A stretch of DNA of 64,000 nucleotides from Geobacillus thermocatenulatus (lineage in GTDB: Bacteria > Bacillota > Bacilli > Bacillales > Anoxybacillaceae), in the NCBI RefSeq assembly GCF_002217655.1, contig NZ_NEWK01000001.1, positions 1,188,001 through 1,252,000 of the forward strand, read 5' to 3'. The notes under the pieces are model-generated. The model saw only the letters and a list, made by a program, of their open reading frames with translations. It was not told where the DNA came from and did no database searches. The position numbers were made by a program, and so were the translations under genes. How positions within the stretch are numbered: the first letter of the stretch is position 1; every line of letters begins with the position of its first letter. Of the stretch, positions 1-64,000 are shown in pieces.

Positions 1-67
1 TTCGTTTCAAATAAAGATGTGTTTCTTTCAAAAAATGCTGTTTGATGCGCAGACACAGCCTTAAGAA

Positions 68-104
68 AAGGTGTCCCGGTCCTTTGGGAGGGACACCTTC
101 TTTC
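68..104 (-). terminator. Rho-independent terminator downstream of the leftward gene pair
   Basis: Positions 68-77 and 90-99 form a perfect 10-bp stem (AAGGTGTCCC / GGGACACCTT) with a 12-nt loop. It lies directly after the stop codon of the leftward gene at 106-555. Short T-rich flanks occur on both sides, so it may work in both directions. Bases 1-67 show no supportable gene. Confidence 0.7.
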
Positions 105-105
105 G

Positions 106-555
106 TTATGGTTCGGCAATCAAACGGCCGATCGCTGCGTAGTCCATATCGCTCCGCACGTTGTAGACGCCGGGGCGGATGGAGCGCGTCAGCCCATGTT
201 GTTCCAAGTAGTCGTTGAAGGCGCGGGCGCTTTGAACGATGCCAGCCTCTTCAAGTTCGCGGGCAAATGTCTCTGGTGTATCTCCTTTTTGAATAACGAG
301 TCGATAGACGTAAACGGTTTGCCCTGATGGTTCGGACATCTGCTTGGACGCCGCTTTCGGAGCGGCATTCGGCTGAGCGCTGCGGAGCCTGTCGTATTCC
401 TCTTTCGCCACGGCGACAAGCCCATGCTGTTTGAGAAACGTCTTGATTTCCGCTTCCGTCGGTGCAGCCGGGGGTGAAGCGTAATACGAGGCGCCGATCA
501 GTGCTGTCGATGCAAGCAACCCGAGGGCAAACGAACGCATGGATCGCTTGTTCAT
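106..555 (-). CDS. Membrane-anchored protein with an MltG/YceG-like N-terminal module
   Basis: 149 aa. An N-terminal hydrophobic segment (about residues 8-26) looks like an uncleaved anchor or signal. A linker follows, then a C-terminal module (about 84-148) with the pattern YRLVIQKGDTPETFARELEE...GVYN. This resembles the LysM-like substrate-binding part of the lytic transglycosylase MltG, but the catalytic YceG domain is absent because the protein ends there. The start codon overlaps the stop of the upstream leftward gene (552-555, ATGA), indicating translational coupling. I infer cell-wall association at the outer membrane face. It is probably not an enzyme. Confidence 0.7.
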   Translation of the reverse strand: MNKRSMRSFALGLLASTALIGASYYASPPAAPTEAEIKTFLKQHGLVAVAKEEYDRLRSAQPNAAPKAASKQMSEPSGQTVYVYRLVIQKGDTPETFARELEEAGIVQSARAFNDYLEQHGLTRSIRPGVYNVRSDMDYAAIGRLIAEP

Positions 556-908
556 CGGCGCAACCTCCTTACCGCCCGCTCGACTTCCGCAACGGTCAGC
601 CCCGTCTCACGGGCGATGTCTTCGAGCGGGAATCCTTGTTTATGCAAAAACAAGATGCGCCGATCGGCCGGCGACAACGATCCGTCAAGCCGCAGCGAAG
701 CGGACCGTTGCCGCTCCGGAATGAGGAGCTCCTCCTCGATGACTTGCAGCCGCTTTTTGATCTGGTACGTTTCTTGCGCCAGGGAAACGGTCAAATGATC
801 AATTTGTTCTTCGAGCGGTTTCAGATCATCTTTCGCAAAAAAGGAAAGAACAAGGAGAATAATGGCTAGAGCTGCCAAAGCGATGATTGCGTATTCTACC
901 ACATGCAT
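552..908 (-). CDS. Small membrane-anchored coiled-coil protein with a C-terminal helix-turn-helix-like segment
   Basis: 118 aa when started at the ATG at 908, which is preceded by a GGGAGGG ribosome site; upstream in-frame codons lack one. Residues 4-24 are a transmembrane helix. About 30-65 is a charged helix likely to form a coiled coil. The last 40 residues (SPADRRILFLHKQG...IARETGLTVAEVERAVRRL) read like the DNA-binding helices of a sigma-factor region 4 or HTH domain. It is translationally coupled to the MltG-like gene that follows. The family resembles uncharacterised Bacillus proteins (DUF6115-like). Function is unknown. Confidence 0.65.
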   Translation of the reverse strand: MHVVEYAIIALAALAIILLVLSFFAKDDLKPLEEQIDHLTVSLAQETYQIKKRLQVIEEELLIPERQRSASLRLDGSLSPADRRILFLHKQGFPLEDIARETGLTVAEVERAVRRLRR

Positions 909-981
909 CCCTCCCCTTTTCACTATACCATATCGTTCTCTGCTTGTGGCGCTCTTATTGAACAAAGATGAAATTTAAAGG

Positions 982-1010
982 TGGAAATCGCCGAAGAAAA
1001 ATGGTATCAT
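982..1010 (+). promoter_or_regulatory. Probable sigma-A promoter for rpmG
   Basis: TGGAAA (982-987), a 17-bp spacer and TATCAT (1005-1010) precede the L33 gene by about 50 bp. The -35 element is a weak match and the -10 is good. Confidence 0.45.
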
Positions 1011-1059
1011 AGAAAGGTCTGATTATATAAAGTATAAAGCTCGTTTGGAGGGAAAAAAG

Positions 1060-1209
1060 ATGCGCGTGAACATTACATTGGCATGCACAGAATGCGGCGA
1101 ACGCAACTATATTACATCGAAAAATAAACGCAACAACCCAGAGCGTTTGGAATTGAAAAAATATTGCCCGCGCGATCGCAAAGTCACGTTGCACCGCGAA
1201 ACGAAGTAA
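1060..1209 (+). CDS. rpmG: 50S ribosomal protein L33
   Basis: 49 aa, beginning [19 protein letters not shown] and ending [12 protein letters not shown], which is a near-identical match in memory to B. subtilis RpmGA. It is a component of the large ribosomal subunit near the E site. Cysteines at about residues 9, 12 and 36 are present, but the fourth position of a full zinc ribbon (CxxC) is replaced by CPRD, as in the B. subtilis RpmGA form. The start has a GGAGGG ribosome site at 1047-1052. Neighbour order (rpmG then 5-formyl-THF cyclo-ligase) is the same as in B. subtilis. Confidence 0.96.
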
Positions 1210-1262
1210 GCAGTGGGAAGATGATTCCTGCTGCTTTTTGTCTTTATGGGAGGAAGGGGAAG

Positions 1263-1835
1263 ATGATGGACGGTAAACAGGAATGGCGCCAGCGCATGTT
1301 GAATCAGCTTCGGCAGCTTAAAGCGGCAGAAAAAGAGAGGTACGATCGGCAAATCGCCGCTCATTTATATCGGTGGCCATTATGGCAAACGGCGCGGACG
1401 ATCGCCATGACGGTGTCGAGAGAGACGGAAGTCAACACCTTGCCGATCATGGAACAGGCGTGGCGGGAAGGAAAAACGATCGGCGTCCCAAAATGTGATC
1501 CGAGGGCGAAAACGATGTCCTTTCGGCGGCTTGAGTCGTTTGCTCAGCTCGAAAAAGCGTACGCGGGATTGTTGGAGCCGATTGAAGACCAAACAACGCC
1601 GATCGACCGCGATGAGTTTGATCTCATCATTGTCCCGGGGGTCTGTTTTGCCAAAACCGGCTACCGGATCGGCTATGGCGGCGGGTATTACGACCGATAT
1701 TTACGGGGAGCTTCGGCGGTGACGGCAGCGCTGGCTTACTCCTTTCAAGTGATGGACGACATTCCGGCCGAGGAGCATGATGTGCCGGTGAAATTCATTA
1801 TTACGGATCAAGGAGTTCTTCACTGTGAGCGATGA
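1263..1835 (+). CDS. yqgN: 5-formyltetrahydrofolate cyclo-ligase
   Basis: 190 aa. The enzyme converts 5-formyl-THF to 5,10-methenyl-THF using ATP, returning stored folate to the one-carbon pool. The diagnostic ATP-binding motif GYGGGYYDRYL is present (about residues 137-147), along with the upstream EFDLIIVPGVCF segment. The start is the first of two adjacent ATG codons at 1263/1266, behind AGGAAGGGG; longer readings back into rpmG lack conserved sequence. It overlaps the next gene by 11 bp, so the two are probably cotranscribed. Length fits the family (about 190 aa). Confidence 0.95.
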   Translation: MMDGKQEWRQRMLNQLRQLKAAEKERYDRQIAAHLYRWPLWQTARTIAMTVSRETEVNTLPIMEQAWREGKTIGVPKCDPRAKTMSFRRLESFAQLEKAYAGLLEPIEDQTTPIDRDEFDLIIVPGVCFAKTGYRIGYGGGYYDRYLRGASAVTAALAYSFQVMDDIPAEEHDVPVKFIITDQGVLHCER

Positions 1836-2598
1836 ATGGTGGTATATCGCGGTCTCTGCCCTCGCCGCCGGCGGAGGATGGCTGTTGCGCTCGTTGTCCA
1901 TATCAGGAGCGGCGGTAGCCATTGTCATCGGCGCAGCGGTTGGATGCGGCTTTTCATGGGGCGGAATATGGGTGTTAGGCTGCTTTTTTGTCAGCTCCAG
2001 CTTCTTTAGCCACATCGGAAAGCAACGCAAGGCAAAACTGTCTGAAAAATTGGCGAAAGGCGGGCGGCGCGATGCCATCCAAGTGTTGGCCAATGGCGGG
2101 GTGCCGGCCGTGTTGGCGCTATTGGCCGCTGTCCGTCCCGACCCGATTTGGGATGATCTGTTTGTTGTCGCCGTCGCTGCAGCGAACGCCGATACCTGGG
2201 CGTCTGAAATCGGTTCTTTAAGCCCGTGGCCGCCTCGGGTTTGGCCGAGTTTTCGGCCGGTGGAAGCCGGCACCTCAGGGGCTGTGACGCTCCTTGGCAC
2301 GGCTGCTTCGTTTGCCGGCGCACTGTTTATTGCGGCTGTTGGCGTGTTTTTTCTCGACGTCCGACCCGTTTTTACTCTTGCCTTTTTCGGTTGGCTCGGC
2401 AGCTGGTTTGATACGTGGCTTGGCGCGGCTTGGCAAGCGGCTTACCGCTGTCCGGCATGCGGGGCGACGACTGAGCGGAAACGGCATTGCGGGCAGGCGA
2501 CCATTCATATGAAAGGCTGGCGGTGGCTTGACAATGATGCGGTGAACGTTCTTTCCGTCATCTTTGCGGTGCTGGCCGCCTTCGTGTTGGCGCGTTAG
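1825..2598 (+). CDS. DUF92 family integral membrane protein
   Basis: 257 aa with several hydrophobic helices. Family hallmarks include the GGRRDAIQVLANGG stretch and NADTWASEIGSL (about residues 114-125), and near the C-terminus a Cys pair (YRCPACGA) and the segment WLDNDAVN. The DUF92 family includes plant phytyl-phosphate kinases (VTE6) and many uncharacterised bacterial proteins; a prenyl-phosphate kinase role is possible but not shown here. It starts at GTG 1825 inside the preceding folate gene, in the same order as a B. subtilis-like arrangement would predict for a coupled pair. Confidence 0.8.
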   Translation: MSDEWWYIAVSALAAGGGWLLRSLSISGAAVAIVIGAAVGCGFSWGGIWVLGCFFVSSSFFSHIGKQRKAKLSEKLAKGGRRDAIQVLANGGVPAVLALLAAVRPDPIWDDLFVVAVAAANADTWASEIGSLSPWPPRVWPSFRPVEAGTSGAVTLLGTAASFAGALFIAAVGVFFLDVRPVFTLAFFGWLGSWFDTWLGAAWQAAYRCPACGATTERKRHCGQATIHMKGWRWLDNDAVNVLSVIFAVLAAFVLAR

Positions 2599-2673
2599 GC
2601 GCGCCCCGCTTCATATTTGGAGAGAAAAAGGGAAAAAGAATAACGAGCATGTCATATGATAGGAGGAACAACG

Positions 2674-2853
2674 ATGAATAAATGGTCGTACTCGCTGCTT
2701 GTCGTTGCCGCTGGATGTCTTGCTTACCGCTATCGCTACCGAATGGCCGCCTTCGCATTGCGCGTTCCGCCGTTGCGAAAGCAACTTGTCCGATTTGCGC
2801 TCCACATTCCTCCTGTGCGCAACGCCCTTGTTTCGCAACTGTTGCGTCCATGA
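2674..2853 (+). CDS. Small basic membrane-associated protein
   Basis: 59 aa from the ATG at 2674, with AGGAGG at 2660-2665. One N-terminal hydrophobic segment (about residues 5-19) is followed by an arginine-rich amphipathic region with two alike units (PPLRKQLVRFAL and PPVRNALVSQLL). It occupies the place of yqgO between yqgN and gluP in B. subtilis, but I do not recognise sequence similarity. Function unknown. Confidence 0.55.
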   Translation: MNKWSYSLLVVAAGCLAYRYRYRMAAFALRVPPLRKQLVRFALHIPPVRNALVSQLLRP

Positions 2854-2996
2854 TGCAATAGCCGTGAATCATTTTTGAAGAAGTCGGTTATGAAAAAAAC
2901 CGGCCCATTCGCTCCGGTTTGCCGGACGGTCGATGAGTTGGCTTTGTTGCTGTTTGTCGGACTTGGCCTCGCCAGGGAAAGGGAGAGGAGAACGTG

Positions 2997-4166
2997 ATGG
3001 GAACGATGGATGTACTGTTTTGGCAGCTTGTTCAGCGTTTGTCTCGCGGCGGCTACCGCATCGTACGGATGTCTGAGCAGGCCGATGAAGTATGGCTGGA
3101 ATCAAACCATTGGCGTCGCCCAACACTCATCCGCCTCGTGCGCGCTGATTTTGATTGGAGCCGATCGTTGCGCCTTGATATGGAATATACATGGCAATTC
3201 GTTCAGCAAATGAGGGGATGGAATTTCAGCAAAGCGGGCCGGGTCATCAATGTTTATGTGATGGCGTATCCGCCGGTTGACGATTGGGAATTTCTTGTCG
3301 CCGAGCCGTTGCCGCTCTCTGGAGTGTCCGATGGCGTGCTTCATACGCTCCTCCTTCACAGCGGCAATATGGGGGACGTGCTGCCGCGGCTTGCGGAGAT
3401 GACGGGTGTTGCGCTCCGTTTTGAGCCGCCTGTGGAAACGTCCGATCCGTTTGTTGCCGCCGAGCGCTTAAAGCGTGAGGTGGTCCGCGAATGGCGGCGC
3501 CGCCGTGAGGAGGAACGGCGCATTTTTGAGTATGGCAAGCCGATGTTCACCCGGCTGTTCATCGTCGTGCAGGTTGCGATGTTTTTGGTTCTCGAATGGA
3601 GCGGCGGGAGCACGAATCCGGATGTGTTGATCCACTACGGCGCCAAATTCAATCCGCTCATTGAGGCGGGAGAATGGTGGCGGCTGTTGACGCCCATGTT
3701 TTTGCATATTGGTTTTTTGCATCTGCTGACCAACACGCTCGCCTTGTATTATTTAGGGATCACGGTTGAGCGGCTGTACGGCTCGCTTCGCTTTTTGTTC
3801 ATTTACGTAACGGCTGGATTTTTCGGAGCGCTGGCGAGTTTTTTGTTTACACCATCATTATCGGCCGGGGCGTCGGGAGCCATTTTCGGGCTGTTCGGGG
3901 CTCTTCTTTACTTCGGCACTGTCTACCGGCATTTATTTTTTCGAACGATGGGGATGAGCGTCATCAGTTTAATCATCGTCAACCTGTTGTTTGGCCTGCT
4001 TGTTCCCGGCATCGACAACGCCGGCCATATCGGAGGACTGGTTGGCGGTTTTTTGGCGGCTGGCGTCGTTCATTTGCCAAAACACACTGCTTTAGGGCGG
4101 CAGGCGGGAGCGTTGGCGGTGTCGGCGTTGCTTGTCGCCGCTGGCTTATGGATCGGATTTCGGTAA
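2997..4166 (+). CDS. gluP: Rhomboid-family intramembrane serine protease
   Basis: 389 aa. The N-terminal half (about 1-175) is a soluble domain. The C-terminal half has about seven membrane helices with rhomboid signatures: HIGFLHLLTNTLALYYLG, the catalytic serine in GASGAIFGLFGAL (about 293-305), and the paired histidine in NAGHIGGLVGG (about 342-352). B. subtilis YqgP/GluP cleaves membrane proteins such as the Mg transporter MgtE with FtsH. The B. subtilis protein is about 507 aa with C-terminal TPRs. This copy stops just after the last helix, so the TPRs are missing. ATG 2997 is chosen over GTG 2994 for its spacing from GGAG. Confidence 0.9.
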   Translation: MGTMDVLFWQLVQRLSRGGYRIVRMSEQADEVWLESNHWRRPTLIRLVRADFDWSRSLRLDMEYTWQFVQQMRGWNFSKAGRVINVYVMAYPPVDDWEFLVAEPLPLSGVSDGVLHTLLLHSGNMGDVLPRLAEMTGVALRFEPPVETSDPFVAAERLKREVVREWRRRREEERRIFEYGKPMFTRLFIVVQVAMFLVLEWSGGSTNPDVLIHYGAKFNPLIEAGEWWRLLTPMFLHIGFLHLLTNTLALYYLGITVERLYGSLRFLFIYVTAGFFGALASFLFTPSLSAGASGAIFGLFGALLYFGTVYRHLFFRTMGMSVISLIIVNLLFGLLVPGIDNAGHIGGLVGGFLAAGVVHLPKHTALGRQAGALAVSALLVAAGLWIGFR

Positions 4167-4169
4167 ACG

Positions 4170-4223
4170 CCCCCCACTTCGCTTTGTTTGAAGTGGGAGG
4201 CCTCTTTTCGAAATGTGTTAAAG
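4170..4223 (+). repeat. Dispersed hairpin element, copy 1
   Basis: An inverted repeat CCCCCACTTC...GAAGTGGGAGG with loop GCTTTGTTT is followed by CTCTTTTCGAAATGTGTTAAAG. Two related copies lie at 10544-10590 and 58819-58874, all with a shared tail after the hairpin. It sits between gluP and the convergent gene, covering that gene's last codon, and could double as a terminator. Confidence 0.6.
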
Positions 4224-5081
4224 AAGTTGCACGAGCATCACTTTTTCCCCAGTTTTCGCTTCAATGAGAACGAAGAGCCTGTTGTAATCTTTGCGAATGA
4301 GAATGAGCGGCATCGTGCTGCCGATTGGCGAGAGGATGGATCCATCCTCTTTTTTTATGCCAAGAATGTACGACTTGTACAATCCTTCCCAAAGACGGCC
4401 GATGACGGTTTGCGTTTTGGCCGTTGACAACCCCGGCAACGGTTGTTCCGTGTAGGCGACGAGCTCCGGCAAATAAAGGGCGTAATAATCTTTCTTTGAC
4501 AAAGAAAAGTGGGTGAGCAGCTCGTCCGCTTTATGACGAAGAAATTCATTCGTGGCTTTGTTCAAGACGCGCTGCCATTCGCGCTCGTCATCTGTTCTTG
4601 GCCGCCGGAACGATGTGCGCGGATGGTACGGTGAGTCAATGACGTACAAATAGCTGCTTGACATCGTTTGGCTGCTTGTGATGTTCTCTCCTGTATGCAG
4701 CTCGCCGTGATGGAACGAGACGGCTTGAAAAAAGCGGCTGTCCCGCATCCGGACCGTCTTTTCCATGTCGATCGCATCTGTGTTTGTTTTCCATTTCGAC
4801 AGCACATCGGCCAAGCGGCCATCGGTAAACAACAACGAGACGTCCTGACGCAAATAGGCGCGGCGGTTTAAAATGGAGGCGGCTGACCAGCGGAGCGCGT
4901 AGCGTCCGGGTTCATTGTCGCCCTCAAGCGCAAGCGATGTTTTCGCTTCGATGAACGCCGCTTCGTGATCAAGTGGGAAAAACTTGATCGTTTCAGCGGT
5001 CTGATCGTGCTCCCACAGCGAGGCGAGCGCGGCGGCAAGGAAAAAAGCAAGCGCCATGAAGGGGATCATCCATCGTTTCAT
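4218..5081 (-). CDS. Uncharacterised membrane-anchored extracellular protein
   Basis: 287 aa. There is an N-terminal hydrophobic segment (about residues 5-22) without a lipobox cysteine, and the remainder is hydrophilic and probably external. The mid region has YLYVIDSPYHPRTSFRRPR, followed by a helical segment with DEREWQRVLNKATNEFL. I do not recognise the family and see no catalytic motif. It is divergent from the SpoVAF-type gene, whose start lies 125 bp away, which hints at a spore-envelope role but is only inference. The 3' end runs into a dispersed hairpin element. Confidence 0.65.
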   Translation of the reverse strand: MKRWMIPFMALAFFLAAALASLWEHDQTAETIKFFPLDHEAAFIEAKTSLALEGDNEPGRYALRWSAASILNRRAYLRQDVSLLFTDGRLADVLSKWKTNTDAIDMEKTVRMRDSRFFQAVSFHHGELHTGENITSSQTMSSSYLYVIDSPYHPRTSFRRPRTDDEREWQRVLNKATNEFLRHKADELLTHFSLSKKDYYALYLPELVAYTEQPLPGLSTAKTQTVIGRLWEGLYKSYILGIKKEDGSILSPIGSTMPLILIRKDYNRLFVLIEAKTGEKVMLVQLL

Positions 5082-5206
5082 GACATCCTCCCGGATTGGA
5101 CAAGGTTTTCACCAATATATGCATCGCAAGGAACATTTATGTATGAATGTCCTCATGCTTGTCTATGATGGGGAGTATACAGTGCAAACGATGCAGGGGG
5201 ATGGCG

Positions 5207-6670
5207 ATGGAGAAACAGATGCCCAAACGCCTGGCGTCCCGCCGCCTTCACGACAATGCATCCTACTTAGCCGAACGGCTTGGAGTCGGCAAGAGCTTCG
5301 ATGTCATTCGCCTTGACGTCGAATATGGCGGCCGGGCGATGGCGCTGTTTATGATTGACGGATTTGTCAAAGACGATATTTTGCATGATTTGATGAGATA
5401 TTTGTCTCGGCTTGAGGAACACGAATTGGACGTTCACCCGCTTGAGAAGCTCCTGAAAAAATATCTTCCGTACGTCGAGATCGGACAGACAGACGACTTG
5501 GAAGAAGCGGTTGCGATGGTGCTTGCTGGGCCGACGGCATTAGTCGTTGACGGCGTTGAGCGGATCATTTTGATTGACGCCCGCACGTATCCGGTGCGCG
5601 GGCCGCAAGAGCCGGATACGGAACGGGTCGTACGCGGGGCGCGCGACGGTTTTGTCGAGACGATCGTCTTTAACACCGCGCTCATCCGTCGCCGCGTCCG
5701 CGACCCTTCCTTGCGCATGGAGTACGTGCAGGTGGCGCGGCGCTCGAAGACCGATATTTGCATTTGCTATATCGAGGAAATCGCCGACCCAGAACTCGTT
5801 CGCCGCGTTCGGGAATCGATTGCCGCCATTGACACAGACGGGCTGGTTATGGCTGAGAAAACGGTGGAAGAGTTTATTTCCGGCCGGCATTGGAATCCGT
5901 ACCCGGTTGTCCGCTATACGGAACGCCCCGATACGGCAGCGGCCCATTTGTATGAAGGCCATGTGCTTGTGATCGTCGATGGATCGCCAAGTGTCATTAT
6001 TACCCCGGCAACGTTTTGGCATCATTTGCAGCACGCTGAAGAGTACCGGAATAAGCCGATCGTCGGGGCGTATTTGCGGCTCGTCCGCTTTCTGGCTGTT
6101 TGGGCGTCGGTGTTTTTGCTGCCCCTTTGGTATTTGCTCATGATCGAGCCGGAACTGTTGCCGGGGCCGCTTCAGTTTTTGGGAAAGGCCAAATTGGGAG
6201 ACATTCCGCTGTTTGCACAAATTTTGATGATTGAAATCGGGATGGATATGCTGCGAATGGCCGCCATTCATACACCGTCTTCGCTGGCGACCGCGCTCGG
6301 CCTCGTCGCTGCGCTGATGATCGGCGGCATCGCGGTGGAAGTTGGACTCTTTTCCAATGAAGTGATTTTGTATTTTTCTGTCACGGCCATCGGTACGTTT
6401 GCGACGCCCAGCTATGAAATGAGCTTGGCGAACCGGCTCGTCCGCATTGCCTTGCTCATTTTGTCGGGCCTGTTCGGCCTGTACGGTTACGTCATCGGCA
6501 TCACCGTTTGGATCCTTGCTTTGGCGCGGATGACGTCATTTGGCGTTCCGTACTTATGGCCATTCATCCCGTTCTCCTACCGAGCAATGCGCGACGTGCT
6601 CATCCGGTCGCCGATGCCGCTCAAAAACCGGCGGCCGTCGATTCTTCACCCGCGCGACCCTGACCGCTGA
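5207..6670 (+). CDS. spoVAF: GerA-family spore germination protein, SpoVAF type
   Basis: 487 aa. The N-terminal soluble domain carries the GerA A-subunit signature (VARRSKTDICICYIEEIADP, about 180-199). The C-terminal membrane domain has about five to six helices (LPLWYLLMIEPELLPGP, ATALGLVAALMIGGIAVEVG, FIPFSYRAM). The sequence is closest in my memory to SpoVAF, a GerAA-like protein in spore inner membranes that assists germination. In B. subtilis spoVAF sits in the spoVA operon; here it is a single gene next to glucokinase. ATG 5207 is chosen because AGGGGG lies six bases upstream. Confidence 0.82.
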   Translation: MEKQMPKRLASRRLHDNASYLAERLGVGKSFDVIRLDVEYGGRAMALFMIDGFVKDDILHDLMRYLSRLEEHELDVHPLEKLLKKYLPYVEIGQTDDLEEAVAMVLAGPTALVVDGVERIILIDARTYPVRGPQEPDTERVVRGARDGFVETIVFNTALIRRRVRDPSLRMEYVQVARRSKTDICICYIEEIADPELVRRVRESIAAIDTDGLVMAEKTVEEFISGRHWNPYPVVRYTERPDTAAAHLYEGHVLVIVDGSPSVIITPATFWHHLQHAEEYRNKPIVGAYLRLVRFLAVWASVFLLPLWYLLMIEPELLPGPLQFLGKAKLGDIPLFAQILMIEIGMDMLRMAAIHTPSSLATALGLVAALMIGGIAVEVGLFSNEVILYFSVTAIGTFATPSYEMSLANRLVRIALLILSGLFGLYGYVIGITVWILALARMTSFGVPYLWPFIPFSYRAMRDVLIRSPMPLKNRRPSILHPRDPDR

Positions 6671-6764
6671 CGCAGGTGCTGATGTTAGCGCCTGCGTTTT
6701 TTGTCTTGACGGCTGCGTCCGTTTGCCGCTACATTAAAAGAGGAAAAAAGGAGAATGAGTGGCC

Positions 6765-6977
6765 ATGAAGACCGTATATGACGTTCAGCAGCTGTTGAAG
6801 CAGTTCGGCACGATCATTTACGTGGGCGATCGGCTTGCTGATTTGGAGCTGATGGAAGAGGAAGTGAAAGAGCTGTACCAGTCCCAGCTGATCGATGCGA
6901 AACAGCTGCAAGCCGCTTTGTTTATTTTGCGGCAGGAAGCGCAAATGGAGCGGGAAAAACGGATGAAAAAAGGATGA
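6765..6977 (+). CDS. yqgQ: YqgQ family (DUF910) small protein
   Basis: 70 aa, beginning MKTVYDVQQLLKQFGTIIYV and containing LADLELMEEEVKELYQSQLI, typical of the small helical YqgQ family. B. subtilis has it directly upstream of glcK, as here (7-bp gap to the glucokinase start). Function is unknown; a nucleic-acid-binding three-helix fold has been suggested for the family. ATG 6765 matches the family start; GTG 6759, closer to the AAGGAG site, is an alternative. Confidence 0.9.
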   Translation: MKTVYDVQQLLKQFGTIIYVGDRLADLELMEEEVKELYQSQLIDAKQLQAALFILRQEAQMEREKRMKKG

Positions 6978-6984
6978 GGATGCA

Positions 6985-7938
6985 ATGGAACCATGGTTGG
7001 TAGGCATTGACCTCGGGGGCACGACAATCAAAATGGCGTTTGTCACCACCGAGGGTGACATCGTGCACAAATGGGAAATTCCGACGAACACCGCCAATCG
7101 CGGTGAGCATATCGTCGCTGACATTGCCCGATCGCTTGAAAAGACGCTCGCCCAGCTCGGCGGAGCGAAAGAGAGGCTGCTTGCCGCCGGCATCGGCGCC
7201 CCCGGACCGGTCGAAGAGGAAACCGGCATGTTGTATGAGACGGTCAATATAGGGTGGACGAATTATCCATTGAAGCAACGGCTGGAAGAGGCGACGGGGC
7301 TGCCCGTTTCGGTCGATAATGACGCCAATCTCGCCGCGCTTGGCGAAATGTGGAAAGGAGCAGGGGGAGGAGCGCGCCATTTGTTGTTTGTGACGCTTGG
7401 CACCGGCGTTGGCGGCGGTGTGATTGCCAACGGCGCCATTGTGCGCGGCATAAACGGCGCCGGCGGAGAGATCGGACATATGACGATGATCCCTGATGGC
7501 GGCGCCCGTTGCAACTGCGGCAAAACCGGATGTTTGGAAACGATTGCGTCCGCCACCGGCATCGTGCGGATCGCCAAGGAGAAATTGGCCGCAGATGAGC
7601 GTCCGAGTGAGCTTCGCAACGGGGATGTGACGGCCAAAGCGGTGTTTGACGCCGCCAAAGCGGGCGATGCGTTGGCATTGGAAGTGGTCGATGAAGCAAC
7701 GTACTATCTTGGTTGGGCGTTGGCGAATGCCGCCAATGTGACGAATCCGGAGAAAATCGTGATCGGCGGCGGCGTGTCCAAGGCGGGTGACATGCTTGTT
7801 GAGCGCGTGGCCGTCCATTTCCGCCGCTTCGCGTTCCCGCGCGTCGCCGCTGGGGCGAAGCTTGTTTTAGCGACGCTTGGCAACGATGCCGGCGTCATCG
7901 GCGCCGCTTGGCTGGCGAAAGAGCTTGTCGGCGCGTAA
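6985..7938 (+). CDS. glcK: ROK-family glucokinase
   Basis: 317 aa. It phosphorylates glucose with ATP to glucose 6-phosphate in the cytoplasm. The N-terminal phosphate loop (GIDLGGTTIKMAF), the catalytic region (VDNDANLAALGE, catalytic Asp at about 107), the glucose-binding GAGGEIGH, and the ROK zinc motif CNCGKTGCLE (about 173-182) are all visible. It is directly downstream of yqgQ as in B. subtilis, likely cotranscribed, with a terminator after the stop. Confidence 0.96.
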   Translation: MEPWLVGIDLGGTTIKMAFVTTEGDIVHKWEIPTNTANRGEHIVADIARSLEKTLAQLGGAKERLLAAGIGAPGPVEEETGMLYETVNIGWTNYPLKQRLEEATGLPVSVDNDANLAALGEMWKGAGGGARHLLFVTLGTGVGGGVIANGAIVRGINGAGGEIGHMTMIPDGGARCNCGKTGCLETIASATGIVRIAKEKLAADERPSELRNGDVTAKAVFDAAKAGDALALEVVDEATYYLGWALANAANVTNPEKIVIGGGVSKAGDMLVERVAVHFRRFAFPRVAAGAKLVLATLGNDAGVIGAAWLAKELVGA

Positions 7939-7945
7939 ACAACGG

Positions 7946-7984
7946 AAGGTGTCCCAAAAAGGTTGGGGCGCCTTTTCTTATTGT
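7946..7984 (+). terminator. Rho-independent terminator after glcK
   Basis: AAGGTGTCCC (7946-7955) pairs with GGGGCGCCTT (7965-7974) through two G-U wobbles, followed by TTTTCTTATT. Confidence 0.75.
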
Positions 7985-8123
7985 TGGATGATATATGAGA
8001 TGGGAACGAACTTTGAAGAAGGAGATATTTGCGAACATTCGTGCACTGTCGCCTGCCAGGCGCTCATTTTTTGCCGTTTGCCGGCATATGGTAAGGTAAA
8101 GAAATGGGAAGGGGAGACGGCAC

Positions 8124-9284
8124 ATGCACCTTCAAGCATGGCCTGGCGATACGTTTGAAACATATGGACGATGGTTTTCGGTGCCGATGGAACTGATCAT
8201 CGATTCGAATCCGCATGTCAAAGAGGGATTGCGCCCTGGAGAGATCGTTGCCATCCCGGGATACGCGCCGATCGATACGTGGGAAGCGCTCGCTGACTGT
8301 CTATCGCTGCCGACGGAGGTGCTGCGGCGGCTGCCGGGGGCGATGGCGGTCATTAACGGAACAGCGCCGTTGCCGAAGCGGATTTCGTCCCCGGTCGTCC
8401 ACAGCGTCCGTCCGTACGATTTTGCCGCTTTGATGGAGGATATCACCACCCTCGTCTGTCGCTATCCATTTGTGCGCCAGCGGACGATCGGCCATAGCGT
8501 TCTCGGCTTGCCGCTCGTTGAACTGCAAATCGGCCGAGGACCGGTGCGCGTGCATATGAACGGATCATTCCATGCGAATGAGTGGATCACGACGGCCGTG
8601 ATCATGGCGCTCATCGACGAGTACGCGAGGGCGTTGGTGAATGATGACGAGCTTGCTGGCCATCGGGTGCTTGATTATTACCGTAAAGTGACTCTTTCCG
8701 TTGTGCCGATGGTCAATCCCGACGGTGTCAATCTTGTGCTGAACGGCCCGCCGGAAGAAGAGCTGCATCGGAGCGAAGTCGTCTGCATCAACGGTGGATC
8801 ACTCGACTTTTCGCAATGGAAAGCGAACATCCGCGGCGTTGATTTAAACAATCAATTCCCAGCTAACTGGGAAATAGAACAGACCCGCAAACCGCCGAAA
8901 GCGCCGGCACCGCGTGATTTTCCAGGATTCGCCCCGCTTACGGAGCCGGAGGCAAAAGCGATGGCGGCGCTCGCCGAGTCAGGCGATTTTGCGATGGTCG
9001 TCGCGTTTCATACACAAGGCAAGGAAATTTATTGGGGATATGAAGGGTTCGAGCCGCCGGAGGCGAAGGCAACGGTTCAGGCGATGGCCGAGGCAAGCGG
9101 CTACCAGGCTGTTCGCTACATTGACAGCCATGCCGGCTACCGCGATTGGTTCATTCAAACGTGGAAGCGGCGCGGCTACACCGTAGAGCTCGGTGAGGGT
9201 GTCAATCCGTTGCCGCTCTCGCAGTTTGCACGAATATACCGCGACAGTCTCGGCCTGTTTTTAGCAGCGCTCAAAATGGCATAA
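8124..9284 (+). CDS. yqgT: M14-family gamma-D-glutamyl-L-diamino acid peptidase with an N-terminal LysM
   Basis: 386 aa. Residues 1-50 resemble a LysM peptidoglycan-binding module (GDTFETYGRWFSVPMELI...PGEIVAIPGY). Residues 100-386 are a zinc carboxypeptidase. The metal ligands are seen as HANEW (HxxE, about 150-154) and the downstream His in VAFHTQGKEIYWG; the catalytic Glu is in YTVELGEG. It is the homologue of B. subtilis YqgT and Lysinibacillus sphaericus endopeptidase I, which cut muropeptides. No signal peptide is visible, so it probably acts on recycled or spore-compartment wall fragments. Confidence 0.88.
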   Translation: MHLQAWPGDTFETYGRWFSVPMELIIDSNPHVKEGLRPGEIVAIPGYAPIDTWEALADCLSLPTEVLRRLPGAMAVINGTAPLPKRISSPVVHSVRPYDFAALMEDITTLVCRYPFVRQRTIGHSVLGLPLVELQIGRGPVRVHMNGSFHANEWITTAVIMALIDEYARALVNDDELAGHRVLDYYRKVTLSVVPMVNPDGVNLVLNGPPEEELHRSEVVCINGGSLDFSQWKANIRGVDLNNQFPANWEIEQTRKPPKAPAPRDFPGFAPLTEPEAKAMAALAESGDFAMVVAFHTQGKEIYWGYEGFEPPEAKATVQAMAEASGYQAVRYIDSHAGYRDWFIQTWKRRGYTVELGEGVNPLPLSQFARIYRDSLGLFLAALKMA

Positions 9285-9319
9285 AAAACGCAAGAGGCAT
9301 GATTGGCCTCTTGCGTTTT
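9285..9319. terminator. Bidirectional terminator between yqgT and the DUF2759 gene
   Basis: AAAACGCAAGAGGC (9285-9298) and GCCTCTTGCGTTTT (9306-9319) form a perfect 14-bp stem with a 7-nt loop. The A and T ends give U-runs in both directions, suiting the convergent genes. Confidence 0.88.
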
Positions 9320-9495
9320 CAGTGCGTGCCGGTTGGAATGCCATGATGCAAAATGGTCATAATGGTAAACCAGCCGAATACGGCGGTAGTGGCAAGTCCA
9401 AACAAAAATCCGAGCACGTTTTTCTCGCGCAATGTACGGAGCATTCCATAAAGGGCAAGCAGCGTTACAAGTGCAAAAATAATGACCGTACCCAT
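9319..9495 (-). CDS. yqgW: DUF2759 small membrane protein (YqgW)
   Basis: 58 aa with two hydrophobic segments (about 3-18 and 28-50). The loop between them has TLREKNVLGFLFG, followed by TTAVFGWFTIMTILHHGIP. These fit the short YqgW/DUF2759 family. The ATG at 9495 has a GGGGG ribosome site. Placement between yqgT and yqgX agrees with the B. subtilis order. Function unknown. The stop codon lies inside the shared terminator hairpin. Confidence 0.85.
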   Translation of the reverse strand: MGTVIIFALVTLLALYGMLRTLREKNVLGFLFGLATTAVFGWFTIMTILHHGIPTGTH

Positions 9496-9663
9496 CGTTT
9501 TACCCCCTCATGAAACAGTATGTACAAACGTGTCCATTCTTTTTCATTGTAATCTTTTTTCCCCCATTTGTCGAGGTCCCTTTCTCTTTTCTCTTCCATC
9601 GCTTGAAAAAAAACAGTAAAATAAAGTTAAATATTGGACATGCCAAGAAAAGGAGGAAATCGT

Positions 9664-10296
9664 ATGGAATGGACGCGCATCCCTGTCGGTCCGATTCAGG
9701 CCAACGCTTACTTGTTGTCGTCTGCAGACCGACAATGCCTGATCGTTGACCCCGGCGCGGAAGGCGCGGCGCTTGTCCGACGGATCGAGGAAAAAGGGCT
9801 GACCCCGTTGGCGATTTTGCTGACGCATGCGCATTTTGATCATATTGGCGGCATCCCGGACGTGCTTGCCCGCTGGGACATTCCAGTGTATGTGCACGAA
9901 AAGGAAAAACAATGGCTGCAAGATCCGGCATTGAATGGCTCGCTTTATTTCGGCGGTTCAGTCGCTGTCCGCTGCGAACCGACATGCCTGAAAGGACCGA
10001 CGGTGCTGAACATTGGTCCGTTTGTGTTGGATGTCCGCGAAACGCCGGGTCATTCCCCGGGCAGCGTCTCGTATTATTGTAAACAAGCCAATATTGTGTT
10101 TTCCGGCGATGCGCTGTTTGCCGGCAGCATCGGACGCACGGATTTGCCAGGCGGCAACCATCAGCAGCTGTTGAAAAGCATTCATGACGAACTGCTTACG
10201 CTGCCGGAGGAAACGATCGTTCTTTCAGGCCATGGGCCAGAGACGACGATCGCCGCAGAGATGGATGCAAATCCGTTTTTGCATGGGTTTTCGTAA
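9664..10296 (+). CDS. yqgX: Metallo-beta-lactamase fold hydrolase (YqgX, glyoxalase II-like)
   Basis: 210 aa. The binuclear metal signature THAHFDHIGG (HxHxDH, about 61-70) is followed by TPGHSPGSVSYY (about 131-142), FSGDALFAGSIGRTDLP and LSGHGPETTI, covering all expected metal ligands. Length and order match hydroxyacylglutathione-hydrolase-like proteins such as YqgX. The true substrate is unknown; in low-GC Firmicutes a bacillithiol thioester is possible. The start ATG 9664 has AGGAGG at 9651-9656; a 30-bp longer reading has no conserved sequence. Confidence 0.92.
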   Translation: MEWTRIPVGPIQANAYLLSSADRQCLIVDPGAEGAALVRRIEEKGLTPLAILLTHAHFDHIGGIPDVLARWDIPVYVHEKEKQWLQDPALNGSLYFGGSVAVRCEPTCLKGPTVLNIGPFVLDVRETPGHSPGSVSYYCKQANIVFSGDALFAGSIGRTDLPGGNHQQLLKSIHDELLTLPEETIVLSGHGPETTIAAEMDANPFLHGFS

Positions 10297-10297
10297 G

Positions 10298-10321
10298 AAA
10301 AAAAGCCGTCTACGTCGGCTT
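10298..10321 (-). terminator. Leftward terminator within the yqgX 3' region
   Basis: AAGCCG (303-308 of this kilobase) pairs with CGGCTT (316-321). On the minus strand the stem is followed by seven U residues, so it stops leftward transcripts rather than yqgX. It would catch read-through from the candidate small RNA to its right. Confidence 0.6.
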
Positions 10322-10408
10322 CACACAAGCAATCCTCTCGGGCAAACGCAGGCGGCTCCCTTGGGCAAGGAAAAGCGCAACGGAAGGCCGCCTGGCGTCG
10401 GAACACAC

Positions 10409-10492
10409 AAAAAGCCCTTCTTAGCCGCGCCAAGAAGGGTTTTTGGGGGATGTTCTATCCACAATAATGGGAGGGGATATAGCTAAGCTGCT
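10409..10492 (-). ncRNA. Candidate C-rich small RNA
   Basis: A leftward promoter (TTGACA-17-TATTGT, 10499-10527) is followed about 80 bp later by a perfect 8-bp stem (CCCTTCTT / AAGAAGGG, 10415-10422 and 10432-10439) and five U residues on the minus strand. The predicted transcript is about 85 nt. It has no convincing start codon but carries two C-rich stretches (CCCCTCCC and ATCCCCC) complementary in style to Shine-Dalgarno sequences. C-rich unpaired motifs are typical of Gram-positive trans-acting RNAs such as FsrA and the Rsa family. I could not match it to a named family. A second leftward terminator lies at 10298-10321. The flanking 10297-10609 interval holds no protein gene. Confidence 0.5.
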
Positions 10493-10498
10493 ACTATA

Positions 10499-10527
10499 AC
10501 AATATATGATTATTTTCACTATGTCAA
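10499..10527 (-). promoter_or_regulatory. Sigma-A promoter reading leftward into the candidate small RNA
   Basis: On the minus strand TTGACA (10527-10522) is separated by 17 bp from TATTGT (10504-10499). There is no leftward protein gene in front of it before yqgX's end. Confidence 0.6.
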
Positions 10528-10543
10528 CAGTAAAAAGTGAACG

Positions 10544-10590
10544 ACTCCCACTTCGCTTTGCTTGAAGCGGGAGCTTCTTTCGGAATAATG
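10544..10590 (+). repeat. Dispersed hairpin element, copy 2
   Basis: CTCCCACTTC and GAAGCGGGAG flank GCTTTGCTT and are followed by CTTCTTTCGGAATAATGA. The same hairpin-plus-tail plan is seen at 4170-4223 and 58819-58874. Confidence 0.65.
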
Positions 10591-10609
10591 ATGAAGACGG
10601 GGTAGAGAA

Positions 10610-11749
10610 ATGGTGATGGATCGATTGTATGAACAGATTGTCGCAGCGCCGGGCGGGCGGGTGTCGTATGCCGATTACATGCGGATGGCTCTTTACGACG
10701 AACGATTCGGCTACTATATGCGGAAGCGGGCGAGAATCGGCAAGGAAGGCGATTTTTTTACGAACAGCTCATTCGCGCCGGTGTTTGGCAAAGCGCTTGC
10801 TTCACTTTGGGTTCGGATGGTGGAACAGAGCGGCCTGCCGCCCGCTGTTTGCGAGTGGGGGGGCGGAGACGGAAGATTGGCGCTTTCGATATTGGAAGAA
10901 TGGAAGAAAAAAAGTCCACATACATACGACCGCTTGTCGTATACGATCATCGACCAAAGCCCGTTCCACCGCCGGCGCCAGCGCGAAACGCTTCAACCCG
11001 CAGCCGAGAAGGTGGAGCAATATGACGATGTCTCTCGCTGGCTGGCTGAGCGTGGGCCGTTTTCCGGCATTGTGTTTAGCAATGAGTTTTTTGATGCGTT
11101 TCCCGTTCACGTCATTGTAAAGGAAGGCGGCGTTTTGCACGAATGTTTTGTCGCCGCCCGTGATGGCCGGCTCGTTGAAGAAAAGGCGCCGCTTTGCCGC
11201 CCGGCTATTGTCCGCTATTTACAAGAGCGCGGATTGGATCTTGCTGAGGGGCAAAGGCTTGAGGTGCCTCTCGCGATGAAGGCGTTTTGGCTCGAGGTTG
11301 GGACGCTGTTTCATCAGGCGGTGATGGTGACGATCGACTATGGCTATACGGACGAACAGCTGCGCGCCCCGGCGCGGCGGCATGGAAGCTTGCGTGGATA
11401 TTTCCGTCATCGGCTTGTTGCCGATCCGCTTCGCCATCCGGGGGAGATGGACTTGACGAGCCATGTACAATGGGATGCGCTTCGCTTGTACGCCCGTCAG
11501 GCTGGGTGGGAGGAAGTGGCGTTCATTCGCCAAGATCGGTTTTTGCTCGCAGCCGGCCTTTTGCATGAATGGAACGTTTCAGAAGGCGGCGATTTCTTTT
11601 CGCCGGCAAGCCGCCAAAATCGAATGATCCGCGCGCTGATCGCTGACGATGGCGTCAGCCGCTTTTTTGACGTGCTGATCTTGCAGAAAGGGATGAGTCT
11701 TGCCGCGCGCGACTTTTGGCCAGCGCCCGAGTTTTTGCCGGCCGATTAA
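10610..11749 (+). CDS. MidA-type (DUF185) SAM-dependent methyltransferase
   Basis: 379 aa. The N-terminal segment SYADYMRMALYDERFGYYM and the motif EWGGGDGRLALSIL (SAM loop, about 81-94) with FSNEFFDAFPVHV (about 155-167) are the signature of the MidA/NDUFAF7 family. These methylate protein arginines in mitochondria; bacterial substrates are unknown. The start is ATG 10610, with a GGGGTAGAG site. It is a single gene followed by a bidirectional terminator. B. subtilis has no copy that I can place at this locus. Confidence 0.85.
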   Translation: MVMDRLYEQIVAAPGGRVSYADYMRMALYDERFGYYMRKRARIGKEGDFFTNSSFAPVFGKALASLWVRMVEQSGLPPAVCEWGGGDGRLALSILEEWKKKSPHTYDRLSYTIIDQSPFHRRRQRETLQPAAEKVEQYDDVSRWLAERGPFSGIVFSNEFFDAFPVHVIVKEGGVLHECFVAARDGRLVEEKAPLCRPAIVRYLQERGLDLAEGQRLEVPLAMKAFWLEVGTLFHQAVMVTIDYGYTDEQLRAPARRHGSLRGYFRHRLVADPLRHPGEMDLTSHVQWDALRLYARQAGWEEVAFIRQDRFLLAAGLLHEWNVSEGGDFFSPASRQNRMIRALIADDGVSRFFDVLILQKGMSLAARDFWPAPEFLPAD

Positions 11750-11801
11750 CGGCTTCCTTCGCTGATCTGCAATGGAGAAAAGGGATTCCGGTCAAAGCGG
11801 C

Positions 11802-11835
11802 AAAAAAACAGGCAGGAGGTTCTGCCTGTTTTTTA
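11802..11835. terminator. Bidirectional terminator between the MidA-type and DUF2626 genes
   Basis: ACAGGCAG (11808-11815) pairs with CTGCCTGT (11822-11829), flanked by a run of seven A and a run of six T. The stop codon of the leftward gene overlaps the T run. Confidence 0.85.
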
Positions 11836-12075
11836 TTCGCCCATGCCGGGCACCATCATAAACGTCGTCCAATACGTAAACGCCGCGAAGAAGATCGTCA
11901 AATATGCCCCGAAAATGTAAATGTACATTCTTTCGGTCAGCTTTAAAAAGCCGAGGAACAGGAAAAACACCGTTTGCCCAAAGAAGATGAGCGACGTCGT
12001 ATGCATGTGGCCGAGGTAAAACATGACAGCAAAAATGCCGGTCCAAAAGGCGAGCACGCGGAACATGCGGTCCAT
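11833..12075 (-). CDS. yqgY: DUF2626 membrane protein (YqgY)
   Basis: 80 aa from the ATG at 12075, with GGAGGGATAT upstream. It has three hydrophobic segments (about 4-23, 27-43, 50-73). The sequence MDRMFRVLAFWTGIFAVMFY and the C-terminal YWTTFMMVPGMGE match the DUF2626/YqgY family. Function unknown. A good promoter lies 40 bp upstream (12116-12145). Confidence 0.85.
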   Translation of the reverse strand: MDRMFRVLAFWTGIFAVMFYLGHMHTTSLIFFGQTVFFLFLGFLKLTERMYIYIFGAYLTIFFAAFTYWTTFMMVPGMGE

Positions 12076-12115
12076 TCTATATCCCTCCTTTGTTTGAAAC
12101 CATTGGTCCTTACTT

Positions 12116-12145
12116 ATTATAATGTACAACGATTGGGAATGTAAA
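12116..12145 (-). promoter_or_regulatory. Sigma-A promoter for yqgY
   Basis: On the minus strand TTTACA (12145-12140), an 18-bp spacer and TATAAT (12121-12116). Confidence 0.65.
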
Positions 12146-12227
12146 TAACGCTTTCGGACAAGGGGCAAGAAATAAAGCCAAGGCCGGCCGTTGCTTTTTT
12201 CAGACAAAAAAGAAGGAAGGGACGCTG

Positions 12228-12926
12228 TCACGGACGAATGACGATGCGGTAGGCGCAGCGACGGCTGTCTTCCATCATATTTTCCGTTTCCGTTACTTCA
12301 GCACCGGCAAACAGCGTCTCGACCATTCCTTCCAAAAAGGAATGATGCATACCGCAAACCGTATCAGGTGCTTGCGCGGCGATTTCTTTGAATGGGCAGT
12401 TGAAAATATCGAGGTATAGCACTCCTTTTTCTTCATCATAGTGCAATTGCGGCAAACATCCAGCCGCTTCGGCCGCCTCTTCCATTATGGCGATTTTGTC
12501 CGCCATGGTGAGCGCGCTCGCTGCGCCGTTATGCGGCAAACGGCTGGCGATAAGCTCACGGCCGAACCGTCTTCCTGTTTCACGCAATGCCTCGCTTCCA
12601 ATGGGACCGAGTTTGGCCATCGTTTGAATGGCGATGCGGGCGAGGAGTTGATAATCGCGGAACGGAAAATACAGCCCGATCACTTCGTCGGACAGCCGAT
12701 ACAGCCGGCTCGGCCGTCCGCCTTTTCCCGTTTTTTGCGTATCCGATACGACCATGCGAACGTCTTCAAGCTTCGTTAAGTGCAAGCGGGCAACGTTTGG
12801 ATGGATATGGAATGTTTCTGCGATTTCTTGAACAGAAACTTCGCGATGCACTTTTGCTATATATTCATAAATATGAAATCTTGTCGGGTCAGACAATACG
12901 CTTGTGATTTTCAGCGTTTGTTCCAT
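12228..12926 (-). CDS. Winged-helix transcriptional regulator with a conserved-cysteine sensor domain (SufR-like)
   Basis: 232 aa from ATG 12926 (GGGAGGG site). Residues 1-85 are an ArsR/DeoR-type winged helix (VLSDPTRFHIYEYIAKVH; VSVQEIAETFHIHPNVARLHL; wing with GRPSRLYRL). The C-terminal domain contains Cys residues in a Cx19Cx13C arrangement ending VCGMHH, with a fourth Cys 32 residues later. SufR of cyanobacteria binds an Fe-S cluster with a similar Cx13C pair, so this may be a redox or Fe-S sensing repressor. A minus-strand TATAAT at 12966-12961 could be its -10. Its target is not evident; comGA is the divergent neighbour. Confidence 0.75.
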   Translation of the reverse strand: MEQTLKITSVLSDPTRFHIYEYIAKVHREVSVQEIAETFHIHPNVARLHLTKLEDVRMVVSDTQKTGKGGRPSRLYRLSDEVIGLYFPFRDYQLLARIAIQTMAKLGPIGSEALRETGRRFGRELIASRLPHNGAASALTMADKIAIMEEAAEAAGCLPQLHYDEEKGVLYLDIFNCPFKEIAAQAPDTVCGMHHSFLEGMVETLFAGAEVTETENMMEDSRRCAYRIVIRP

Positions 12927-13118
12927 TGGTTTCCCTCCCAAATGAATCATTGATATGGTTATTATAATGAAATCGTCCAAAGCGAGGAATGATTTTTGTC
13001 ACTTTTTTCAGTGAGTGGACTGACATTCAAAAAAATTTCACAAAAAAGCTGCGCCAAAAGCAGGATAACGACTTATGCTCGTCGAAATAGTAAGCAACCT
13101 GTCGAAAGGAGGGAATAT

Positions 13119-14192
13119 GTGCTGAACGAGATCGAACAAACGGCAAACCGCCTTCTCGCCGAAGCGGTGCAGCGCCGCGCCTCGGATCTCCACCTCGTTC
13201 CGCGCCGCCGTGATGCCGCCGTTCGTCTTCGGCTCGATGGCATGCTTGTCGACGTTGGCGCTCTTCCGAAAGAAACGGCGGAACGCCTCATCGTCCACTT
13301 TAAATTTTTAGCCGGCATGGATATCGGGGAACGACGCCGTCCGCAAAGCGGCGCCATGGAAGTGGCGGAGTTTGGGGAAACGGTGTATTTGCGTTTATCG
13401 ACATTGCCGACGCTCTACGACGAAAGTCTTGTCATTCGACTTCTGCCGCAGCGCCTCCCACTGCCGCTTCGCGAACTATCCTTATTCTTCCACTCCACCG
13501 CACGATTATTTTCCTTCATGCAGCATCCGCAAGGACTCGTGCTGTTGACCGGTCCGACGGGGTCGGGAAAAACGACGACCCTGTACACCCTTCTTGATCT
13601 TTGCCAAGCGGAAAGGCAACGCAACATCATCACGCTTGAAGATCCAATCGAAAAACAGAACGAACGACTGTTGCAAGTGCAAATCAATGAAAAAGCAGGC
13701 ATCACGTACGCCGTTGGGTTAAAAGCGGCGCTGCGCCATGACCCGGATGTGTTGATGGTCGGCGAGATCCGCGATCATGACACGGCGGCCATTGCCGTCC
13801 GTTCAGCGTTGAGCGGCCATTTGGTCGTCTCGACGATGCACGCCGCCGATGCAGTCGGCGCCGTCTACCGGCTGCATGAATTCGGCATTCCGCTCGGCGA
13901 TTTGGCTGAGACGCTGCTTGCCGTCTCTGCCCAGCGGCTTGTCGAGCTTTGCTGCCCGCTGTGCGGCGACGATTGCCATCCATCGTGCGGCCGTCTTGGG
14001 CGCCGCCGGCGCACGGCTGTTTATGAGTTGCTTTGCGGTTCAGCCCTGGAGGACGTGATTCATTTTCTCTCCAATGGGAGAGGGAAGCCAAAGCGCTCTT
14101 ATATGACGCTGGCTCGCTTGATCCGCAAGGGGATTGCGCTTGGCTACCTGCCCGTCCGCATGCTTGAGCTCGTCGGAGGGGGAGAAAGATGA
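13119..14192 (+). CDS. comGA: Competence pseudopilus assembly ATPase ComGA
   Basis: 357 aa from GTG 13119, spaced properly after AAAGGAGGG. It is a GspE/PilB-type secretion ATPase: ASDLHLVP at the N-terminal domain, Walker A GPTGSGKTTTLYTL (about 143-156), the Asp box near LEDPIEKQ, and Walker B DVLMVGEIRD (about 210-219). It powers assembly of the ComGC pilus that takes up DNA. The zinc cysteines CCPLCGDDC are visible near 275. First gene of comGA-GG; overlaps comGB by 4 bp. Confidence 0.95.
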   Translation: MLNEIEQTANRLLAEAVQRRASDLHLVPRRRDAAVRLRLDGMLVDVGALPKETAERLIVHFKFLAGMDIGERRRPQSGAMEVAEFGETVYLRLSTLPTLYDESLVIRLLPQRLPLPLRELSLFFHSTARLFSFMQHPQGLVLLTGPTGSGKTTTLYTLLDLCQAERQRNIITLEDPIEKQNERLLQVQINEKAGITYAVGLKAALRHDPDVLMVGEIRDHDTAAIAVRSALSGHLVVSTMHAADAVGAVYRLHEFGIPLGDLAETLLAVSAQRLVELCCPLCGDDCHPSCGRLGRRRRTAVYELLCGSALEDVIHFLSNGRGKPKRSYMTLARLIRKGIALGYLPVRMLELVGGGER

Positions 14193-15217
14193 AACGCAAA
14201 ATGTGGCCGCTCGCTGAACAGGCGTTGTTTTTCACCCGGCTCGGCCGGCTGCTCGAGCGCGGTTATCCTCTTGGGCAAGCGCTTGAGTTTTTGGCCATTC
14301 AAGCTCCAACACACCGCCGGCTGGAAATAGAGCGCTGCCTGCAGCAGCTGCGCGCCGGGCTGCCGCTGTTTGCGGCTGTCGAAGCGCTGTCGGTCGACCG
14401 CATGGCGGTTAACCTTCTCTTTTTTGCCGAACGGCATGGCGACTTGCCGCGCGGCATGGCAGAGACAGGGGAAGCGCTGGCGCAAAAAGCGCGCTTCCAC
14501 GAGCAGCTGCGCCGCTTCAGCCGCTATCCGCTGTTCCTTCTTTCTTTGCTCATCATCATGCTCGTCTTGATGGAATGGTGGCTGCTGCCGCAGTTTGAAC
14601 GGGCGGCGGCAGCGTTTTCTCCACAACACGGGCACACCGCTTGGCTGCTTGCGGTAATCGCCCATGCCCCTATGGCGATGGCGGCCATCGCCGTCTTGGC
14701 GGTGTTCTCCGGGCTGTTTTATGCCGCTTGTTTCCGCCGCTGGCCGGTCTCCCGAAAACTTCAATTCGCTTTGCGAATTCCAGGGCTTGCTTCGTTTCTG
14801 AGACTGTTTGTCACCTGCCTGACCGCCCGACAGCTCGGGCGCCTGCTGCAGGCCGGATTGTCGGTTTATGATGCGCTCGGCGTGTTCAGCGAGCCGTCGT
14901 CGTGGCCGTTTTTGCAAATGGAAGGTCGGCGCCTTCGTGAGGGGCTCTTGCGAGGCACGACGCTCGACGATCTCATTGGGACGGCCCGTTATTATGAACC
15001 CGAGCTGGCGCTTGTCATCCGCCACGGCCAGTCGAATGGCGAACTTGGCAAAGAACTTGAACATTACAGCGAGTTTTTGCTGCAGGTGATGGAGCAGCGA
15101 ATCGAGTCGGTCTTAAAACGCATGCAGCCGCTTTTATTGGCGGTCGTTGGCTCGTTTGTTGTCGGCCTGTATTTGGCGATTTTGCTGCCGATGTTTTCGA
15201 TGTTGAATGAAATGTGA
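14189..15217 (+). CDS. comGB: Competence pseudopilus membrane platform protein ComGB
   Basis: 342 aa. GspF/PilC-type inner-membrane platform with three hydrophobic stretches (about 115-133, 155-180, 310-335) and two homologous cytoplasmic halves (for example the LLERGYPLGQALEFL and LLQAGLSVYDALGVF segments). It is coupled to comGA by an ATGA overlap. It anchors the ComGA ATPase and receives ComGC subunits. A 176-180 bp gap separates it from comGC, which is unusual for this operon. Confidence 0.95.
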   Translation: MKRKMWPLAEQALFFTRLGRLLERGYPLGQALEFLAIQAPTHRRLEIERCLQQLRAGLPLFAAVEALSVDRMAVNLLFFAERHGDLPRGMAETGEALAQKARFHEQLRRFSRYPLFLLSLLIIMLVLMEWWLLPQFERAAAAFSPQHGHTAWLLAVIAHAPMAMAAIAVLAVFSGLFYAACFRRWPVSRKLQFALRIPGLASFLRLFVTCLTARQLGRLLQAGLSVYDALGVFSEPSSWPFLQMEGRRLREGLLRGTTLDDLIGTARYYEPELALVIRHGQSNGELGKELEHYSEFLLQVMEQRIESVLKRMQPLLLAVVGSFVVGLYLAILLPMFSMLNEM

Positions 15218-15396
15218 CAAGAATGGGACGGCTCTGTAGGAACAAGATGCTCAATCTTGGTGTGTTGCTCTTTGAGGAAGAGGCGCGCCCCTCGCCTCCT
15301 AAGGCTCAATCGACGAACAGATTCGATGGTCAATAGCCTGAACCGGTCATTCGCTAGATTCTATTTCTGAAATTTCGCATATGAGGAGGAGCGATG

Positions 15397-15693
15397 ATGA
15401 ATCAAAAAGGATTTACATTGATCGAAATGCTGATCGTGATGATGGTGATTTCTGTTCTGCTTCTGATTGCCATTCCGAATATAACCAAGCACAACAGCAT
15501 GATCAATTCGAAAGGATGCGAGGCGTTTTTGAACACGGTGCAAGCGCAGGTGAAAGCGTATGAGATGGAACACGACAAAATTCCGACGGTGCAGGAATTG
15601 CTCGCTGGCCGCTATATCAAGTCGGACAAATGTCCAAACGGTCACGCGATCCAAATCAGCGCGAACGGCGATGTGAGTGAAAGTGGCTCGTAA
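15397..15693 (+). CDS. comGC: Major competence pseudopilin ComGC
   Basis: 98 aa. Type IV prepilin with the ComC peptidase site KGFTLIEMLIV (cut after Gly, followed by Phe and Glu+5) and a hydrophobic helix at about 5-25. Two cysteines (GCEAF, DKCPNG) probably form the intramolecular disulfide known for ComGC. It is the main fibre subunit. ATG 15397 is preferred over 15394 for spacing from AGGAGGA. Confidence 0.95.
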   Translation: MNQKGFTLIEMLIVMMVISVLLLIAIPNITKHNSMINSKGCEAFLNTVQAQVKAYEMEHDKIPTVQELLAGRYIKSDKCPNGHAIQISANGDVSESGS

Positions 15694-16120
15694 CGACGGG
15701 TTTACGCTGCTTGAGATGCTGATTGTTTTCTCGGTGGTGCTCGTGCTTGCCGCGCTGGCTGTTCCAGCGCTTGGCGGCGCTGTGCGCCATCAAGAGGAGA
15801 TGTATATGCTGGCTGTGCTGCGCGCGGATTTGTATGGCGCGCAGCAGCATGCCATCGCCCGGCGGGTGAATGTAGCGGTTTTTTTTACCGACGGGGGCGC
15901 TGGGTACAAGGCGATTGAGGCGGCGAGCGGCCAGCAGGTTGTCGCCCGTTCGCTCCCTTCTCCGTGGCGGTTTCGGCTCGGCACGCTGCGCAATCCGCTC
16001 ATCTTTACCGACAACGGCAATATTGAACGGGCTGGAACCATTTGGATAGGGGGTGGCCGAATGACGTATAAAGTCACCTTTTTGCTGGGGAAAGGGCGAT
16101 TTTATGTGCAAAAAATGTAA
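15677..16120 (+). CDS. comGD: Minor pseudopilin ComGD
   Basis: 147 aa. N-terminal prepilin motif NDGFTLLEMLIVFSVVLVLA and a variable C-terminal domain. It begins at GTG 15677 inside the end of comGC (GTG 15683 is an alternative) and overlaps comGE by 17 bp. Position and length match ComGD. Confidence 0.9.
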   Translation: MKVARNDGFTLLEMLIVFSVVLVLAALAVPALGGAVRHQEEMYMLAVLRADLYGAQQHAIARRVNVAVFFTDGGAGYKAIEAASGQQVVARSLPSPWRFRLGTLRNPLIFTDNGNIERAGTIWIGGGRMTYKVTFLLGKGRFYVQKM

Positions 16121-16430
16121 CGGCGGATTTTTGCTTGTTGAAGCATTGTTCGCTTTGGCGCTCCTGTGGACGACAGCGGCCGTTCTTCTCCCGCTGTTGA
16201 CGCAAATGGCGCAAGAGCGCAACAGCCTCATTCTCGAGGAGAAAGCGCGCCGGCTGTTGGCCATCGCGCTGTATGAGGAGCCGCTTGTCGGAGAAACCAC
16301 TATTGCCGACGGGCGCACGGTATTTCAGTTGCAAGCGAGCGATGAAGGGGGGCGAATGCGGAAAGTATGCGTGCGTTGGAACGATTACGCCGGTCGCGAG
16401 ATGGAGCGGTGCGGGTATGGAAAACGGTAG
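16104..16430 (+). CDS. comGE: Minor pseudopilin ComGE
   Basis: 108 aa. The degenerate prepilin motif GGFLLVEALFALALL (Leu replaces the usual Thr) is followed by a short periplasmic-type domain. It overlaps its neighbours in a tight operon order GC-GD-GE-GF. Identification rests mainly on order and the prepilin-like N-terminus. Confidence 0.85.
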   Translation: MCKKCNGGFLLVEALFALALLWTTAAVLLPLLTQMAQERNSLILEEKARRLLAIALYEEPLVGETTIADGRTVFQLQASDEGGRMRKVCVRWNDYAGREMERCGYGKR

Positions 16431-16855
16431 CGGCAAAAGAAAACGGATTTACGATGATCGAAGCGCTGTTGGCGCTGGCGGCTGCGATGGCGGTGGCGGC
16501 GGCCGTTCCGGCGGTGTTGTCCGTTCGCTTGCTGGCTCCGGAGCCGGCGGACGCGTTTTCCCGATTGGAATGGCGGCTGTTTGTGCAACAGCTGCAAATC
16601 GAGCTGAATGAAACGAAGCAATGGTCGACTGGCGGCCGTGTCCTCTATTTGCAAAAATGGAACGGTAAGACAGTCAGTTTTTCGGTTGTGGCGACAAGGG
16701 CGGAACTGATCCGCCAGGTGGACGGCGCTGGCAATGAAACGGTGCTCCGCCATGTGCGTGCTGTTTCGTACCGGGCCGGCGCCCGCGGGATATTTTTGCA
16801 AGTGACGGCTGATGACGGAACTGTTTGCGAGGCGTTTGTGGCGCGGGCGTTTTAG
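16409..16855 (+). CDS. comGF: Minor pseudopilin ComGF
   Basis: 148 aa when started at GTG 16409, preceded by GGAG. It has a prepilin-type ENGFTMIEALLALAAAMAVA, then a C-terminal domain with WRLFVQQLQIELNET, the ComGF family feature. A longer reading from 16367 would extend far into comGE without conserved residues. Confidence 0.88.
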   Translation: MRVWKTVAAKENGFTMIEALLALAAAMAVAAAVPAVLSVRLLAPEPADAFSRLEWRLFVQQLQIELNETKQWSTGGRVLYLQKWNGKTVSFSVVATRAELIRQVDGAGNETVLRHVRAVSYRAGARGIFLQVTADDGTVCEAFVARAF

Positions 16856-16930
16856 CGGGCGGCTTGTGCGGTGAGACCCCCTTGACCGCCGCTTCCCCCT
16901 TTTAGACTGGAAAAACGAGGGGAAGGGGAA

Positions 16931-17320
16931 ATGGGTCGACAAGATGGCGTCATGTTTCCGATTGTAGCGGTTGTGTCTTTATTGCTTGTCTTTTCTGTCA
17001 TGCATGTCTTGCTCCTCTATGAAGCGGAACGACAGGCGGCTTATGAGGCCCGGCAGGCAGCTGAAGCGGATGAGCTTGTGCAGATGGCTGTGTTTGACGT
17101 AAAAGAACGCATCGCATCGGCCGATCCGTCGACCGCAGGCGAGTCTGGGGAATGGACTTATCCGCGCGGAATGGCGGCCTACCGGTGGGTGCGGGAAGGT
17201 GCAGCGTATGTTCGGGTTTCTTTGTCCATCCGTTCGGCCTCTGGGCTGAGGCGGGACGCCCTGTTTACTGTCACGCTTCCGGCGCTTCATATTGTCGAAT
17301 GGAGCGAGCAAAACGGTTAA
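16931..17320 (+). CDS. comGG: Competence protein ComGG
   Basis: 129 aa. N-terminal hydrophobic helix (about 7-27: VMFPIVAVVSLLLVFSVMHV) without a full prepilin motif, followed by a polar domain. This is normal for ComGG, which lies last in the pseudopilin set. ATG 16931 follows GAGGGGAAGGGG. Assigned by position and topology. Confidence 0.85.
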   Translation: MGRQDGVMFPIVAVVSLLLVFSVMHVLLLYEAERQAAYEARQAAEADELVQMAVFDVKERIASADPSTAGESGEWTYPRGMAAYRWVREGAAYVRVSLSIRSASGLRRDALFTVTLPALHIVEWSEQNG

Positions 17321-17365
17321 AAGAGGAAAGAAGCGGAAAAACTAAAAGAAAAAAGGGGGGATTTG

Positions 17366-17545
17366 ATGGCGGTCAACGATTATGTCAAGTTTGTCACCCA
17401 ACAGTTTGTCGCCTACATGGATTTGCCGAAAGAGGAGCGGAGGCAGCGGCGTCAGGTGCGGAAACAAGAGCAGCTTCCTCTTTCATACCGCTTGTTTGGC
17501 ATGGTGCCGCTTTCGCTTCGCTTGCTGTTTCGGCGCCGCCCGTAG
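17366..17545 (+). CDS. yqzE: YqzE family protein
   Basis: 59 aa: MAVNDYVKFVTQQFVAYMD followed by a basic segment and LPLSYRLFGMVPLSLRLLF. It matches the short YqzE family that ends the comG operon in B. subtilis. Function unknown. It has a GGGGGG site at 17355-17360. Confidence 0.9.
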   Translation: MAVNDYVKFVTQQFVAYMDLPKEERRQRRQVRKQEQLPLSYRLFGMVPLSLRLLFRRRP

Positions 17546-17548
17546 CAG

Positions 17549-17580
17549 CCGCCCGCCGGCCTAAGCCGGCGGGCGGTTTT
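17549..17580 (+). terminator. comG operon terminator
   Basis: Perfect 12-bp stem CCGCCCGCCGGC / GCCGGCGGGCGG (17549-17560 and 17565-17576), CTAA loop, four T residues. Confidence 0.9.
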
Positions 17581-17647
17581 CGTGCCGACGGAAGGGAGTT
17601 TGTCGGTTTGAACGCTCCGCGCCGGATGGACCCATCCCGGAGTTGAT

Positions 17648-18442
17648 TCACGATGAGCGGGGCAGCAAATAAAACAGTCCGCCGTTGATGACGGAAACGG
17701 TGATGCGCGGCTTATACTGCTTTTCCAACGCTTCCTTCTCAATATAATAGCACTCCGGCTTTTCTTCGCAGTCTTTGTAAAATTCATCAAGCAACGCCAA
17801 ATCGTCGGCCCAGCGTCGGCGCGCCTCATCCGCCCACGCATGGTCGTCGGCGGCGATGCGGCTGCGTATGTATTGCTCGAGACGGCCGATGCCGCTTCTC
17901 GGCTTAATGAGCGGAGAGATGGTGAAACAGTAATCAGGGATTTTCGGCGTCAGCCGTCGCTCGCGCATCCGCTCATGAAACGACTCGACGATCGTTCCGC
18001 TAATGAGGTGAAGGCCAAGGGAGACGATTTCATCTTTTTTTCGGTCGCATTCGTACGAAATCGTGACGTTCATGCCGAGCCATGGATGGAGGGCGGCGTT
18101 GCCGTCCAAAGGCGCGCTTGGCTCTTCATACAGACGGATGAAGCTGCCGCGTTTTTGCGCTGAGCGGAACAGCTGATGCAGTCGCGGAGCGCCGAAATGG
18201 AGGCGTTCTCCTTTCAGTTTGTCTGTTCGTTCATTGGCGCGGATGATGAGCGTCAGTTGCATCGGCTGCGGGACGCCGCCCGTCCGTTCGATATAATGCC
18301 AGTAAAACGGCCGATTCATCAGCTCTTTGTCCATTTCTGCCGTCAGTTGAACGGTGAGGTAATCGTCGTTCGCCTCAACAAACGTGCAGCCGTTAGCGGC
18401 AAAGTAACGCTCGACAAAGCGACGGATTTCATGTTGCTGCAT
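17648..18442 (-). CDS. yqhG: YqhG family protein
   Basis: 264 aa. MQQHEIRRFVERYFAANGC at the N-terminus and PFYWHYIERTGGVPQP match the YqhG family found only near yqhH in Bacillaceae. No catalytic motif is known. It overlaps yqhH by 14 bp, so the two are cotranslated; a partner role to the SNF2 helicase is an inference. In B. subtilis this pair lies beside sinI/sinR, which are missing here. Confidence 0.92.
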   Translation of the reverse strand: MQQHEIRRFVERYFAANGCTFVEANDDYLTVQLTAEMDKELMNRPFYWHYIERTGGVPQPMQLTLIIRANERTDKLKGERLHFGAPRLHQLFRSAQKRGSFIRLYEEPSAPLDGNAALHPWLGMNVTISYECDRKKDEIVSLGLHLISGTIVESFHERMRERRLTPKIPDYCFTISPLIKPRSGIGRLEQYIRSRIAADDHAWADEARRRWADDLALLDEFYKDCEEKPECYYIEKEALEKQYKPRITVSVINGGLFYLLPRSS

Positions 18443-20093
18443 ACCGCTCTCCTCCTTCCTTTCCGAGCTGCTCGGCCAGCTCGATCATCGCGACGATGTT
18501 CTCCATTTTGACTTTCATCTCTCCTTCGCTCCGTGAATGAACGAAGGCGTCTTCGAAGTAGCGTTCCAGGTTCGCGAGGTTCATTTTCGCCAAAATGTCG
18601 TCCAGTTCGCCGACGACTCGTTCGAACAGGCGGATTTTTTCGTACAGAAGCGTTAAAATATGCTCTTCGACCGTCTGTTTGACGGCGAAGTTGTAAATGT
18701 AAACGTCATCCGTCTGGCCGAGGCGGTGGACGCGGCCGATCCGCTGCTCAAGGCGCATCGGGTTCCACGGCAAGTCGTAGTTGATCACATAGCGGCAAAA
18801 CTGCAAGTTGATGCCCTCGCCGCCTGCTTCGGTGGCGATGAACACTTGGGCGTGGTGTTTGAACAGTTCCTGCATCCAGTCTTTTTTGCCGCGCCGGAAG
18901 CCGCCGCGAAACGGAACGGACGAGATGCCGTGCTGCTTTAAAAACCATTGCAAGTACAGCTGCGTCGCTCGATATTCGGTGAAAATAATCACTTTGTCAT
19001 TGATCGAGCGGATGAGCTCGAGCGCCTTTTCCGCCTTTGAGTTCGTGGTGACGGCGTTGATTTTTTCCACTACGCGTTTAAGCGGCTCTGGAACCGCTCC
19101 GCCGCATTTATCGATCATGTTTTTGATCGTGAGAAACAGCGCCTCGCGGCTGCTGCACGCCTCGCGAAGAAGCGTGATGAGCGAAAACGAGCCGGCGAAC
19201 GATTCGCGGCGGAGCGCCTTGACCGCTTCATACATCTCCCGTTCCTCATTCGTAAACTCGATCAGCACCGGTTCAACGTGGCGCTTCGCCCATTCGATCG
19301 GCGTATCGGCGCGGCGGTTGCGGATCATCACTTTGTTGACGAGCGCTTTTAAATGGTCGTTCGTCTGTACGGCCCGCGTTTTTCCGTACGTTTTGGCAAA
19401 CTGTTCCGAGCTGCCTAAATGGCCGGGTTTCAACAGCGAGACGAGGTTGAAAATTTCTTCGATCCGGTTTTGGATCGGCGTCGCGGTCAGGAGCAAACAA
19501 AACTTCTTTTTTAAATTTTGCACAAACTCGTAGTTTTTCGTTTTGTTATTTTTCAGTTTGTGCGCCTCGTCGATGATGATCATGTCGTACGACTGCCCGT
19601 AGATGATGTCACGGTGCGGCGGTTTTTTCGCCGTGTCGATCGAGGAAACGACGATATCGCACTGCTCCCAGACGTAGCTCTTTTTCTGCTGGACGGCCGG
19701 GATGAAAAATTTTTCGTTCAACTCTCTCACCCATTGCGAAACAAGGGAGGCGGGAACGAGAATGAGCGCTTTTTTCACAAGGCCGCGAATCATATATTCT
19801 TTTAAGACGAGCCCGGCCTCGATTGTTTTTCCAAGCCCGACTTCATCCGCCAAAATGGCTTTGCCGTTCATCTCTTCGACGACGCGGCGCGCCACTTCAA
19901 GCTGGTGCGGAAGAATGGTCAAGTGGGGCAGGTGTTTGGGCGCCTGCAAGCCATGAAATTCCGGGACGCTTACATGATGGGCGGCCTCAAGCGCCAGTTC
20001 ATACATTTCCCAGCTCGCCCACGGACCGTCTTTTTCGACGCGTTCCAAAAATTCCTCCTTCCATGTTTCATCCATTTCCAGATCAATGTTCAT
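18429..20093 (-). CDS. yqhH: SNF2-family ATPase/helicase YqhH
   Basis: 554 aa. Superfamily 2 motifs: Q-motif LPHQLEVARRV, Walker A ILADEVGLGKTIEAGL (about 93-108), DEAH box IIDEAHKLKN, LTATPIQNR, and helicase C with GGEGINLQFCRYVINYDLPWN and QRIGRVHRLGQ. SNF2 enzymes move along duplex DNA and remodel protein-DNA complexes. The start is ATG 20093 with AAAGGGGATT upstream; codons further out belong to the leader. Partner: yqhG. Confidence 0.93.
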   Translation of the reverse strand: MNIDLEMDETWKEEFLERVEKDGPWASWEMYELALEAAHHVSVPEFHGLQAPKHLPHLTILPHQLEVARRVVEEMNGKAILADEVGLGKTIEAGLVLKEYMIRGLVKKALILVPASLVSQWVRELNEKFFIPAVQQKKSYVWEQCDIVVSSIDTAKKPPHRDIIYGQSYDMIIIDEAHKLKNNKTKNYEFVQNLKKKFCLLLTATPIQNRIEEIFNLVSLLKPGHLGSSEQFAKTYGKTRAVQTNDHLKALVNKVMIRNRRADTPIEWAKRHVEPVLIEFTNEEREMYEAVKALRRESFAGSFSLITLLREACSSREALFLTIKNMIDKCGGAVPEPLKRVVEKINAVTTNSKAEKALELIRSINDKVIIFTEYRATQLYLQWFLKQHGISSVPFRGGFRRGKKDWMQELFKHHAQVFIATEAGGEGINLQFCRYVINYDLPWNPMRLEQRIGRVHRLGQTDDVYIYNFAVKQTVEEHILTLLYEKIRLFERVVGELDDILAKMNLANLERYFEDAFVHSRSEGEMKVKMENIVAMIELAEQLGKEGGERYAAT

Positions 20094-20317
20094 GGTAATC
20101 CCCTTTCCTGTGTTGCGAATGTTTATATAGATTACATTTGGTATGTTAAGAAAAACAAGAACATTATTATGACTAATTACCATGAAAGTTCGATTATTTC
20201 CTATTGCCCTTTGGCTGCTGTTGATGGTAGTATAAATTTAGAACATTCGCATGACTCGTTGATGAGGGCGTTTGTTAGTATGCCCGATATGGAAACAATT
20301 TATTGATGGGCGGATGA

Positions 20318-20560
20318 CGGCAAGGGGAGAGACTACGAAATGTAGCGCCGAAGGAGCAAGCGGAAACGCGAATCTCTCAGGCAAAAAGACTCTTGCTTGA
20401 CGCAGCTCTGGAGAGCGCCTGCTGAAAGCAGGCCACCCAAGAGGAAACCGATCGGCCCCATGGACCGCGAACGGACGCGCCAAACGGGCCGGCGGGAAAC
20501 TTTCAGGTGCCAGGACAGAGCCCCCTTACTTGTTGATAGGGGGAAGTCTGTCCTTTTTTG
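20318..20560 (+). promoter_or_regulatory. Tandem glycine riboswitch with terminator, upstream of gcvT
   Basis: Two aptamers in series. The first (about 20322-20397) has GGGGAGAGAC, CGCCGAAGGAGCAAG and AATCTCTCAGGCAAAAAGAC. The second (about 20405-20520) has CTCTGGAGAGCG, CACCCAAGAGGAAACC and GGGAAACTTTCAGG followed by AGGACAGAG. The expression platform is the stem GGACAG...CTGTCC enclosing CCCCC/GGGGG with six T residues (20513-20558). Glycine binding is expected to prevent termination and turn on glycine cleavage. The 20094-20317 interval before it otherwise holds only a doubtful 45-codon ORF. Confidence 0.93.
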
Positions 20561-20588
20561 TGTGACGTGGATCAAAGGAGGGAATCAG

Positions 20589-21683
20589 ATGCTAAAGCGC
20601 ACGCCCCTATTCTCGGTGTACGCCCGTTACGGCGCCAAAACGATTGAATTTGGCGGCTGGGAAATGCCGGTGCAGTTTTCCAGCATAAAGGAAGAACATG
20701 AGGCTGTAAGAACGCGCGCCGGGCTGTTTGACGTCTCCCATATGGGGGAAATTGTCGTCCGCGGTCGTGGGAGCCTCGCGTTTTTGCAAAAGCTCATGAC
20801 CAATGACGTCGCCAAACTGCGGCCCGGCCGGGCGCAATATACGCTCATGTGCTATGAGGACGGCGGCACAGTCGATGATTTGCTCATCTATCAAAAAGGA
20901 GAGAATGACTACTTGCTGGTCGTCAACGCGGCCAATACGGAAAAAGACTTCGCTTGGCTAAGCGGGCATGTTGAGGGCGACGTCGAGCTTCAAGATGTAT
21001 CGTCCGAAACGGCTCAGCTTGCCTTGCAAGGGCCGGCAGCGGAGCGCGTCTTGCAGCGATTGGCGGATTTTGATTTGGCGGCGCTGCGCCCGTTTTCATT
21101 CGCTGACGGCGTCGAAGTCTCGGGCGTGAAGGCGCTCGTTTCGCGCACCGGCTATACGGGGGAAGACGGGTTTGAGCTATATTGTAAAGCGGAAGACGCC
21201 GCCGCGCTATGGGAGGCGATCCTAGCGGCCGGAGCTCGTGACGGCGTTCTCCCATGCGGACTGGGGGCGCGCGATACGCTCCGCTTTGAAGCATGCCTGC
21301 CGCTTTACGGTCAAGAGCTGTCCGACTCGATTTCACCAGTTGAAGCCGGGCTTGGTTTTGCCGTCAAAGCGGAAAAAGAGCCGCCTTTTATCGGCCAAGC
21401 TGTATTGAAACGGCAAAAAGAGGAAGGGCCGCCGCGCCGGCTCGTCGGCATTGAAATGATCGACAGAGGCATTCCGCGCCACGGATACCTTGTATTTGCC
21501 GACGGCGAAGAGGTCGGGTTCGTCACGACCGGCACGCAGTCGCCGACGCTGAAGAAAAACATCGGCTTGGCCTTGGTGAAAGCGGATGTGGCCGCCATCG
21601 GCCGGGAAGTGGAGGTGGACATCCGCGGCAAGCGGCTGAAAGCGAACATCGTGCCGATTCCGTTTTACAGGCGGGCCAAGTGA
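20589..21683 (+). CDS. gcvT: Glycine cleavage system T protein (aminomethyltransferase)
   Basis: 364 aa from ATG 20589 with AAAGGAGGGAATC. It transfers the methylene from aminomethyl-lipoyl H protein to THF and releases ammonia. Motifs: [45 protein letters not shown] (about 188-198) and the THF-binding region [18 protein letters not shown]. First gene of the riboswitch-controlled gcvT-gcvPA-gcvPB operon. Confidence 0.97.
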
Positions 21684-21718
21684 CGATTTCAAAGCGACAA
21701 GGAAAGGGGAAAAACGCA

Positions 21719-23065
21719 GTGCTCCATCGTTATTTGCCGATGACGGAAGAAGACAAACAGGAGATGTTGAAGACGATCGGCGTCGCCTCGATTGACGACT
21801 TGTTTGCCGATATTCCAGAACAAGTCCGCTTCCGCGGCGAGCTGAAGGTGAAACCGGCCAAATCCGAGCCGGAGCTGTGGAAAGAGCTTGCGGCCTTAGC
21901 GAAAAAAAACGCCAGCGTAAAACAATACGTTTCCTTTTTAGGAGCCGGGGTGTACGACCATTATATTCCAGTCGTCGTCGACCATGTCCTGTCGCGCTCT
22001 GAATTTTATACGGCCTATACGCCGTATCAACCGGAAATTTCCCAAGGCGAGCTGCAGGCGATTTTTGAGTTTCAAACGATGGTGTGCGAGCTGACCGGCA
22101 TGGATGTCGCCAACTCGTCGATGTACGACGGCGGCACGGCGCTTGCCGAAGCAGTGCTTCTTAGCGCCGCGCATACGAAGCGGAAGAAAGTGCTCATCTC
22201 GACCGCCGTTCATCCGCAATATCGGGAAGTTGTGCGCACGTACGCCAAAGGACAGAAGCTCGAAGTGAAAGAAATTCCGTATGACGGCGGCATCACCGAT
22301 CTTAAGGCGCTTGAAGCGGAAATGGGGGATGATGTGGCGTGCGTTGTCGTCCAATACCCGAACTTTTTTGGCCAAATCGAGCTGCTGAACGCGATCGCGC
22401 CGCTTGCGCATGAAAAGAAAAGCTTGTTTGTCGTCGCCAGCAATCCATTGGCGCTTGGTGTGTTGACTCCACCCGGAGCGTTTGGCGCCGACATTGTGGT
22501 CGGCGACATGCAGCCATTTGGCATTCCGACGCAATTTGGCGGCCCGCATTGCGGCTATTTCGCTGTCAAAGCGCCGCTCATGCGCAAAATTCCAGGCCGT
22601 CTTGTCGGGCAGACGACCGATGAGGACGGGCGCCGCGGATTTGTCTTGACGCTTCAAGCGCGCGAACAGCACATCCGCCGCGATAAGGCGACATCCAACA
22701 TTTGCTCCAATCAAGCGTTAAACGCCTTGGCCGCTTCCGTTGCGCTGTCGGCGCTTGGCAAGCGGGGCGTGAAAGAAATGGCGGCGATGAATATTCAAAA
22801 AGCGCATTATGCGAAGGTGGAACTTGAAAAACGCGGACTGTCGTCGCCGTTTGCCGGTCCGTTTTTCAACGAGTTCGTCATCCGGCTTGGACGGCCGGTT
22901 TCTGAGGTGAACGATCGCCTGCTCGAAAAAGGAATCATCGGCGGCTATGACCTTGGGGCTGACTATCCGGAGCTTGCCGGTCATATGCTTGTTGCTGTCA
23001 CCGAACTGCGGACAAAAGAAGAAATCGATCGGTTTGTCAATGAATTGGGGGATGGCCATGCGTAA
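21719..23065 (+). CDS. gcvPA: Glycine dehydrogenase (decarboxylating) subunit 1
   Basis: 448 aa from GTG 21719, placed after AAGGAAAGGGG; the sequence then begins [20 protein letters not shown], matching the B. subtilis protein length and start. It is one half of the split P protein, which decarboxylates glycine with [18 protein letters not shown] and the [16 protein letters not shown] segments are the typical N-terminal fold. The PLP lysine lies in the partner subunit. It ends 8 bp into gcvPB. Confidence 0.96.
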
Positions 23066-24530
23066 CGATCAACCGCTTATTTTCGAACGAAGCAAGCCGG
23101 GGCGCATCGCCTACAGTCTGCCGGCGCTTGACGTGCCGGCTGTCGATGTCAGCGAGCTCGTGCCGGCCGATTATCTTCGCACTGAAGAGCCGGAGCTCCC
23201 GGAAGTGTCGGAGCTTGACTTAATGCGCCATTATACGGCGCTCTCGAAACGAAACCACGGCGTCGATTCTGGGTTTTACCCGCTCGGGTCGTGCACGATG
23301 AAATACAATCCGAAAATCAATGAAAACGTCGCCCGCCTCGCTGGATTTGCCCACATTCATCCGCTTCAGCCAGAGAAAACGGTGCAAGGGGCGCTTGAGT
23401 TGATGTACGACTTGCAAGAGCATTTAAAAGAAATCACAGGCATGGATGCGGTCACCTTGCAACCGGCGGCCGGCGCCCACGGCGAATGGACGGGGCTGAT
23501 GATGATCCGCGCTTACCATGAAGCAAACGGCGACTTCAACCGGACGAAAGTGATCGTCCCGGATTCAGCGCACGGCACGAACCCGGCGTCGGCAACGGTC
23601 GCGGGTTTTGAGACGGTGACGGTCAAATCGACCGCCGATGGACTTGTCGATTTAGAGGACTTAAAGCGCGTCGTCGGTCCGGATACAGCGGCGCTTATGC
23701 TCACGAATCCGAACACACTCGGGCTGTTTGAAGAGCATATTGTCGAAATGGCCGAAATCGTCCACAAAGCCGGCGGCAAGCTGTACTATGACGGCGCGAA
23801 TTTAAACGCGATTCTTGGCAAGGCGCGCCCGGGGGACATGGGCTTTGACGTTGTTCATTTGAACTTGCATAAAACATTCACCGGCCCGCATGGCGGCGGA
23901 GGCCCAGGCTCGGGCCCGGTCGGGGTGAAAGCCGACCTCGTTCCGTTTTTGCCGAAGCCGGTCATCGAAAAAGGGGAAAACGGTTATTACCTTGATGATG
24001 ACCGTCCGCAATCGATCGGCCGCGTCAAGCCGTTTTACGGCAATTTCGGCATCAACGTCCGGGCGTACACGTACATCCGCTCGATGGGGCCGGACGGCTT
24101 AAAAGCGGTGAGCGAATATGCGGTGTTAAACGCCAACTATATGATGCGTCGGCTTGCTGAGTATTACGATTTGCCGTATGACCGCCATTGCAAGCACGAG
24201 TTCGTTCTCTCTGGCCGCCGGCAAAAGAAACTCGGTGTCAGAACGCTCGACATCGCCAAGCGACTGCTTGATTTCGGGTTTCATCCGCCGACGATTTACT
24301 TCCCGCTCATCGTTGAAGAATGCATGATGATCGAGCCGACGGAGACGGAGTCGAAAGAGACGCTCGACGCGTTTATTGACGCCATGATCCAAATCGCCAA
24401 AGAGGCGGAGGAAAATCCGGAAATCGTTCAAGAAGCGCCGCATACGACCGTTGTGAAGCGACTTGATGAAACGACCGCGGCGCGCAAGCCGATTTTGCGC
24501 TATCAAAAACCAACACATCGCGACAACTGA
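23058..24530 (+). CDS. gcvPB: Glycine dehydrogenase (decarboxylating) subunit 2
   Basis: 490 aa from ATG 23058 (RBS GGGGGATG). The PLP-binding lysine is in [20 protein letters not shown] (about 271-290). [15 protein letters not shown] and [20 protein letters not shown] are conserved active-site loops. Together with gcvPA it forms the P protein of the glycine cleavage complex. LipM, which lipoylates the H protein, lies 2 kb downstream. Confidence 0.97.
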
Positions 24531-24549
24531 TGTTTGAGCATTGATGAGC

Positions 24550-24578
24550 GCTCGCTCCCTAACGGAGCGGGCCGTTTC
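24550..24578 (+). terminator. gcv operon terminator
   Basis: GCTCGCTCC (24550-24558) pairs with GGAGCGGGC (24564-24572) with one wobble. The following CGTTTCTTT is only moderately T-rich. Confidence 0.65.
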
Positions 24579-24598
24579 TTTGTACGACGGATGAGTCA

Positions 24599-24636
24599 TT
24601 GACAGAAATGTCGAATTAGTTTATTATATAAACTAA
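24599..24636 (+). promoter_or_regulatory. Sigma-A promoter with a palindromic operator for the ROK regulator
   Basis: TTGACA (24599-24604), 17-bp spacer, TATTAT (24622-24627). A perfect palindrome with 8-bp arms TTAGTTTA and TAAACTAA (24616-24623 and 24629-24636) sits on the -10. The arms strongly resemble Bacillus XylR operators, which begin TTAGTTTG and end CAAACTAA, so autorepression by the downstream regulator is likely. The 205-nt leader from 24640 to the gene shows no supportable ORF. Confidence 0.75.
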
Positions 24637-24843
24637 GATCAAGAAAGAAAAAGCATGTGTCCATATGGAGAAGTTAGCCTTAACAGTCGGTGCACGGGCG
24701 CCCGACGGCTTGGGCGAAAAAGCTGATGGTCAAGAGTCGAACACGGCAGGAATCGACGGATGCAGCAACCGCCATAATAGCGAGGCGCCCCTGCCCTTTC
24801 GCAAGACACATTCGATCAATCAAATGAAAAGGATGACAGAGAC

Positions 24844-26031
24844 GTGCGGACAGGAAACATTTCTCTTGTAAAAAAAATGAATAAACAGCTCGTCTTAAAA
24901 TTGATTCGCGACCAGCATCCGATTTCGCGCGCCGATATCGCCAAGACAACCGGATTGAACAAGGCCACTGTCTCCGCGCTTGTAGACGAACTGATCGCCG
25001 AGCATTTCGTCCATGAAAGCGGAATCGGCGAGTCAACCGGCGGGCGCCGGCCGCTCATGCTTCGCTTCAACGCCGACGCCGGCTCGCTTATCGGCGTTGA
25101 GCTGGGGGTGAACTATTTGTATGCCGTGTTGACCAATTTAAACGCGGACATTCTTTGGGAGCAACGGCGTTCGTTCCGCCCGTCTGAAGGGCAGGAGGCG
25201 ATCATCGACGAAATGATGGAGCTCATCGAGGCGGCCATCCGCCGAGCGCCGGCGACGCCGTACGGCGTGATGGGAATCGGCATCGGCGTGCCGGGCGTCG
25301 TCCATACCGAAAGCGGGACCGTTGTGTTTGCTCCGAACTTGCGCTGGGACGATGTCGCCTTGGCGGCTGTTTTGCGGCAACGGTGGCCTGAGCGTCCTGT
25401 CATTGTCGAGAATGAGGCGAAACTGGCGGCGCTTGGAGAAAAGTGGTTCGGCGCCGGCAACGAGTTCGCCCACTTTGTTTACATCAGCGCCGGAATCGGC
25501 ATTGGCGCCGGCGTCGTTCTTCACCATCAGCTCTATCGGGGTGTCAGCGGCCTAGCTGGTGAAATCGGCCATCATACGATCAATGTCAACGGCATTCGCT
25601 GCAGCTGCGGCAACATCGGCTGCTGGGAAATGTATGCGTCGGAAAAATACATTGAACGCCGTTTGGCTGAAGAAGGGCGTTCCGAATGGCTCAACGAACG
25701 CTTTTCCATCGCTGCGATGGCGTTGGCAGCAGAAAGCGATGAACAGCTGGCGCGCATTTTGGAGGAAACAGGGCGCTATCTCGGCGTTGGATTGTTGCAG
25801 GTGATGTATGCGTACAATCCAGAAGCGGTCATCATCGGCGGCCCGCTTGCCCAAGCGGGTGAATATGTGATCGATCCGGCGCGCCAAGAAGTGAGAAAGC
25901 GAATCCTCGTCAAAAAAGAAAGCGAACCGTCCATCATCGTCTCCAAGCTGAAAGAGAAAAGCTGCGCCATCGGCGCGGCTGCTTCGGTGCTTGAGGCGGT
26001 CGTCCTGCCGCCGGAATTTGCGGCGGTCTAG
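24844..26031 (+). CDS. XylR-like ROK-family transcriptional repressor
   Basis: 395 aa from GTG 24844. The N-terminal winged helix (about 12-65) has DIAKTTGLNKATVSALVDEL, then STGGRRPLML, as in B. subtilis XylR. The ROK sugar-kinase-like domain follows with GIGVPGVVH, NEAKLAALGEKWFGAG, GLAGEIGHH and the zinc motif CSCGNIGCWE (about 257-266). Similarity to XylR is close along the full length, but no xylose genes are nearby, so the inducer and targets are unknown. B. subtilis has no gene here between gcvPB and yqhL. The promoter carries a XylR-type palindrome. Confidence 0.85.
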   Translation: MRTGNISLVKKMNKQLVLKLIRDQHPISRADIAKTTGLNKATVSALVDELIAEHFVHESGIGESTGGRRPLMLRFNADAGSLIGVELGVNYLYAVLTNLNADILWEQRRSFRPSEGQEAIIDEMMELIEAAIRRAPATPYGVMGIGIGVPGVVHTESGTVVFAPNLRWDDVALAAVLRQRWPERPVIVENEAKLAALGEKWFGAGNEFAHFVYISAGIGIGAGVVLHHQLYRGVSGLAGEIGHHTINVNGIRCSCGNIGCWEMYASEKYIERRLAEEGRSEWLNERFSIAAMALAAESDEQLARILEETGRYLGVGLLQVMYAYNPEAVIIGGPLAQAGEYVIDPARQEVRKRILVKKESEPSIIVSKLKEKSCAIGAAASVLEAVVLPPEFAAV

Positions 26032-26044
26032 CGCATGCGAAAAG

Positions 26045-26077
26045 AGGCGCCTGCCTGTTTCGGCAGAGCGCCTTTTT
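26045..26077. terminator. Bidirectional terminator between the ROK gene and yqhL
   Basis: AGGCGC-CTGCC pairs with GGCAG-A-GCGCCT (26045-26073), followed by TTTTT. The genes converge here. Confidence 0.85.
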
Positions 26078-26087
26078 GGTTAACGGG

Positions 26088-26462
26088 CTACGCTTTTTTC
26101 TTCACTTTCCCGGTCCATGTTTTAAATCCGCCTTTTAAATGGTACAAGTCGCGGTATCCTTTTCGGTAGAGCATTTGCGCGGCCCGCCCGCTGCGCAGTC
26201 CGTTTTGGCAGTACAAATAGATCGGCTGGTCTTTGCGCAATTCTTTCATGCGCACGCGAAGCTGCGTGAGCGGGATGTTGCGCGCCCCTAAAATATGTCC
26301 AGCCGCAAACTCATCCGGTTCGCGGACATCAATCAATTGCGCTTTCCGGTAGCCGGCGCGGAATTCTTCTTCCGTCAACGATTTGACAATTCGTCTTTGC
26401 CAAATGTAGGTGATCACCGAATAAATGATGATCGCGCCGAGAATAATGAGCAATGCTTCCAC
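26088..26462 (-). CDS. yqhL: Membrane-anchored rhodanese-domain protein
   Basis: 124 aa. An N-terminal transmembrane helix (about 3-20) is followed by a single rhodanese domain with [21 protein letters not shown] and the active-site cysteine loop [12 protein letters not shown] (about 84-95). Rhodanese domains carry sulfur as a Cys persulfide. It is divergent from lipM, as in B. subtilis. Substrate unknown. Confidence 0.92.
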
Positions 26463-26672
26463 CCCATCATGCCTCCCTTCGCTTCGTCTGCTATTTCCTA
26501 TTATATAAAGTCGCCGCCGGGAAGCAAAGAGATTTTCGCCATGCCATTTTTCTTTCCTTCACCGGCGTTGTTTGCTAAACTAATAAAGGCGGCCAAAAGT
26601 GTCCCGCCCCTTGGCGGTGGTCGACAAGCCGCCGCAGCGTTTAGAGTATGGAACAATAGAGAAGGTGGAACG

Positions 26673-27509
26673 ATGGCAAAAGAAGTATGGCGCTTTATCG
26701 ATTCCGGCTATTGCCCGCCGGCGTTCAATATGGCGCTCGATGAGGCGCTTCTCGATTGGCACAGCGAAGGCAAAATTCCGCCGACGATCCGCTTTTACGG
26801 CTGGAATCCGCCGACGTTGTCGATTGGTTATTTTCAAAAAGTGGAGAAAGAAATTGATTTAGAGGCGGTGAAACGGCACGGCCTCGGCTTTGTCCGTCGG
26901 CCGACCGGCGGGCGCGGCGTCCTGCACGATAAAGAATTGACATACAGCGTGATCGTCTCCGAGTCGCACCCGGCGATGCCGAAGACGGTGACGGAAGCAT
27001 ACCGCGTCATTTCCCAAGGCATTTTAGAGGGATTTCGTTATCTTGGATTGGATGCGTATTTTGCCGTGCCGAGGACAGAAGAAGAGAAAGCCGATTTGCG
27101 TAGCCCGCGTTCGGCTGTTTGTTTTGACGCGCCGTCATGGTACGAACTTGTCGTTGAGGGGCGGAAAATCGCCGGCAGCGCGCAAACGCGGCAAAAAGGC
27201 GTCATTTTGCAGCATGGTTCGATTTTGCTCGATTTGGACGAAGACTTGCTGTTCAGCTTGTTTAAATATTCAAACGAGCGGGTGAAAGAGCGTCTGCAGC
27301 GCGATTTTAAAAAGAAGGCGGTCGCGATCAACGAGTTGACGAGCCGCACGGTGACGATCGAGGAAGCGAAAGAGGCGTTTTACAAAGGATTTGAAAAAGG
27401 ATTGAACATCGTATTGGAACCGTACACGCTCACCGCCGAAGAGCGGGCGTACGTCGAAGAGCTGGCGCGGACGAAATACGAAAGCGACGAATGGAACTTC
27501 AAGCGCTGA
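26673..27509 (+). CDS. lipM: Octanoyl-[GcvH]:protein octanoyltransferase (lipoate synthesis)
   Basis: 278 aa from ATG 26673, the same length as B. subtilis LipM. It moves octanoyl from acyl carrier protein to GcvH, the first step of lipoate formation. The nucleotide-like fold motif [19 protein letters not shown] (about 73-91) and the catalytic cysteine in [12 protein letters not shown] (about 150) are seen. Reading further upstream gives no conserved sequence. Its product supports the glycine cleavage system encoded close by. Confidence 0.95.
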
Positions 27510-27637
27510 GCAGCGACGCGGTAAATCGTTCGTTTTCCGGTAAAAACAGCGGCACTCCCCCGTTTTTCTCCGCTTTTCGCCTTGTTTTGTTTTTTTTTTT
27601 TTTTTTGCTTGACAAAATGAAATCATTTGTTCTCTTT

Positions 27638-27689
27638 AACAATATATAGTATGATTTTCGTAAAAAATCATACTATATATTGTTTTTTT
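27638..27689 (+). promoter_or_regulatory. Perfect 21-bp inverted repeat with NrdR-box-like halves and a T run, upstream of nrdJ
   Basis: Arms at 27638-27658 and 27664-27684 are exact reverse complements with a 5-nt loop, followed by TTTTT. Inside each arm lies a box of the NrdR type (ACAATATATAGT and ACTATATATTGT), with centres 33 bp apart, about three helical turns, as for paired NrdR sites. A weak promoter (TTGTTT 27680-27685, 17 bp, TAAGGT 27703-27708) overlaps the second box. It could act as operator, lipM terminator, or both. A 17-bp T tract (27590-27606) lies just upstream. The rest of 27510-27771 shows no gene. Confidence 0.6.
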
Positions 27690-27771
27690 CTGTTTGATAT
27701 GGTAAGGTAGAGAAGACAGGACAACTTTGCCAAAAACATGAGAGATTATATAAAAGAGGAGAGATAGGAGA

Positions 27772-28557
27772 ATGACGGTGGCGTCGTCCGAAAAAATGAA
27801 AATCAATATTGACAAGCTGAACGAGGATATTCGCCTATTTCCGCAAGTGCATCCGATTACGCCGGATATGCACATCACCCATAAAGGCGTATCCCGTTTG
27901 GTCATGCTTGACCGTTATTCGTTTAAGGATACGGAAAAGCTGACGCTCACACCGGGCGATTTCGTTGTGTTGACGATCAAGGAGGATCCGAAATTCCCGG
28001 CACGAGGGCTCGGGTTTATCGTCGACATCGATTGGGAGGCGAAAAAGGCGCGCGTCCAGGTGGAGGATGAGTACCGGCACGTGCTCGAAGGGGAAGAGGC
28101 AAAGACCGGCATTGTCGTTCGGTCGCTTGACATTATCGACAAGCCGCTCGAGATTTTCTATGAGCAAATCGCCAAGCGCAATGCGACCGGGCTGGCGGCG
28201 GTGGAAAAGACGGAAGAAAAGCGGAAAGAGTGGTTCGAAAAGTTTTATCAAGAGCTCGCCAGCTTGAATTTTGTTCCGGCCGGCCGCGTGTTGTACGGGG
28301 CGGGTTCAGGCAAGGAAGTGACGTATTTCAACTGCTATGTGATGCCGTTTGTGAAAGACTCGCGCGAAGGCATTTCCGAACATCGGAAGCAGGTGATGGA
28401 AATTATGAGCCGCGGCGGCGGCGTTGGGACGAACGGCTCGACATTGCGGCCGCGCCATACGCTTGCGCGCGGGGTGAACGGCAAATCGTCCGGGTCGGTC
28501 TCATGGCTTGACGACATTGCGAAGCTGACCCACCTTGTTGAGCAAGGTGGCTCCCGT
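27772..28557 (+). CDS. nrdJ: Adenosylcobalamin-dependent ribonucleotide reductase NrdJ, exon 1
   Basis: Codons 1-262 of a class II reductase, ending ...WLDDIAKLTHLVEQGGSR. It begins at ATG 27772 after GGAG. The enzyme makes deoxyribonucleotides with coenzyme B12 and does not need oxygen. The N-terminal effector region and the first active-site Cys (TYFNCYVM) are visible. An in-frame stop follows immediately at 28558 because a group I intron is inserted; translation would truncate unless the RNA is spliced. Joined to 28961-30748 the product is 857 aa, with the join inside a conserved GGSRRGAQM loop. Confidence 0.93.
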
Positions 28558-28960
28558 TAATAAGGCGCCAGACGGCGGGAGTAAAATCTCGCGAATTGCT
28601 GGAACACCCTAAAGCCAACTTGACCACAACGCAGCCGGTGACGGCAGACGTGACGGTTGGAAAACAAGTTGGATGCAACAATGGGCAACCAGCAGCCAAG
28701 CATCTCTGGAAACGGAGATGAAGGTTCAACGACTATTGAAACTTCCTACAGCCCTCGATACAATGATGATAACGAACGTTGTTTCGAGGGGAGAGAGGGC
28801 CATGGAAGGAGTAAATCGTAGCTTATGGCGACGAGGCTACGAGGCGCGAGACAGGGAAGCATTCTCTTCCCTGATGATATAGTCTGATCTCCGACCGAAA
28901 GGCGGAGAGCTAGGCAGAAATGACCTAGCCCACTCGTGAAAGCGAGTGAGTAACAATGTG
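28558..28960 (+). ncRNA. Group I intron (subgroup IA type) interrupting nrdJ
   Basis: 403 nt without a homing-endonuclease ORF. Paired by eye: P1, exon GCTCCCGT (28550-28557) with the internal guide GCGGGAGT (28575-28582), placing the U-G pair at the 5' site. P3 is TCTCGCG/CGCGAGA (28587-28593/28845-28851). P4 is TGCTGG/CCAGCA (28597-28602/28689-28694). P5 is CCC/GGG, P6 CATCTC/GAGATG. P7 is GACTA/TAGTC (28731-28735/28880-28884). Extra stems CCCTCGA/TCGAGGG and CGTAGC/GCTACG fit P7.1/P7.2. P8 is AGGGAAG/CTTCCCT. P9 stems follow, and the last base is G (28960). The core GATATAGTCTGATC is the classic S element. Confidence 0.93.
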
Positions 28961-30748
28961 CGCGGCGCCCAAATGATTATGCTGGCCGACTGGCACCCGG
29001 ACATTATCGAATTCATCGTCTCGAAAATGCAAAACCCTCGCATTTTGCGCTACCTGCTTGAAAATATGGAAGACGAGGGCATCAAAAAAGCAGCGCGCGA
29101 CAAGCTGAAATTCACGCCGCTCACCGAGCGGGAGCGGGCGATGTACGAAGCGATCGTCCGGTACAAAAACGCGCCTGACTACGGCGGATTCACTGAAGAG
29201 ATCATTAAAGACGCCGAAGAAAAACTGCGCGCCGGCGGTACATATACCGTGCACAATCCTGACTTTTTGACCGGCGCGAACATTTCCGTCTGCTTGACGA
29301 AAGAGTTCATGGAAGCGGTCGAAAAGGACGAAGAATACGCGCTCCGCTTCCCGGACGTGGAAACCTATTCCGAAGAGGAAATGCGCATTTACAACGAAAA
29401 ATGGCATGAAGTCGGCGATGTACGCGAATGGGAACAAATGGGCTATCGCGTCCGCGTCTACCGAAAAATCCGCGCCCGCGAGCTCTGGAAGCTGATCAAC
29501 ATTTGCGCGACGTATTCGGCCGAGCCGGGCATTTTCTTCATCGACAACGCCAACGAAATGACGAACGCCCGCGCGTACGGGCAAAAAGTCGTGGCCACCA
29601 ACCCGTGCGGGGAACAACCGTTGGCGCCGTATTCGGTATGCAACCTAGCCGCCATTAACTTGGCGAACATGGTCGACAAAGAACGGAAAGTCGTGGACTA
29701 CGAAAAACTGAAACGCACAGTCGAAATCGGGGTGCGGATGCAAGACAACGTCATTGACGCTACGCCATACTTCCTTGAGGAAAACAAAAAACAAGCGCTC
29801 GGTGAGCGCCGCATCGGCCTTGGCGTCATGGGGCTTGCCGACTTGCTCATTTACTGCGAAAAAGCGTACGGCTCCGAGGAAGGAAATCAACTTGTGGACG
29901 AGCTGTTCCGCACAATCGCCACGACCGCTTACCGGGCCTCGATCGAGTTGGCGAAAGAAAAAGGCAGCTTCCCGTTTTTGGTCGGCGAAACGGAGGAAGA
30001 GACGCGCAAGCTGCGTGAAGCGTTCATCAACACTGGCTACATGAAACGGATGCCGGAAGACATTCGCCAAGATATTTTGAAATACGGCATCCGCAACTCG
30101 CACTTGCTGACGGTGGCGCCGACGGGATCGACAGGGACAATGGTCGGCGTCTCAACCGGGCTTGAGCCGTACTTCTCGTTCTCGTACTACCGGAGCGGGC
30201 GCTTGGGCAAATTTATCGAAGTGAAAGCGGACATTGTCCAAGAATATTTGGACAAACATCCGGAAGCCGATCCGAACCACTTGCCGCCTTGGTTTGTGAC
30301 GGCGATGGACTTGCCGCCGGAAGCGCACGCCGATGTGCAGTGCATCATTCAACGCTGGGTCGACTCGAGCTTGTCAAAAACGGTCAACGCGCCGAAGGGC
30401 TACACCGTCGAGCAAGTGCAAAAAGTGTATGAGCGTCTGTGGCGCGGCGGCGCGAAAGGCGGAACCGTCTATGTCGACGGCAGCCGCGATGCGCAAGTGT
30501 TGACGTTAAAGGCTGAGGAGAATCAGATTGAAGAGCAACTTGAACTGCTTCCAGAGGAGCTCGAGGAAAAAGAAACGAAACGCCCCGTCGTGCTTGTGGA
30601 TACGATTCAAGATGTGCGCGCCACCGATGTGACGATCGGTTCCGAAATCGGCAATATTTGTCCGATTTGCCGCGAAGGGACGATCGAAGAGATCGGCGGC
30701 TGCAATACGTGCACGAACTGCGGCGCGCAGCTGAAGTGCGGGTTGTAA
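28961..30748 (+). CDS. nrdJ: Adenosylcobalamin-dependent ribonucleotide reductase NrdJ, exon 2
   Basis: Codons 263-857 of the spliced gene. It begins RGAQMIMLADWHPDIIEFI and contains NPCGEQPLAPYSVCNLAAIN (the NxCxE catalytic motif), APTGSTGTMVGVSTGLEP (phosphate-binding finger), and the C-terminal zinc-ribbon-like CPICREGT...CNTCTNCGAQLKCGL with redox cysteines. No ribosome site or start codon fits an independent gene, so expression must come from the spliced message. Confidence 0.93.
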   Translation, partial: RGAQMIMLADWHPDIIEFIVSKMQNPRILRYLLENMEDEGIKKAARDKLKFTPLTERERAMYEAIVRYKNAPDYGGFTEEIIKDAEEKLRAGGTYTVHNPDFLTGANISVCLTKEFMEAVEKDEEYALRFPDVETYSEEEMRIYNEKWHEVGDVREWEQMGYRVRVYRKIRARELWKLINICATYSAEPGIFFIDNANEMTNARAYGQKVVATNPCGEQPLAPYSVCNLAAINLANMVDKERKVVDYEKLKRTVEIGVRMQDNVIDATPYFLEENKKQALGERRIGLGVMGLADLLIYCEKAYGSEEGNQLVDELFRTIATTAYRASIELAKEKGSFPFLVGETEEETRKLREAFINTGYMKRMPEDIRQDILKYGIRNSHLLTVAPTGSTGTMVGVSTGLEPYFSFSYYRSGRLGKFIEVKADIVQEYLDKHPEADPNHLPPWFVTAMDLPPEAHADVQCIIQRWVDSSLSKTVNAPKGYTVEQVQKVYERLWRGGAKGGTVYVDGSRDAQVLTLKAEENQIEEQLELLPEELEEKETKRPVVLVDTIQDVRATDVTIGSEIGNICPICREGTIEEIGGCNTCTNCGAQLKCGL

Positions 30749-30771
30749 TGTTGAATGATGGGGTGAAGGAC

Positions 30772-30804
30772 ACGCTGGTTCTGCAAAGGAACCGGCGTTT
30801 TTTT
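30772..30804 (+). terminator. nrdJ terminator
   Basis: ACGCTGGTTC (30772-30781) pairs with GAACCGGCGT (30789-30798) with one wobble, then seven T residues. Confidence 0.88.
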
Positions 30805-30862
30805 ACATAAAGGAGAAAAGCGAAAATATAGTGGTAAAAGGGAGAAGGAAAGGGGGAGCGTC

Positions 30863-32275
30863 ATGATTGTCCATGTCGTAAAGCGCGGGGAGACGCTTTG
30901 GCAGTTGGCTCAGCGTTACGGCGTTCCACTCGAGCGGATTGTCGCCGCCAATGAACTGAGCGACCCGAACCGGCTAGCCGTTGGCCAAGCGCTCGTCATC
31001 CCGGTTCCATATCGCTACCATACTGTCCATGCGAGAGAAACGTTATGGCGCATTGCGCGCCAGTATGGGGTGGCGGTCGAGGTGATCGTACAGGCGAACC
31101 GGATCACGAATCCGTCGCTCCTTTATCCAGGGACAACGTTGTTCATCCCAGCGCGCATCCATACGGTGCAAAGCGGGGAGACGCTGGCGCAAATCGCTTC
31201 GTTCTACGGAGTGACGGTTCAGCAGCTGATCGAAGTAAACGATATTACCGATCCGAACTGGATCGCCCCTGGACAGCGGCTTATCATCCCGCCGGCGAAG
31301 CCGCTCATCGAGGTGAACGCATTTACGGTGGATCAAGGGGAGAAAGGAGCGGAGCAAGTGCGCGAAGTCGGCCGCCATTTGACCTATGCCGCGCCATTCG
31401 CCTACACGATCCGCGCCGATGGCGGGCTCAATCCGATCAATGATGCGGCATTCATTCAGGCGGCTTATGCCGCCCGTGTCGTGCCGATGATGACGATCAC
31501 GAACTTTACGTACCAAGACCCGGGCTCGAGGCTGGCGCAGACGATTCTGGCCGACGTTGCGCTGCAAACGCGATTGCTTGACAACGTCATTCAAGTGATG
31601 CGAGCAAAAGGGTACCGGGCGCTGAATGTCGATTTTGAAAACGTCTATCCGTCCGACCGCAAGCGGTATAACGAGTTTTTGCAGCAGGCGGCCAACCGGC
31701 TTCACGCCGAAGGGTATGTGTTATCGACGTCTCTGGCGCCCAAAATAAGCGCTGAACAAAAAGGGCTGCTGTACGAAGCGCACGACTACCCAGCCCACGG
31801 ACGCATCGCTGATTTTGTTGTCCTTATGACCTATGAGTGGGGCTACCGGTTTGGGCCGCCGCAAGCCATTTCGCCGGTGAATCAAATTCGGCGCGTGCTC
31901 GATTATGCGGTGACCGCCATTCCGCGTAGCAAAATCATGATGGGGTTTCAAATTTATGCCCGCGACTGGGTGCTGCCGCACGTGCCAGGGCAAGAGGCGG
32001 AAACGTTCAGCCCGAAAGAGGCGCTCGAGCGCGCCGTTCGCTACGGAGCATCCATTCAGTACGACCCCGTGGCTGCCTCGCCGTTTTACCGCTACACGGA
32101 CGAACACGGGCGCCAGCACGAAGTATGGTTTGAAGACGCCCGCAGCGCGTTGGCGAAATTTGAATTGGTGAAAGAATACGGATTGCGCGGAATCAGCTAC
32201 TGGGTGCTCGGGTATCCGTATCCGGAAAACTGGGTGCTGTTAGAAGACCATTTCCGCATTCGCAAGCGGGGATAA
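30863..32275 (+). CDS. SleL/YaaH-type spore cortex hydrolase: three LysM plus GH18
   Basis: 470 aa. Three LysM domains (about 1-47, 50-94, 96-141; GETLWQLAQRYGVPLERIV, RETLWRIARQYGVAVEVIV, GETLAQIASFYGVTVQQLI) precede a glycoside hydrolase 18 barrel with LNVDFENVYPSD as the active-site strand. SleL and YaaH are N-acetylglucosaminidases that degrade cortex fragments during germination. No signal peptide is seen, as usual for coat or cortex proteins of this family. It starts at ATG 30863 after AAAGGGGGAG. Not found between lipM and mntR in B. subtilis. Confidence 0.88.
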   Translation: MIVHVVKRGETLWQLAQRYGVPLERIVAANELSDPNRLAVGQALVIPVPYRYHTVHARETLWRIARQYGVAVEVIVQANRITNPSLLYPGTTLFIPARIHTVQSGETLAQIASFYGVTVQQLIEVNDITDPNWIAPGQRLIIPPAKPLIEVNAFTVDQGEKGAEQVREVGRHLTYAAPFAYTIRADGGLNPINDAAFIQAAYAARVVPMMTITNFTYQDPGSRLAQTILADVALQTRLLDNVIQVMRAKGYRALNVDFENVYPSDRKRYNEFLQQAANRLHAEGYVLSTSLAPKISAEQKGLLYEAHDYPAHGRIADFVVLMTYEWGYRFGPPQAISPVNQIRRVLDYAVTAIPRSKIMMGFQIYARDWVLPHVPGQEAETFSPKEALERAVRYGASIQYDPVAASPFYRYTDEHGRQHEVWFEDARSALAKFELVKEYGLRGISYWVLGYPYPENWVLLEDHFRIRKRG

Positions 32276-32284
32276 GCGGTTCGA

Positions 32285-32317
32285 GCGTATGCGCCGGTCA
32301 TCGGGCATGCGCTTTTA
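32285..32317. terminator. Terminator between the SleL-type gene and the convergent coiled-coil gene
   Basis: AGCG-TATGC pairs with GCATG-CGCT around GCCGGTCATCGG, followed by TTTTATTTTG. Confidence 0.65.
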
Positions 32318-32755
32318 TTTTGTTTCTTGGAGTTCGAGCCGCTTTTTTAGTTGATACATTTCCAGATCGTGCTGGCCGATCTTATGATTTAAATATTCAA
32401 TCGCAATGTTCGCGTTACGCCAATCATGTGACAGTATCTCGAACATACGCCGATGATCAGCCAGTTCGTCCTCGATTTTTTTGAAATGGCTGCGCGTTTC
32501 GATGATGAAATGGTCCAACTTTTCCTCGAGGCGCTGTTGTCGTTCTTCGAGGCGCTGTTGTCGTTCTTCGAGGCGTTGTTGTCGTTCTTCGAGGCGTTGT
32601 TGTCGTTCTTCGAGGCGTTGTTGTCGTTCTTCAAGGCGTTGTTGTCGTTCTTCAAGGCGCTGTTGTCCGGCTTCTAGTCGATCGAGGCGTTCATGAATCG
32701 GCTGCAACTCCTCTTTCAGCACTGAGCGAAGCAATTCGGCAAGCTCGTGAGACAT
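32315..32755 (-). CDS. Coiled-coil protein with seven identical heptads
   Basis: 146 aa. Residues 31-79 are seven copies of the unit QQRLEER (last with K), giving an uninterrupted heptad-like coiled coil. The N-terminal 30 residues (HELAELLRSVLKEELQPIHE) and the C-terminal 65 residues (LDHFIIETRSHFKKIEDELADH...LSHDWRNANIAIEYLNHKIGQHD) are also helical. Similar proteins with varying heptad numbers are common in Bacillaceae and some phages; the number of repeats may vary between strains. No function can be given. ATG 32755 has GGAGGG. Confidence 0.75.
   Translation of the reverse strand: MSHELAELLRSVLKEELQPIHERLDRLEAGQQRLEERQQRLEERQQRLEERQQRLEERQQRLEERQQRLEERQQRLEEKLDHFIIETRSHFKKIEDELADHRRMFEILSHDWRNANIAIEYLNHKIGQHDLEMYQLKKRLELQETK
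32519..32665 (-). repeat. Seven tandem 21-bp repeats inside the coiled-coil gene
   Basis: Seven in-frame 21-bp units. They differ only at a few silent positions (GCG/GTG-type third-base changes and a single CGA/CAA difference in the reverse reading), which indicates recent expansion or gene conversion. Confidence 0.9.
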
Positions 32756-33055
32756 TCTGCATCCCTCCTTTCAGTTTAGTTTTATTGTATCATTGCGTTC
32801 ATGAGATGTCATGGCAAATTGCAAAGGTGTGCGAATGTTTTGCAGGGCAATCTGTATGTTGGAACGAATATAGAGTAAGCGAAAGGCATGTGGGATCCGA
32901 AATTGCATCTGGATGGCATGATTGGCGGCCGAGAATACCAGCAAATTGTGGCTGAAACCGATGGACATGGCCGTTGGTTTCGCTGGGAGATGAACATATC
33001 AAATTAGGGGCAATGAGCCTTCCATGAAAAATCGTTGCCAAGCGAAAGAATCACG

Positions 33056-33084
33056 TGATTTCCCTCCCGCTTTGAATCATACTA
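33056..33084 (+). promoter_or_regulatory. Probable sigma-G promoter of splB
   Basis: TGATT (33056-33060), about 17 bp, and CATACTA (33078-33084), a full match to the sigma-G -10 consensus, lie 33 bp before the start codon. splAB in B. subtilis is made by sigma-G in the forespore. The 32756-33055 interval upstream contains a 39-residue ORF at 32888-33007 of unknown status and nothing else I can support. Confidence 0.65.
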
Positions 33085-33117
33085 ACATCAACATATGAAC
33101 AGTCTGGAGGGAAATGA

Positions 33118-34143
33118 ATGAAACCGTTTGTGCCCAAGCTTGTGTATTTCGAGCCGGAGGCGTTGTCGTACCCGCTCGGGCAGGAACTGTATGAGAAATT
33201 TACGCAAATGGGAATTGAGATTCGCGAGACGACATCGCACAACCAAGTGCGCGGCATTCCGGGAGAGACGGAGCTGGCCCGGTATCGAAATGCGAAATCG
33301 ACGCTCGTTGTTGGCGTGCGGCGGACGCTGAAATTTGATTCATCGAAGCCGTCAGCCGAATACGCCATTCCATTGGCAACCGGATGCATGGGCCATTGCC
33401 ATTATTGCTATTTGCAAACGACATTAGGAAGCAAGCCATATATCCGCGTGTATGTCAACTTGGACGACATTTTCGCTCAAGCGCAAACGTATATTGACGA
33501 GCGCGCACCCGAGATCACTCGCTTCGAGGCGGCATGCACGTCCGACATTGTCGGGATCGATCATTTGACCCATTCGCTGAAAAAAGCGATTGAATTTATC
33601 GGCGCGACCGACTACGGGCGGCTCCGATTTGTGACGAAGTATGAGCATGTCGATCATTTGCTTGATGCCCAACATAACGGCAAGACGCATTTTCGCTTCA
33701 GCGTCAATTCCCGCTACGTCATCCGCCATTTCGAGCCAGGGACGTCCTCCTTTGACGCGCGGCTTCAAGCCGCGCGCAAAGTGGCCGGCGCCGGCTATCA
33801 GCTCGGTTTTGTCGTTGCGCCGATTTACCGGCATGAAGGTTGGAAACAAGGGTATTTCGAATTGTTTGAGGAGCTCGCCCGGCAATTGGAAGGGGTGGAT
33901 TTATCTGACTTGACGTTTGAGCTCATCCAGCACCGGTTTACCAAGCCGGCCAAGCGGGTCATTGAGCAGCGTTACCCGAAAACCAAGCTCGATTTGGACG
34001 AATCGAAGCGCAAGTATAAGTGGGGGCGGTACGGCATCGGCAAATATGTGTACCGTGACGAGGAGGCGCGGGAGCTGGAGGAAACCATGCGCTCGTATAT
34101 TGCTCGCTTTTTTCCATCGGCCCAGGTGCAGTATTTTACGTAA
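33118..34143 (+). CDS. splB: Spore photoproduct lyase
   Basis: 341 aa. Radical SAM enzyme that reverses the spore photoproduct thymine dimer on germination. The cluster motif CMGHCHYC (CxxxCxxC, about 91-98) and the catalytic hydrogen-donor cysteine in AACTSDIVG (about 140-141) are present. Length equals the B. subtilis protein. It starts at ATG 33118 after GGAGGG. The small partner gene splA found in B. subtilis is not seen upstream. Confidence 0.96.
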   Translation: MKPFVPKLVYFEPEALSYPLGQELYEKFTQMGIEIRETTSHNQVRGIPGETELARYRNAKSTLVVGVRRTLKFDSSKPSAEYAIPLATGCMGHCHYCYLQTTLGSKPYIRVYVNLDDIFAQAQTYIDERAPEITRFEAACTSDIVGIDHLTHSLKKAIEFIGATDYGRLRFVTKYEHVDHLLDAQHNGKTHFRFSVNSRYVIRHFEPGTSSFDARLQAARKVAGAGYQLGFVVAPIYRHEGWKQGYFELFEELARQLEGVDLSDLTFELIQHRFTKPAKRVIEQRYPKTKLDLDESKRKYKWGRYGIGKYVYRDEEARELEETMRSYIARFFPSAQVQYFT

Positions 34144-34163
34144 TGTCCCCTTCATGGTATAAT
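34135..34163 (+). promoter_or_regulatory. Sigma-A promoter reading toward mntR
   Basis: TTTACG (34135-34140), 17-bp spacer, TATAAT (34158-34163). It overlaps the splB stop and would give an mntR leader of about 295 nt. Confidence 0.6.
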
Positions 34164-34302
34164 GGGATTGATTGCTATTTTTTGTTTGCTCGGGCGGCCG
34201 AATGCGGCAGAAAAAGCTGAAAATAAAGATTTCTCATATATGGATGCAATGAAAACGTTTCACATATCCTTATCCTTGACGGAAAAGCCGCTTATCCATT
34301 TT

Positions 34303-34332
34303 TCGACTGTCACGCCTTGGCGTGACAGTCGA
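34303..34332 (+). repeat. Perfect 14-bp palindrome in the mntR leader
   Basis: Arms TCGACTGTCACGCC (34303-34316) and its reverse complement (34319-34332) with a TT centre. No T run follows on either strand, so it is unlikely to be a simple terminator; it may be a protein site or RNA stem. The rest of 34170-34450 shows no supportable gene. Confidence 0.7.
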
Positions 34333-34465
34333 TCAAATGCTCGGTACAAGCTGCAAATGTTAAAACTTCAGATTGCATCTATATCGTTTTGATTGGTTCA
34401 TCAACAAGCCTGTTTGATGAGAGATGCTGACGGCCGTTGCATTACGTGATGGGAGGGGACGAACG

Positions 34466-34891
34466 TTGCCGACACCAAGCATGGAAGATTATATTGAACA
34501 AATTTACATTTTGATTGAAGAAAAGGGCTACGCCCGCGTCTCGGACATTGCGGAAGCGTTGTCCGTCCATCCCTCCTCGGTGACGAAAATGGTGCAAAAG
34601 CTCGATAAAGATGAGTATTTAGTGTATGAGAAATACCGTGGCCTTGTCCTGACGCCAAAAGGAAGAAAAATCGGCCAGCGGCTCGTCTACCGTCATGAGT
34701 TGCTTGAGCAATTTCTTCGTTTGATCGGTGTCAGCGAAGAAAATATTTACCGCGACGTGGAAGGGATTGAACACCATTTGAGCTGGAACGCCATCGACCG
34801 GATCGGCGATTTGGTGCAGTATTTTCAAGAGGACGAACGCCGCCTTGAAGCGCTGCGCGATGTCCAAAGACGCAATGAACAAGGAGAGTAA
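34466..34891 (+). CDS. mntR: Manganese-responsive transcriptional regulator MntR
   Basis: 141 aa from TTG 34466, after GGGAGGGG; this yields [20 protein letters not shown], lining up with B. subtilis MntR. The winged helix has [19 protein letters not shown]. Metal ligands Asp8, Glu11, His77, Glu99, Glu102 and His103 are all in place ([24 protein letters not shown]). With bound Mn it represses Mn uptake genes. Located between lipM/nrdJ and a patatin gene as in the B. subtilis order apart from the insertion. Confidence 0.95.
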
Positions 34892-34910
34892 GCTGAGGCT
34901 TGCTCTTTTT
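34886..34910 (+). terminator. mntR terminator
   Basis: GAGTAAGC (34886-34893, including the stop codon) pairs with GCTTGCTC (34898-34905), followed by five T. Confidence 0.85.
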
Positions 34911-34978
34911 GTTTGCCGTACTAAATGCCTTCCTTTTTTCTTACATATGTATAAACGATAAAAAGGGGGGAGGCGGCG

Positions 34979-35860
34979 GTGGACATTGATCTTGTTTTTT
35001 CCGGCGGCGGGGTGAAAGGGTTTGCGTTGCTTGGAGCGTATGAAGCGATTGAGGAAAAAGGTCTGCGCTGGAAGCGGCTTGCCGGCACGAGCGCCGGAGC
35101 GTTGCTATCGGCGCTGCTATCGGCAGGCTACAGCGCCCGCGATATTGCCCGACTGCTTGAGGAGTTGGAGTTGGAGCAGTTTTTGGATGAACGGCCGCTA
35201 TGGATTCCGTTTCCGCTTTGGAAATGGGTGCGCTTGTATTGGCATCTTGGACTGTATCAAGGAAAGGCGTTTGAGCGGTGGCTCGAGGCGGCGCTCGCCG
35301 CCCGCGGCGTGCGGACGTTTCAAGATGTGCCGGCCGGCAGTTTGTATATCGTCGCTTCCGACGTGACGAACGGGCGCATCGTCGTGTTGCCGGACGATTT
35401 AGCCATATACGGCATTGACCCTGGGTCGTTTTCCATCGCCAAGGCAGTGCGGATGAGCATCAGCATTCCGTATTTCTTTGAGCCGGTCCGCCTTCGCGGG
35501 CGAAACGGTGTGGCTTTCATTGTCGACGGAGGGGTGTTGAGCAACTTTCCGCTGTTTTTGTTCGATGAAGAAAAGAAGAAAAAACGGCCGGTGCTAGGCG
35601 TTCAGCTGAGCCCAAAACCAGGGGAGCGGCCGAAACGAACGATCACCAATGCGCTCGATTTGTATGAGGCGCTGTTTGCGGCGATGAAGGAAGCGCATGA
35701 TGCGCGCTACATTTCGCGTCGCCATGAAAAAAACATCGTCTTTTTGCCGGTGGACAACGTTATTTCTACGGAATTTTCCATCGACCTGGAAGCGCGCCGG
35801 CGCCTGATCGATTACGGACGCGAGCGGACGCGGCAGTTTTTACGTCAATGGGCGTACTAG
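34979..35860 (+). CDS. yqhO: Patatin-like phospholipase
   Basis: 293 aa from GTG 34979 with GGGGGGAGG. The patatin fold shows the oxyanion loop SGGGVKGFALLG (about 8-19), the nucleophile in GTSAGALL (about 38-45) and the catalytic Asp in IVDGGVLSNFPL (about 180-191). It hydrolyses acyl esters of lipids; substrate unknown. It corresponds in order to B. subtilis yqhO, downstream of mntR. Confidence 0.88.
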   Translation: MDIDLVFSGGGVKGFALLGAYEAIEEKGLRWKRLAGTSAGALLSALLSAGYSARDIARLLEELELEQFLDERPLWIPFPLWKWVRLYWHLGLYQGKAFERWLEAALAARGVRTFQDVPAGSLYIVASDVTNGRIVVLPDDLAIYGIDPGSFSIAKAVRMSISIPYFFEPVRLRGRNGVAFIVDGGVLSNFPLFLFDEEKKKKRPVLGVQLSPKPGERPKRTITNALDLYEALFAAMKEAHDARYISRRHEKNIVFLPVDNVISTEFSIDLEARRRLIDYGRERTRQFLRQWAY

Positions 35861-35927
35861 ACGGGAAAGCGGCAATAGGGCGCACCTCTGCCGCCGATTT
35901 TTCAGCTGAACGGCAGAGGCAAACAAA

Positions 35928-35965
35928 AAAGAATCAAGCTAAAACGAAGCTCGATTCTTTTTTTT
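35928..35965. terminator. Bidirectional terminator between yqhO and yqhP
   Basis: GAATCAAGCT (35931-35940) pairs with AGCTCGATTC (35948-35957) with one mismatch, flanked by six A and eight T. A second hairpin, CCTCTGCCG/CGGCAGAGG, lies just to the left (about 35885-35919). Confidence 0.85.
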
Positions 35966-36295
35966 GCCTTTTTTGCCCTCGATCACGGTCAAGTGCGGAA
36001 TGGCCGTCCGTTTTTTCAGCGGCCGCTTCAGTTTCGCCGGCTTTGCTTGTTTGCGCCCGGAGCGGGGATGGAGCTTTTTCGACTGCCGCACCGCCTTTAA
36101 ATACGATAATCGATCTTGATCGGTGCGGCGTTGGTAGACGAACCGGTAAAAGAGATAAATGGCGGCCAAAAACAGCGCAACAAACAACAGCTGGCGGAAC
36201 AGCACCGTCGGATGGGCAAAAAGGGTATAGACAATGCCAAGGGTTCCAAGCAAAATCATAAGCCCGACAAGCGGATGAATGGCCCGGCGCCGCAA
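35939..36295 (-). CDS. yqhP: SA1362/YqhP family membrane protein
   Basis: 118 aa if started at TTG 36295, which is the codon best spaced from AAAGGGGG; GTG 36304 is possible. Two transmembrane helices (about 10-27 and 34-52) are followed by a very basic C-terminal tail (KKLHPRSGRKQAKPAKLKRP). Family and position agree with B. subtilis yqhP. Function unknown. Confidence 0.75.
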   Translation of the reverse strand: MRRRAIHPLVGLMILLGTLGIVYTLFAHPTVLFRQLLFVALFLAAIYLFYRFVYQRRTDQDRLSYLKAVRQSKKLHPRSGRKQAKPAKLKRPLKKRTAIPHLTVIEGKKGKKKNRASF

Positions 36296-36317
36296 TGAGT
36301 CCACCCCCTTTGATCGA

Positions 36318-37253
36318 TTACTGCACCGCTTGTTTCCTTTCGGCTTCCGCTTCCAAATCGAGAAGCCGCTGAAACGAGGCGATGGCCACTTCCACTTGGT
36401 CATCGTCCGGTTCTTTTGTCGTCAACCGTTGCAGCCATAGCCCGGGATAGCCAAGCCAGCTTAGCAGCGGAATATCCCTCAATTTATTTGTAAACTGCAA
36501 GACTTCAAACGAAACGCCAAGCACGATAGGAATTAAAGCGAGCCTGTTTGCGATTCGCAGCCAAAGCGGATCCGTCGGCACGAACAAATAAAGGAATAAG
36601 CTGATCATGACAGTAAATAAAATGAAGCTGCTGCCGCATCGGTAGTGAAGGCGCGAGGCGCGCTGGACGTGCTCAACCGTGAGCGGCCACCCCGCTTCAA
36701 AGGCGTTGATGACTTTATGTTCCGCCCCGTGGTATTGGAACACGCGCCTAACAAGCGGCGTCAACGAAATAAAGTGAATGTAGCCGAGCAAAAGGGCAAG
36801 CTTAAAGGCGCCTTCAAGCAAAATTTGCCCCATTTTCCCCGGTACGAGCGGTTTAAAGGCGTCGGCGGCGAGCGCCGGAACGAGCGTAAAAATGGTTTTG
36901 GCGAATAAAAACGATAGCACGCCGATGACGGCGGCGCCGAGAATCAGCCCGAATTTGGAGCGGCTTTCTTCGGCGGCCTGTTTTTCGTCCGAGGACGCCT
37001 CATATTGTTCGCTGGCAAACTGCAAATGTTTGGCCCCGTTTGCGCTCGCCTCAATAATGGCGACAATGCCGCGGACAAACGGGATTTTTTTCAGGGCAGT
37101 CAGCGTCGGATGGCTGCGGCGAGGCAGCGTAAAATAGTCAATTGTCCCGTCATGGCGGCGAACGGCGGTGACGGAGTGCGTCTTGCCGGCAAACATCACC
37201 CCTTCAACGACCGCTTGGCCGCCGTATAACGGTTTCTCCATTGATGATTTCAT
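36318..37253 (-). CDS. yqhQ: DUF1385 family membrane protein YqhQ
   Basis: 311 aa. The family motif YGGQAVVEGVMFAG lies at the N-terminus; there are about four membrane helices, and YHGAEHKVINAFEAG and HYRCGSSFILF are highly conserved. Some relatives are annotated as metal-dependent enzymes by mistake; function is unknown. The downstream yqhP starts 23 bp away, so the two form one leftward unit. Confidence 0.92.
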   Translation of the reverse strand: MKSSMEKPLYGGQAVVEGVMFAGKTHSVTAVRRHDGTIDYFTLPRRSHPTLTALKKIPFVRGIVAIIEASANGAKHLQFASEQYEASSDEKQAAEESRSKFGLILGAAVIGVLSFLFAKTIFTLVPALAADAFKPLVPGKMGQILLEGAFKLALLLGYIHFISLTPLVRRVFQYHGAEHKVINAFEAGWPLTVEHVQRASRLHYRCGSSFILFTVMISLFLYLFVPTDPLWLRIANRLALIPIVLGVSFEVLQFTNKLRDIPLLSWLGYPGLWLQRLTTKEPDDDQVEVAIASFQRLLDLEAEAERKQAVQ

Positions 37254-37440
37254 CAGGCCAACACCAACCTATTTTTTATGTTTATTATTTTATTCTACAA
37301 GAAATATCCGGAAACCTCTAGGTTGATGCTGCTATTATGATTTCCAAAAAATCCATGATTTACACAAGAGCGGTCATTTTTTTCGTTTGATTCATGGGAC
37401 GGTCGGCTTTCGGTCATACTACCAGACAAGGAGGTGCACA

Positions 37441-37971
37441 ATGATGGCGGAACAAAAAGGGGAGCTCGAGCAAGAGAAGACGGAGCGGCCGATGACGCTC
37501 ATACAAAAAACGATCATCATCGGGTTTGTCGGCGGGGTGTTTTGGAGTTTGATCGGCTATTTGTCCTATTTTTTCCATTTTAGTGAAATCAGCCCGAATA
37601 TGATTCTCATCCCGTGGGTTGCCGAGGACTGGAAATATGGGAAAGCCGGCAATTATGCGGCCATCGTGCTGATCGGCATCATTTCCATTGCGGCGGCGCT
37701 GCTATACTATGCACTGCTAAGGAAAATCCGCGGCATGTGGGCGGGAATGTTGTATGGTGCTGCGCTTTGGGGAGTGGTGTTTTATTTGTTCAATCCGCTG
37801 TTTCCGAACGTGCAGCCGGTTGCGGATTTAGAGACGAATACGGTCATTACGACGCTTTGCTTGTACATTTTGTACGGGGTGTTTGTCGGTTATTCGATTT
37901 CTTTCGAGACGCAGGAAATGAATCGGCCGTCGCCAAGCGCCGGGCAGCAGGCGGCCAAGGAAGGAAGTTGA
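37441..37971 (+). CDS. yqhR: YqhR family membrane protein
   Basis: 176 aa from ATG 37441, after AAGGAGGTG. Four hydrophobic segments (about 27-47, 77-98, 107-125, 141-158) and the pattern WSLIGYLSYFFHFSEISPN identify YqhR. Upstream, CATACTA (37415-37421) resembles a forespore sigma -10 element without a clear -35. In B. subtilis yqhS (aroQ) follows, but here the next gene is the peptidase. Confidence 0.9.
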   Translation: MMAEQKGELEQEKTERPMTLIQKTIIIGFVGGVFWSLIGYLSYFFHFSEISPNMILIPWVAEDWKYGKAGNYAAIVLIGIISIAAALLYYALLRKIRGMWAGMLYGAALWGVVFYLFNPLFPNVQPVADLETNTVITTLCLYILYGVFVGYSISFETQEMNRPSPSAGQQAAKEGS

Positions 37972-38135
37972 GCTGTCGGCCAAAGCGGGCGCATGTGGCG
38001 GAAACTGCCGTGATCATGGTAAAATAAAGAAGGTTTCCATATTTTTTGGGCGCAGCCGATCGCGCGCATCGGAAACCGCCCACGTATCGCATCGCCTTTG
38101 TAATTACAATATTCATGGGCAGAGGAGAATGAGAC

Positions 38136-39197
38136 ATGGAAAAAATGGAAAGGCTTCGAGCGCTGCTTGAAGAGCAGCATCTTGATGGGCTGTTAGTCAC
38201 AAACGGCTACAACCGCCGCTATTTGACCGGGTTTACTGGCACGGCCGGCGCTGTGCTTGTCAGCCGTCAAGGGGCGGTGTTGGTTACGGACTTCCGCTAC
38301 GTCGAACAAGCATCGAGGCAAGCCCAAGGGTTTGAAGTCGTCCAGCACAGCGGGCCGATCATCGAAGAAATTGCCAATCAGGTGAAGCGGCTTGGCATCA
38401 AGAGGCTTGGCTTTGAGCAAGAACACGTCACCTATGCCGCATACAAGTCGTATGAAGAAGCCATCCGCGCTGAACTCGTGCCAACGTCTTGGCTCGTAGA
38501 AAAATTGCGCTTGATTAAGTCAGAGGCAGAGATTAAGATATTAAAGGAAGCAGCAGAAATCGCCGATGCGGCGTTTTCGCACATTTTGTCGTTCATCCGT
38601 CCAGGCGTTAAAGAAATCGAAGTGGCGAATGAGCTGGAATTTTTTATGCGCAAACAAGGGGCGTCTTCGTCCTCCTTTGATACGATCGTGGCCTCCGGCT
38701 ACCGTTCGGCGCTGCCGCACGGGGTGGCGTCAGAGAAAACGATCGAGCGCGGCGAGCTCGTTACGCTTGATTTCGGGGCTTACTATAAAGGGTATTGTTC
38801 CGATATGACGAGAACGGTCGCCGTCGGCGACATTAGCGCGGAGCTGCGGACGATTTATGACATCGTTCTTGAAGCGCAGCAACGCGGCATGAACGGGCTC
38901 AAGGCAGGCATGACCGGCAAAGAGGCTGATGCGCTCACGCGCGATTACATCCGCGAAAAAGGGTATGGCGACTATTTCGGCCATTCGACCGGCCATGGGA
39001 TTGGATTGGAAATTCACGAAGGGCCGACGCTTTCGTTCCGTTCGGATGTCGTGCTTGAGCCAGGCATGGTTGTCACCGTCGAGCCGGGCATTTACATCCC
39101 GGGGCTTGGCGGGGTGCGCATCGAGGACGATACGGTCATCAATGCTGATGGGAACGAAGCGCTCACCCATTCGCCAAAAGAACTGATCATTTTATAA
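38136..39197 (+). CDS. yqhT: Xaa-Pro aminopeptidase (M24B)
   Basis: 353 aa. It cleaves the N-terminal residue before proline. The pita-bread fold is complete: N-terminal creatinase-like domain (about 1-125), metal ligands in LDFGAYYKGYCSDMTRT, GHSTGHGIGLEIHEGP (His, about 286-301), EPGIYIPG and the last Glu in GVRIEDD. Directly upstream of efp as in B. subtilis, probably cotranscribed (27-bp gap). Confidence 0.94.
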   Translation: MEKMERLRALLEEQHLDGLLVTNGYNRRYLTGFTGTAGAVLVSRQGAVLVTDFRYVEQASRQAQGFEVVQHSGPIIEEIANQVKRLGIKRLGFEQEHVTYAAYKSYEEAIRAELVPTSWLVEKLRLIKSEAEIKILKEAAEIADAAFSHILSFIRPGVKEIEVANELEFFMRKQGASSSSFDTIVASGYRSALPHGVASEKTIERGELVTLDFGAYYKGYCSDMTRTVAVGDISAELRTIYDIVLEAQQRGMNGLKAGMTGKEADALTRDYIREKGYGDYFGHSTGHGIGLEIHEGPTLSFRSDVVLEPGMVVTVEPGIYIPGLGGVRIEDDTVINADGNEALTHSPKELIIL

Positions 39198-39224
39198 TGG
39201 ATTGCGTGAGGAGGATTTCGGCTA

Positions 39225-39782
39225 ATGATTTCAGTCAACGATTTTCGCACAGGACTTACGATTGAGGTGGACGGCGAGATTTGGCGCGTCCTTGAATTCC
39301 AGCACGTCAAGCCAGGCAAGGGGGCGGCGTTCGTCCGTTCGAAGCTGCGCAATTTGCGCACCGGCGCCATTCAGGAGCGGACGTTCCGCGCCGGCGAAAA
39401 AGTGAACCGGGCGCAAATCGACACACGCAAAATGCAATATTTGTACGCCAACGGCGACCAACACGTTTTTATGGATATGGAAACGTATGAACAAATCGAG
39501 CTGCCGGCGAAACAAATCGAGCATGAACTGAAGTTCTTGAAAGAGAATATGGAAGTCTTTATTATGATGTACCAAGGCGAAACGATCGGCGTTGAGCTGC
39601 CGAACACCGTCGAGTTGAAAGTCGTCGAAACAGAGCCGGGCATTAAAGGTGACACCGCTTCTGGCGGTTCGAAGCCGGCGAAGCTCGAAACCGGCCTTGT
39701 CGTTCAAGTGCCGTTTTTCGTCAACGAAGGCGACACGCTCATCATTAATACGGCCGACGGCACGTACGTTTCGCGGGCGTAA
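39225..39782 (+). CDS. efp: Translation elongation factor P
   Basis: 185 aa. EF-P relieves ribosome stalling at polyproline. The modified lysine loop [10 protein letters not shown] (about 29-38, Lys32) and the C-terminal signature ([20 protein letters not shown]) are present. Length matches the family. Followed by a terminator. Confidence 0.97.
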
Positions 39783-39798
39783 GCCCAAGCCCGACAGG

Positions 39799-39833
39799 CA
39801 CCGTCTCGGACACCTTCCGGGGCGGTGTTTTTT
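39799..39833 (+). terminator. efp terminator
   Basis: CACCGTC (39799-39805) pairs with GGCGGTG (39821-39827) with one wobble, then six T. Confidence 0.8.
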
Positions 39834-39958
39834 ATGCGCAAAATGGGCGCCGTTTTGCTCTCCCCCATCGTTTTCCTCAGTAAAAACTTCTTCTGAAACG
39901 GCTTGTTTTCGCATACGTTTGTACTAATCGATCCCATTTGGCAAAACAGGAGGGGAAC

Positions 39959-40240
39959 ATGAAACATTGGCTGCGATCGATCGACCCGTCCGTTATGGCC
40001 ATGGCTGGCATGCGGATGGTGTCCGCGTTCATTGAACTGAGCGCGGCGCTGTTGATGCTTGTGTTCAATGACGTGAAAAAAGCGCTTGCCGTTAATGCTG
40101 CGCTTGCTGTCGTCGGTCCAACCGTCATGATGGTGACCATGGCGATTGGACTGCTTTCGCTTGCGGACGAGCTCTCGTTTTCACGGCTTGGGCTTGTGGC
40201 GCTCGGGATCGCGCTCATTTTGTTCGCGATTTACAAGTAA
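39959..40240 (+). CDS. yqhV: YqhV family (DUF2619) membrane protein
   Basis: 93 aa from ATG 39959 (AGGAGGGG). Three hydrophobic helices (about 10-32, 41-64, 71-91). The sequence matches YqhV, which precedes the spoIIIA operon in Bacillus. Function unknown; it may belong to the sporulation set. Confidence 0.88.
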   Translation: MKHWLRSIDPSVMAMAGMRMVSAFIELSAALLMLVFNDVKKALAVNAALAVVGPTVMMVTMAIGLLSLADELSFSRLGLVALGIALILFAIYK

Positions 40241-40241
40241 G

Positions 40242-40270
40242 GCATAAACGGCGCATTCCGCCCATACATA
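40242..40270 (+). promoter_or_regulatory. Sigma-E promoter of the spoIIIA operon
   Basis: GCATAAA (40242-40248), 14-bp spacer, CATACATA (40263-40270), an excellent match to the sigma-E consensus; spoIIIA is mother-cell expressed in B. subtilis. Confidence 0.8.
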
Positions 40271-40301
40271 TGAACTAGTCCACAAGAAAAGGGGGAGGGC
40301 C

Positions 40302-41222
40302 ATGGAAGCGGTGTGGGGAATTTTGCCGAAAACGGTCGCCGCCGCGTTGCAGCACCATCTTCCTTCATGCCGCCGCGGAATTGAAGAAATCCGCATCCGC
40401 GTCTCCCGGCCGCTTGAGGTGATCGTCGACGGAACGGCCCGATTGTTGCCGTATGAAGTGACGAAAGAAGACGGCGTGCATTTGCTCAACAAATTGAGTC
40501 ATTATTCGATCTATGCCGTCGAAGAAGAGCTGAAGCGCGGATTTATGACGATTGAGGGGGGGCATCGTGTTGGGCTGGCCGGCAAAGTCATTACGGAAGG
40601 GGGCAAGGTGAAAGCGATCCGCGATGTTTCCTCGTTTAACATTCGCATCGCCAAGGAACAGATCGGCATCGCCGAGCCGCTGATTCCGTATGTGTACGAC
40701 GGCCGCTGGCGTCATACGATGATCATCGGCTCGCCGCAGACGGGAAAAACGACGCTCCTGCGCGATGCGGCGCGCTTGATTAGCAGCGGGACGGGGCGCA
40801 TTCCGGCGCAAAAGGTGGCGATCGTTGACGAACGATCGGAAATCGCTGGCTGTGTGAAAGGGATTCCTCAGTTTTCGTTCGGCCCGCGCCTTGACGTGTT
40901 GGACGCCTGCCCGAAAGCGGAAGGGATGATGATGATGATCCGCTCGATGAGCCCTGATGTCATGATTGTCGACGAAATCGGGCGCGAGGAGGACAGCGAG
41001 GCAGTGCTTGAAGCGGCCAATGCTGGCGTCTCTGTATGGACGACTGTGCACGGCCGCAACATCCAAGACGTCTGGCAGCGTCCGACGCTCGGCCCGGTGA
41101 TGGAACAAAAGGTGTTTGAACGGTTTATTGAGCTGACGAACATTCCCCATCCCGGCTCCATCCGACGCATTCTCGACGCTGGCGGAACGGTGCTGTATGA
41201 AAGGGCGGTGGTCCAGCGATGA
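40302..41222 (+). CDS. spoIIIAA: Stage III sporulation ATPase SpoIIIAA
   Basis: 306 aa. AAA+ ATPase related to type II/IV secretion ATPases: Walker A GSPQTGKTTLLRDAARL (about 144-160), Walker B VMIVDEIGREED (about 222-233). It energises the A-Q feeding-tube complex between mother cell and forespore. First gene of an eight-gene operon with overlaps; overlaps spoIIIAB by 4 bp. Confidence 0.97.
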   Translation: MEAVWGILPKTVAAALQHHLPSCRRGIEEIRIRVSRPLEVIVDGTARLLPYEVTKEDGVHLLNKLSHYSIYAVEEELKRGFMTIEGGHRVGLAGKVITEGGKVKAIRDVSSFNIRIAKEQIGIAEPLIPYVYDGRWRHTMIIGSPQTGKTTLLRDAARLISSGTGRIPAQKVAIVDERSEIAGCVKGIPQFSFGPRLDVLDACPKAEGMMMMIRSMSPDVMIVDEIGREEDSEAVLEAANAGVSVWTTVHGRNIQDVWQRPTLGPVMEQKVFERFIELTNIPHPGSIRRILDAGGTVLYERAVVQR

Positions 41223-41731
41223 AATGGTTTGGCGCTCTGTTGATTCTCGCCGCCTCAACATGGCTTGGGTTTGCCGCCGCCCGCGTGTTGCACGAGCGGC
41301 CGCGCCAGCTTCGCCAGCTGAAAGCGGCGCTGAGGGCGCTTGAGGCGGAAGTGATGTATGGCCATACGCCGCTTGCCGACGCCGCTATGCATCTCGCCCG
41401 GCAAACGGCCGCCCCGTTGTCCGAATTGTTCGAGCGGTTTGCCGCCGCGTTATGCACAGAAGAAACGAGCGCCGCCGAGGCATGGGAAAAAAGCTTGCGA
41501 ACCGTATGGGGAAAAACCGCTCTAAAGCAAGGAGAATTTGAAGTGATGAAACAATTTGGCGCCACGCTTGGCCAATACGACCGGCTCACCCAGCAAAGGC
41601 AAATCGCGCTGGCGCTCGCCCATCTTGAGCGGGAGGAAGCGGAAGCGCTAGACAACCAGGCGCGCTACGCCAAGATGGCGAAAAGTTTAGGCGTGTTGGC
41701 CGGCCTGCTGCTCGTCATTTTACTCATGTAG
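41219..41731 (+). CDS. spoIIIAB: Stage III sporulation protein AB
   Basis: 170 aa. N-terminal and C-terminal hydrophobic helices (about 3-19 and 152-169) enclose a cytoplasmic helical domain; resembles secretion platform GspF domains. ALRALEAEVMYGHTPLADA is a family segment. Confidence 0.95.
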   Translation: MKWFGALLILAASTWLGFAAARVLHERPRQLRQLKAALRALEAEVMYGHTPLADAAMHLARQTAAPLSELFERFAAALCTEETSAAEAWEKSLRTVWGKTALKQGEFEVMKQFGATLGQYDRLTQQRQIALALAHLEREEAEALDNQARYAKMAKSLGVLAGLLLVILLM

Positions 41732-41746
41732 ACAGGAGGCAGAATC

Positions 41747-41953
41747 ATGGGCATCGATGTCGATCTCATTTTGAAAATCGCCGGCGTCGGCATCGTCATC
41801 GCGTTTTTGCATACGGTGCTCGATCAGATGGGGAGGAAAGAATATGCCCAATGGGTGACGCTGCTCGGCTTTATTTATATTTTGTTTATGGTCGCTTCGA
41901 TTGTAAGCGATTTGTTTCAAAAAATTAAAGACGTCTTTTTGTTCCGCGGATAG
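41747..41953 (+). CDS. spoIIIAC: Stage III sporulation protein AC
   Basis: 68 aa with two membrane helices. MGIDVDLILKIAGVGIVIAF and HTVLDQMGRKEYAQWVT are characteristic. Small mother-cell membrane subunit of the feeding-tube complex. Confidence 0.95.
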   Translation: MGIDVDLILKIAGVGIVIAFLHTVLDQMGRKEYAQWVTLLGFIYILFMVASIVSDLFQKIKDVFLFRG

Positions 41954-41964
41954 GGGGAGAGGCC

Positions 41965-42360
41965 ATGGACATTTTGCAAATCGTCGGCCTCGGGTTGATC
42001 GCGACGTTTTTGGTCGTGTTGCTGCAAGAGCAAAAGTCGAATCTGGCCTTTTTGTTGACCGTGTTTGTCGGCTGCACCATTTTTCTGTTGTTGGTCGATC
42101 AAATCAGCAGCATTTTGGCGATGTTGCGAAAAATGGCCGAAGGCGCCCATATTCAGATGGTGTATTTAGAGACGATGCTGAAAATCATCGGCATTGCCTA
42201 CATTGCCGAGTTCGCCGCGCAAATTTCCAAAGACGCCGGCCAAGGGGCGATCGCCGCCAAAATTGAGCTCGGCGGCAAAATCGTCATTTTGGCGCTGGCT
42301 GTTCCGATTTTAACCGCGATCATCGAAGCGGTCATCGGCCTCATCCCGTCGGCGCGCTAA
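41965..42360 (+). CDS. spoIIIAD: Stage III sporulation protein AD
   Basis: 131 aa, about four membrane helices. GLGLIATFLVVLLQEQKSN and KIIGIAYIAEFAAQISKDAG are family features. It starts 11 bp after spoIIIAC. Confidence 0.95.
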   Translation: MDILQIVGLGLIATFLVVLLQEQKSNLAFLLTVFVGCTIFLLLVDQISSILAMLRKMAEGAHIQMVYLETMLKIIGIAYIAEFAAQISKDAGQGAIAAKIELGGKIVILALAVPILTAIIEAVIGLIPSAR

Positions 42361-42373
42361 AGGGGGGAACGGA

Positions 42374-43537
42374 TTGAAGCGAACAGCGTTCCTTATTGTC
42401 GGGCTGCTTTCTCTCTTTTTTTGTCCGTTGGTCGTACAAGCCGCAAGCGATGGACCGTCGGTCAGCGAGCAGCTCGCTCAGCTCGATGTGAGCGATATCC
42501 GCCGGTATTGGGAAACGATCGTCAGCGAGTATGGCGGGTTTTTGCCGGAAAGCGAGAAAGGGCCGCTCACCGATTTTTTAAGCGGCGGCAAGCAATGGTC
42601 GCCGTCCGAATGGCTGAAGGCGCTCGCCCGCTATTTGTTTTATGAACTGCAGGTGAACGGCAAACTGCTCGGCACGCTCATTTTGCTTGCTGTCTTCAGC
42701 ACGGTGCTGCAATCGCTGCAAAATGCATTCGCTCAGCAGGAAGTAAGCAAAATCGCCCAGGCGGTCGTCTATATGGTGCTCTTGTTGATCGCCTTAAACA
42801 GCTTTCGCCTTGCGGCGGATTATGCGCTTGAGGCGGTGCGGACGATGAGCCATTTCATCATCGCCCTCGTTCCGCTGCTGCTCGCCCTGCTCGCCACTTC
42901 CGGCGGGGTCGCGTCGGCGGCGTTTTTCCACCCGATCATTTTGTTTGTGATGAACACCACTGGCACGGTTGTGGAATACGTCACCTTGCCGCTTTTGCTT
43001 CTGGCTGCGCTGCTTTCGGTCGTCAGCACGCTCAGCGACCGTTACAAGGCGACTCAGCTCGCCGATTTGCTCAACAAAGCCGCCCTCGGTTTGCTCGGCC
43101 TCATTTTGACCGTGTTCCTTGGCGTCATGTCCGTGCGAGGAGCGACAGCGGCCGTGGCTGACGGCGTGGCGCTCCGGGCGGCGAAATTTGTCACCGGCAA
43201 TTTCATCCCGGTCGTCGGCAAGCTGTTCACCGATGCCGCCGATACGGTCGTCGCCGCTTCCATGCTGTTGAAAAATACGGTCGGGTTGGTCGGGGCGGCG
43301 ATTTTGCTCATGATCGCCATCTTTCCCGCGGTGAAAATTTTCGCCGTCGTCGTCGTCTACAAACTATCGGCTGCTCTTCTGCAGCCGCTTGGCGGCGGAC
43401 CGGTATTGTCCTGCCTCAACATCATCGGAAAAAGCATCGCCTACGTGCTGGCGGCGCTGCTCATTGTGTCGCTCATGTTTTTCTTAAGCCTCACCGTCAT
43501 GGTGATGGCCGGGAACATTACGATGATGGTCCGCTAG
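42374..43537 (+). CDS. spoIIIAE: Stage III sporulation protein AE
   Basis: 387 aa from TTG 42374 (GGGGGGAACGGA). Signal-like N-terminus (about 4-22), extracytoplasmic segment, then about six to eight membrane helices. The polytopic subunit is the only spoIIIA protein with a true transporter-like topology. Start codon TTG is supported by the ribosome site and signal sequence. Confidence 0.94.
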   Translation: MKRTAFLIVGLLSLFFCPLVVQAASDGPSVSEQLAQLDVSDIRRYWETIVSEYGGFLPESEKGPLTDFLSGGKQWSPSEWLKALARYLFYELQVNGKLLGTLILLAVFSTVLQSLQNAFAQQEVSKIAQAVVYMVLLLIALNSFRLAADYALEAVRTMSHFIIALVPLLLALLATSGGVASAAFFHPIILFVMNTTGTVVEYVTLPLLLLAALLSVVSTLSDRYKATQLADLLNKAALGLLGLILTVFLGVMSVRGATAAVADGVALRAAKFVTGNFIPVVGKLFTDAADTVVAASMLLKNTVGLVGAAILLMIAIFPAVKIFAVVVVYKLSAALLQPLGGGPVLSCLNIIGKSIAYVLAALLIVSLMFFLSLTVMVMAGNITMMVR

Positions 43538-43547
43538 GGGGAGCGCT

Positions 43548-44159
43548 ATGCAGCTAGTCATTGAGTGGGTGACCAACATCATTTTGTTTTTGTTGTTTGC
43601 TGTCATCATCGATTTTTTGCTGCCGTCGGGAACGATGCAAAAATACGTGAAAATGGCTGTCGGGCTTATGCTCGTCCTCGTGATGCTTGCTCCGGTGCTT
43701 CGGCTCGCTTCCGTTGATCCCCAGCAGCTCATGGCGTCGGCGCTCGCCCATTTTTCCAACGGCCGTGCGGGGGAAGAGGCAATAAAAAATCAAATCGAAC
43801 AGCAGAAAAAAGAAATACAAGCCTCGCAACGCGCATATATTATAAAACAAATGGCTGTCCAGCTCGAAAACGATGTTAATGAGGAGTTGATGGAAAAGTA
43901 TGGGCTGAAAGCGGATGTCAACGTTTACGCCAAGCCAGGCGACGACTGGCGCATGCCGGACGATATCAAGACGATTGAGGTCGTCCTTTCGAAACAGAAG
44001 TCAGTCGGTTCGGTGGAACCGGTTGTCATCGATACGACGAAGCCGCCGGCTTTGCCGGAGGGCGATGCTTCGCTGGCAGAGGAGGTGCGCGCTTTTCTCG
44101 CCGGCCGATGGGAAATCGATGAAGATAAAATTGACGTGCAATTTAGGGGGAGGGAATAA
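43548..44159 (+). CDS. spoIIIAF: Stage III sporulation protein AF
   Basis: 203 aa. Two N-terminal helices (about 6-22 and 35-55) and a soluble ring-building-like domain (about 90-203) that faces the intermembrane space. The NLIQQQKKEIQ-type linker is helical. Confidence 0.94.
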   Translation: MQLVIEWVTNIILFLLFAVIIDFLLPSGTMQKYVKMAVGLMLVLVMLAPVLRLASVDPQQLMASALAHFSNGRAGEEAIKNQIEQQKKEIQASQRAYIIKQMAVQLENDVNEELMEKYGLKADVNVYAKPGDDWRMPDDIKTIEVVLSKQKSVGSVEPVVIDTTKPPALPEGDASLAEEVRAFLAGRWEIDEDKIDVQFRGRE

Positions 44160-44165
44160 GGGGGG

Positions 44166-44798
44166 ATGTTGCCGCTCATCAAACGGCTCTTTTCTTCAGC
44201 ACTGAAAGACGGGGAAGGAGCACAGAAAAAATGGCCGTTTTCGTACGTCGTCGTCCTGCTGTTGGCTGGTGTCGCCTTGATGGCGGCAAGCCATTGGGCA
44301 AACAGTGGAGAGGAAGCCGAAGCGAAGCCTTCCGCCGGGCAGCCGTCCGCTCCAGCCGAGCCGGCATTCCTGGCAAGCAAGGAGACGAAAGAGAAAGTGA
44401 TCGCCGCCTATGAGGAGCGGTACGAAAAAGAACTGAAAGCTGCTCTTGAGGCGATCGAAGGGGTGGATGATGTCACGGTCGTCGTCAATCTCGATTCCAC
44501 GGAGTTGAAACTGTATGAGAAAAAGCGTTCGACTCAGCAGCAGACAACGGAAGAGAGAGATAAGGAAGGCGGGAAGCGGACGATCGAAAACGAGTCGACT
44601 AATGAAGAAGTCATCATTATTCATAACGGCGAAGAAGAAACGCCGCTTGTTGTCGCCACGAAAAAGCCGGACATCCGCGGCGTTCTCGTTGTCGCCAAAG
44701 GGGCGGATAATTTGCAAATCAAAAAATGGATCGTCGAGGCGGTGACGCGCGTGTTAAACGTTCCGAGCTACCGCGTCGCTGTCTTGCCAAAAAAATGA
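44166..44798 (+). CDS. spoIIIAG: Stage III sporulation ring protein AG
   Basis: 210 aa. One membrane helix (about 23-41), then a ring-building-motif domain with ALEAIEGVDDVTVVVNLDS and a beta-rich insertion (residues about 115-165), followed by KPDIRGVLVVAKGADN. It forms the large ring of the feeding tube. It starts 6 bp after spoIIIAF. Confidence 0.95.
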   Translation: MLPLIKRLFSSALKDGEGAQKKWPFSYVVVLLLAGVALMAASHWANSGEEAEAKPSAGQPSAPAEPAFLASKETKEKVIAAYEERYEKELKAALEAIEGVDDVTVVVNLDSTELKLYEKKRSTQQQTTEERDKEGGKRTIENESTNEEVIIIHNGEEETPLVVATKKPDIRGVLVVAKGADNLQIKKWIVEAVTRVLNVPSYRVAVLPKK

Positions 44799-44821
44799 CC
44801 GGGTAAGGGGAGGATATCGGC

Positions 44822-45373
44822 ATGTTGAAAAAACAAACCGTATGGCTGTTGACGATGTTGAGTTTGGTCGTTGTGCTGTCGGTCTATTACGTGACAGCAC
44901 CAAAAAATATGAACAACAGTCCGGCCTTTACCGCCAATCAGAAGACGGAAAAAACAACCGATCAGCCGAGCGTCGCTGTTGAAGAAGCGAAAAAGCCGTC
45001 GGCGTCTGGCGAAACGGGCGACGACTTGTTTACAGCGCTGCGCATGAAAATTGAGGATGAACGGAGCCGGCTGCGCGATGAGCTGAACGCCATTGTCGCT
45101 TCAGCGAACGCGACGGCGGAAGAAAAAAATGAAGCGCTCGACAAAATTGAAAAATTGCAAGCATTGTCCGAAAAAGAAGCCACGTTGGAGACGCTCATCA
45201 AATCGAAAGGCGGTTATGAAGACGTGCTCGTGCGCGCCGATGACAACCAAGTGCGCGTGACGATCAAAGCGAAACAAAGCTCAGCGAAATCGGCGAATGA
45301 AGTCATTCACATGGTGAAAAAAGAAATACCCGATGCTGAATACGTGACGGTTGAGTTTCAGCCGGCTGGATGA
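44822..45373 (+). CDS. spoIIIAH: Stage III sporulation protein AH
   Basis: 183 aa. One membrane helix (about 5-25) and a YscJ/FliF-like ring domain (about 85-183). It binds forespore SpoIIQ across the septum. KSKGGYEDVLVRADDNQVRV matches the interaction domain. Last gene of the operon, followed by a terminator. Confidence 0.95.
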   Translation: MLKKQTVWLLTMLSLVVVLSVYYVTAPKNMNNSPAFTANQKTEKTTDQPSVAVEEAKKPSASGETGDDLFTALRMKIEDERSRLRDELNAIVASANATAEEKNEALDKIEKLQALSEKEATLETLIKSKGGYEDVLVRADDNQVRVTIKAKQSSAKSANEVIHMVKKEIPDAEYVTVEFQPAG

Positions 45374-45377
45374 ACGC

Positions 45378-45405
45378 GCTGCTCTTTAGGGCAGCTTCTT
45401 TTTTT
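45378..45405 (+). terminator. spoIIIA operon terminator
   Basis: GCTGC (45378-45382) pairs with GCAGC (45391-45395), then TTCTTTTTTT. Confidence 0.75.
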
Positions 45406-45418
45406 GCGGAAAAGTCTT

Positions 45419-45446
45419 TTGTTTGTCCTACGGTTGTGTGTATAAT
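45419..45446 (+). promoter_or_regulatory. Sigma-A promoter of accBC
   Basis: TTGTTT (45419-45424), 16 bp, TATAAT (45441-45446), 72 bp before accB. Confidence 0.6.
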
Positions 45447-45517
45447 CGTTATGGATACGTTTAGGCACCGCCAGAAGGGAACGGGCTGCACGATATTTGG
45501 AGAAAGGTGTGAGATCG

Positions 45518-46051
45518 ATGAAAATTCAAGAAATTCGTGAATTGATCCGCTTGGTCGACCAGTCCACGATTGACGAATTCGTATACGAACAAGGCGAAAC
45601 AAAAGTACATATGAAAAAAGGAACGGCTGCTGCTGCCGTTGCGCCGGCCGCATCAGCACAGACGGCGGTCGCGCCGCCGGCGCCTGCCGCTTTGGCCGCG
45701 GTCGAACCGGCTCCGGCAGCTGCTCCCGTTCAAGCAGCGGCCTCGGAAGCGCCGGCACCGAAAGCGGAAACGCCGGTGGTCAAAGAAGCAAAGCCGGCTG
45801 TGGAAGGCAACTTGCATCAAATTACTTCACCGATGGTCGGCACGTTCTACGCAGCGCCGGCGCCGGACAAGCCGCCGTATGTGAAGCCGGGCGACAAAGT
45901 GAAAAAAGATACGGTCGTTTGCATCATCGAGGCGATGAAGCTGTTTAATGAAATTGAAGCGGAAGTCGATGGCGAAATTGTCGAGGTGTTGGTGCAAAAC
46001 GGCCAGCTCGTCGAATATGGCCAGCCGTTGTTTTTAGTCAAGCCTGAATAA
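45518..46051 (+). CDS. accB: Biotin carboxyl carrier protein of acetyl-CoA carboxylase
   Basis: 177 aa from ATG 45518. The N-terminal [21 protein letters not shown] is followed by an Ala/Pro-rich linker (about 40-97) and the biotinyl domain with the biotin lysine in [15 protein letters not shown] (about 141-155). It carries carboxybiotin between the AccC and AccAD halves for malonyl-CoA synthesis. Cotranscribed with accC (15-bp gap). Confidence 0.96.
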
Positions 46052-46066
46052 GGGAGAGAACGGACG

Positions 46067-47422
46067 ATGATCAAAAAAGTGTTGGTGGCGAACCGCGGGG
46101 AAATCGCCGTCCGCATCATCCGCGCCTGCCGCGAGCTTGGGATTGAGACGGTCGCTGTCTTTTCGCAAGCCGACCGCGACGCCTTGCACGTGCAGCTGGC
46201 TGATGAGGCGTACTGCATCGGACCGACCGCTTCGAAAGACAGCTACTTAAATTTCACAAACATTATGAGCGTCGCCACGCTGACTGGCTGTGACGCCATC
46301 CACCCCGGTTACGGGTTTTTGGCGGAAAATGAAGCGTTCGCCGAGCTGTGCCGTGAATGCAACGTGACATTTATCGGTCCAAGTCCGGAAGCGATTGCAA
46401 AAATGGGCATTAAAGACATCGCTCGCGAGACGATGCGCGAGGCGGGGGTGCCGATCGTGCCTGGGTCGCGCGGGGTGATCGAAAGCCTTGATGAGGCGCG
46501 GGCGATTGCCGACGAGATCGGCTATCCGGTCATCATTAAAGCGACGGCCGGCGGCGGCGGGAAAGGAATCCGCGTCGCCCGCAACGAAGAAGAGCTCGTC
46601 AAAGGCATCAACATCACCCAGCAGGAAGCGGCGACAGCGTTTGGCAACCCAGGCGTCTATATTGAAAAATATATCGAAGATTTCCGCCATGTCGAAATTC
46701 AAGTGCTCGCTGATTCGTACGGCAATACGATTCATCTCGGTGAGCGCGACTGCTCGATCCAGCGCCGGCTGCAAAAACTGGTTGAGGAAGCGCCGTCGCC
46801 GGCCATTGACGACGAGATGCGCCGGAAGATGGGCGAGGCGGCGGTCAAGGCGGCGAAAGCGGTCAACTACACCGGCGCCGGTACGGTTGAATTTATTTAT
46901 GACCACCGGAACAAACAATTTTACTTCATGGAGATGAATACGCGCATTCAAGTCGAGCATCCGGTCACGGAACTGATCACCGGCATCGATTTGGTCAAGG
47001 AGCAAATCCGCATCGCCGCTGGTGAAAAGCTGTCGATCACCCAAGAGGACGTTACGTTTAACGGCTTTGCGATCGAGTGCCGGATCAACGCCGAAAATCC
47101 AGCGAAAAACTTTATGCCGTCGCCGGGGAAAATCGCCATGTACCTGCCGCCGGGCGGCCCGGGCGTGCGCGTCGATTCCGCCGCCTATCCAGGCTATACG
47201 ATCCCGCCGTATTATGATTCGATGATCGCCAAATTGATCGTTCATGCGCCGACGCGTGCGGAAGCGATCGCCCGCATGAGACGGGCGCTTTCGGAGTTTA
47301 TCATCGAAGGCATTCATACAACGATTCCGTTCCACATAAAATTAATGGAGCATGAGAAATTTCAAAGCGGTGAGTTTAATACGAAGTTTTTGGAGTTATA
47401 TGATATTATGAAGGCGGAATAG
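46067..47422 (+). CDS. accC: Biotin carboxylase of acetyl-CoA carboxylase
   Basis: 451 aa. ATP-grasp enzyme that carboxylates biotin on Acc[37 protein letters not shown] (ATP loop, about 164-179), [17 protein letters not shown], and [19 protein letters not shown] (active site, about 288-306) are seen. Confidence 0.97.
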
Positions 47423-47432
47423 GAGGTGCCTT

Positions 47433-47834
47433 ATGTCTGAGCATGTCTTTGAAACAGAGCAAGTGTACCCGGCGCTCGGCAAGGTGGAAATTGCACCGGA
47501 AGTGATTGAGGTGATCGCTGGCATCGCGGCGTCAGAAGTCGACGGCATCGCGCAAATGCGCGGCAATTTTGCCGCCGGCGTTGCCGAGCGGTTTGGAAAG
47601 AAACACCATGGAAAAGGCGTCAAGGTGGATTTGCGCGACGACGGCGTCGTCATCGATCTTTATTGCCTCGTCCAGTTTGGCGCATCGATTCCGAACGTGG
47701 CGAAAAAGGTGCAGGAAAATGTGCGCCAAGCGCTTTGGAACATGACCGGCCTCGAGGCGAGCGAAGTGAACGTTCATATCGTCGGCATCCAGTTTGAGGG
47801 CGGCAAGCAAGAACAAGGCGTGGTCGAACCGTGA
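47433..47834 (+). CDS. yqhY: Asp23/Gls24 family protein YqhY
   Basis: 133 aa. GKVEIAPEVIEVIAGIAASEVDGI identifies the Asp23/Gls24 domain. In B. subtilis yqhY is cotranscribed with accBC and is needed to balance acetyl-CoA carboxylase activity, so the order here (10-bp gap after accC) supports the same regulatory role. Confidence 0.93.
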   Translation: MSEHVFETEQVYPALGKVEIAPEVIEVIAGIAASEVDGIAQMRGNFAAGVAERFGKKHHGKGVKVDLRDDGVVIDLYCLVQFGASIPNVAKKVQENVRQALWNMTGLEASEVNVHIVGIQFEGGKQEQGVVEP

Positions 47835-47840
47835 TCTCGC

Positions 47841-47880
47841 AAGGCAGTTGCTTTTTCAGCGGCTGCCTTTTTGTTTTTTT
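47841..47880 (+). terminator. accBC-yqhY terminator
   Basis: AAGGCAG (47841-47847) pairs with CTGCCTT (47863-47869), then TTTGTTTTTTT. Confidence 0.8.
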
Positions 47881-48026
47881 GGCCAAAGTTTGTTATTGTA
47901 ATGAACGAGGCCGTTGTGGCGCAGCCAACGGCAGCGCGAATGATTTTTGGGAAAAGGCTGGCTTTTTCCGAAAAATATGATATGATTTCATTGTGAATGT
48001 TCGTTTTTTTGGAAAGGGGGACCGCC

Positions 48027-48419
48027 ATGAAGCGGCATGAAGCACGGGAAAAGGCGTTGCAGGCGCTGTTTCAAATCGATGTCGGACGCATTCCACCGGA
48101 CGAGGCGCTCCACAATGTCACGGGCGGCGGCGACATCGACCCGTTTTTGCGCCAGCTCGTTTTTGGCGTCGTCGAGCACCAGGAGGAGATTGACGAGCTG
48201 TTGCGCGCCAATTTGAAAAAATGGACGCTTGAACGCGTCGCTAACGTTGACCGCGCCATTTTGCGCATGGCGACGTACGAGATGAAATACGCCGATGATG
48301 TGCCGGTAAGCGTCAGCCTCGATGAGGCGGTCGAGCTGGCGAAAAAATTCGGCGATTGGAAATCCGGGAGTTTTGTCAACGGCGTGCTTTCGAAAGTGAA
48401 GGCGGCGCTGCAAAAATAA
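48027..48419 (+). CDS. nusB: Transcription antitermination factor NusB
   Basis: 130 aa from ATG 48027 (AAAGGGGG). All-helical RNA-binding protein that with NusE/S10 binds boxA in rRNA operons. [33 protein letters not shown] and [15 protein letters not shown] are the family blocks. A TATGAT -10 element at 47981-47986 is plausible. Confidence 0.95.
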
Positions 48420-48478
48420 AACCGGCTGCATCGCGGGCTGATATTGAACGATGAACGAGGAGAGGGGAACGAAACACG

Positions 48479-49333
48479 ATGACAGCACAAATCATTAGCG
48501 GAACGGAGATGGCAAGGACGATTCGCACGGCATTGGCCAGTGAAGCAGCACGGTTGAAAGCGGACGGCGTTGAGCCGGGGCTGGCCGTCATTCTAGTCGG
48601 CGACGATCCGGCGTCGCATTCGTATGTAAAAGGAAAACAAAAAGCGTGCGCCGAGGTCGGCATTCGCTCGTTCCTTTACACGTTTCCGGCGGCGATCGAC
48701 GAAGAGACGCTGCTGGCGAAAATCCGCGAGTTAAACGTCGATCCAGCGGTGCACGGCATTTTAGTGCAGCTGCCGCTGCCGGATCACATTTGCGAATGGT
48801 CGGTCATTGAAACGATCGCACCGGAAAAAGATGTCGATGGGTTTCACCCGATCAATGTCGGAAAAATGATGATCGGCCAACGGGCATTTCTCCCGTGCAC
48901 TCCGCATGGCATTTTAGTGATGGTGCAATCGGCCGGCATTGACATCGCCGGCAAGCACGTTGTCGTCGTCGGCCGAAGCAACATCGTCGGCAAACCGGTT
49001 GGCCAGCTGTTTTTGCGCGAACATGCCACCGTCACCTACACTCACTCGAAAACGCCGGATTTGGCCGCCATCACGCGGCAGGCGGACATTTTGATCGTCG
49101 CGGTCGGCAAGGCGCGCCTCATCGGCCCGGAACACATCAAGCCCGGGGCGGTCGTCATCGACGTCGGCGTCAACCGGCTTGAGAACGGCAAATTGTGCGG
49201 CGATGTCGATTTTGACGCTGTGAAAGAAGTGGCTGGCTATATGACGCCGGTGCCGGGTGGAGTCGGGCCGATGACGATTACGATGCTCTTGCACAACACG
49301 ATTGAAGCGGCACGGCAGCTGGCCGCAAAGTGA
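48479..49333 (+). CDS. folD: Bifunctional methylenetetrahydrofolate dehydrogenase/cyclohydrolase
   Basis: 284 aa. It interconverts methylene-, methenyl- and 10-formyl-THF. VGDDPASHSYVKGKQKAC (catalytic Lys in the YxxxK motif, about 40-57), VQLPLPDHI, and the NADP site VVVVGRSNIVGKPVGQLF (about 160-178) with GGVGPMTITMLLHN at the end. Links with gcv and cyclo-ligase in folate use. Confidence 0.97.
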   Translation: MTAQIISGTEMARTIRTALASEAARLKADGVEPGLAVILVGDDPASHSYVKGKQKACAEVGIRSFLYTFPAAIDEETLLAKIRELNVDPAVHGILVQLPLPDHICEWSVIETIAPEKDVDGFHPINVGKMMIGQRAFLPCTPHGILVMVQSAGIDIAGKHVVVVGRSNIVGKPVGQLFLREHATVTYTHSKTPDLAAITRQADILIVAVGKARLIGPEHIKPGAVVIDVGVNRLENGKLCGDVDFDAVKEVAGYMTPVPGGVGPMTITMLLHNTIEAARQLAAK

Positions 49334-49344
49334 GGGCAGGATCA

Positions 49345-50691
49345 GTGGAAGTGAAATATGTGACGGTCGGGGCGTTGACGAAGTACATCAAACGCAAGTT
49401 CGATGTCGACCCGCATTTGCGCGATCTATGGGTGAAAGGCGAGATTTCGAATTTTAAGCAGCATTCGCGCGGCCATATGTATTTTACGTTGAAAGACAGC
49501 CAAGGACGCATTGCCGCCGTCATGTTCGCCGGCTACAACCAGCATTTGCCGTTCCGTCCTGAAGATGGGATGAACGTGCTCGCGCGCGGGGAAATTTCCG
49601 TCTATGAACCGAACGGCAACTATCAGCTTTATGTCAAAGAAATGCATCCGGAAGGTGTCGGAAGCCTCTATTTAGCCTACGAACAGCTGAAGCAGCGGCT
49701 TGAGGCGGAAGGGTTGTTTTCTCCGGTCCATAAAAAGCCGCTTCCAGCCTTCCCTCGCTGCATCGGCGTTGTTACATCGCCGACTGGAGCGGCGGTGCGC
49801 GATATTATGACGACGATTCGCCGCCGCTATCCGCTTGCTAAAATCATTTTGTTTCCAGCGCTCGTTCAAGGGGACGGGGCGGCGCCCTCCATCGTGCGCG
49901 CCATCGAGCGGGCGAATGCGTTCGGCGGGGTTGATGTGCTGATTGTCGGCCGCGGCGGCGGCTCGATCGAAGAATTGTGGGCGTTCAATGAAGAAATCGT
50001 CGCTCGCGCCATCTTCGCCTCAAAAATACCGATTATTTCCGCTGTCGGCCATGAAACAGATTTTACGATCGCCGACTTTGTCGCCGATTTGCGGGCGCCG
50101 ACGCCGACGGCAGCAGCTGAGATGGCGGCGCCGCATGTTGGCGAGATCTCTAGACGGCTCGCCGAGCGGAAATGGCGGCTCATCCGCGCCATGAAAGAGC
50201 GGCTTGCCGCTGATAAAGAGCAGCTTCGCCGGCTGCAAGGATCCTACGCATTCCGCTATCCCAAGCGGCTCTATGAACAAAAAGAACAGCAGCTTGATGC
50301 GCTGCTTGAGCGGCTTAGCCGCCAACGCGAACGGCTCGTCGACAAATATCGCCAGCGGCTGCATGAGCTTGACATGAGACTATGGCGGCACCATCCTGCT
50401 GCAGAGCTTGAGCGGATGAAAGAACGGCAAAAGGCGACCGCCAATGCGCTGGACAAAGCGATGCGCATTGCGGTGGAGCGCCATCGGTTCCGCTTTCGCT
50501 CCAACCTGGCCCGGCTTGAGGCGCTCAGTCCGCTTCGCATCATGGAGCGCGGCTACAGCTTGGTGTACAATGAGCAGGGCGAGCTCGTGAAACGAACGAA
50601 CCAGCTTCGAATCGGCGAGCATCTTTCCATTCAAGTTCAAGACGGACGAGTCGATTGTCAAGTGACGGGAGTGGAGGAAAAACACGTATGA
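49345..50691 (+). CDS. xseA: Exodeoxyribonuclease VII large subunit
   Basis: 448 aa from GTG 49345 ([19 protein letters not shown], aligned with B. subtilis); GTG 49330 at the folD stop is an alternative. OB-fold N-terminus ([14 protein letters not shown]...[11 protein letters not shown]), catalytic core with [19 protein letters not shown] and [23 protein letters not shown] split by the conserved loop, and a long coiled coil (about 285-400). Single-strand DNA exonuclease. Confidence 0.96.
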
Positions 50692-50918
50692 GCGAAGAAA
50701 AAGAGATGACGTTTGAAGAAGCGATGAAAAAACTGGAGGAAATCGTCGAAAAGCTCGAGGAAGGGAACGTGCCGCTTGAGGAGGCGATCGCCTTTTTTCA
50801 AGAAGGCATGAAACTGTCCAAGCTTTGCCATGATAAATTGCAGCATGTGGAGAAACAGTTGGAGTACATGCTGCGCGAAGACGGCGAGCTTGTCCCTTTT
50901 TCGCCGGAGGAGGAGTGA
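50688..50918 (+). CDS. xseB: Exodeoxyribonuclease VII small subunit
   Basis: 76 aa from ATG 50688, overlapping the xseA stop (ATGA). [26 protein letters not shown] is the family core. Several copies wrap around one XseA. Confidence 0.96.
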
Positions 50919-50921
50919 CGG

Positions 50922-51815
50922 GTGGCGCAGCTTTCGGTTGAACAGTTTCTCAACGAACAAAAACGGGCCGTCGAGGCGGCGCTTTCCTCCTATATGGCGC
51001 GGCTTCGTGGGCCGGAGACGCTGAAAAAGGCGATGGCCTACTCGCTTGAGGCCGGCGGCAAACGAATCCGCCCGCTTTTGTTGCTGGCGACCATCCAAGC
51101 GCTTGGCAAAGACCCGGCGATCGGTCTGCCAGTCGCTTGCGCCATTGAAATGATCCATACGTACTCACTCATTCATGATGATTTGCCAAGCATGGATAAC
51201 GATGATTTGCGGCGCGGCAAACCGACGAACCATAAAGTGTTCGGCGAGGCGATGGCCATTTTGGCCGGGGACGCCTTGCTTACGTATGCGTTTCAATTGA
51301 TCGCCGAGGTTGATGACGACCGCGTTCTGCCTTCCGTCCGGTTGCAGCTCATCGAGCAGCTCGCGAAGGCGGCCGGCCCGGAAGGCATGGTCGCTGGACA
51401 GGCGGCTGATATGGAGGCGGAAGGAAAAACGCTGGCGCTTGCGGAACTGGAATACATCCACCGCCATAAGACGGGGAAAATGCTGCAATACAGCGTGCAC
51501 GCCGGCGCCCTGCTTGGCGGCGCCGATGACCGGCAAATGCGCGAACTTAACGAGTTCGCCGCACATTTAGGCCTCGCCTTTCAAATTCGCGACGATATTT
51601 TGGACATTGAAGGAATGGAAGAAAAAATCGGCAAGCGAGTCGGCAGCGACCGCGACAACAAGAAGGCGACATATCCGGCGCTTCTTTCGCTAGGCGGTGC
51701 TAAAGAGAAACTGGCGTTTCACATTGACGCCGCGAAGCGCCATTTGCAGCAAGCCAAAATCGATGACGCGGTGCTGGCCTACATTTGCGAGCTTGTCGCG
51801 ATCCGCGACCACTGA
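50922..51815 (+). CDS. ispA: Farnesyl diphosphate synthase
   Basis: 297 aa from GTG 50922, equal in length to the well-known G. stearothermophilus enzyme. It builds C15 prenyl diphosphate from IPP and DMAPP. Both Asp-rich motifs are present: DDLPSMDNDD (about 86-95) and DDILD (about 225-229), with GGKRIRPLL near the N-terminus. Three bp after xseB. Confidence 0.96.
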   Translation: MAQLSVEQFLNEQKRAVEAALSSYMARLRGPETLKKAMAYSLEAGGKRIRPLLLLATIQALGKDPAIGLPVACAIEMIHTYSLIHDDLPSMDNDDLRRGKPTNHKVFGEAMAILAGDALLTYAFQLIAEVDDDRVLPSVRLQLIEQLAKAAGPEGMVAGQAADMEAEGKTLALAELEYIHRHKTGKMLQYSVHAGALLGGADDRQMRELNEFAAHLGLAFQIRDDILDIEGMEEKIGKRVGSDRDNKKATYPALLSLGGAKEKLAFHIDAAKRHLQQAKIDDAVLAYICELVAIRDH

Positions 51816-52062
51816 TGCGGGGCGGCGGCCTCTTGTTCCCGTTGTTCGCTTTCCTTCGGGGCGGAGGCGGCCTTGTTTTTTTGGTTGTTTTCCGCCGAGC
51901 GGCCACCGCAAGTTCTATAGATACACCACAAAACGCGTCCTAGTGGTGACGGGCTGCGTTGGCGGGAAAAGTCGATTTTTCGCGCCGGATCATGTATAAT
52001 AATACTACCTGTACGAGGAGAAACGGCTCGAAGAACGACAGAATGAAAGCGAGTGATCTTTG

Positions 52063-53955
52063 TTGGACTTGACAAAAATTGACCATCCGCGCGTTGTCAA
52101 AAATATGTCCATTCCTGAGCTGAAACGGTTAAGCGCCGAGATTCGGCGGTTTTTAATTGAGAAGTTGTCGAAAACGGGCGGACATATCGGCCCCAACTTA
52201 GGGGTCGTCGAGCTGACGATCGCCCTCCACCGCGAATTCGACAGCCCAAAAGACAAGCTCATTTGGGATGTCGGACACCAGTCATATGTGCATAAAATTT
52301 TGACCGGACGCGCCGCCGCGTTCGACACGCTCCGCCAATACAAGGGGCTGTCTGGGTTCCCGAAACGGAGCGAAAGCGAGCATGACGTGTGGGAAACGGG
52401 CCATAGCTCGACATCGCTGTCGGCGGCGATGGGAATGGCGATCGCCCGTGATTTGAAAGGGACGGATGAATACATCGTGCCGATCATCGGCGACGGGGCG
52501 CTCACCGGCGGCATGGCGCTTGAGGCGCTCAACCATATCGGGCATGAGAAAACGGATATGATTGTCATCTTAAACGACAATGAAATGTCGATCGCCCCGA
52601 ACGTCGGCGCATTGCACAACATCCTCGGTCGGTTGCGCACCGCCGGCAAATACCAGTGGGTGAAAGATGAACTGGAGTTGCTGCTCAAGCGCATCCCAGC
52701 GGTCGGGGGCAAGCTGGCGGCGACGGCCGAGCGGCTGAAAGACAGCTTGAAATATTTGCTTGTCTCCGGCGTCTTTTTCGAAGAGCTCGGGTTTACGTAT
52801 TTAGGCCCGGTCGATGGCCATGATTTTGAGGATTTGCTTGAGAACTTGCACTATGCGAAGAAGATGAAAGGCCCGGTGCTTGTCCATGTCATCACGAAGA
52901 AGGGAAAAGGGTACAGTCCGGCGGAAAACGACAAAGTCGGCACATGGCACGGCACAGGGCCGTACAAAATCGAAACCGGCGCTTTTGTCAAAACGAAAGA
53001 GGCCGGTCCGTCATGGAGCGCGCTTGTCAGCGAAACCGTGCGCCGGCTCGCCCGCACCGACCCGCGCATCGTCGCGATTACGCCGGCGATGCCGGTCGGC
53101 TCGAAGCTGGAAGGGTTCGCAAGCGAGTTCCCCGATCGGATGTTTGATGTTGGCATCGCCGAGCAGCACGCGACAACGCTTGCGGCTGGATTGGCGACGC
53201 AAGGGATGAAACCGTTTTTGGCCATTTATTCGACATTTTTGCAGCGCGCCTATGATCAAGTCGTCCATGATGTATGTCGACAAAACTTAAATGTCTTTTT
53301 CGCCATTGACCGTGCTGGATTGGTCGGGGCGGACGGCGAAACGCACCAAGGGGTGTTTGACATCGCCTTTTTGCGCCATGTGCCGAACTTGGTGTTGATG
53401 ATGCCAAAAGACGAAAACGAAGGACAGCACATGGTGTACACCGCCATCCGCTACGACAATGGGCCCATCGCTATGCGTTTCCCGCGCGGCAACGGGCTTG
53501 GCGTACCGCTTGATGAGGAACTGAAAGAAATCCCAATCGGCACGTGGGAAGTGTTGCGCGACGGCTGCGATGCGGCGATTTTGACGTTTGGCACGACGAT
53601 TTCGATGGCGCTTGAGGCGGCTGAGGAGCTCGCCAAAGATGGCGTATTCGTGAAAGTCGTCAACGCTCGCTTTTTGAAACCGATGGACGTGGCGATGCTT
53701 CACGAACTGCTTGAGAGCCGCCTGCCGATCTTAACGATCGAAGAGGCGGTGCTGCAAGGCGGCTTTGGCAGTGCTGTGTTGGAGTTTGCACATGATCATG
53801 GCTACCATGGGGCGGTCATCGAACGGATGGGCATCCCGGACCGCTTTATCGAACATGGAAGCGTCAGCGAGCTGCTCAATGAAATCGGGCTGACGTCGAC
53901 CCATGTCATCGACCGCATCAAAACGATGGTGCCAAGAAAACAGAAAAGGGCTTGA
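52063..53955 (+). CDS. dxs: 1-deoxy-D-xylulose-5-phosphate synthase
   Basis: 630 aa from TTG 52063 (aligned with the B. subtilis MDL start; TTG 52060 also possible). First step of the MEP isoprenoid pathway. Thiamine diphosphate motif [19 protein letters not shown]...[12 protein letters not shown], and transketolase C-terminal parts ([21 protein letters not shown]). A TATAAT at 51992-51997 may be its -10. The 51816-52062 gap holds an imperfect GC-rich hairpin with TTTTTTT (about 51820-51890), probably the ispA terminator. Confidence 0.96.
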
Positions 53956-53958
53956 GAT

Positions 53959-54807
53959 ATGAAAGGAAAGAAAGAACGGCTCGATGTGCTGCTTGTTGAA
54001 CGAGGGTTGGCGGAAACGCGGGAAAAGGCGAAGCGAGCGATCATGGCCGGGCTTGTCTATTCAAACGACGTTCGACTCGATAAGCCCGGGGAAAAAGTGC
54101 CGGTTGACATTCCGCTTGAGGTGAAAGGCAACCCGCTTCCGTACGTCAGCCGCGGTGGGTTGAAACTGGAAAAAGCGTTGCGCGAGTTTCATATTCGCGT
54201 GGAAAATAAAATTGTTCTTGACATCGGCGCGTCGACCGGCGGTTTCACCGACTGCGCCTTGCAGCATGGGGCGAAGCTGACGTATGCCGTCGATGTCGGC
54301 TACAACCAGCTTGCTTGGAAGCTGCGTCAAGACGAGCGCGTCGTTGTGATGGAGCGGACGAACTTCCGCTACGTGACGCCGGATCAGTTTGCGAAAGGGC
54401 TGCCGGAAGTAGCTGTCATCGATGTCTCGTTTATTTCGCTGCGGCTCATTTTGCCGGTCGTCAAGACGGTCATGGTGCCGGGCGGAGATGTGATTGCGCT
54501 CGTCAAGCCGCAGTTTGAAGCCGGCAAGGAAAAGGTCGGCAAAAAGGGAATTGTTCGCAACCCGAACATTCACGAGGAAGTGCTCGAATCGATCATTCAA
54601 TTCGCCTGTGCGGAAGGATTCGATGTTTTGCACTTATCCTATTCGCCCATTACAGGCGGCGATGGCAACATTGAGTTTTTGCTTCACGCCGTTTATTCGG
54701 GAGAAAATCGCAAAGGGGAAAACCGTCTGTCGATGCCGATCGCACATATCGTACGTGAGGCGCACGCCCATCTGCGTGGCGACAGGACAGAGGGGAATGG
54801 CCAATAG
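53959..54807 (+). CDS. yqxC: TlyA-family rRNA methyltransferase/hemolysin-like protein
   Basis: 282 aa. N-terminal S4 RNA-binding domain ([21 protein letters not shown], about 6-26) and FtsJ-like methyltransferase with [18 protein letters not shown] (about 90-107) and [14 protein letters not shown]. TlyA in mycobacteria 2'-O-methylates 16S and 23S rRNA; the Bacillus activity is less certain. It starts 3 bp after dxs. Confidence 0.93.
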
Positions 54808-54856
54808 AGGCGAGAAACAACAGCGTGGCATTTTGCAAGCAAAGAGGTGGCGCAGT

Positions 54857-55306
54857 GTGAACAAAGGGCAAAGGCATATTAAAATTCGCGAAATCATTAT
54901 GAACCATGACATTGAAACGCAAGACGAGCTTGTCGACCGGCTGAGAGAAGCTGGCTTTAACGTCACCCAAGCGACCGTCTCGCGCGACATTAAAGAAATG
55001 CAGCTTGTCAAAGTGCCGATGGCCAACGGCCGCTACAAGTACAGCCTTCCGTCTGACCAGCGCTTCAATCCGCTGCAAAAGCTGAAGCGGGCGCTTGTTG
55101 ATGTGTTTGTGAAGCTTGACGGAACGGGCAACTTGCTTGTGTTGCGGACGCTGCCGGGCAACGCCCATGCCGTCGGCGTCTTGCTCGACAATTTGGATTG
55201 GAACGAAATCGTCGGTACGATTTGCGGCGACGATACGTGCCTGATCATCTGCCGGACGCCGAAAGATGCGGAAAAAGTGTCCGACCAGCTGTTGTCCATG
55301 CTCTAG
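54857..55306 (+). CDS. argR: Arginine repressor/activator (ArgR/AhrC)
   Basis: 149 aa from GTG 54857, identical in length to the crystallised G. stearothermophilus ArgR. N-terminal winged helix with [20 protein letters not shown]-terminal arginine-binding trimerisation domain with [20 protein letters not shown]. Controls arginine biosynthesis and breakdown. Overlap with the preceding gene is absent; 49-bp gap. Confidence 0.96.
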
Positions 55307-55431
55307 TCGGGGCCGACCCAGCTCCCGTTCTGCGTTCAAGGACGGAACGACAGGGCGGTCCTTGTTTGCGAATCCGAACATATGTGCTATAATCAAAAGT
55401 GGAATGAATCGGACAGGCAAGGAGTGGTGAA

Positions 55432-57153
55432 ATGCTCGCCGAGCTGTCGATTAAAAATTTCGCCATTATCGAGTCGCTCTCGTTGTCGTTCGACAAAGGG
55501 CTGACGGTGTTAACCGGCGAAACGGGAGCCGGCAAATCCATCATTATCGACGCGATTCATTTGTTGATCGGCGGACGCGGCTCCGCTGAATTTGTCCGCT
55601 TTGGAGCGGAAAAGGCGGAAATCGAAGGGCTGTTTTTGCTTGATGATGACCGCCATCCGTGCTGGCAAAAATGCGCAGACGTTGGCATCGACGCCAGCGA
55701 CGGCATGATTGTGTTGCGCCGCGATATTTTCGCCAACGGCAAAAGCGTCTGCCGCATTAACGGCAAGCTCGTCACGACGGCAGTGCTGCGCGACATCGGG
55801 GCGACGCTTGTGGATATTCACGGTCAGCATGAACATCAAGAACTGATGGATCCGTCCCGCCATCTGCCGCTTTTAGATGAGTTCGGCGGCCTAGAGGCGG
55901 CAGAGGCGCTTGCCCGTTACCGCGCCGTCTATAAGCGGTATGAGGAGCTTGGAAACAAATTAAAAAAGCTGAGCGAAAATGAACAGCAAATGGCGCACCG
56001 GCTTGATTTGTTGACGTTTCAGCTGCGCGAAATCGAACAGGCGGCGCTCGAGCCGGGCGAGGACGAGCGGCTGATGGAGGAAAAAGTTCGCATCGTCAAT
56101 TTTCAAAAAATTTATACCGCGCTGCAGAAAAGCTATGAGGCTCTCTCTGGAGAGGGACGCGGGCTTGATTCCATCGGGGAGGCGATGCGCCATCTCGATG
56201 ACGTCGCAGGCATGGATGCAGCGCTCAAAGATGCGCATGAAACGACGTTGAACTGCTACTATTTGCTCGAGGAAGTCATGTACAAGCTGCGCGATCAAAT
56301 TGAGGAGATGGAGTACGACCCCGAACGGCTCGATGCCATTGAAAGCCGTCTCGCGGAAATCGGGCAGCTCAAACGAAAATACGGGGCGACGATCGCCGAT
56401 ATTTTGCACTATGCCGAGACGATCGCCGAGGAAATCGAGACAATCGAAAATCGCGAAACGCATGTGCATGAGCTGAAGCAGCAGCTTGCTTTGGTGACGA
56501 ACGAGTTGCTCACCGAGGCGAAAAACGTCACCGCTGTTCGGCAAACATATGCTCGGCGCCTGATTGAGCGCATTCATCAAGAACTGAAAGACTTGTACAT
56601 GGACAAAACGAAATTTGACATCGTATTTGCCAAGCGCGAAGGATCGCTTGACGCCCCCTTGGTCGACGGCGTGCCGGTTAGGTTCCAAGAAGATGGCATC
56701 GATATCGTCGAGTTTTACATTTCGACGAACGTCGGCGAGCCGTTAAAACCGCTCGTCAAAGTGGCTTCCGGCGGCGAGCTGTCGCGCATTATGCTGGCGT
56801 TGAAAACGATTTTTTCCAAACATCAAGGAGTGACGTCGATTGTTTTTGATGAGGTCGACACCGGTGTCAGCGGACGCGTCGCCCAGGCGATGGCGGAAAA
56901 AATTTACCGCATCGCCAGCCAGTCGCAAGTGCTTTGCATTTCCCATCTGCCGCAAGTCGCTGCGATGGCGGACACGCACTTGTTGATCGCCAAAGAGACG
57001 GATGGGGAACGGACGAAAACAGTCGTGAGGAAGCTCAATGAGGAGGAGAAAGTGAAAGAAATCGGGCGGATGATTTCCGGCGTCGAGATGACGGAATTGA
57101 CGAAACGGCATGCCAAAGAGCTGTTGGAACTGGCGGCGAAAATGAAACATTGA
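55432..57153 (+). CDS. recN: DNA repair protein RecN
   Basis: 573 aa. SMC-like ATPase recruited to double-strand breaks. Walker A TGETGAGKSIIIDAIHLL (about 28-45), Q-loop region HGQHEHQELMDP, long coiled-coil arms (about 160-340), ABC signature ASGGELSRIMLALK (about 440-453), Walker B TSIVFDEVDTGVSG. Confidence 0.97.
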   Translation: MLAELSIKNFAIIESLSLSFDKGLTVLTGETGAGKSIIIDAIHLLIGGRGSAEFVRFGAEKAEIEGLFLLDDDRHPCWQKCADVGIDASDGMIVLRRDIFANGKSVCRINGKLVTTAVLRDIGATLVDIHGQHEHQELMDPSRHLPLLDEFGGLEAAEALARYRAVYKRYEELGNKLKKLSENEQQMAHRLDLLTFQLREIEQAALEPGEDERLMEEKVRIVNFQKIYTALQKSYEALSGEGRGLDSIGEAMRHLDDVAGMDAALKDAHETTLNCYYLLEEVMYKLRDQIEEMEYDPERLDAIESRLAEIGQLKRKYGATIADILHYAETIAEEIETIENRETHVHELKQQLALVTNELLTEAKNVTAVRQTYARRLIERIHQELKDLYMDKTKFDIVFAKREGSLDAPLVDGVPVRFQEDGIDIVEFYISTNVGEPLKPLVKVASGGELSRIMLALKTIFSKHQGVTSIVFDEVDTGVSGRVAQAMAEKIYRIASQSQVLCISHLPQVAAMADTHLLIAKETDGERTKTVVRKLNEEEKVKEIGRMISGVEMTELTKRHAKELLELAAKMKH

Positions 57154-57204
57154 TTCCTGTTTCCGCTATTCCCCCTGTTCGTCGAGGGGAGGCGCATCCC
57201 TCTC

Positions 57205-57256
57205 AAAGCGGGCCGATTCCGCCTGCCTGTTCTCACTTGGCGCCCGCTTTCCTTAA
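57205..57256 (+). terminator. Terminator region after recN
   Basis: AAAGCGGGC (57205-57213) pairs with GCCCGCTTT (57242-57250) across a 28-nt loop, followed by CCTTAAG; a second stronger terminator follows at 57299. Confidence 0.6.
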
Positions 57257-57298
57257 GAGAACTACGGTGTTTCATAAAGATCAGCAAAAAGCCGCGCG

Positions 57299-57340
57299 GC
57301 TGTCCGGATGCAAGTCCATCCAATTCCGGGCAGCTTTTTT
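57299..57340 (+). terminator. Second terminator between recN and spoIVB
   Basis: GCTGTCCGG (57299-57307) pairs with CCGGGCAGC (57326-57334) with one wobble, then six T. Confidence 0.75.
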
Positions 57341-57435
57341 ATCGGCAGGGCGATTATATTTTCCCCGGTTCAGGCAAAATTAAAACTGTAACCGTTTTGG
57401 CATGGTGTAGGCGGGAGCGAGGAGAGTGGACGACA

Positions 57436-58731
57436 TTGAATAAAGAAACGGCGCGAAAAATCGCAGGAGTGCTTCTCCTTGGTATATTGACGGCCATCGC
57501 TTTTTCCGAACCGATGAAGGAATATTGGCAAATTCCGAAGCAGCTTGTCCTGTTTGAAGGCGATGCGGTTGAATTTCCTGCCGCTTCCCTTCCCGTGCAA
57601 GCAGCCGTCAATGACCGAAACGCTCCCGAAACGCTCAATATTGAGCGAAAAAACGGTTCTCTGTCTGTAAAGGCGAAACGCCGCGGACATGAAACGATGG
57701 TATTGCAGGTTGCCGGAATGCCGATCAAGCAAGTGGATGTCAACGTGCTGCCGACGCTCAAAGTCATTCCCGGCGGACAATCGATCGGCGTCAAGCTCAA
57801 TACCGTCGGTGTTCTTGTCGTCGGTTACCATCTTGTGGAAACCGAAAACGGGAAAAAATCGCCGGGAGAGGCAGCCGGCATTCAAGTCGGCGATATCATT
57901 ATCGGTATTAACGGCCAAAAAATCGAAAACATGAGCGACCTTTCCCCTTTCATTGAGGAGGCCGGCAAAACGGGAAAACCGCTTCATTTAAAAATTCTGC
58001 GCGATCAGCACTCCATGACGGTGAAGCTCGTTCCGCTGAGAGATAAGCATGACGATGTGTACCGCATCGGCCTGTACATTCGCGATTCGGCCGCCGGCAT
58101 CGGGACGATGACATTTTACGACCCCAAATCCAAAACATATGGCGCACTTGGCCATGTCATCTCGGACATGGATACGAAAAAGCCGATTGTCGTGCAAAAC
58201 GGGCAAATTATGCGCTCGACCGTCACATCGATCGAAAAAGGGACGAGCGGCAATCCAGGTGAAAAATTAGCGCGCTTTTCCGACGGCGAAGAAGTGATCG
58301 GCACGATCACCACCAACAGCCCGTTTGGCATTTTTGGAAAGCTTACAAAGCCACTGCCGAACGGTCCGTTCACAAAACCGATCCCGGTTGCCTTGGCGAA
58401 CCAAGTGAAAGAAGGGCCGGCAAAAATATTGACAGTGGTGGAAAACGACAAAGTCGAGCAGTTTGACGTGGAAATTGTCAGCACCATTCCACAGAAATTC
58501 CCAGCGACCAAAGGCCTAGTGATTCGCGTCACGGACCCGCGCCTGTTAAAGAAAACAGGGGGGATCGTTCAAGGGATGAGCGGCAGTCCGATCATTCAGG
58601 ATGGAAAACTCGTCGGCGCAGTGACGCACGTTTTCGTGAACGATCCGACATCCGGCTATGGCGTCCACATTGAGTGGATGCTGCAAGAGGCAGGCATCGA
58701 TCTATACGGCAAACAAAAGAAAGCGAGCTGA
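57436..58731 (+). CDS. spoIVB: SpoIVB signalling serine protease
   Basis: 431 aa from TTG 57436. Forespore-secreted S55 protease that triggers pro-sigma-K processing by cutting SpoIVFA. N-terminal signal/anchor (about 8-25), PDZ domain (about 120-195; [20 protein letters not shown]), catalytic His in GALGHVISD (about 236-244) and Ser in GMSGSPIIQ (about 378-386). Located just before spo0A as in B. subtilis. Confidence 0.95.
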
Positions 58732-58752
58732 CAAAGTCGGCTCGCTTTTTCC
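58721..58752 (+). terminator. spoIVB terminator
   Basis: AAGCGAGC (58721-58728) pairs with GCTCGCTT (58740-58747), then a T run; the stop codon is in the loop. Confidence 0.85.
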
Positions 58753-58818
58753 CGGCAGCCAACATTCGATTCTTGTGTATATTTGGTGAAATGACGAGTG
58801 ATGTTTGATCGCCATTCA

Positions 58819-58874
58819 TCTCCCACTTTCACTTCGCTTAAAAGTAGGGGACTTCTTTCGGAAAGATGTTAAAA
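58819..58874 (+). repeat. Dispersed hairpin element, copy 3
   Basis: CTCCCACTTT and AAAAGTAGGGG flank CACTTCGCTT and are followed by ACTTCTTTCGGAAAGATGTTAAA. It is the most diverged of the three copies (others at 4170-4223 and 10544-10590). It lies in the 389-bp interval between spoIVB and spo0A, which otherwise holds the spo0A control region. Confidence 0.55.
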
Positions 58875-58959
58875 TTTTTTCAAAAAGGCGGCAAAAATTT
58901 TGCCGGTTTGGCATAGATATTTGGTGAAACATCCGTTAAAATGAAATGTGTAAAGATTT

Positions 58960-59068
58960 TTCGACAAACGCATCGCTGGTGAAAACGAATATTGTCTAAT
59001 GAGCTCGTTTTTTGTTATAATTTTTATTTTTTGAAAAATAAAAGGATTTTTTGCTGCTGTTGTCGAAT
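58960..59068 (+). promoter_or_regulatory. spo0A control region: two promoters and 0A boxes
   Basis: A sigma-A promoter (TTGTCT 58992-58997, 18 bp, TATAAT 59016-59021) corresponds to the vegetative Pv. A sigma-H promoter (AAAGGATTT 59041-59049, 12 bp, GTCGAAT 59062-59068) corresponds to Ps. A consensus Spo0A box TGTCGAA (59061-59067) sits on the -10 of Ps, and a second one in reverse (TTCGACA, 58960-58966) lies upstream of Pv. This is the same promoter-switching design known in B. subtilis. Confidence 0.8.
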
Positions 59069-59120
59069 GTACGTTAGCGGAATGTTACATAGCAAGAAAA
59101 AGTGGGGGAGGACGATCGTT

Positions 59121-59900
59121 TTGAGCATTAAGGTGTGCATTGCCGATGATAACCGCGAATTGGTGACATTGCTTGACGAATATATCTCAAGTCAGCCGGA
59201 CATGGAAGTGATTGGCACGGCGTATAACGGCCAAGACTGCCTTCATATGCTCGAGGAAAAGCGGCCGGATATTTTGCTTCTGGACATCATTATGCCGCAC
59301 TTGGATGGGTTGGCTGTGCTTGAGAAAGTCCGCGCAGGTTGTGAGCATCAGCCGAGCGTCATTATGCTGACGGCGTTCGGCCAGGAGGATGTCACGAAAA
59401 AGGCAGTGGAACTCGGCGCTTCCTACTTCATTTTAAAACCGTTCGACATGGAGAATTTGGTCCATCATATTCGGCAGATTCATGGCAAAACGGCGCCGAT
59501 GGTCAGAAAAACCGGCTCTGCCTACCAGGCGCGCGACAACAAACCGAAAAATTTGGATGCGAGCATTACGAGCATCATCCATGAAATCGGCGTCCCGGCG
59601 CATATTAAAGGCTATCTGTACTTGCGCGAAGCGATCGCGATGGTGTACCACGACATCGAACTGCTCGGCTCCATCACGAAAGTGCTCTATCCGGACATCG
59701 CGAAAAAATACAACACGACCGCCAGCCGCGTCGAGCGCGCCATTCGCCATGCGATCGAAGTCGCTTGGAGCCGCGGCAACCTCGAATCCATTTCCTCGCT
59801 GTTCGGCTATACAGTGAGCGTCTCGAAAGCAAAGCCGACAAACTCGGAATTCATCGCCATGGTGGCCGATAAGCTCCGGCTTGAGCATAAGGCATCGTAA
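59121..59900 (+). CDS. spo0A: Sporulation master response regulator Spo0A
   Basis: 259 aa from TTG 59121 (GGGGAGG site). Receiver domain (about 1-120) with IADDNRELV, the phosphorylated Asp in [12 protein letters not shown] and the Lys in YFILKPFD. The effector DNA-binding domain (about 150-259) contains [19 protein letters not shown]. Longer in-frame readings have no conserved residues. Phosphorylated Spo0A launches sporulation. Convergence with the control region above is as in B. subtilis. Confidence 0.97.
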
Positions 59901-59929
59901 CGGAAAACGAATGATAGCCAAAGCGGCAA

Positions 59930-59958
59930 GACGCTCCGCAATCGGGGGCGTCTTTTTT
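59930..59958 (+). terminator. spo0A terminator
   Basis: GACGCTC (59930-59936) pairs with GGGCGTC (59946-59952) with one wobble, then six T. Confidence 0.85.
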
Positions 59959-60051
59959 GCCGTTTGGCGGCTTGCTGGAACGAAAAAAAGGAGAACGTGG
60001 CTTGCGCCGGTGTGGTGTACAGAGGCGGCTTTACCGCCAAGGGCCAGACGG

Positions 60052-60198
60052 TTAAGACGGGTCGTTTTCTTTTTTCTCCAATTCCAGCAGCTTGTTCACC
60101 AAAATGTGCGGCGGCATATGCATGATCTGCTCGATCGGCACGCCGAGCGCTTTGGCCAGCTTTTGCGCTGTTTCCAGCGAAATGTTCAACGGCTGCAT
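60052..60198 (-). CDS. YycC-family small protein
   Basis: 48 aa from ATG 60198 after GAGGTGAG. MQPLNISLETAQKLAKALG and IMHMPPHILVNKLLELE resemble the short YycC family. Single domain of two helices with a conserved MHMPPH. Function unknown. In B. subtilis yycC lies elsewhere, so the location is specific to this lineage. Confidence 0.65.
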   Translation of the reverse strand: MQPLNISLETAQKLAKALGVPIEQIMHMPPHILVNKLLELEKKENDPS

Positions 60199-60306
60199 CA
60201 TCTCACCTCGTTTGTTCATAGTATTACTTTTAGTATAGCGAACGACCGTCGGTTTCGGCCAGCTCGTTGGCTGAACGGCGAATAAAGGCGAAAGGAAGAA
60301 GGCAGA

Positions 60307-61035
60307 ATGACATTGATTTTTGCCCACCGCGGGGCGGCGGGGACGCACCCGGAAAATACGATGGCGGCGTTTATCGAGGCGGAAAAAGCGGGAGCGGACG
60401 GCATTGAATTGGATGTGCAGCTCACAAAAGACGGCGAAGTGGTCGTCATTCATGACGAAACGGTCGACCGGACGACGGACGGAAGCGGCTGGGTGAAAGA
60501 CATCGCGTACCGCGAACTGCGCCGATTGAACGCAGCGGCGAAATGGAGCGGCAAGCACGGCCATTGTCCGATTCCGCATCTTGAGGAAGTGCTTGCTTGG
60601 CTGTCATCAACACGGATGGCGGCCAACATCGAGCTGAAAAATAGCCTCATTGCCTACGAAACGCTTGAGCAAAAAACGATCTCCCTCGTGCGCCGCTATG
60701 GGCTTGAGAAGCGAACGATTTTGTCGTCATTCAACCATAATAGCATGCGCCTTTGCCGAACGCTTGCACCGGAAATCGAGACGGCGCTTTTGTACATCGA
60801 GCCGCTGTATGACCCATGGACGTATGTGCGCGCCATGAACGCCGACGGGGTGCATCCGCACTATCGGACGGTGACAGCGGAATTTGCCGCCGAAGCGCGG
60901 CGGCGCGGGGTGGCGGTCCGCCCGTTTACGGTAAATAAGCGAAATGTGATGAAAACGATGTTTGCTTATGGCGTTGACGCCGTCTTCACCGACTACCCGC
61001 GCCAAGCGAAGCAATGGAAAGAGAAAACGCCTTAA
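60307..61035 (+). CDS. yqiK: Glycerophosphodiester phosphodiesterase
   Basis: 242 aa. GDPD family TIM barrel: HRGAAGTHPENTMAAF (catalytic His and Asn, about 6-21), GIELDVQLTKDGEVVVIHDE (metal Glu/Asp and second His, about 36-55), and C-terminal VRPFTVN and GVDAVFTDYP. Hydrolyses glycerophosphodiesters to glycerol 3-phosphate. No signal peptide; cytoplasmic like B. subtilis YqiK. Confidence 0.93.
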   Translation: MTLIFAHRGAAGTHPENTMAAFIEAEKAGADGIELDVQLTKDGEVVVIHDETVDRTTDGSGWVKDIAYRELRRLNAAAKWSGKHGHCPIPHLEEVLAWLSSTRMAANIELKNSLIAYETLEQKTISLVRRYGLEKRTILSSFNHNSMRLCRTLAPEIETALLYIEPLYDPWTYVRAMNADGVHPHYRTVTAEFAAEARRRGVAVRPFTVNKRNVMKTMFAYGVDAVFTDYPRQAKQWKEKTP

Positions 61036-61057
61036 CGAAAACCGTTAAGGCATTTTT
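61024..61057. terminator. Terminator overlapping the yqiK stop
   Basis: GCCTTAACG (61029-61037) pairs with CGTTAAGGC (61043-61051), then TTTTT. Confidence 0.85.
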
Positions 61058-61110
61058 GGTTTGTCTTGAAATGAATGGTTTCCCAGTGTACTAGGCATCA
61101 ACATTCCGAG

Positions 61111-61359
61111 TCAAGGCGTTTTTCGTTTTCGTTGAAAACGCGCCTGCACTTTGTTGCGCTTTCGGTCGCGGTGCAGCAAAAACCCGCCGAGAAACGCCAA
61201 TCCGGCCGCAAACAGCACGAGCCCAGCAAGAAATTGCAGCCATAAGACGGCGAACGGCGGCTGCATGATGCCAAACAACGCATCGCGCATCCATTTGATG
61301 CCAAGCGCCGCCGAAAGCCCCGGGATGACTAAAATCAACAGCGCAATCATTCGCCCCAT
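61111..61359 (-). CDS. yqzF: YqzF family (DUF2627) membrane protein
   Basis: 82 aa. Two hydrophobic segments (about 3-20 and 36-62). GRMIALLILVIPGLSAALGI and FLGGFLLHRDRKRNKVQ match DUF2627/YqzF, which lies beside bkdR in Bacillus. Function unknown. Confidence 0.88.
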   Translation of the reverse strand: MGRMIALLILVIPGLSAALGIKWMRDALFGIMQPPFAVLWLQFLAGLVLFAAGLAFLGGFLLHRDRKRNKVQARFQRKRKTP

Positions 61360-61421
61360 CGCGATCGCGTTCCTTTCCGAAAAGAGTGGCCTTATCGACT
61401 ATCATAGCGGTTATGGGGCGT

Positions 61422-61451
61422 TTGTCAAGGAAAGAGCAAATCAAGTATGAT
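61422..61451 (+). promoter_or_regulatory. Sigma-A promoter of bkdR
   Basis: TTGTCA (61422-61427), 18 bp, TATGAT (61446-61451), 48 bp before the chosen start. Confidence 0.65.
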
Positions 61452-61498
61452 AAAAGTGTCTGCAAAAATTGGCATACTATAAAGTGTGGTGGATGGAC

Positions 61499-63562
61499 AT
61501 GAAAAAAGTGATGATCATTGGAGCTGACTCGCGCGGAATGTCGCTTTTGAAGCTGCTCCATGGGGCATCAGGGTTTGAAGTCGTGGCAGTCGTGGATGTA
61601 GATGAACACGCTCCGGGATTGCAGCTGGCGAAAAAATGGGGCATTGCCGTTGCTGACGACTGGCGTCCATGGATGGCCAAACCGCTTGATTTGATTATTG
61701 AAACGACGGGCAAGGCGGATGTCCTTGAGGAAATTCGCCGATTGGCGCCAGATGGGGTCAATATTGTCCCGAGTGCAGTGGCGCAGATGATGGCCGAACT
61801 CGTTGAAGAAAAAGAAGCGCTCATCGCCAAATTGAAAAGCGAGGCGGCTCGACGGGCTCTCATCTTCCATTCGTCCCACGATGGCATGATTGTTGTAGAT
61901 GAGTATGCTTACATTACCGATATGAATGAAAGCGCCGCCCAGCTTCTCGAAGTGGACAAGGACGAGGTGATCGGCCGCCATATTTTATCCGTCTTGCCGT
62001 CAAGCGGCTTGCCGCGCGTGCTGAAAACGAGGCAGACCGAATTTCATCAGGAAGTGGAACTGGCCAATGGAAAAAAATTGATCACCACCCGCATCCCGAT
62101 CATCGATGACAATGGCAAACTGTTTGGGGCGCTCGCGGTATTCAAGGACATCACCGAGCTTGTCGCTTTGGCGGAAGAAATTACGGACTTAAAAGAAGTC
62201 CGCATGATGCTTGAAGCGATCATCTATTCGTCGGAAGAGGCGATTTCCGTCGTCGATGAGAATGGGAACGGCATTTTGATCAACCCAGCGTATACAAGGC
62301 TCACCGGTCTGACGGAGGAAGATGTCATCGGCAAACCGGCGACCGCCGACATCGCCGAAGGGGAAAGCATGCATATGCAAGTATTAAAAACGCGCCGCCC
62401 GGTGCGCGGGGCGCGCATGAAAGTCGGCCCGAAAAACCGCGATGTCATCGTCAATGTCGCCCCGATCATCGTCGACGGGGTGCTCAAAGGAAGCGTCGGC
62501 GTCATTCATGATGTGTCAGAAATTCAGCGGCTGACGGCTGAGCTCAACCGGGCGCGGCAAATCATTCGCACGCTCGAGGCGAAATATTCGTTTGCGGATA
62601 TTGTCGGTGAGTCAGAGGAGATGAAGGTGGCGATCGAGCAGGCGAAGCTGGCGGCGAAAACACCGGCGACGATTTTGCTACGGGGGGAATCAGGGACAGG
62701 CAAGGAGCTGTTCGCCCACGCCATTCACAACGCGAGCGATCGAAAGTATAACAAGTTTATCCGCGTGAATTGCGCGGCCATTCCGGAAACATTATTAGAA
62801 AGCGAACTGTTTGGCTATGAGGAAGGAGCGTTTTCTGGTGCGCGGCGCGGCGGCAAGAGAGGGTTGTTTGAGGAAGCAAACAACGGCAGCATTTTTCTTG
62901 ACGAAATCGGCGAGCTGTCGGCCAGCACGCAGGCGAAGCTGCTCCGCGTTTTGCAGGAGCGGGAAATCGTTCGCGTCGGCGGGACGAAGCCAATCCCGAT
63001 CAACGTCCGCGTCATCGCCGCGACGAACGTCAACCTTGAAAAAGCGATTGCCGAAGGCGCCTTTCGCGAAGACTTATACTATCGGCTCAATCGGATGCCA
63101 ATTTATATTCCGCCGCTGCGCGCCCGCAAGGAAGACATTCCAGCCCTTTGCCGGCATTTGATCCAGAAACTGAACCAAGATTATGGGCGCAACGTCGAAG
63201 GTGTCACGGACGAAGCGATGGCGAAGCTTCTTGCCTATGATTGGCCGGGAAATGTCCGCGAGCTCGAAAACGTGCTCGGGCGGGCGATGATTTTCATGAA
63301 GTTTCATGAAGTGATGATCGATGCCGCGCACTTGCCGCCGCTCGCTTCCCCTTCGTCAGTGCCGGCTCATCGAGTGGACACGGAGGAGGAGATTCGGCCG
63401 CTTGAGGAAATGGTGAGCCGATACGAAGCGAGCTTGATTGAGCAGGCGCTTCGCCGCCATCGCGGCAATAAAACAGCGGCGGCCCGGGCGCTTGGCATTT
63501 CGGTGCGCAACTTATATTACAAACTCGAGAAATACGGACTTGACAAAAATAGCGTGCAATAA
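61499..63562 (+). CDS. bkdR: Sigma-54-dependent activator BkdR
   Basis: 687 aa from ATG 61499 (ATG 61493 also possible). N-terminal Rossmann-like domain ([19 protein letters not shown], about 4-22), then two PAS domains (about 125-230 and 245-355). The AAA+ activator core has Walker [16 protein letters not shown] and the variant loop GAFSGA in place of GAFTGA (about 443-448). Fis-type HTH at the C-terminus ([24 protein letters not shown]). It activates the branched-chain keto-acid (ptb-bcd-buk) operon with SigL, which begins just downstream. Confidence 0.95.
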
Positions 63563-63588
63563 TTTGCGTATAACGAAAAATATTGCAC
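63554..63588 (+). promoter_or_regulatory. Candidate BkdR enhancer sites upstream of ptb
   Basis: A perfect inverted repeat GTGCAATA (63554-63561) / TATTGCAC (63581-63588) lies about 65-95 bp before the -12/-24 promoter, overlapping the bkdR stop. A second inverted repeat CTGTTT-ACGA-AAACAG follows at 63593-63608. Position fits an activator site, but binding is inferred. Confidence 0.45.
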
Positions 63589-63614
63589 ATACCTGTTTAC
63601 GAAAACAGTTTATT

Positions 63615-63628
63615 TTAAAGCGCTTTCA
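63615..63628 (+). promoter_or_regulatory. Catabolite-response-element-like site
   Basis: TTAAAGCGCTTTCA matches the CcpA cre consensus closely (central AAAGCGCTTT palindrome). It lies between the enhancer sites and the promoter, suggesting glucose repression of ptb. Confidence 0.55.
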
Positions 63629-63640
63629 GTTGTTTTTAGT

Positions 63641-63656
63641 TGGCACGGTTTTTGCA
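63641..63656 (+). promoter_or_regulatory. Sigma-54 (SigL) promoter of ptb
   Basis: TGGCAC (63641-63646), 5 bp, TTGCA (63652-63656): perfect -24/-12 spacing, immediately after a sigma-54 activator gene. Confidence 0.9.
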
Positions 63657-63702
63657 TAAAAAGACCGTGCCGCACGATTTGCAGAAAAGGTTGGTGCAGA
63701 CG

Positions 63703-64000
63703 ATGAAGTTGGAAACATTGATCGAGGAAGCAAGTCAATGTCAAGGTCGGACGGTGGCCGTGGCGGCGGCGGAAGATGAAGAAGTGGTCGAAGCGGTGGC
63801 GATGGCGCTCGAGCATCGCCTCGGCCGGTTTGTGCTGTACGGAGACCGGGAGCGAATTGGACGGTTGCTGAAAGAAAAAGGAGGGGCGCGTTTTGACGAT
63901 GTCGACATCGTTCACGCCAATTCGGTTGCCCAAGCGGCTGAACTGGCGGTGCGCGCCGTTCATTTGAATGAAGCAGATGCCTTGATGAAAGGGCACGTAC
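63703..64000 (+). CDS. ptb: Phosphate butyryltransferase, N-terminal part
   Basis: First 99 codons from ATG 63703; the gene runs past the window. MKLETLIEEASQCQGRTVAV and EAVAMALEHRLGRFVLYG begin as B. subtilis Ptb (YqiS), which makes acyl phosphates from branched-chain acyl-CoA. AGAAAAGG is its ribosome site. Directly downstream of the SigL promoter. Confidence 0.9.
   Translation, partial: MKLETLIEEASQCQGRTVAVAAAEDEEVVEAVAMALEHRLGRFVLYGDRERIGRLLKEKGGARFDDVDIVHANSVAQAAELAVRAVHLNEADALMKGHV

Follow-up and report, generated by a model that had tools for sequence, protein, structure and literature searches.

A group I intron without an endonuclease gene in the class II ribonucleotide reductase gene nrdJ of Geobacillus thermocatenulatus, and its homing-type relatives

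What interrupts the class II ribonucleotide reductase gene nrdJ in Geobacillus thermocatenulatus, can the interruption leave the RNA, and how did it come to lack a homing endonuclease gene? We addressed these questions in a 64,000-nucleotide stretch of DNA (the window; its genome is G000) by comparison with genomes of the same family and order.

Intron boundaries and the host gene

A TAA at 28558 interrupts the nrdJ frame begun at 27772, and the frame reopens at 28961 and closes at 30748 (Table 1). Exon 1 ends in CGT, the insert in G, and exon 2 starts with CGC; removal of the 403 nt joins the exons into 857 codons reading GGSR-RGAQM across the junction. Against Rfam RF00028, the insert scored 75 bits (gathering score 50, E 3.3e-17), the single match to that model in an Rfam scan of the whole 3.56 Mb genome; the match starts at 28526 because Rfam places P1 on an exon hairpin. 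The nrdJ segment was matched in all 41 family genomes searched (nine genera), with the insertion point (site 1) filled in 18 by introns of 348 to 1220 nt and exactly empty in 23; within the genus, the exons directly abut in 10 of 14 genomes. The RF00028 score and the abutting exons in relatives bear out what a sequence-only reading of the window had proposed, namely a group I intron with these exact boundaries, and the terminal G on which that reading had remarked ends all 18 site-1 introns. We regard it as confirmed that 28558-28960 is a group I intron after Arg262 of class II nrdJ.

Table 1. Features of the nrdJ locus, in window positions
Feature	Position	Strand	Observation
Perfect 21-bp inverted repeat upstream of nrdJ	27638..27684		sequence
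nrdJ exon 1	27772..28557	+	262 codons, last codons GGC TCC CGT; dN/dS 0.042 vs G003
P1	28550-28557 (exon) with 28575-28582 (internal guide)	+	U28557.G28575 at 5' splice site
Group I intron, 403 nt	28558..28960	+	RF00028, 75 bits; last base G28960 is the omega-G
In-frame stop, first intron codon	28558..28560	+	stop in 18/18 family introns
Candidate P10 strand GGCGCC in P1 loop	28564..28569	+	complements exon 2 at 28964-28969; paired in minimum-energy fold
P3	28587-28593 with 28845-28851	+	C-G to U-A, both sides changed, 6/13
P4	28597-28602 with 28689-28694	+	encloses P5 and its extension
P6 and P6a, GAAA loop	28695..28725	+	sequence pairing
P7, guanosine-binding helix	28731-28735 with 28880-28884	+	pseudoknot with P3; fully paired in 12/13
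P7.1	28742-28746/28804-28808	+	sequence pairing, alignment
26-codon mini-ORF MEGVNR...FSSLMI	28802..28882	+	both ends in common with 294-aa G012 endonuclease
P7.2	28816-28822/28836-28842	+	6/7 pairs changed on both sides
P8	28853..28872	+	loop is the endonuclease gene position in relatives
P9, P9.1, P9.2	28888..28948	+	8 pairs with both-side changes
nrdJ exon 2	28961..30748	+	595 codons and stop; dN/dS 0.020 vs G003

The host gene had been called a B12-dependent (class II) reductase, and the curated models agree: exon 2 exceeds the cut-offs of the NrdJ models PRK08115 (1265 bits, cut-off 854) and TIGR02504 (479 bits, cut-off 400), exon 1 alone reaches 514 bits, below the whole-protein cut-off, and NCBIfam PRK08115 and NrdJ_Z assign the gene to class II. 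In five comparisons with relatives with and without the intron, dN/dS was 0.01-0.04 for both exons, which are thus under purifying selection. This indicates that the NrdJ protein is kept, which implies in turn that the insert leaves the RNA, and we infer that the intron is spliced in vivo. A different account, that nrdJ is decaying or non-functional and carries a dead intron while a class I reductase does the work, could draw on the nrdA and nrdB genes found in the genome; we consider it extremely unlikely, given that both exons are fully open at these low dN/dS values and that P7, the omega-G, and P1 are conserved. The intron is real and, judged from its sequence, very probably active.

Upstream of nrdJ, the inverted repeat listed in Table 1 is one that we take to be a possible pair of NrdR operator boxes, or else a terminator. 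Elsewhere in the window, Rfam places a glycine riboswitch at 20314-20402, and the region downstream of it presumably holds glycine-cleavage-type genes (ORF at 22947).

As to where the insertion falls in the protein, the penultimate exon-1 residue, Ser261, aligns with residue 206 of Thermotoga maritima NrdJ, an alignment that supports the earlier placement of the insertion in the loop 2 region. By eye, Arg262 matches Arg298 of Escherichia coli NrdA, which PMC8772380 describes as a loop 2 residue contacting the substrate.

Ribozyme anatomy and covariation

The window sequence forms all of P1, P3-P8, P7.1, P7.2, P9, P9.1, and P9.2, including the P3-P7 pseudoknot together with P4-P6 and P8 that defines a group I intron. 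Helices P7.1 and P7.2 between the 5' strand of P7 and the 3' strand of P3, which we take to mark subgroup IA, are present there and covary. Covariation was scored on 13 of the 18 family introns, aligned with MAFFT; G008, G012, G016, G023, and G033 were omitted because of their long endonuclease sequence. The canonical helices pair in 97.7% of the 1249 cells of these 13 introns, and 23 of the 97 pairs are changed on both sides, against a mean of 13.2 in shuffled alignments (0 of 500 shuffles reach 23) and at most 8 when the helix partners are slid; further pair types, one of five measures in all, was not above the shuffles (39 versus 37.6, reached by 166 of 500). The changes on both sides fall in P3, P7.1, P7.2, P8, the P9 stems, and the P5 extension, and none were seen among the 13 introns in P1, P4, P6, and P7. 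The P1 to P9 anatomy assigned by the sequence-only reading thus holds up, in that its helices form in the window and, taken together, are changed on both sides more often than in shuffles.

P1 is invariant within the family, and all 13 aligned homologues have the U.G pair at the 5' splice site. Outside the family, G392 has the serine codon AGT in place of TCC and a guide altered to match, and of 48 wider introns, themselves picked by a pattern fixing most of the guide, 42 are paired at the variable P1 position and 6 are not. Immediately before the splice site, all 18 intron-bearing alleles have the codon CGT and all 23 intron-free alleles have CGC or CGG, as would be expected if a U at position -1 is required. 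The window intron also folds with an energy z of -6.26, and 0 of 100 shuffles were as low. Its minimum-energy fold, of a kind that cannot display pseudoknots, shows P4, P5, P6a, P8, and the P9 stems, along with the candidate P10, a strand proposed from its complementarity to exon 2; P1, P3, and P7 are missing from this fold. In the intron of G024 (L082), two P7 pairs are broken, and that copy may splice poorly.

Stops in the first codon of such introns are reported (PMC3073962, PMC3984707) to keep ribosomes out of the ribozyme, and the stop that forms the first intron codon throughout the family is in line with that role. In the splicing pathway that we propose, a ribosome translating exon 1 would halt at the first intron codon and leave the ribozyme free to fold, the U.G pair in P1 would position the 5' splice site, and exogenous guanosine bound in P7 would attack it; the freed 3'-OH of the exon would then attack after omega-G28960, joining Arg262 to Arg263.

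Endonuclease genes and movement of the intron lineage

The 18 site-1 introns of the family present the endonuclease gene in several states. Three carry an open LAGLIDADG ORF in P8 (G012, 294 aa; G016, 293; G033, 297), one an ORF of 282 aa that stops 11 residues early (G023), four only remnants (G008, 107 codons; G025, 26; G031, 40; G038, 27), two a scar (G000, the window, and G003, each with 26 codons carrying both ends of the endonuclease frame), and eight nothing. The G012 ORF matches PF14528 above the cut-off (E 7e-10) and a resolvase-type helix-turn-helix slightly below its cut-off. The window genome yielded no endonuclease homologue at E 1e-10, and its intron holds only the 26-codon ORF, so that the copy has no homing endonuclease of its own by which it could be called mobile. 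Because the endonuclease frame starts and ends inside the ribozyme core, the mini-ORF by itself proves nothing; such reach into the core fits the "core creep" treated in PMC3073962. The mini-ORF is probably the scar of a lost endonuclease gene.

How far this scar can be trusted depends on where the window intron falls among its relatives. In the intron tree, the ten endonuclease-type introns stand together with modest support (69/98 for the split between two intron clades), and G000 and G003 lie within a seven-row clade (87/85) and, within a four-row clade, beside G012 and G008 (100/100); a clade of G000, G003, and G012 without G008 is weakly rejected (p 0.03). It could be argued that the window intron never had an endonuclease and that the genes in P8 of its relatives are later gains: neither an endonuclease gene nor the long insertion between the P7.1 strands is present in eight family introns, which measure 348-358 nt, and a review (PMC3073962) holds that introns began without ORFs. 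Against this, G000 and G003 nest with introns that bear genes or remnants, they share the long P7.1 insertion, and orthologous endonucleases occupy the same place in other families (see below), so that we give this reading a low probability. The nesting together with the damaged genes in relatives makes loss the simplest reading, and we infer that the direction in the window was loss rather than gain. The earlier description of the intron as endonuclease-free is therefore right for the window copy and incomplete as an account of it: with open and damaged genes in its relatives, the state looks derived within a homing lineage. As a whole, we consider it very likely that the window holds an immobile, still-splicing intron of a homing lineage that would have spread by means of a LAGLIDADG endonuclease encoded in P8, as in its relatives, and would have become immobile on losing the gene while retaining splicing.

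To follow the endonuclease beyond the family, we searched 397 genomes of the order with the G012 protein (E 1e-10). Of the 31 genomes matched, three belong to the family (G012, G016, and, as a distant match, G040); among the other 28, 12 match at 55-71% identity (G087 over 85 residues only). All 12 of these close orthologues have nrdJ on both sides, and the 16 more distant loci tested, at about 28-34% identity, lack nrdJ; the flank test left out two weak matches without a locus. Among its close orthologues, as judged from these flanks, the endonuclease is found only in this nrdJ region. Eight of the 12 sit exactly at site 1, and the remaining four have their 5' junction displaced downstream by 3 nt (G260) or 6 nt (G394, G101, and G204). 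In these shifted introns (L179, L184, L185, and L187), the guide matches the new exon sequence by eye, and the 3' junction was confirmed for two (G394 and G204). Both LAGLIDADG motifs are retained in 10 of 10 aligned orthologues (14 were found; G374 and G204, with an internal stop, and G287 and G087, which are partial, were omitted), and the endonuclease is predicted to cleave DNA.

A separate pattern search with the guide, P3, and P4 matched 48 genome records from Bacillus, Neobacillus, Anoxybacillus, Geobacillus, Lysinibacillus, and related genera. Exon 1, ending in ...CCCGT, was found in all 48 and the downstream exon in the fetched DNA of 44; similarity to the endonuclease extends over at least 189 residues in 12, is fragmentary in 6, and is lacking in 30, some loci ending before the gene position.

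Whether the intron has moved between species was judged against the rpoB tree, on which site 1 needs at least 12 changes over the 41 genomes. The introns of G008 and G012 group at 100/100, and rpoB rejects these two as a pair (p 6e-11) as well as a clade of the four intron-bearing members of the genus (p 6e-9); for the introns of the genus g3, too, a single clade is rejected (p 5e-6). This conflict between the trees indicates that the intron moved between species. Co-conversion of flanking exon sequence was considered and dropped: the flanking exons hold no clear block of identity beyond the P1 codons, and the flanks of G008 and G012 are 93 and 100% identical over the first 30 nt to each side of the site and 84-91% identical further out.

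Phages were considered as the means of transfer. A phage search with nrdJ and the intron gave 25 records, the best of which, from a Microcystis phage, matches exon 1 within a gene for a class II reductase; the remaining 19 of the matches listed cover part of the intron core only (70-78%), and five records outside that list fall in the 80-90% band. Matches to the endonuclease occur in 105 phage and 5 plasmid records, all below 60% identity. No viral contig matched the guide/P3/P4 pattern, and the endonuclease scan of viral contigs matched two stretches, neither of them a relative. A phage vehicle for the intron is thus neither shown nor excluded. Plasmid matches in Priestia and Pontibacillus gave no RF00028 at the gathering score. 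As an observation apart, the Priestia megaterium plasmid pFDU301A (L107) has a cobalamin riboswitch upstream of the stretch matching the nrdJ exons.

Reductase supply, known systems and further intron sites

What splicing may mean for the cell depends on its other reductases. Besides nrdJ, the genome carries a large-subunit ORF of 767 aa next to a small-subunit gene, a pair that we read as class I nrdA-nrdB because the two genes adjoin, and two further, weaker small-subunit-like matches; no match to NrdD was found in the genome. Given the oxygen properties tabulated for the reductase classes in PMC2795772, NrdJ alone among the reductases found should work independently of oxygen. With nrdA and nrdB present, dNTP supply need not rest on nrdJ, so that the proposal of a dNTP supply dependent on RNA splicing was too strong and was dropped; a dependence on splicing for low-oxygen growth only is plausible. 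One may ask whether the intron is kept as a switch, with splicing dependent on GTP, magnesium, or temperature gating oxygen-independent dNTP synthesis. NrdJ as the sole oxygen-independent reductase found would suit such a switch, as would flagellin introns of thermophilic Bacillus, reported to splice temperature-dependently; 23 of the 41 family genomes manage without the intron, and its patchy presence on the rpoB tree is more in keeping with a mobile element than with a retained regulator. We therefore doubt that a switch is the explanation and retain the immobile, still-splicing intron as our reading.

The window intron belongs to a known kind. In the Bacillus cereus group, group I introns occur in recA, nrdE, and nrdF and are said to resemble phage introns (PMC3984707); they are likewise group I introns in DNA-metabolism genes of Bacillus relatives, but those reductase genes are class Ib, and nrdJ is class II. 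Phage Twort has introns in nrdE and in orf142/orf182, with several group I introns per gene, and its nrdE endonuclease is described as HNH in PMC3653736. The likeness to nrdJ lies in several group I introns in one gene, a reductase gene included; Twort, however, is a phage and its reductase is class Ib. Staphylococcus phage records match the window intron core at about 70-73%. Closer to hand, flagellin group I introns of Geobacillus were reportedly described by Hayakawa and Ishizuka in 2009 and 2012; they share genus, thermophily, and a protein-coding host with the nrdJ intron and differ in the host gene. Other introns in the genus share a 143-nt stretch similar to the window intron core. One published intron reportedly carries an insertion sequence, unlike the nrdJ site-1 lineage, which carries a LAGLIDADG gene or none. 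We found no report on an nrdJ intron of Geobacillus or other Bacillus relatives in the open-licence literature. RNRdb, according to PMC2795772, includes more than 100 curated group I introns from reductase genes, and some of the nrdJ introns described here may already be recorded in it. What is new is the setting: a homing lineage tied to one site can be seen at several of its stages, and the gene that hosts it collects introns. Since one site is found empty or with an open, a damaged, or no endonuclease gene in related genomes, the gain-decay-loss cycle of homing introns becomes directly testable in a bacterial chromosomal gene.

That nrdJ collects introns is seen at two more sites in the family, NPCG/EQ in 15 and APTG/S in 5 of the 41 genomes; in G025 and G026, all three sites are occupied. 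In six genomes, the NPCG insert lacks an ORF and measures 256-259 nt; longer forms with extra sequence span 1191-1201 nt (seven genomes), 903 nt (G034), and 588 nt (G039). It ends in G, follows a GGT codon, and has a stop as its second codon in 15 of 15 (L110, L121, and others); the four insert-bearing loci searched gave no RF00028 match at E 0.01. In the G015 insert, helices like P3, P7, P8, and P9 can be paired by eye. The 311-aa ORF of the G017 insert had no Pfam match, and the 160-aa ORF of G034 has helix-turn-helix domains. Unrelated-looking ORFs stand at this same site in sister genomes, one of 160 aa (L122, G034) and one of the 314-aa G017 type (L123, G035). The APTG insert of G025 scored 88 bits against RF00028 and that of G019 matched in two pieces below the cut-off, with a 275-aa ORF matching HNH.

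Beyond the family, 12 of the 44 readable loci resume the protein at codon 273, a second intron following a 30-nt exon that reads RGAQMIMLAD (RGAQMIMQAD in one of the 12). This second intron, 10 codons past site 1, has a stop as its first codon in 12 of 12, and Rfam found both introns in 8 of the 8 loci scanned. For this micro-exon, our search of the open-licence literature gave a mitochondrial paper only. In a multi-intron nrdJ with micro-exons, annotation may call the gene split, frameshifted, or pseudo. A bolder reading would make nrdJ of Bacillus relatives a dedicated battlefield of group I introns, with at least four phase-0 sites around what we take to be its specificity and active-site loops, unrelated endonucleases, several stages of the homing cycle, and 30-nt micro-exons whose skipping would remove exactly ten loop 2 residues in frame and could yield an alternative reductase; taken together, we think this unlikely. 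The 12 micro-exon loci are L212, L213, L218, L219, L222, L224, L229, L231, L232, L235, L239, and L252.
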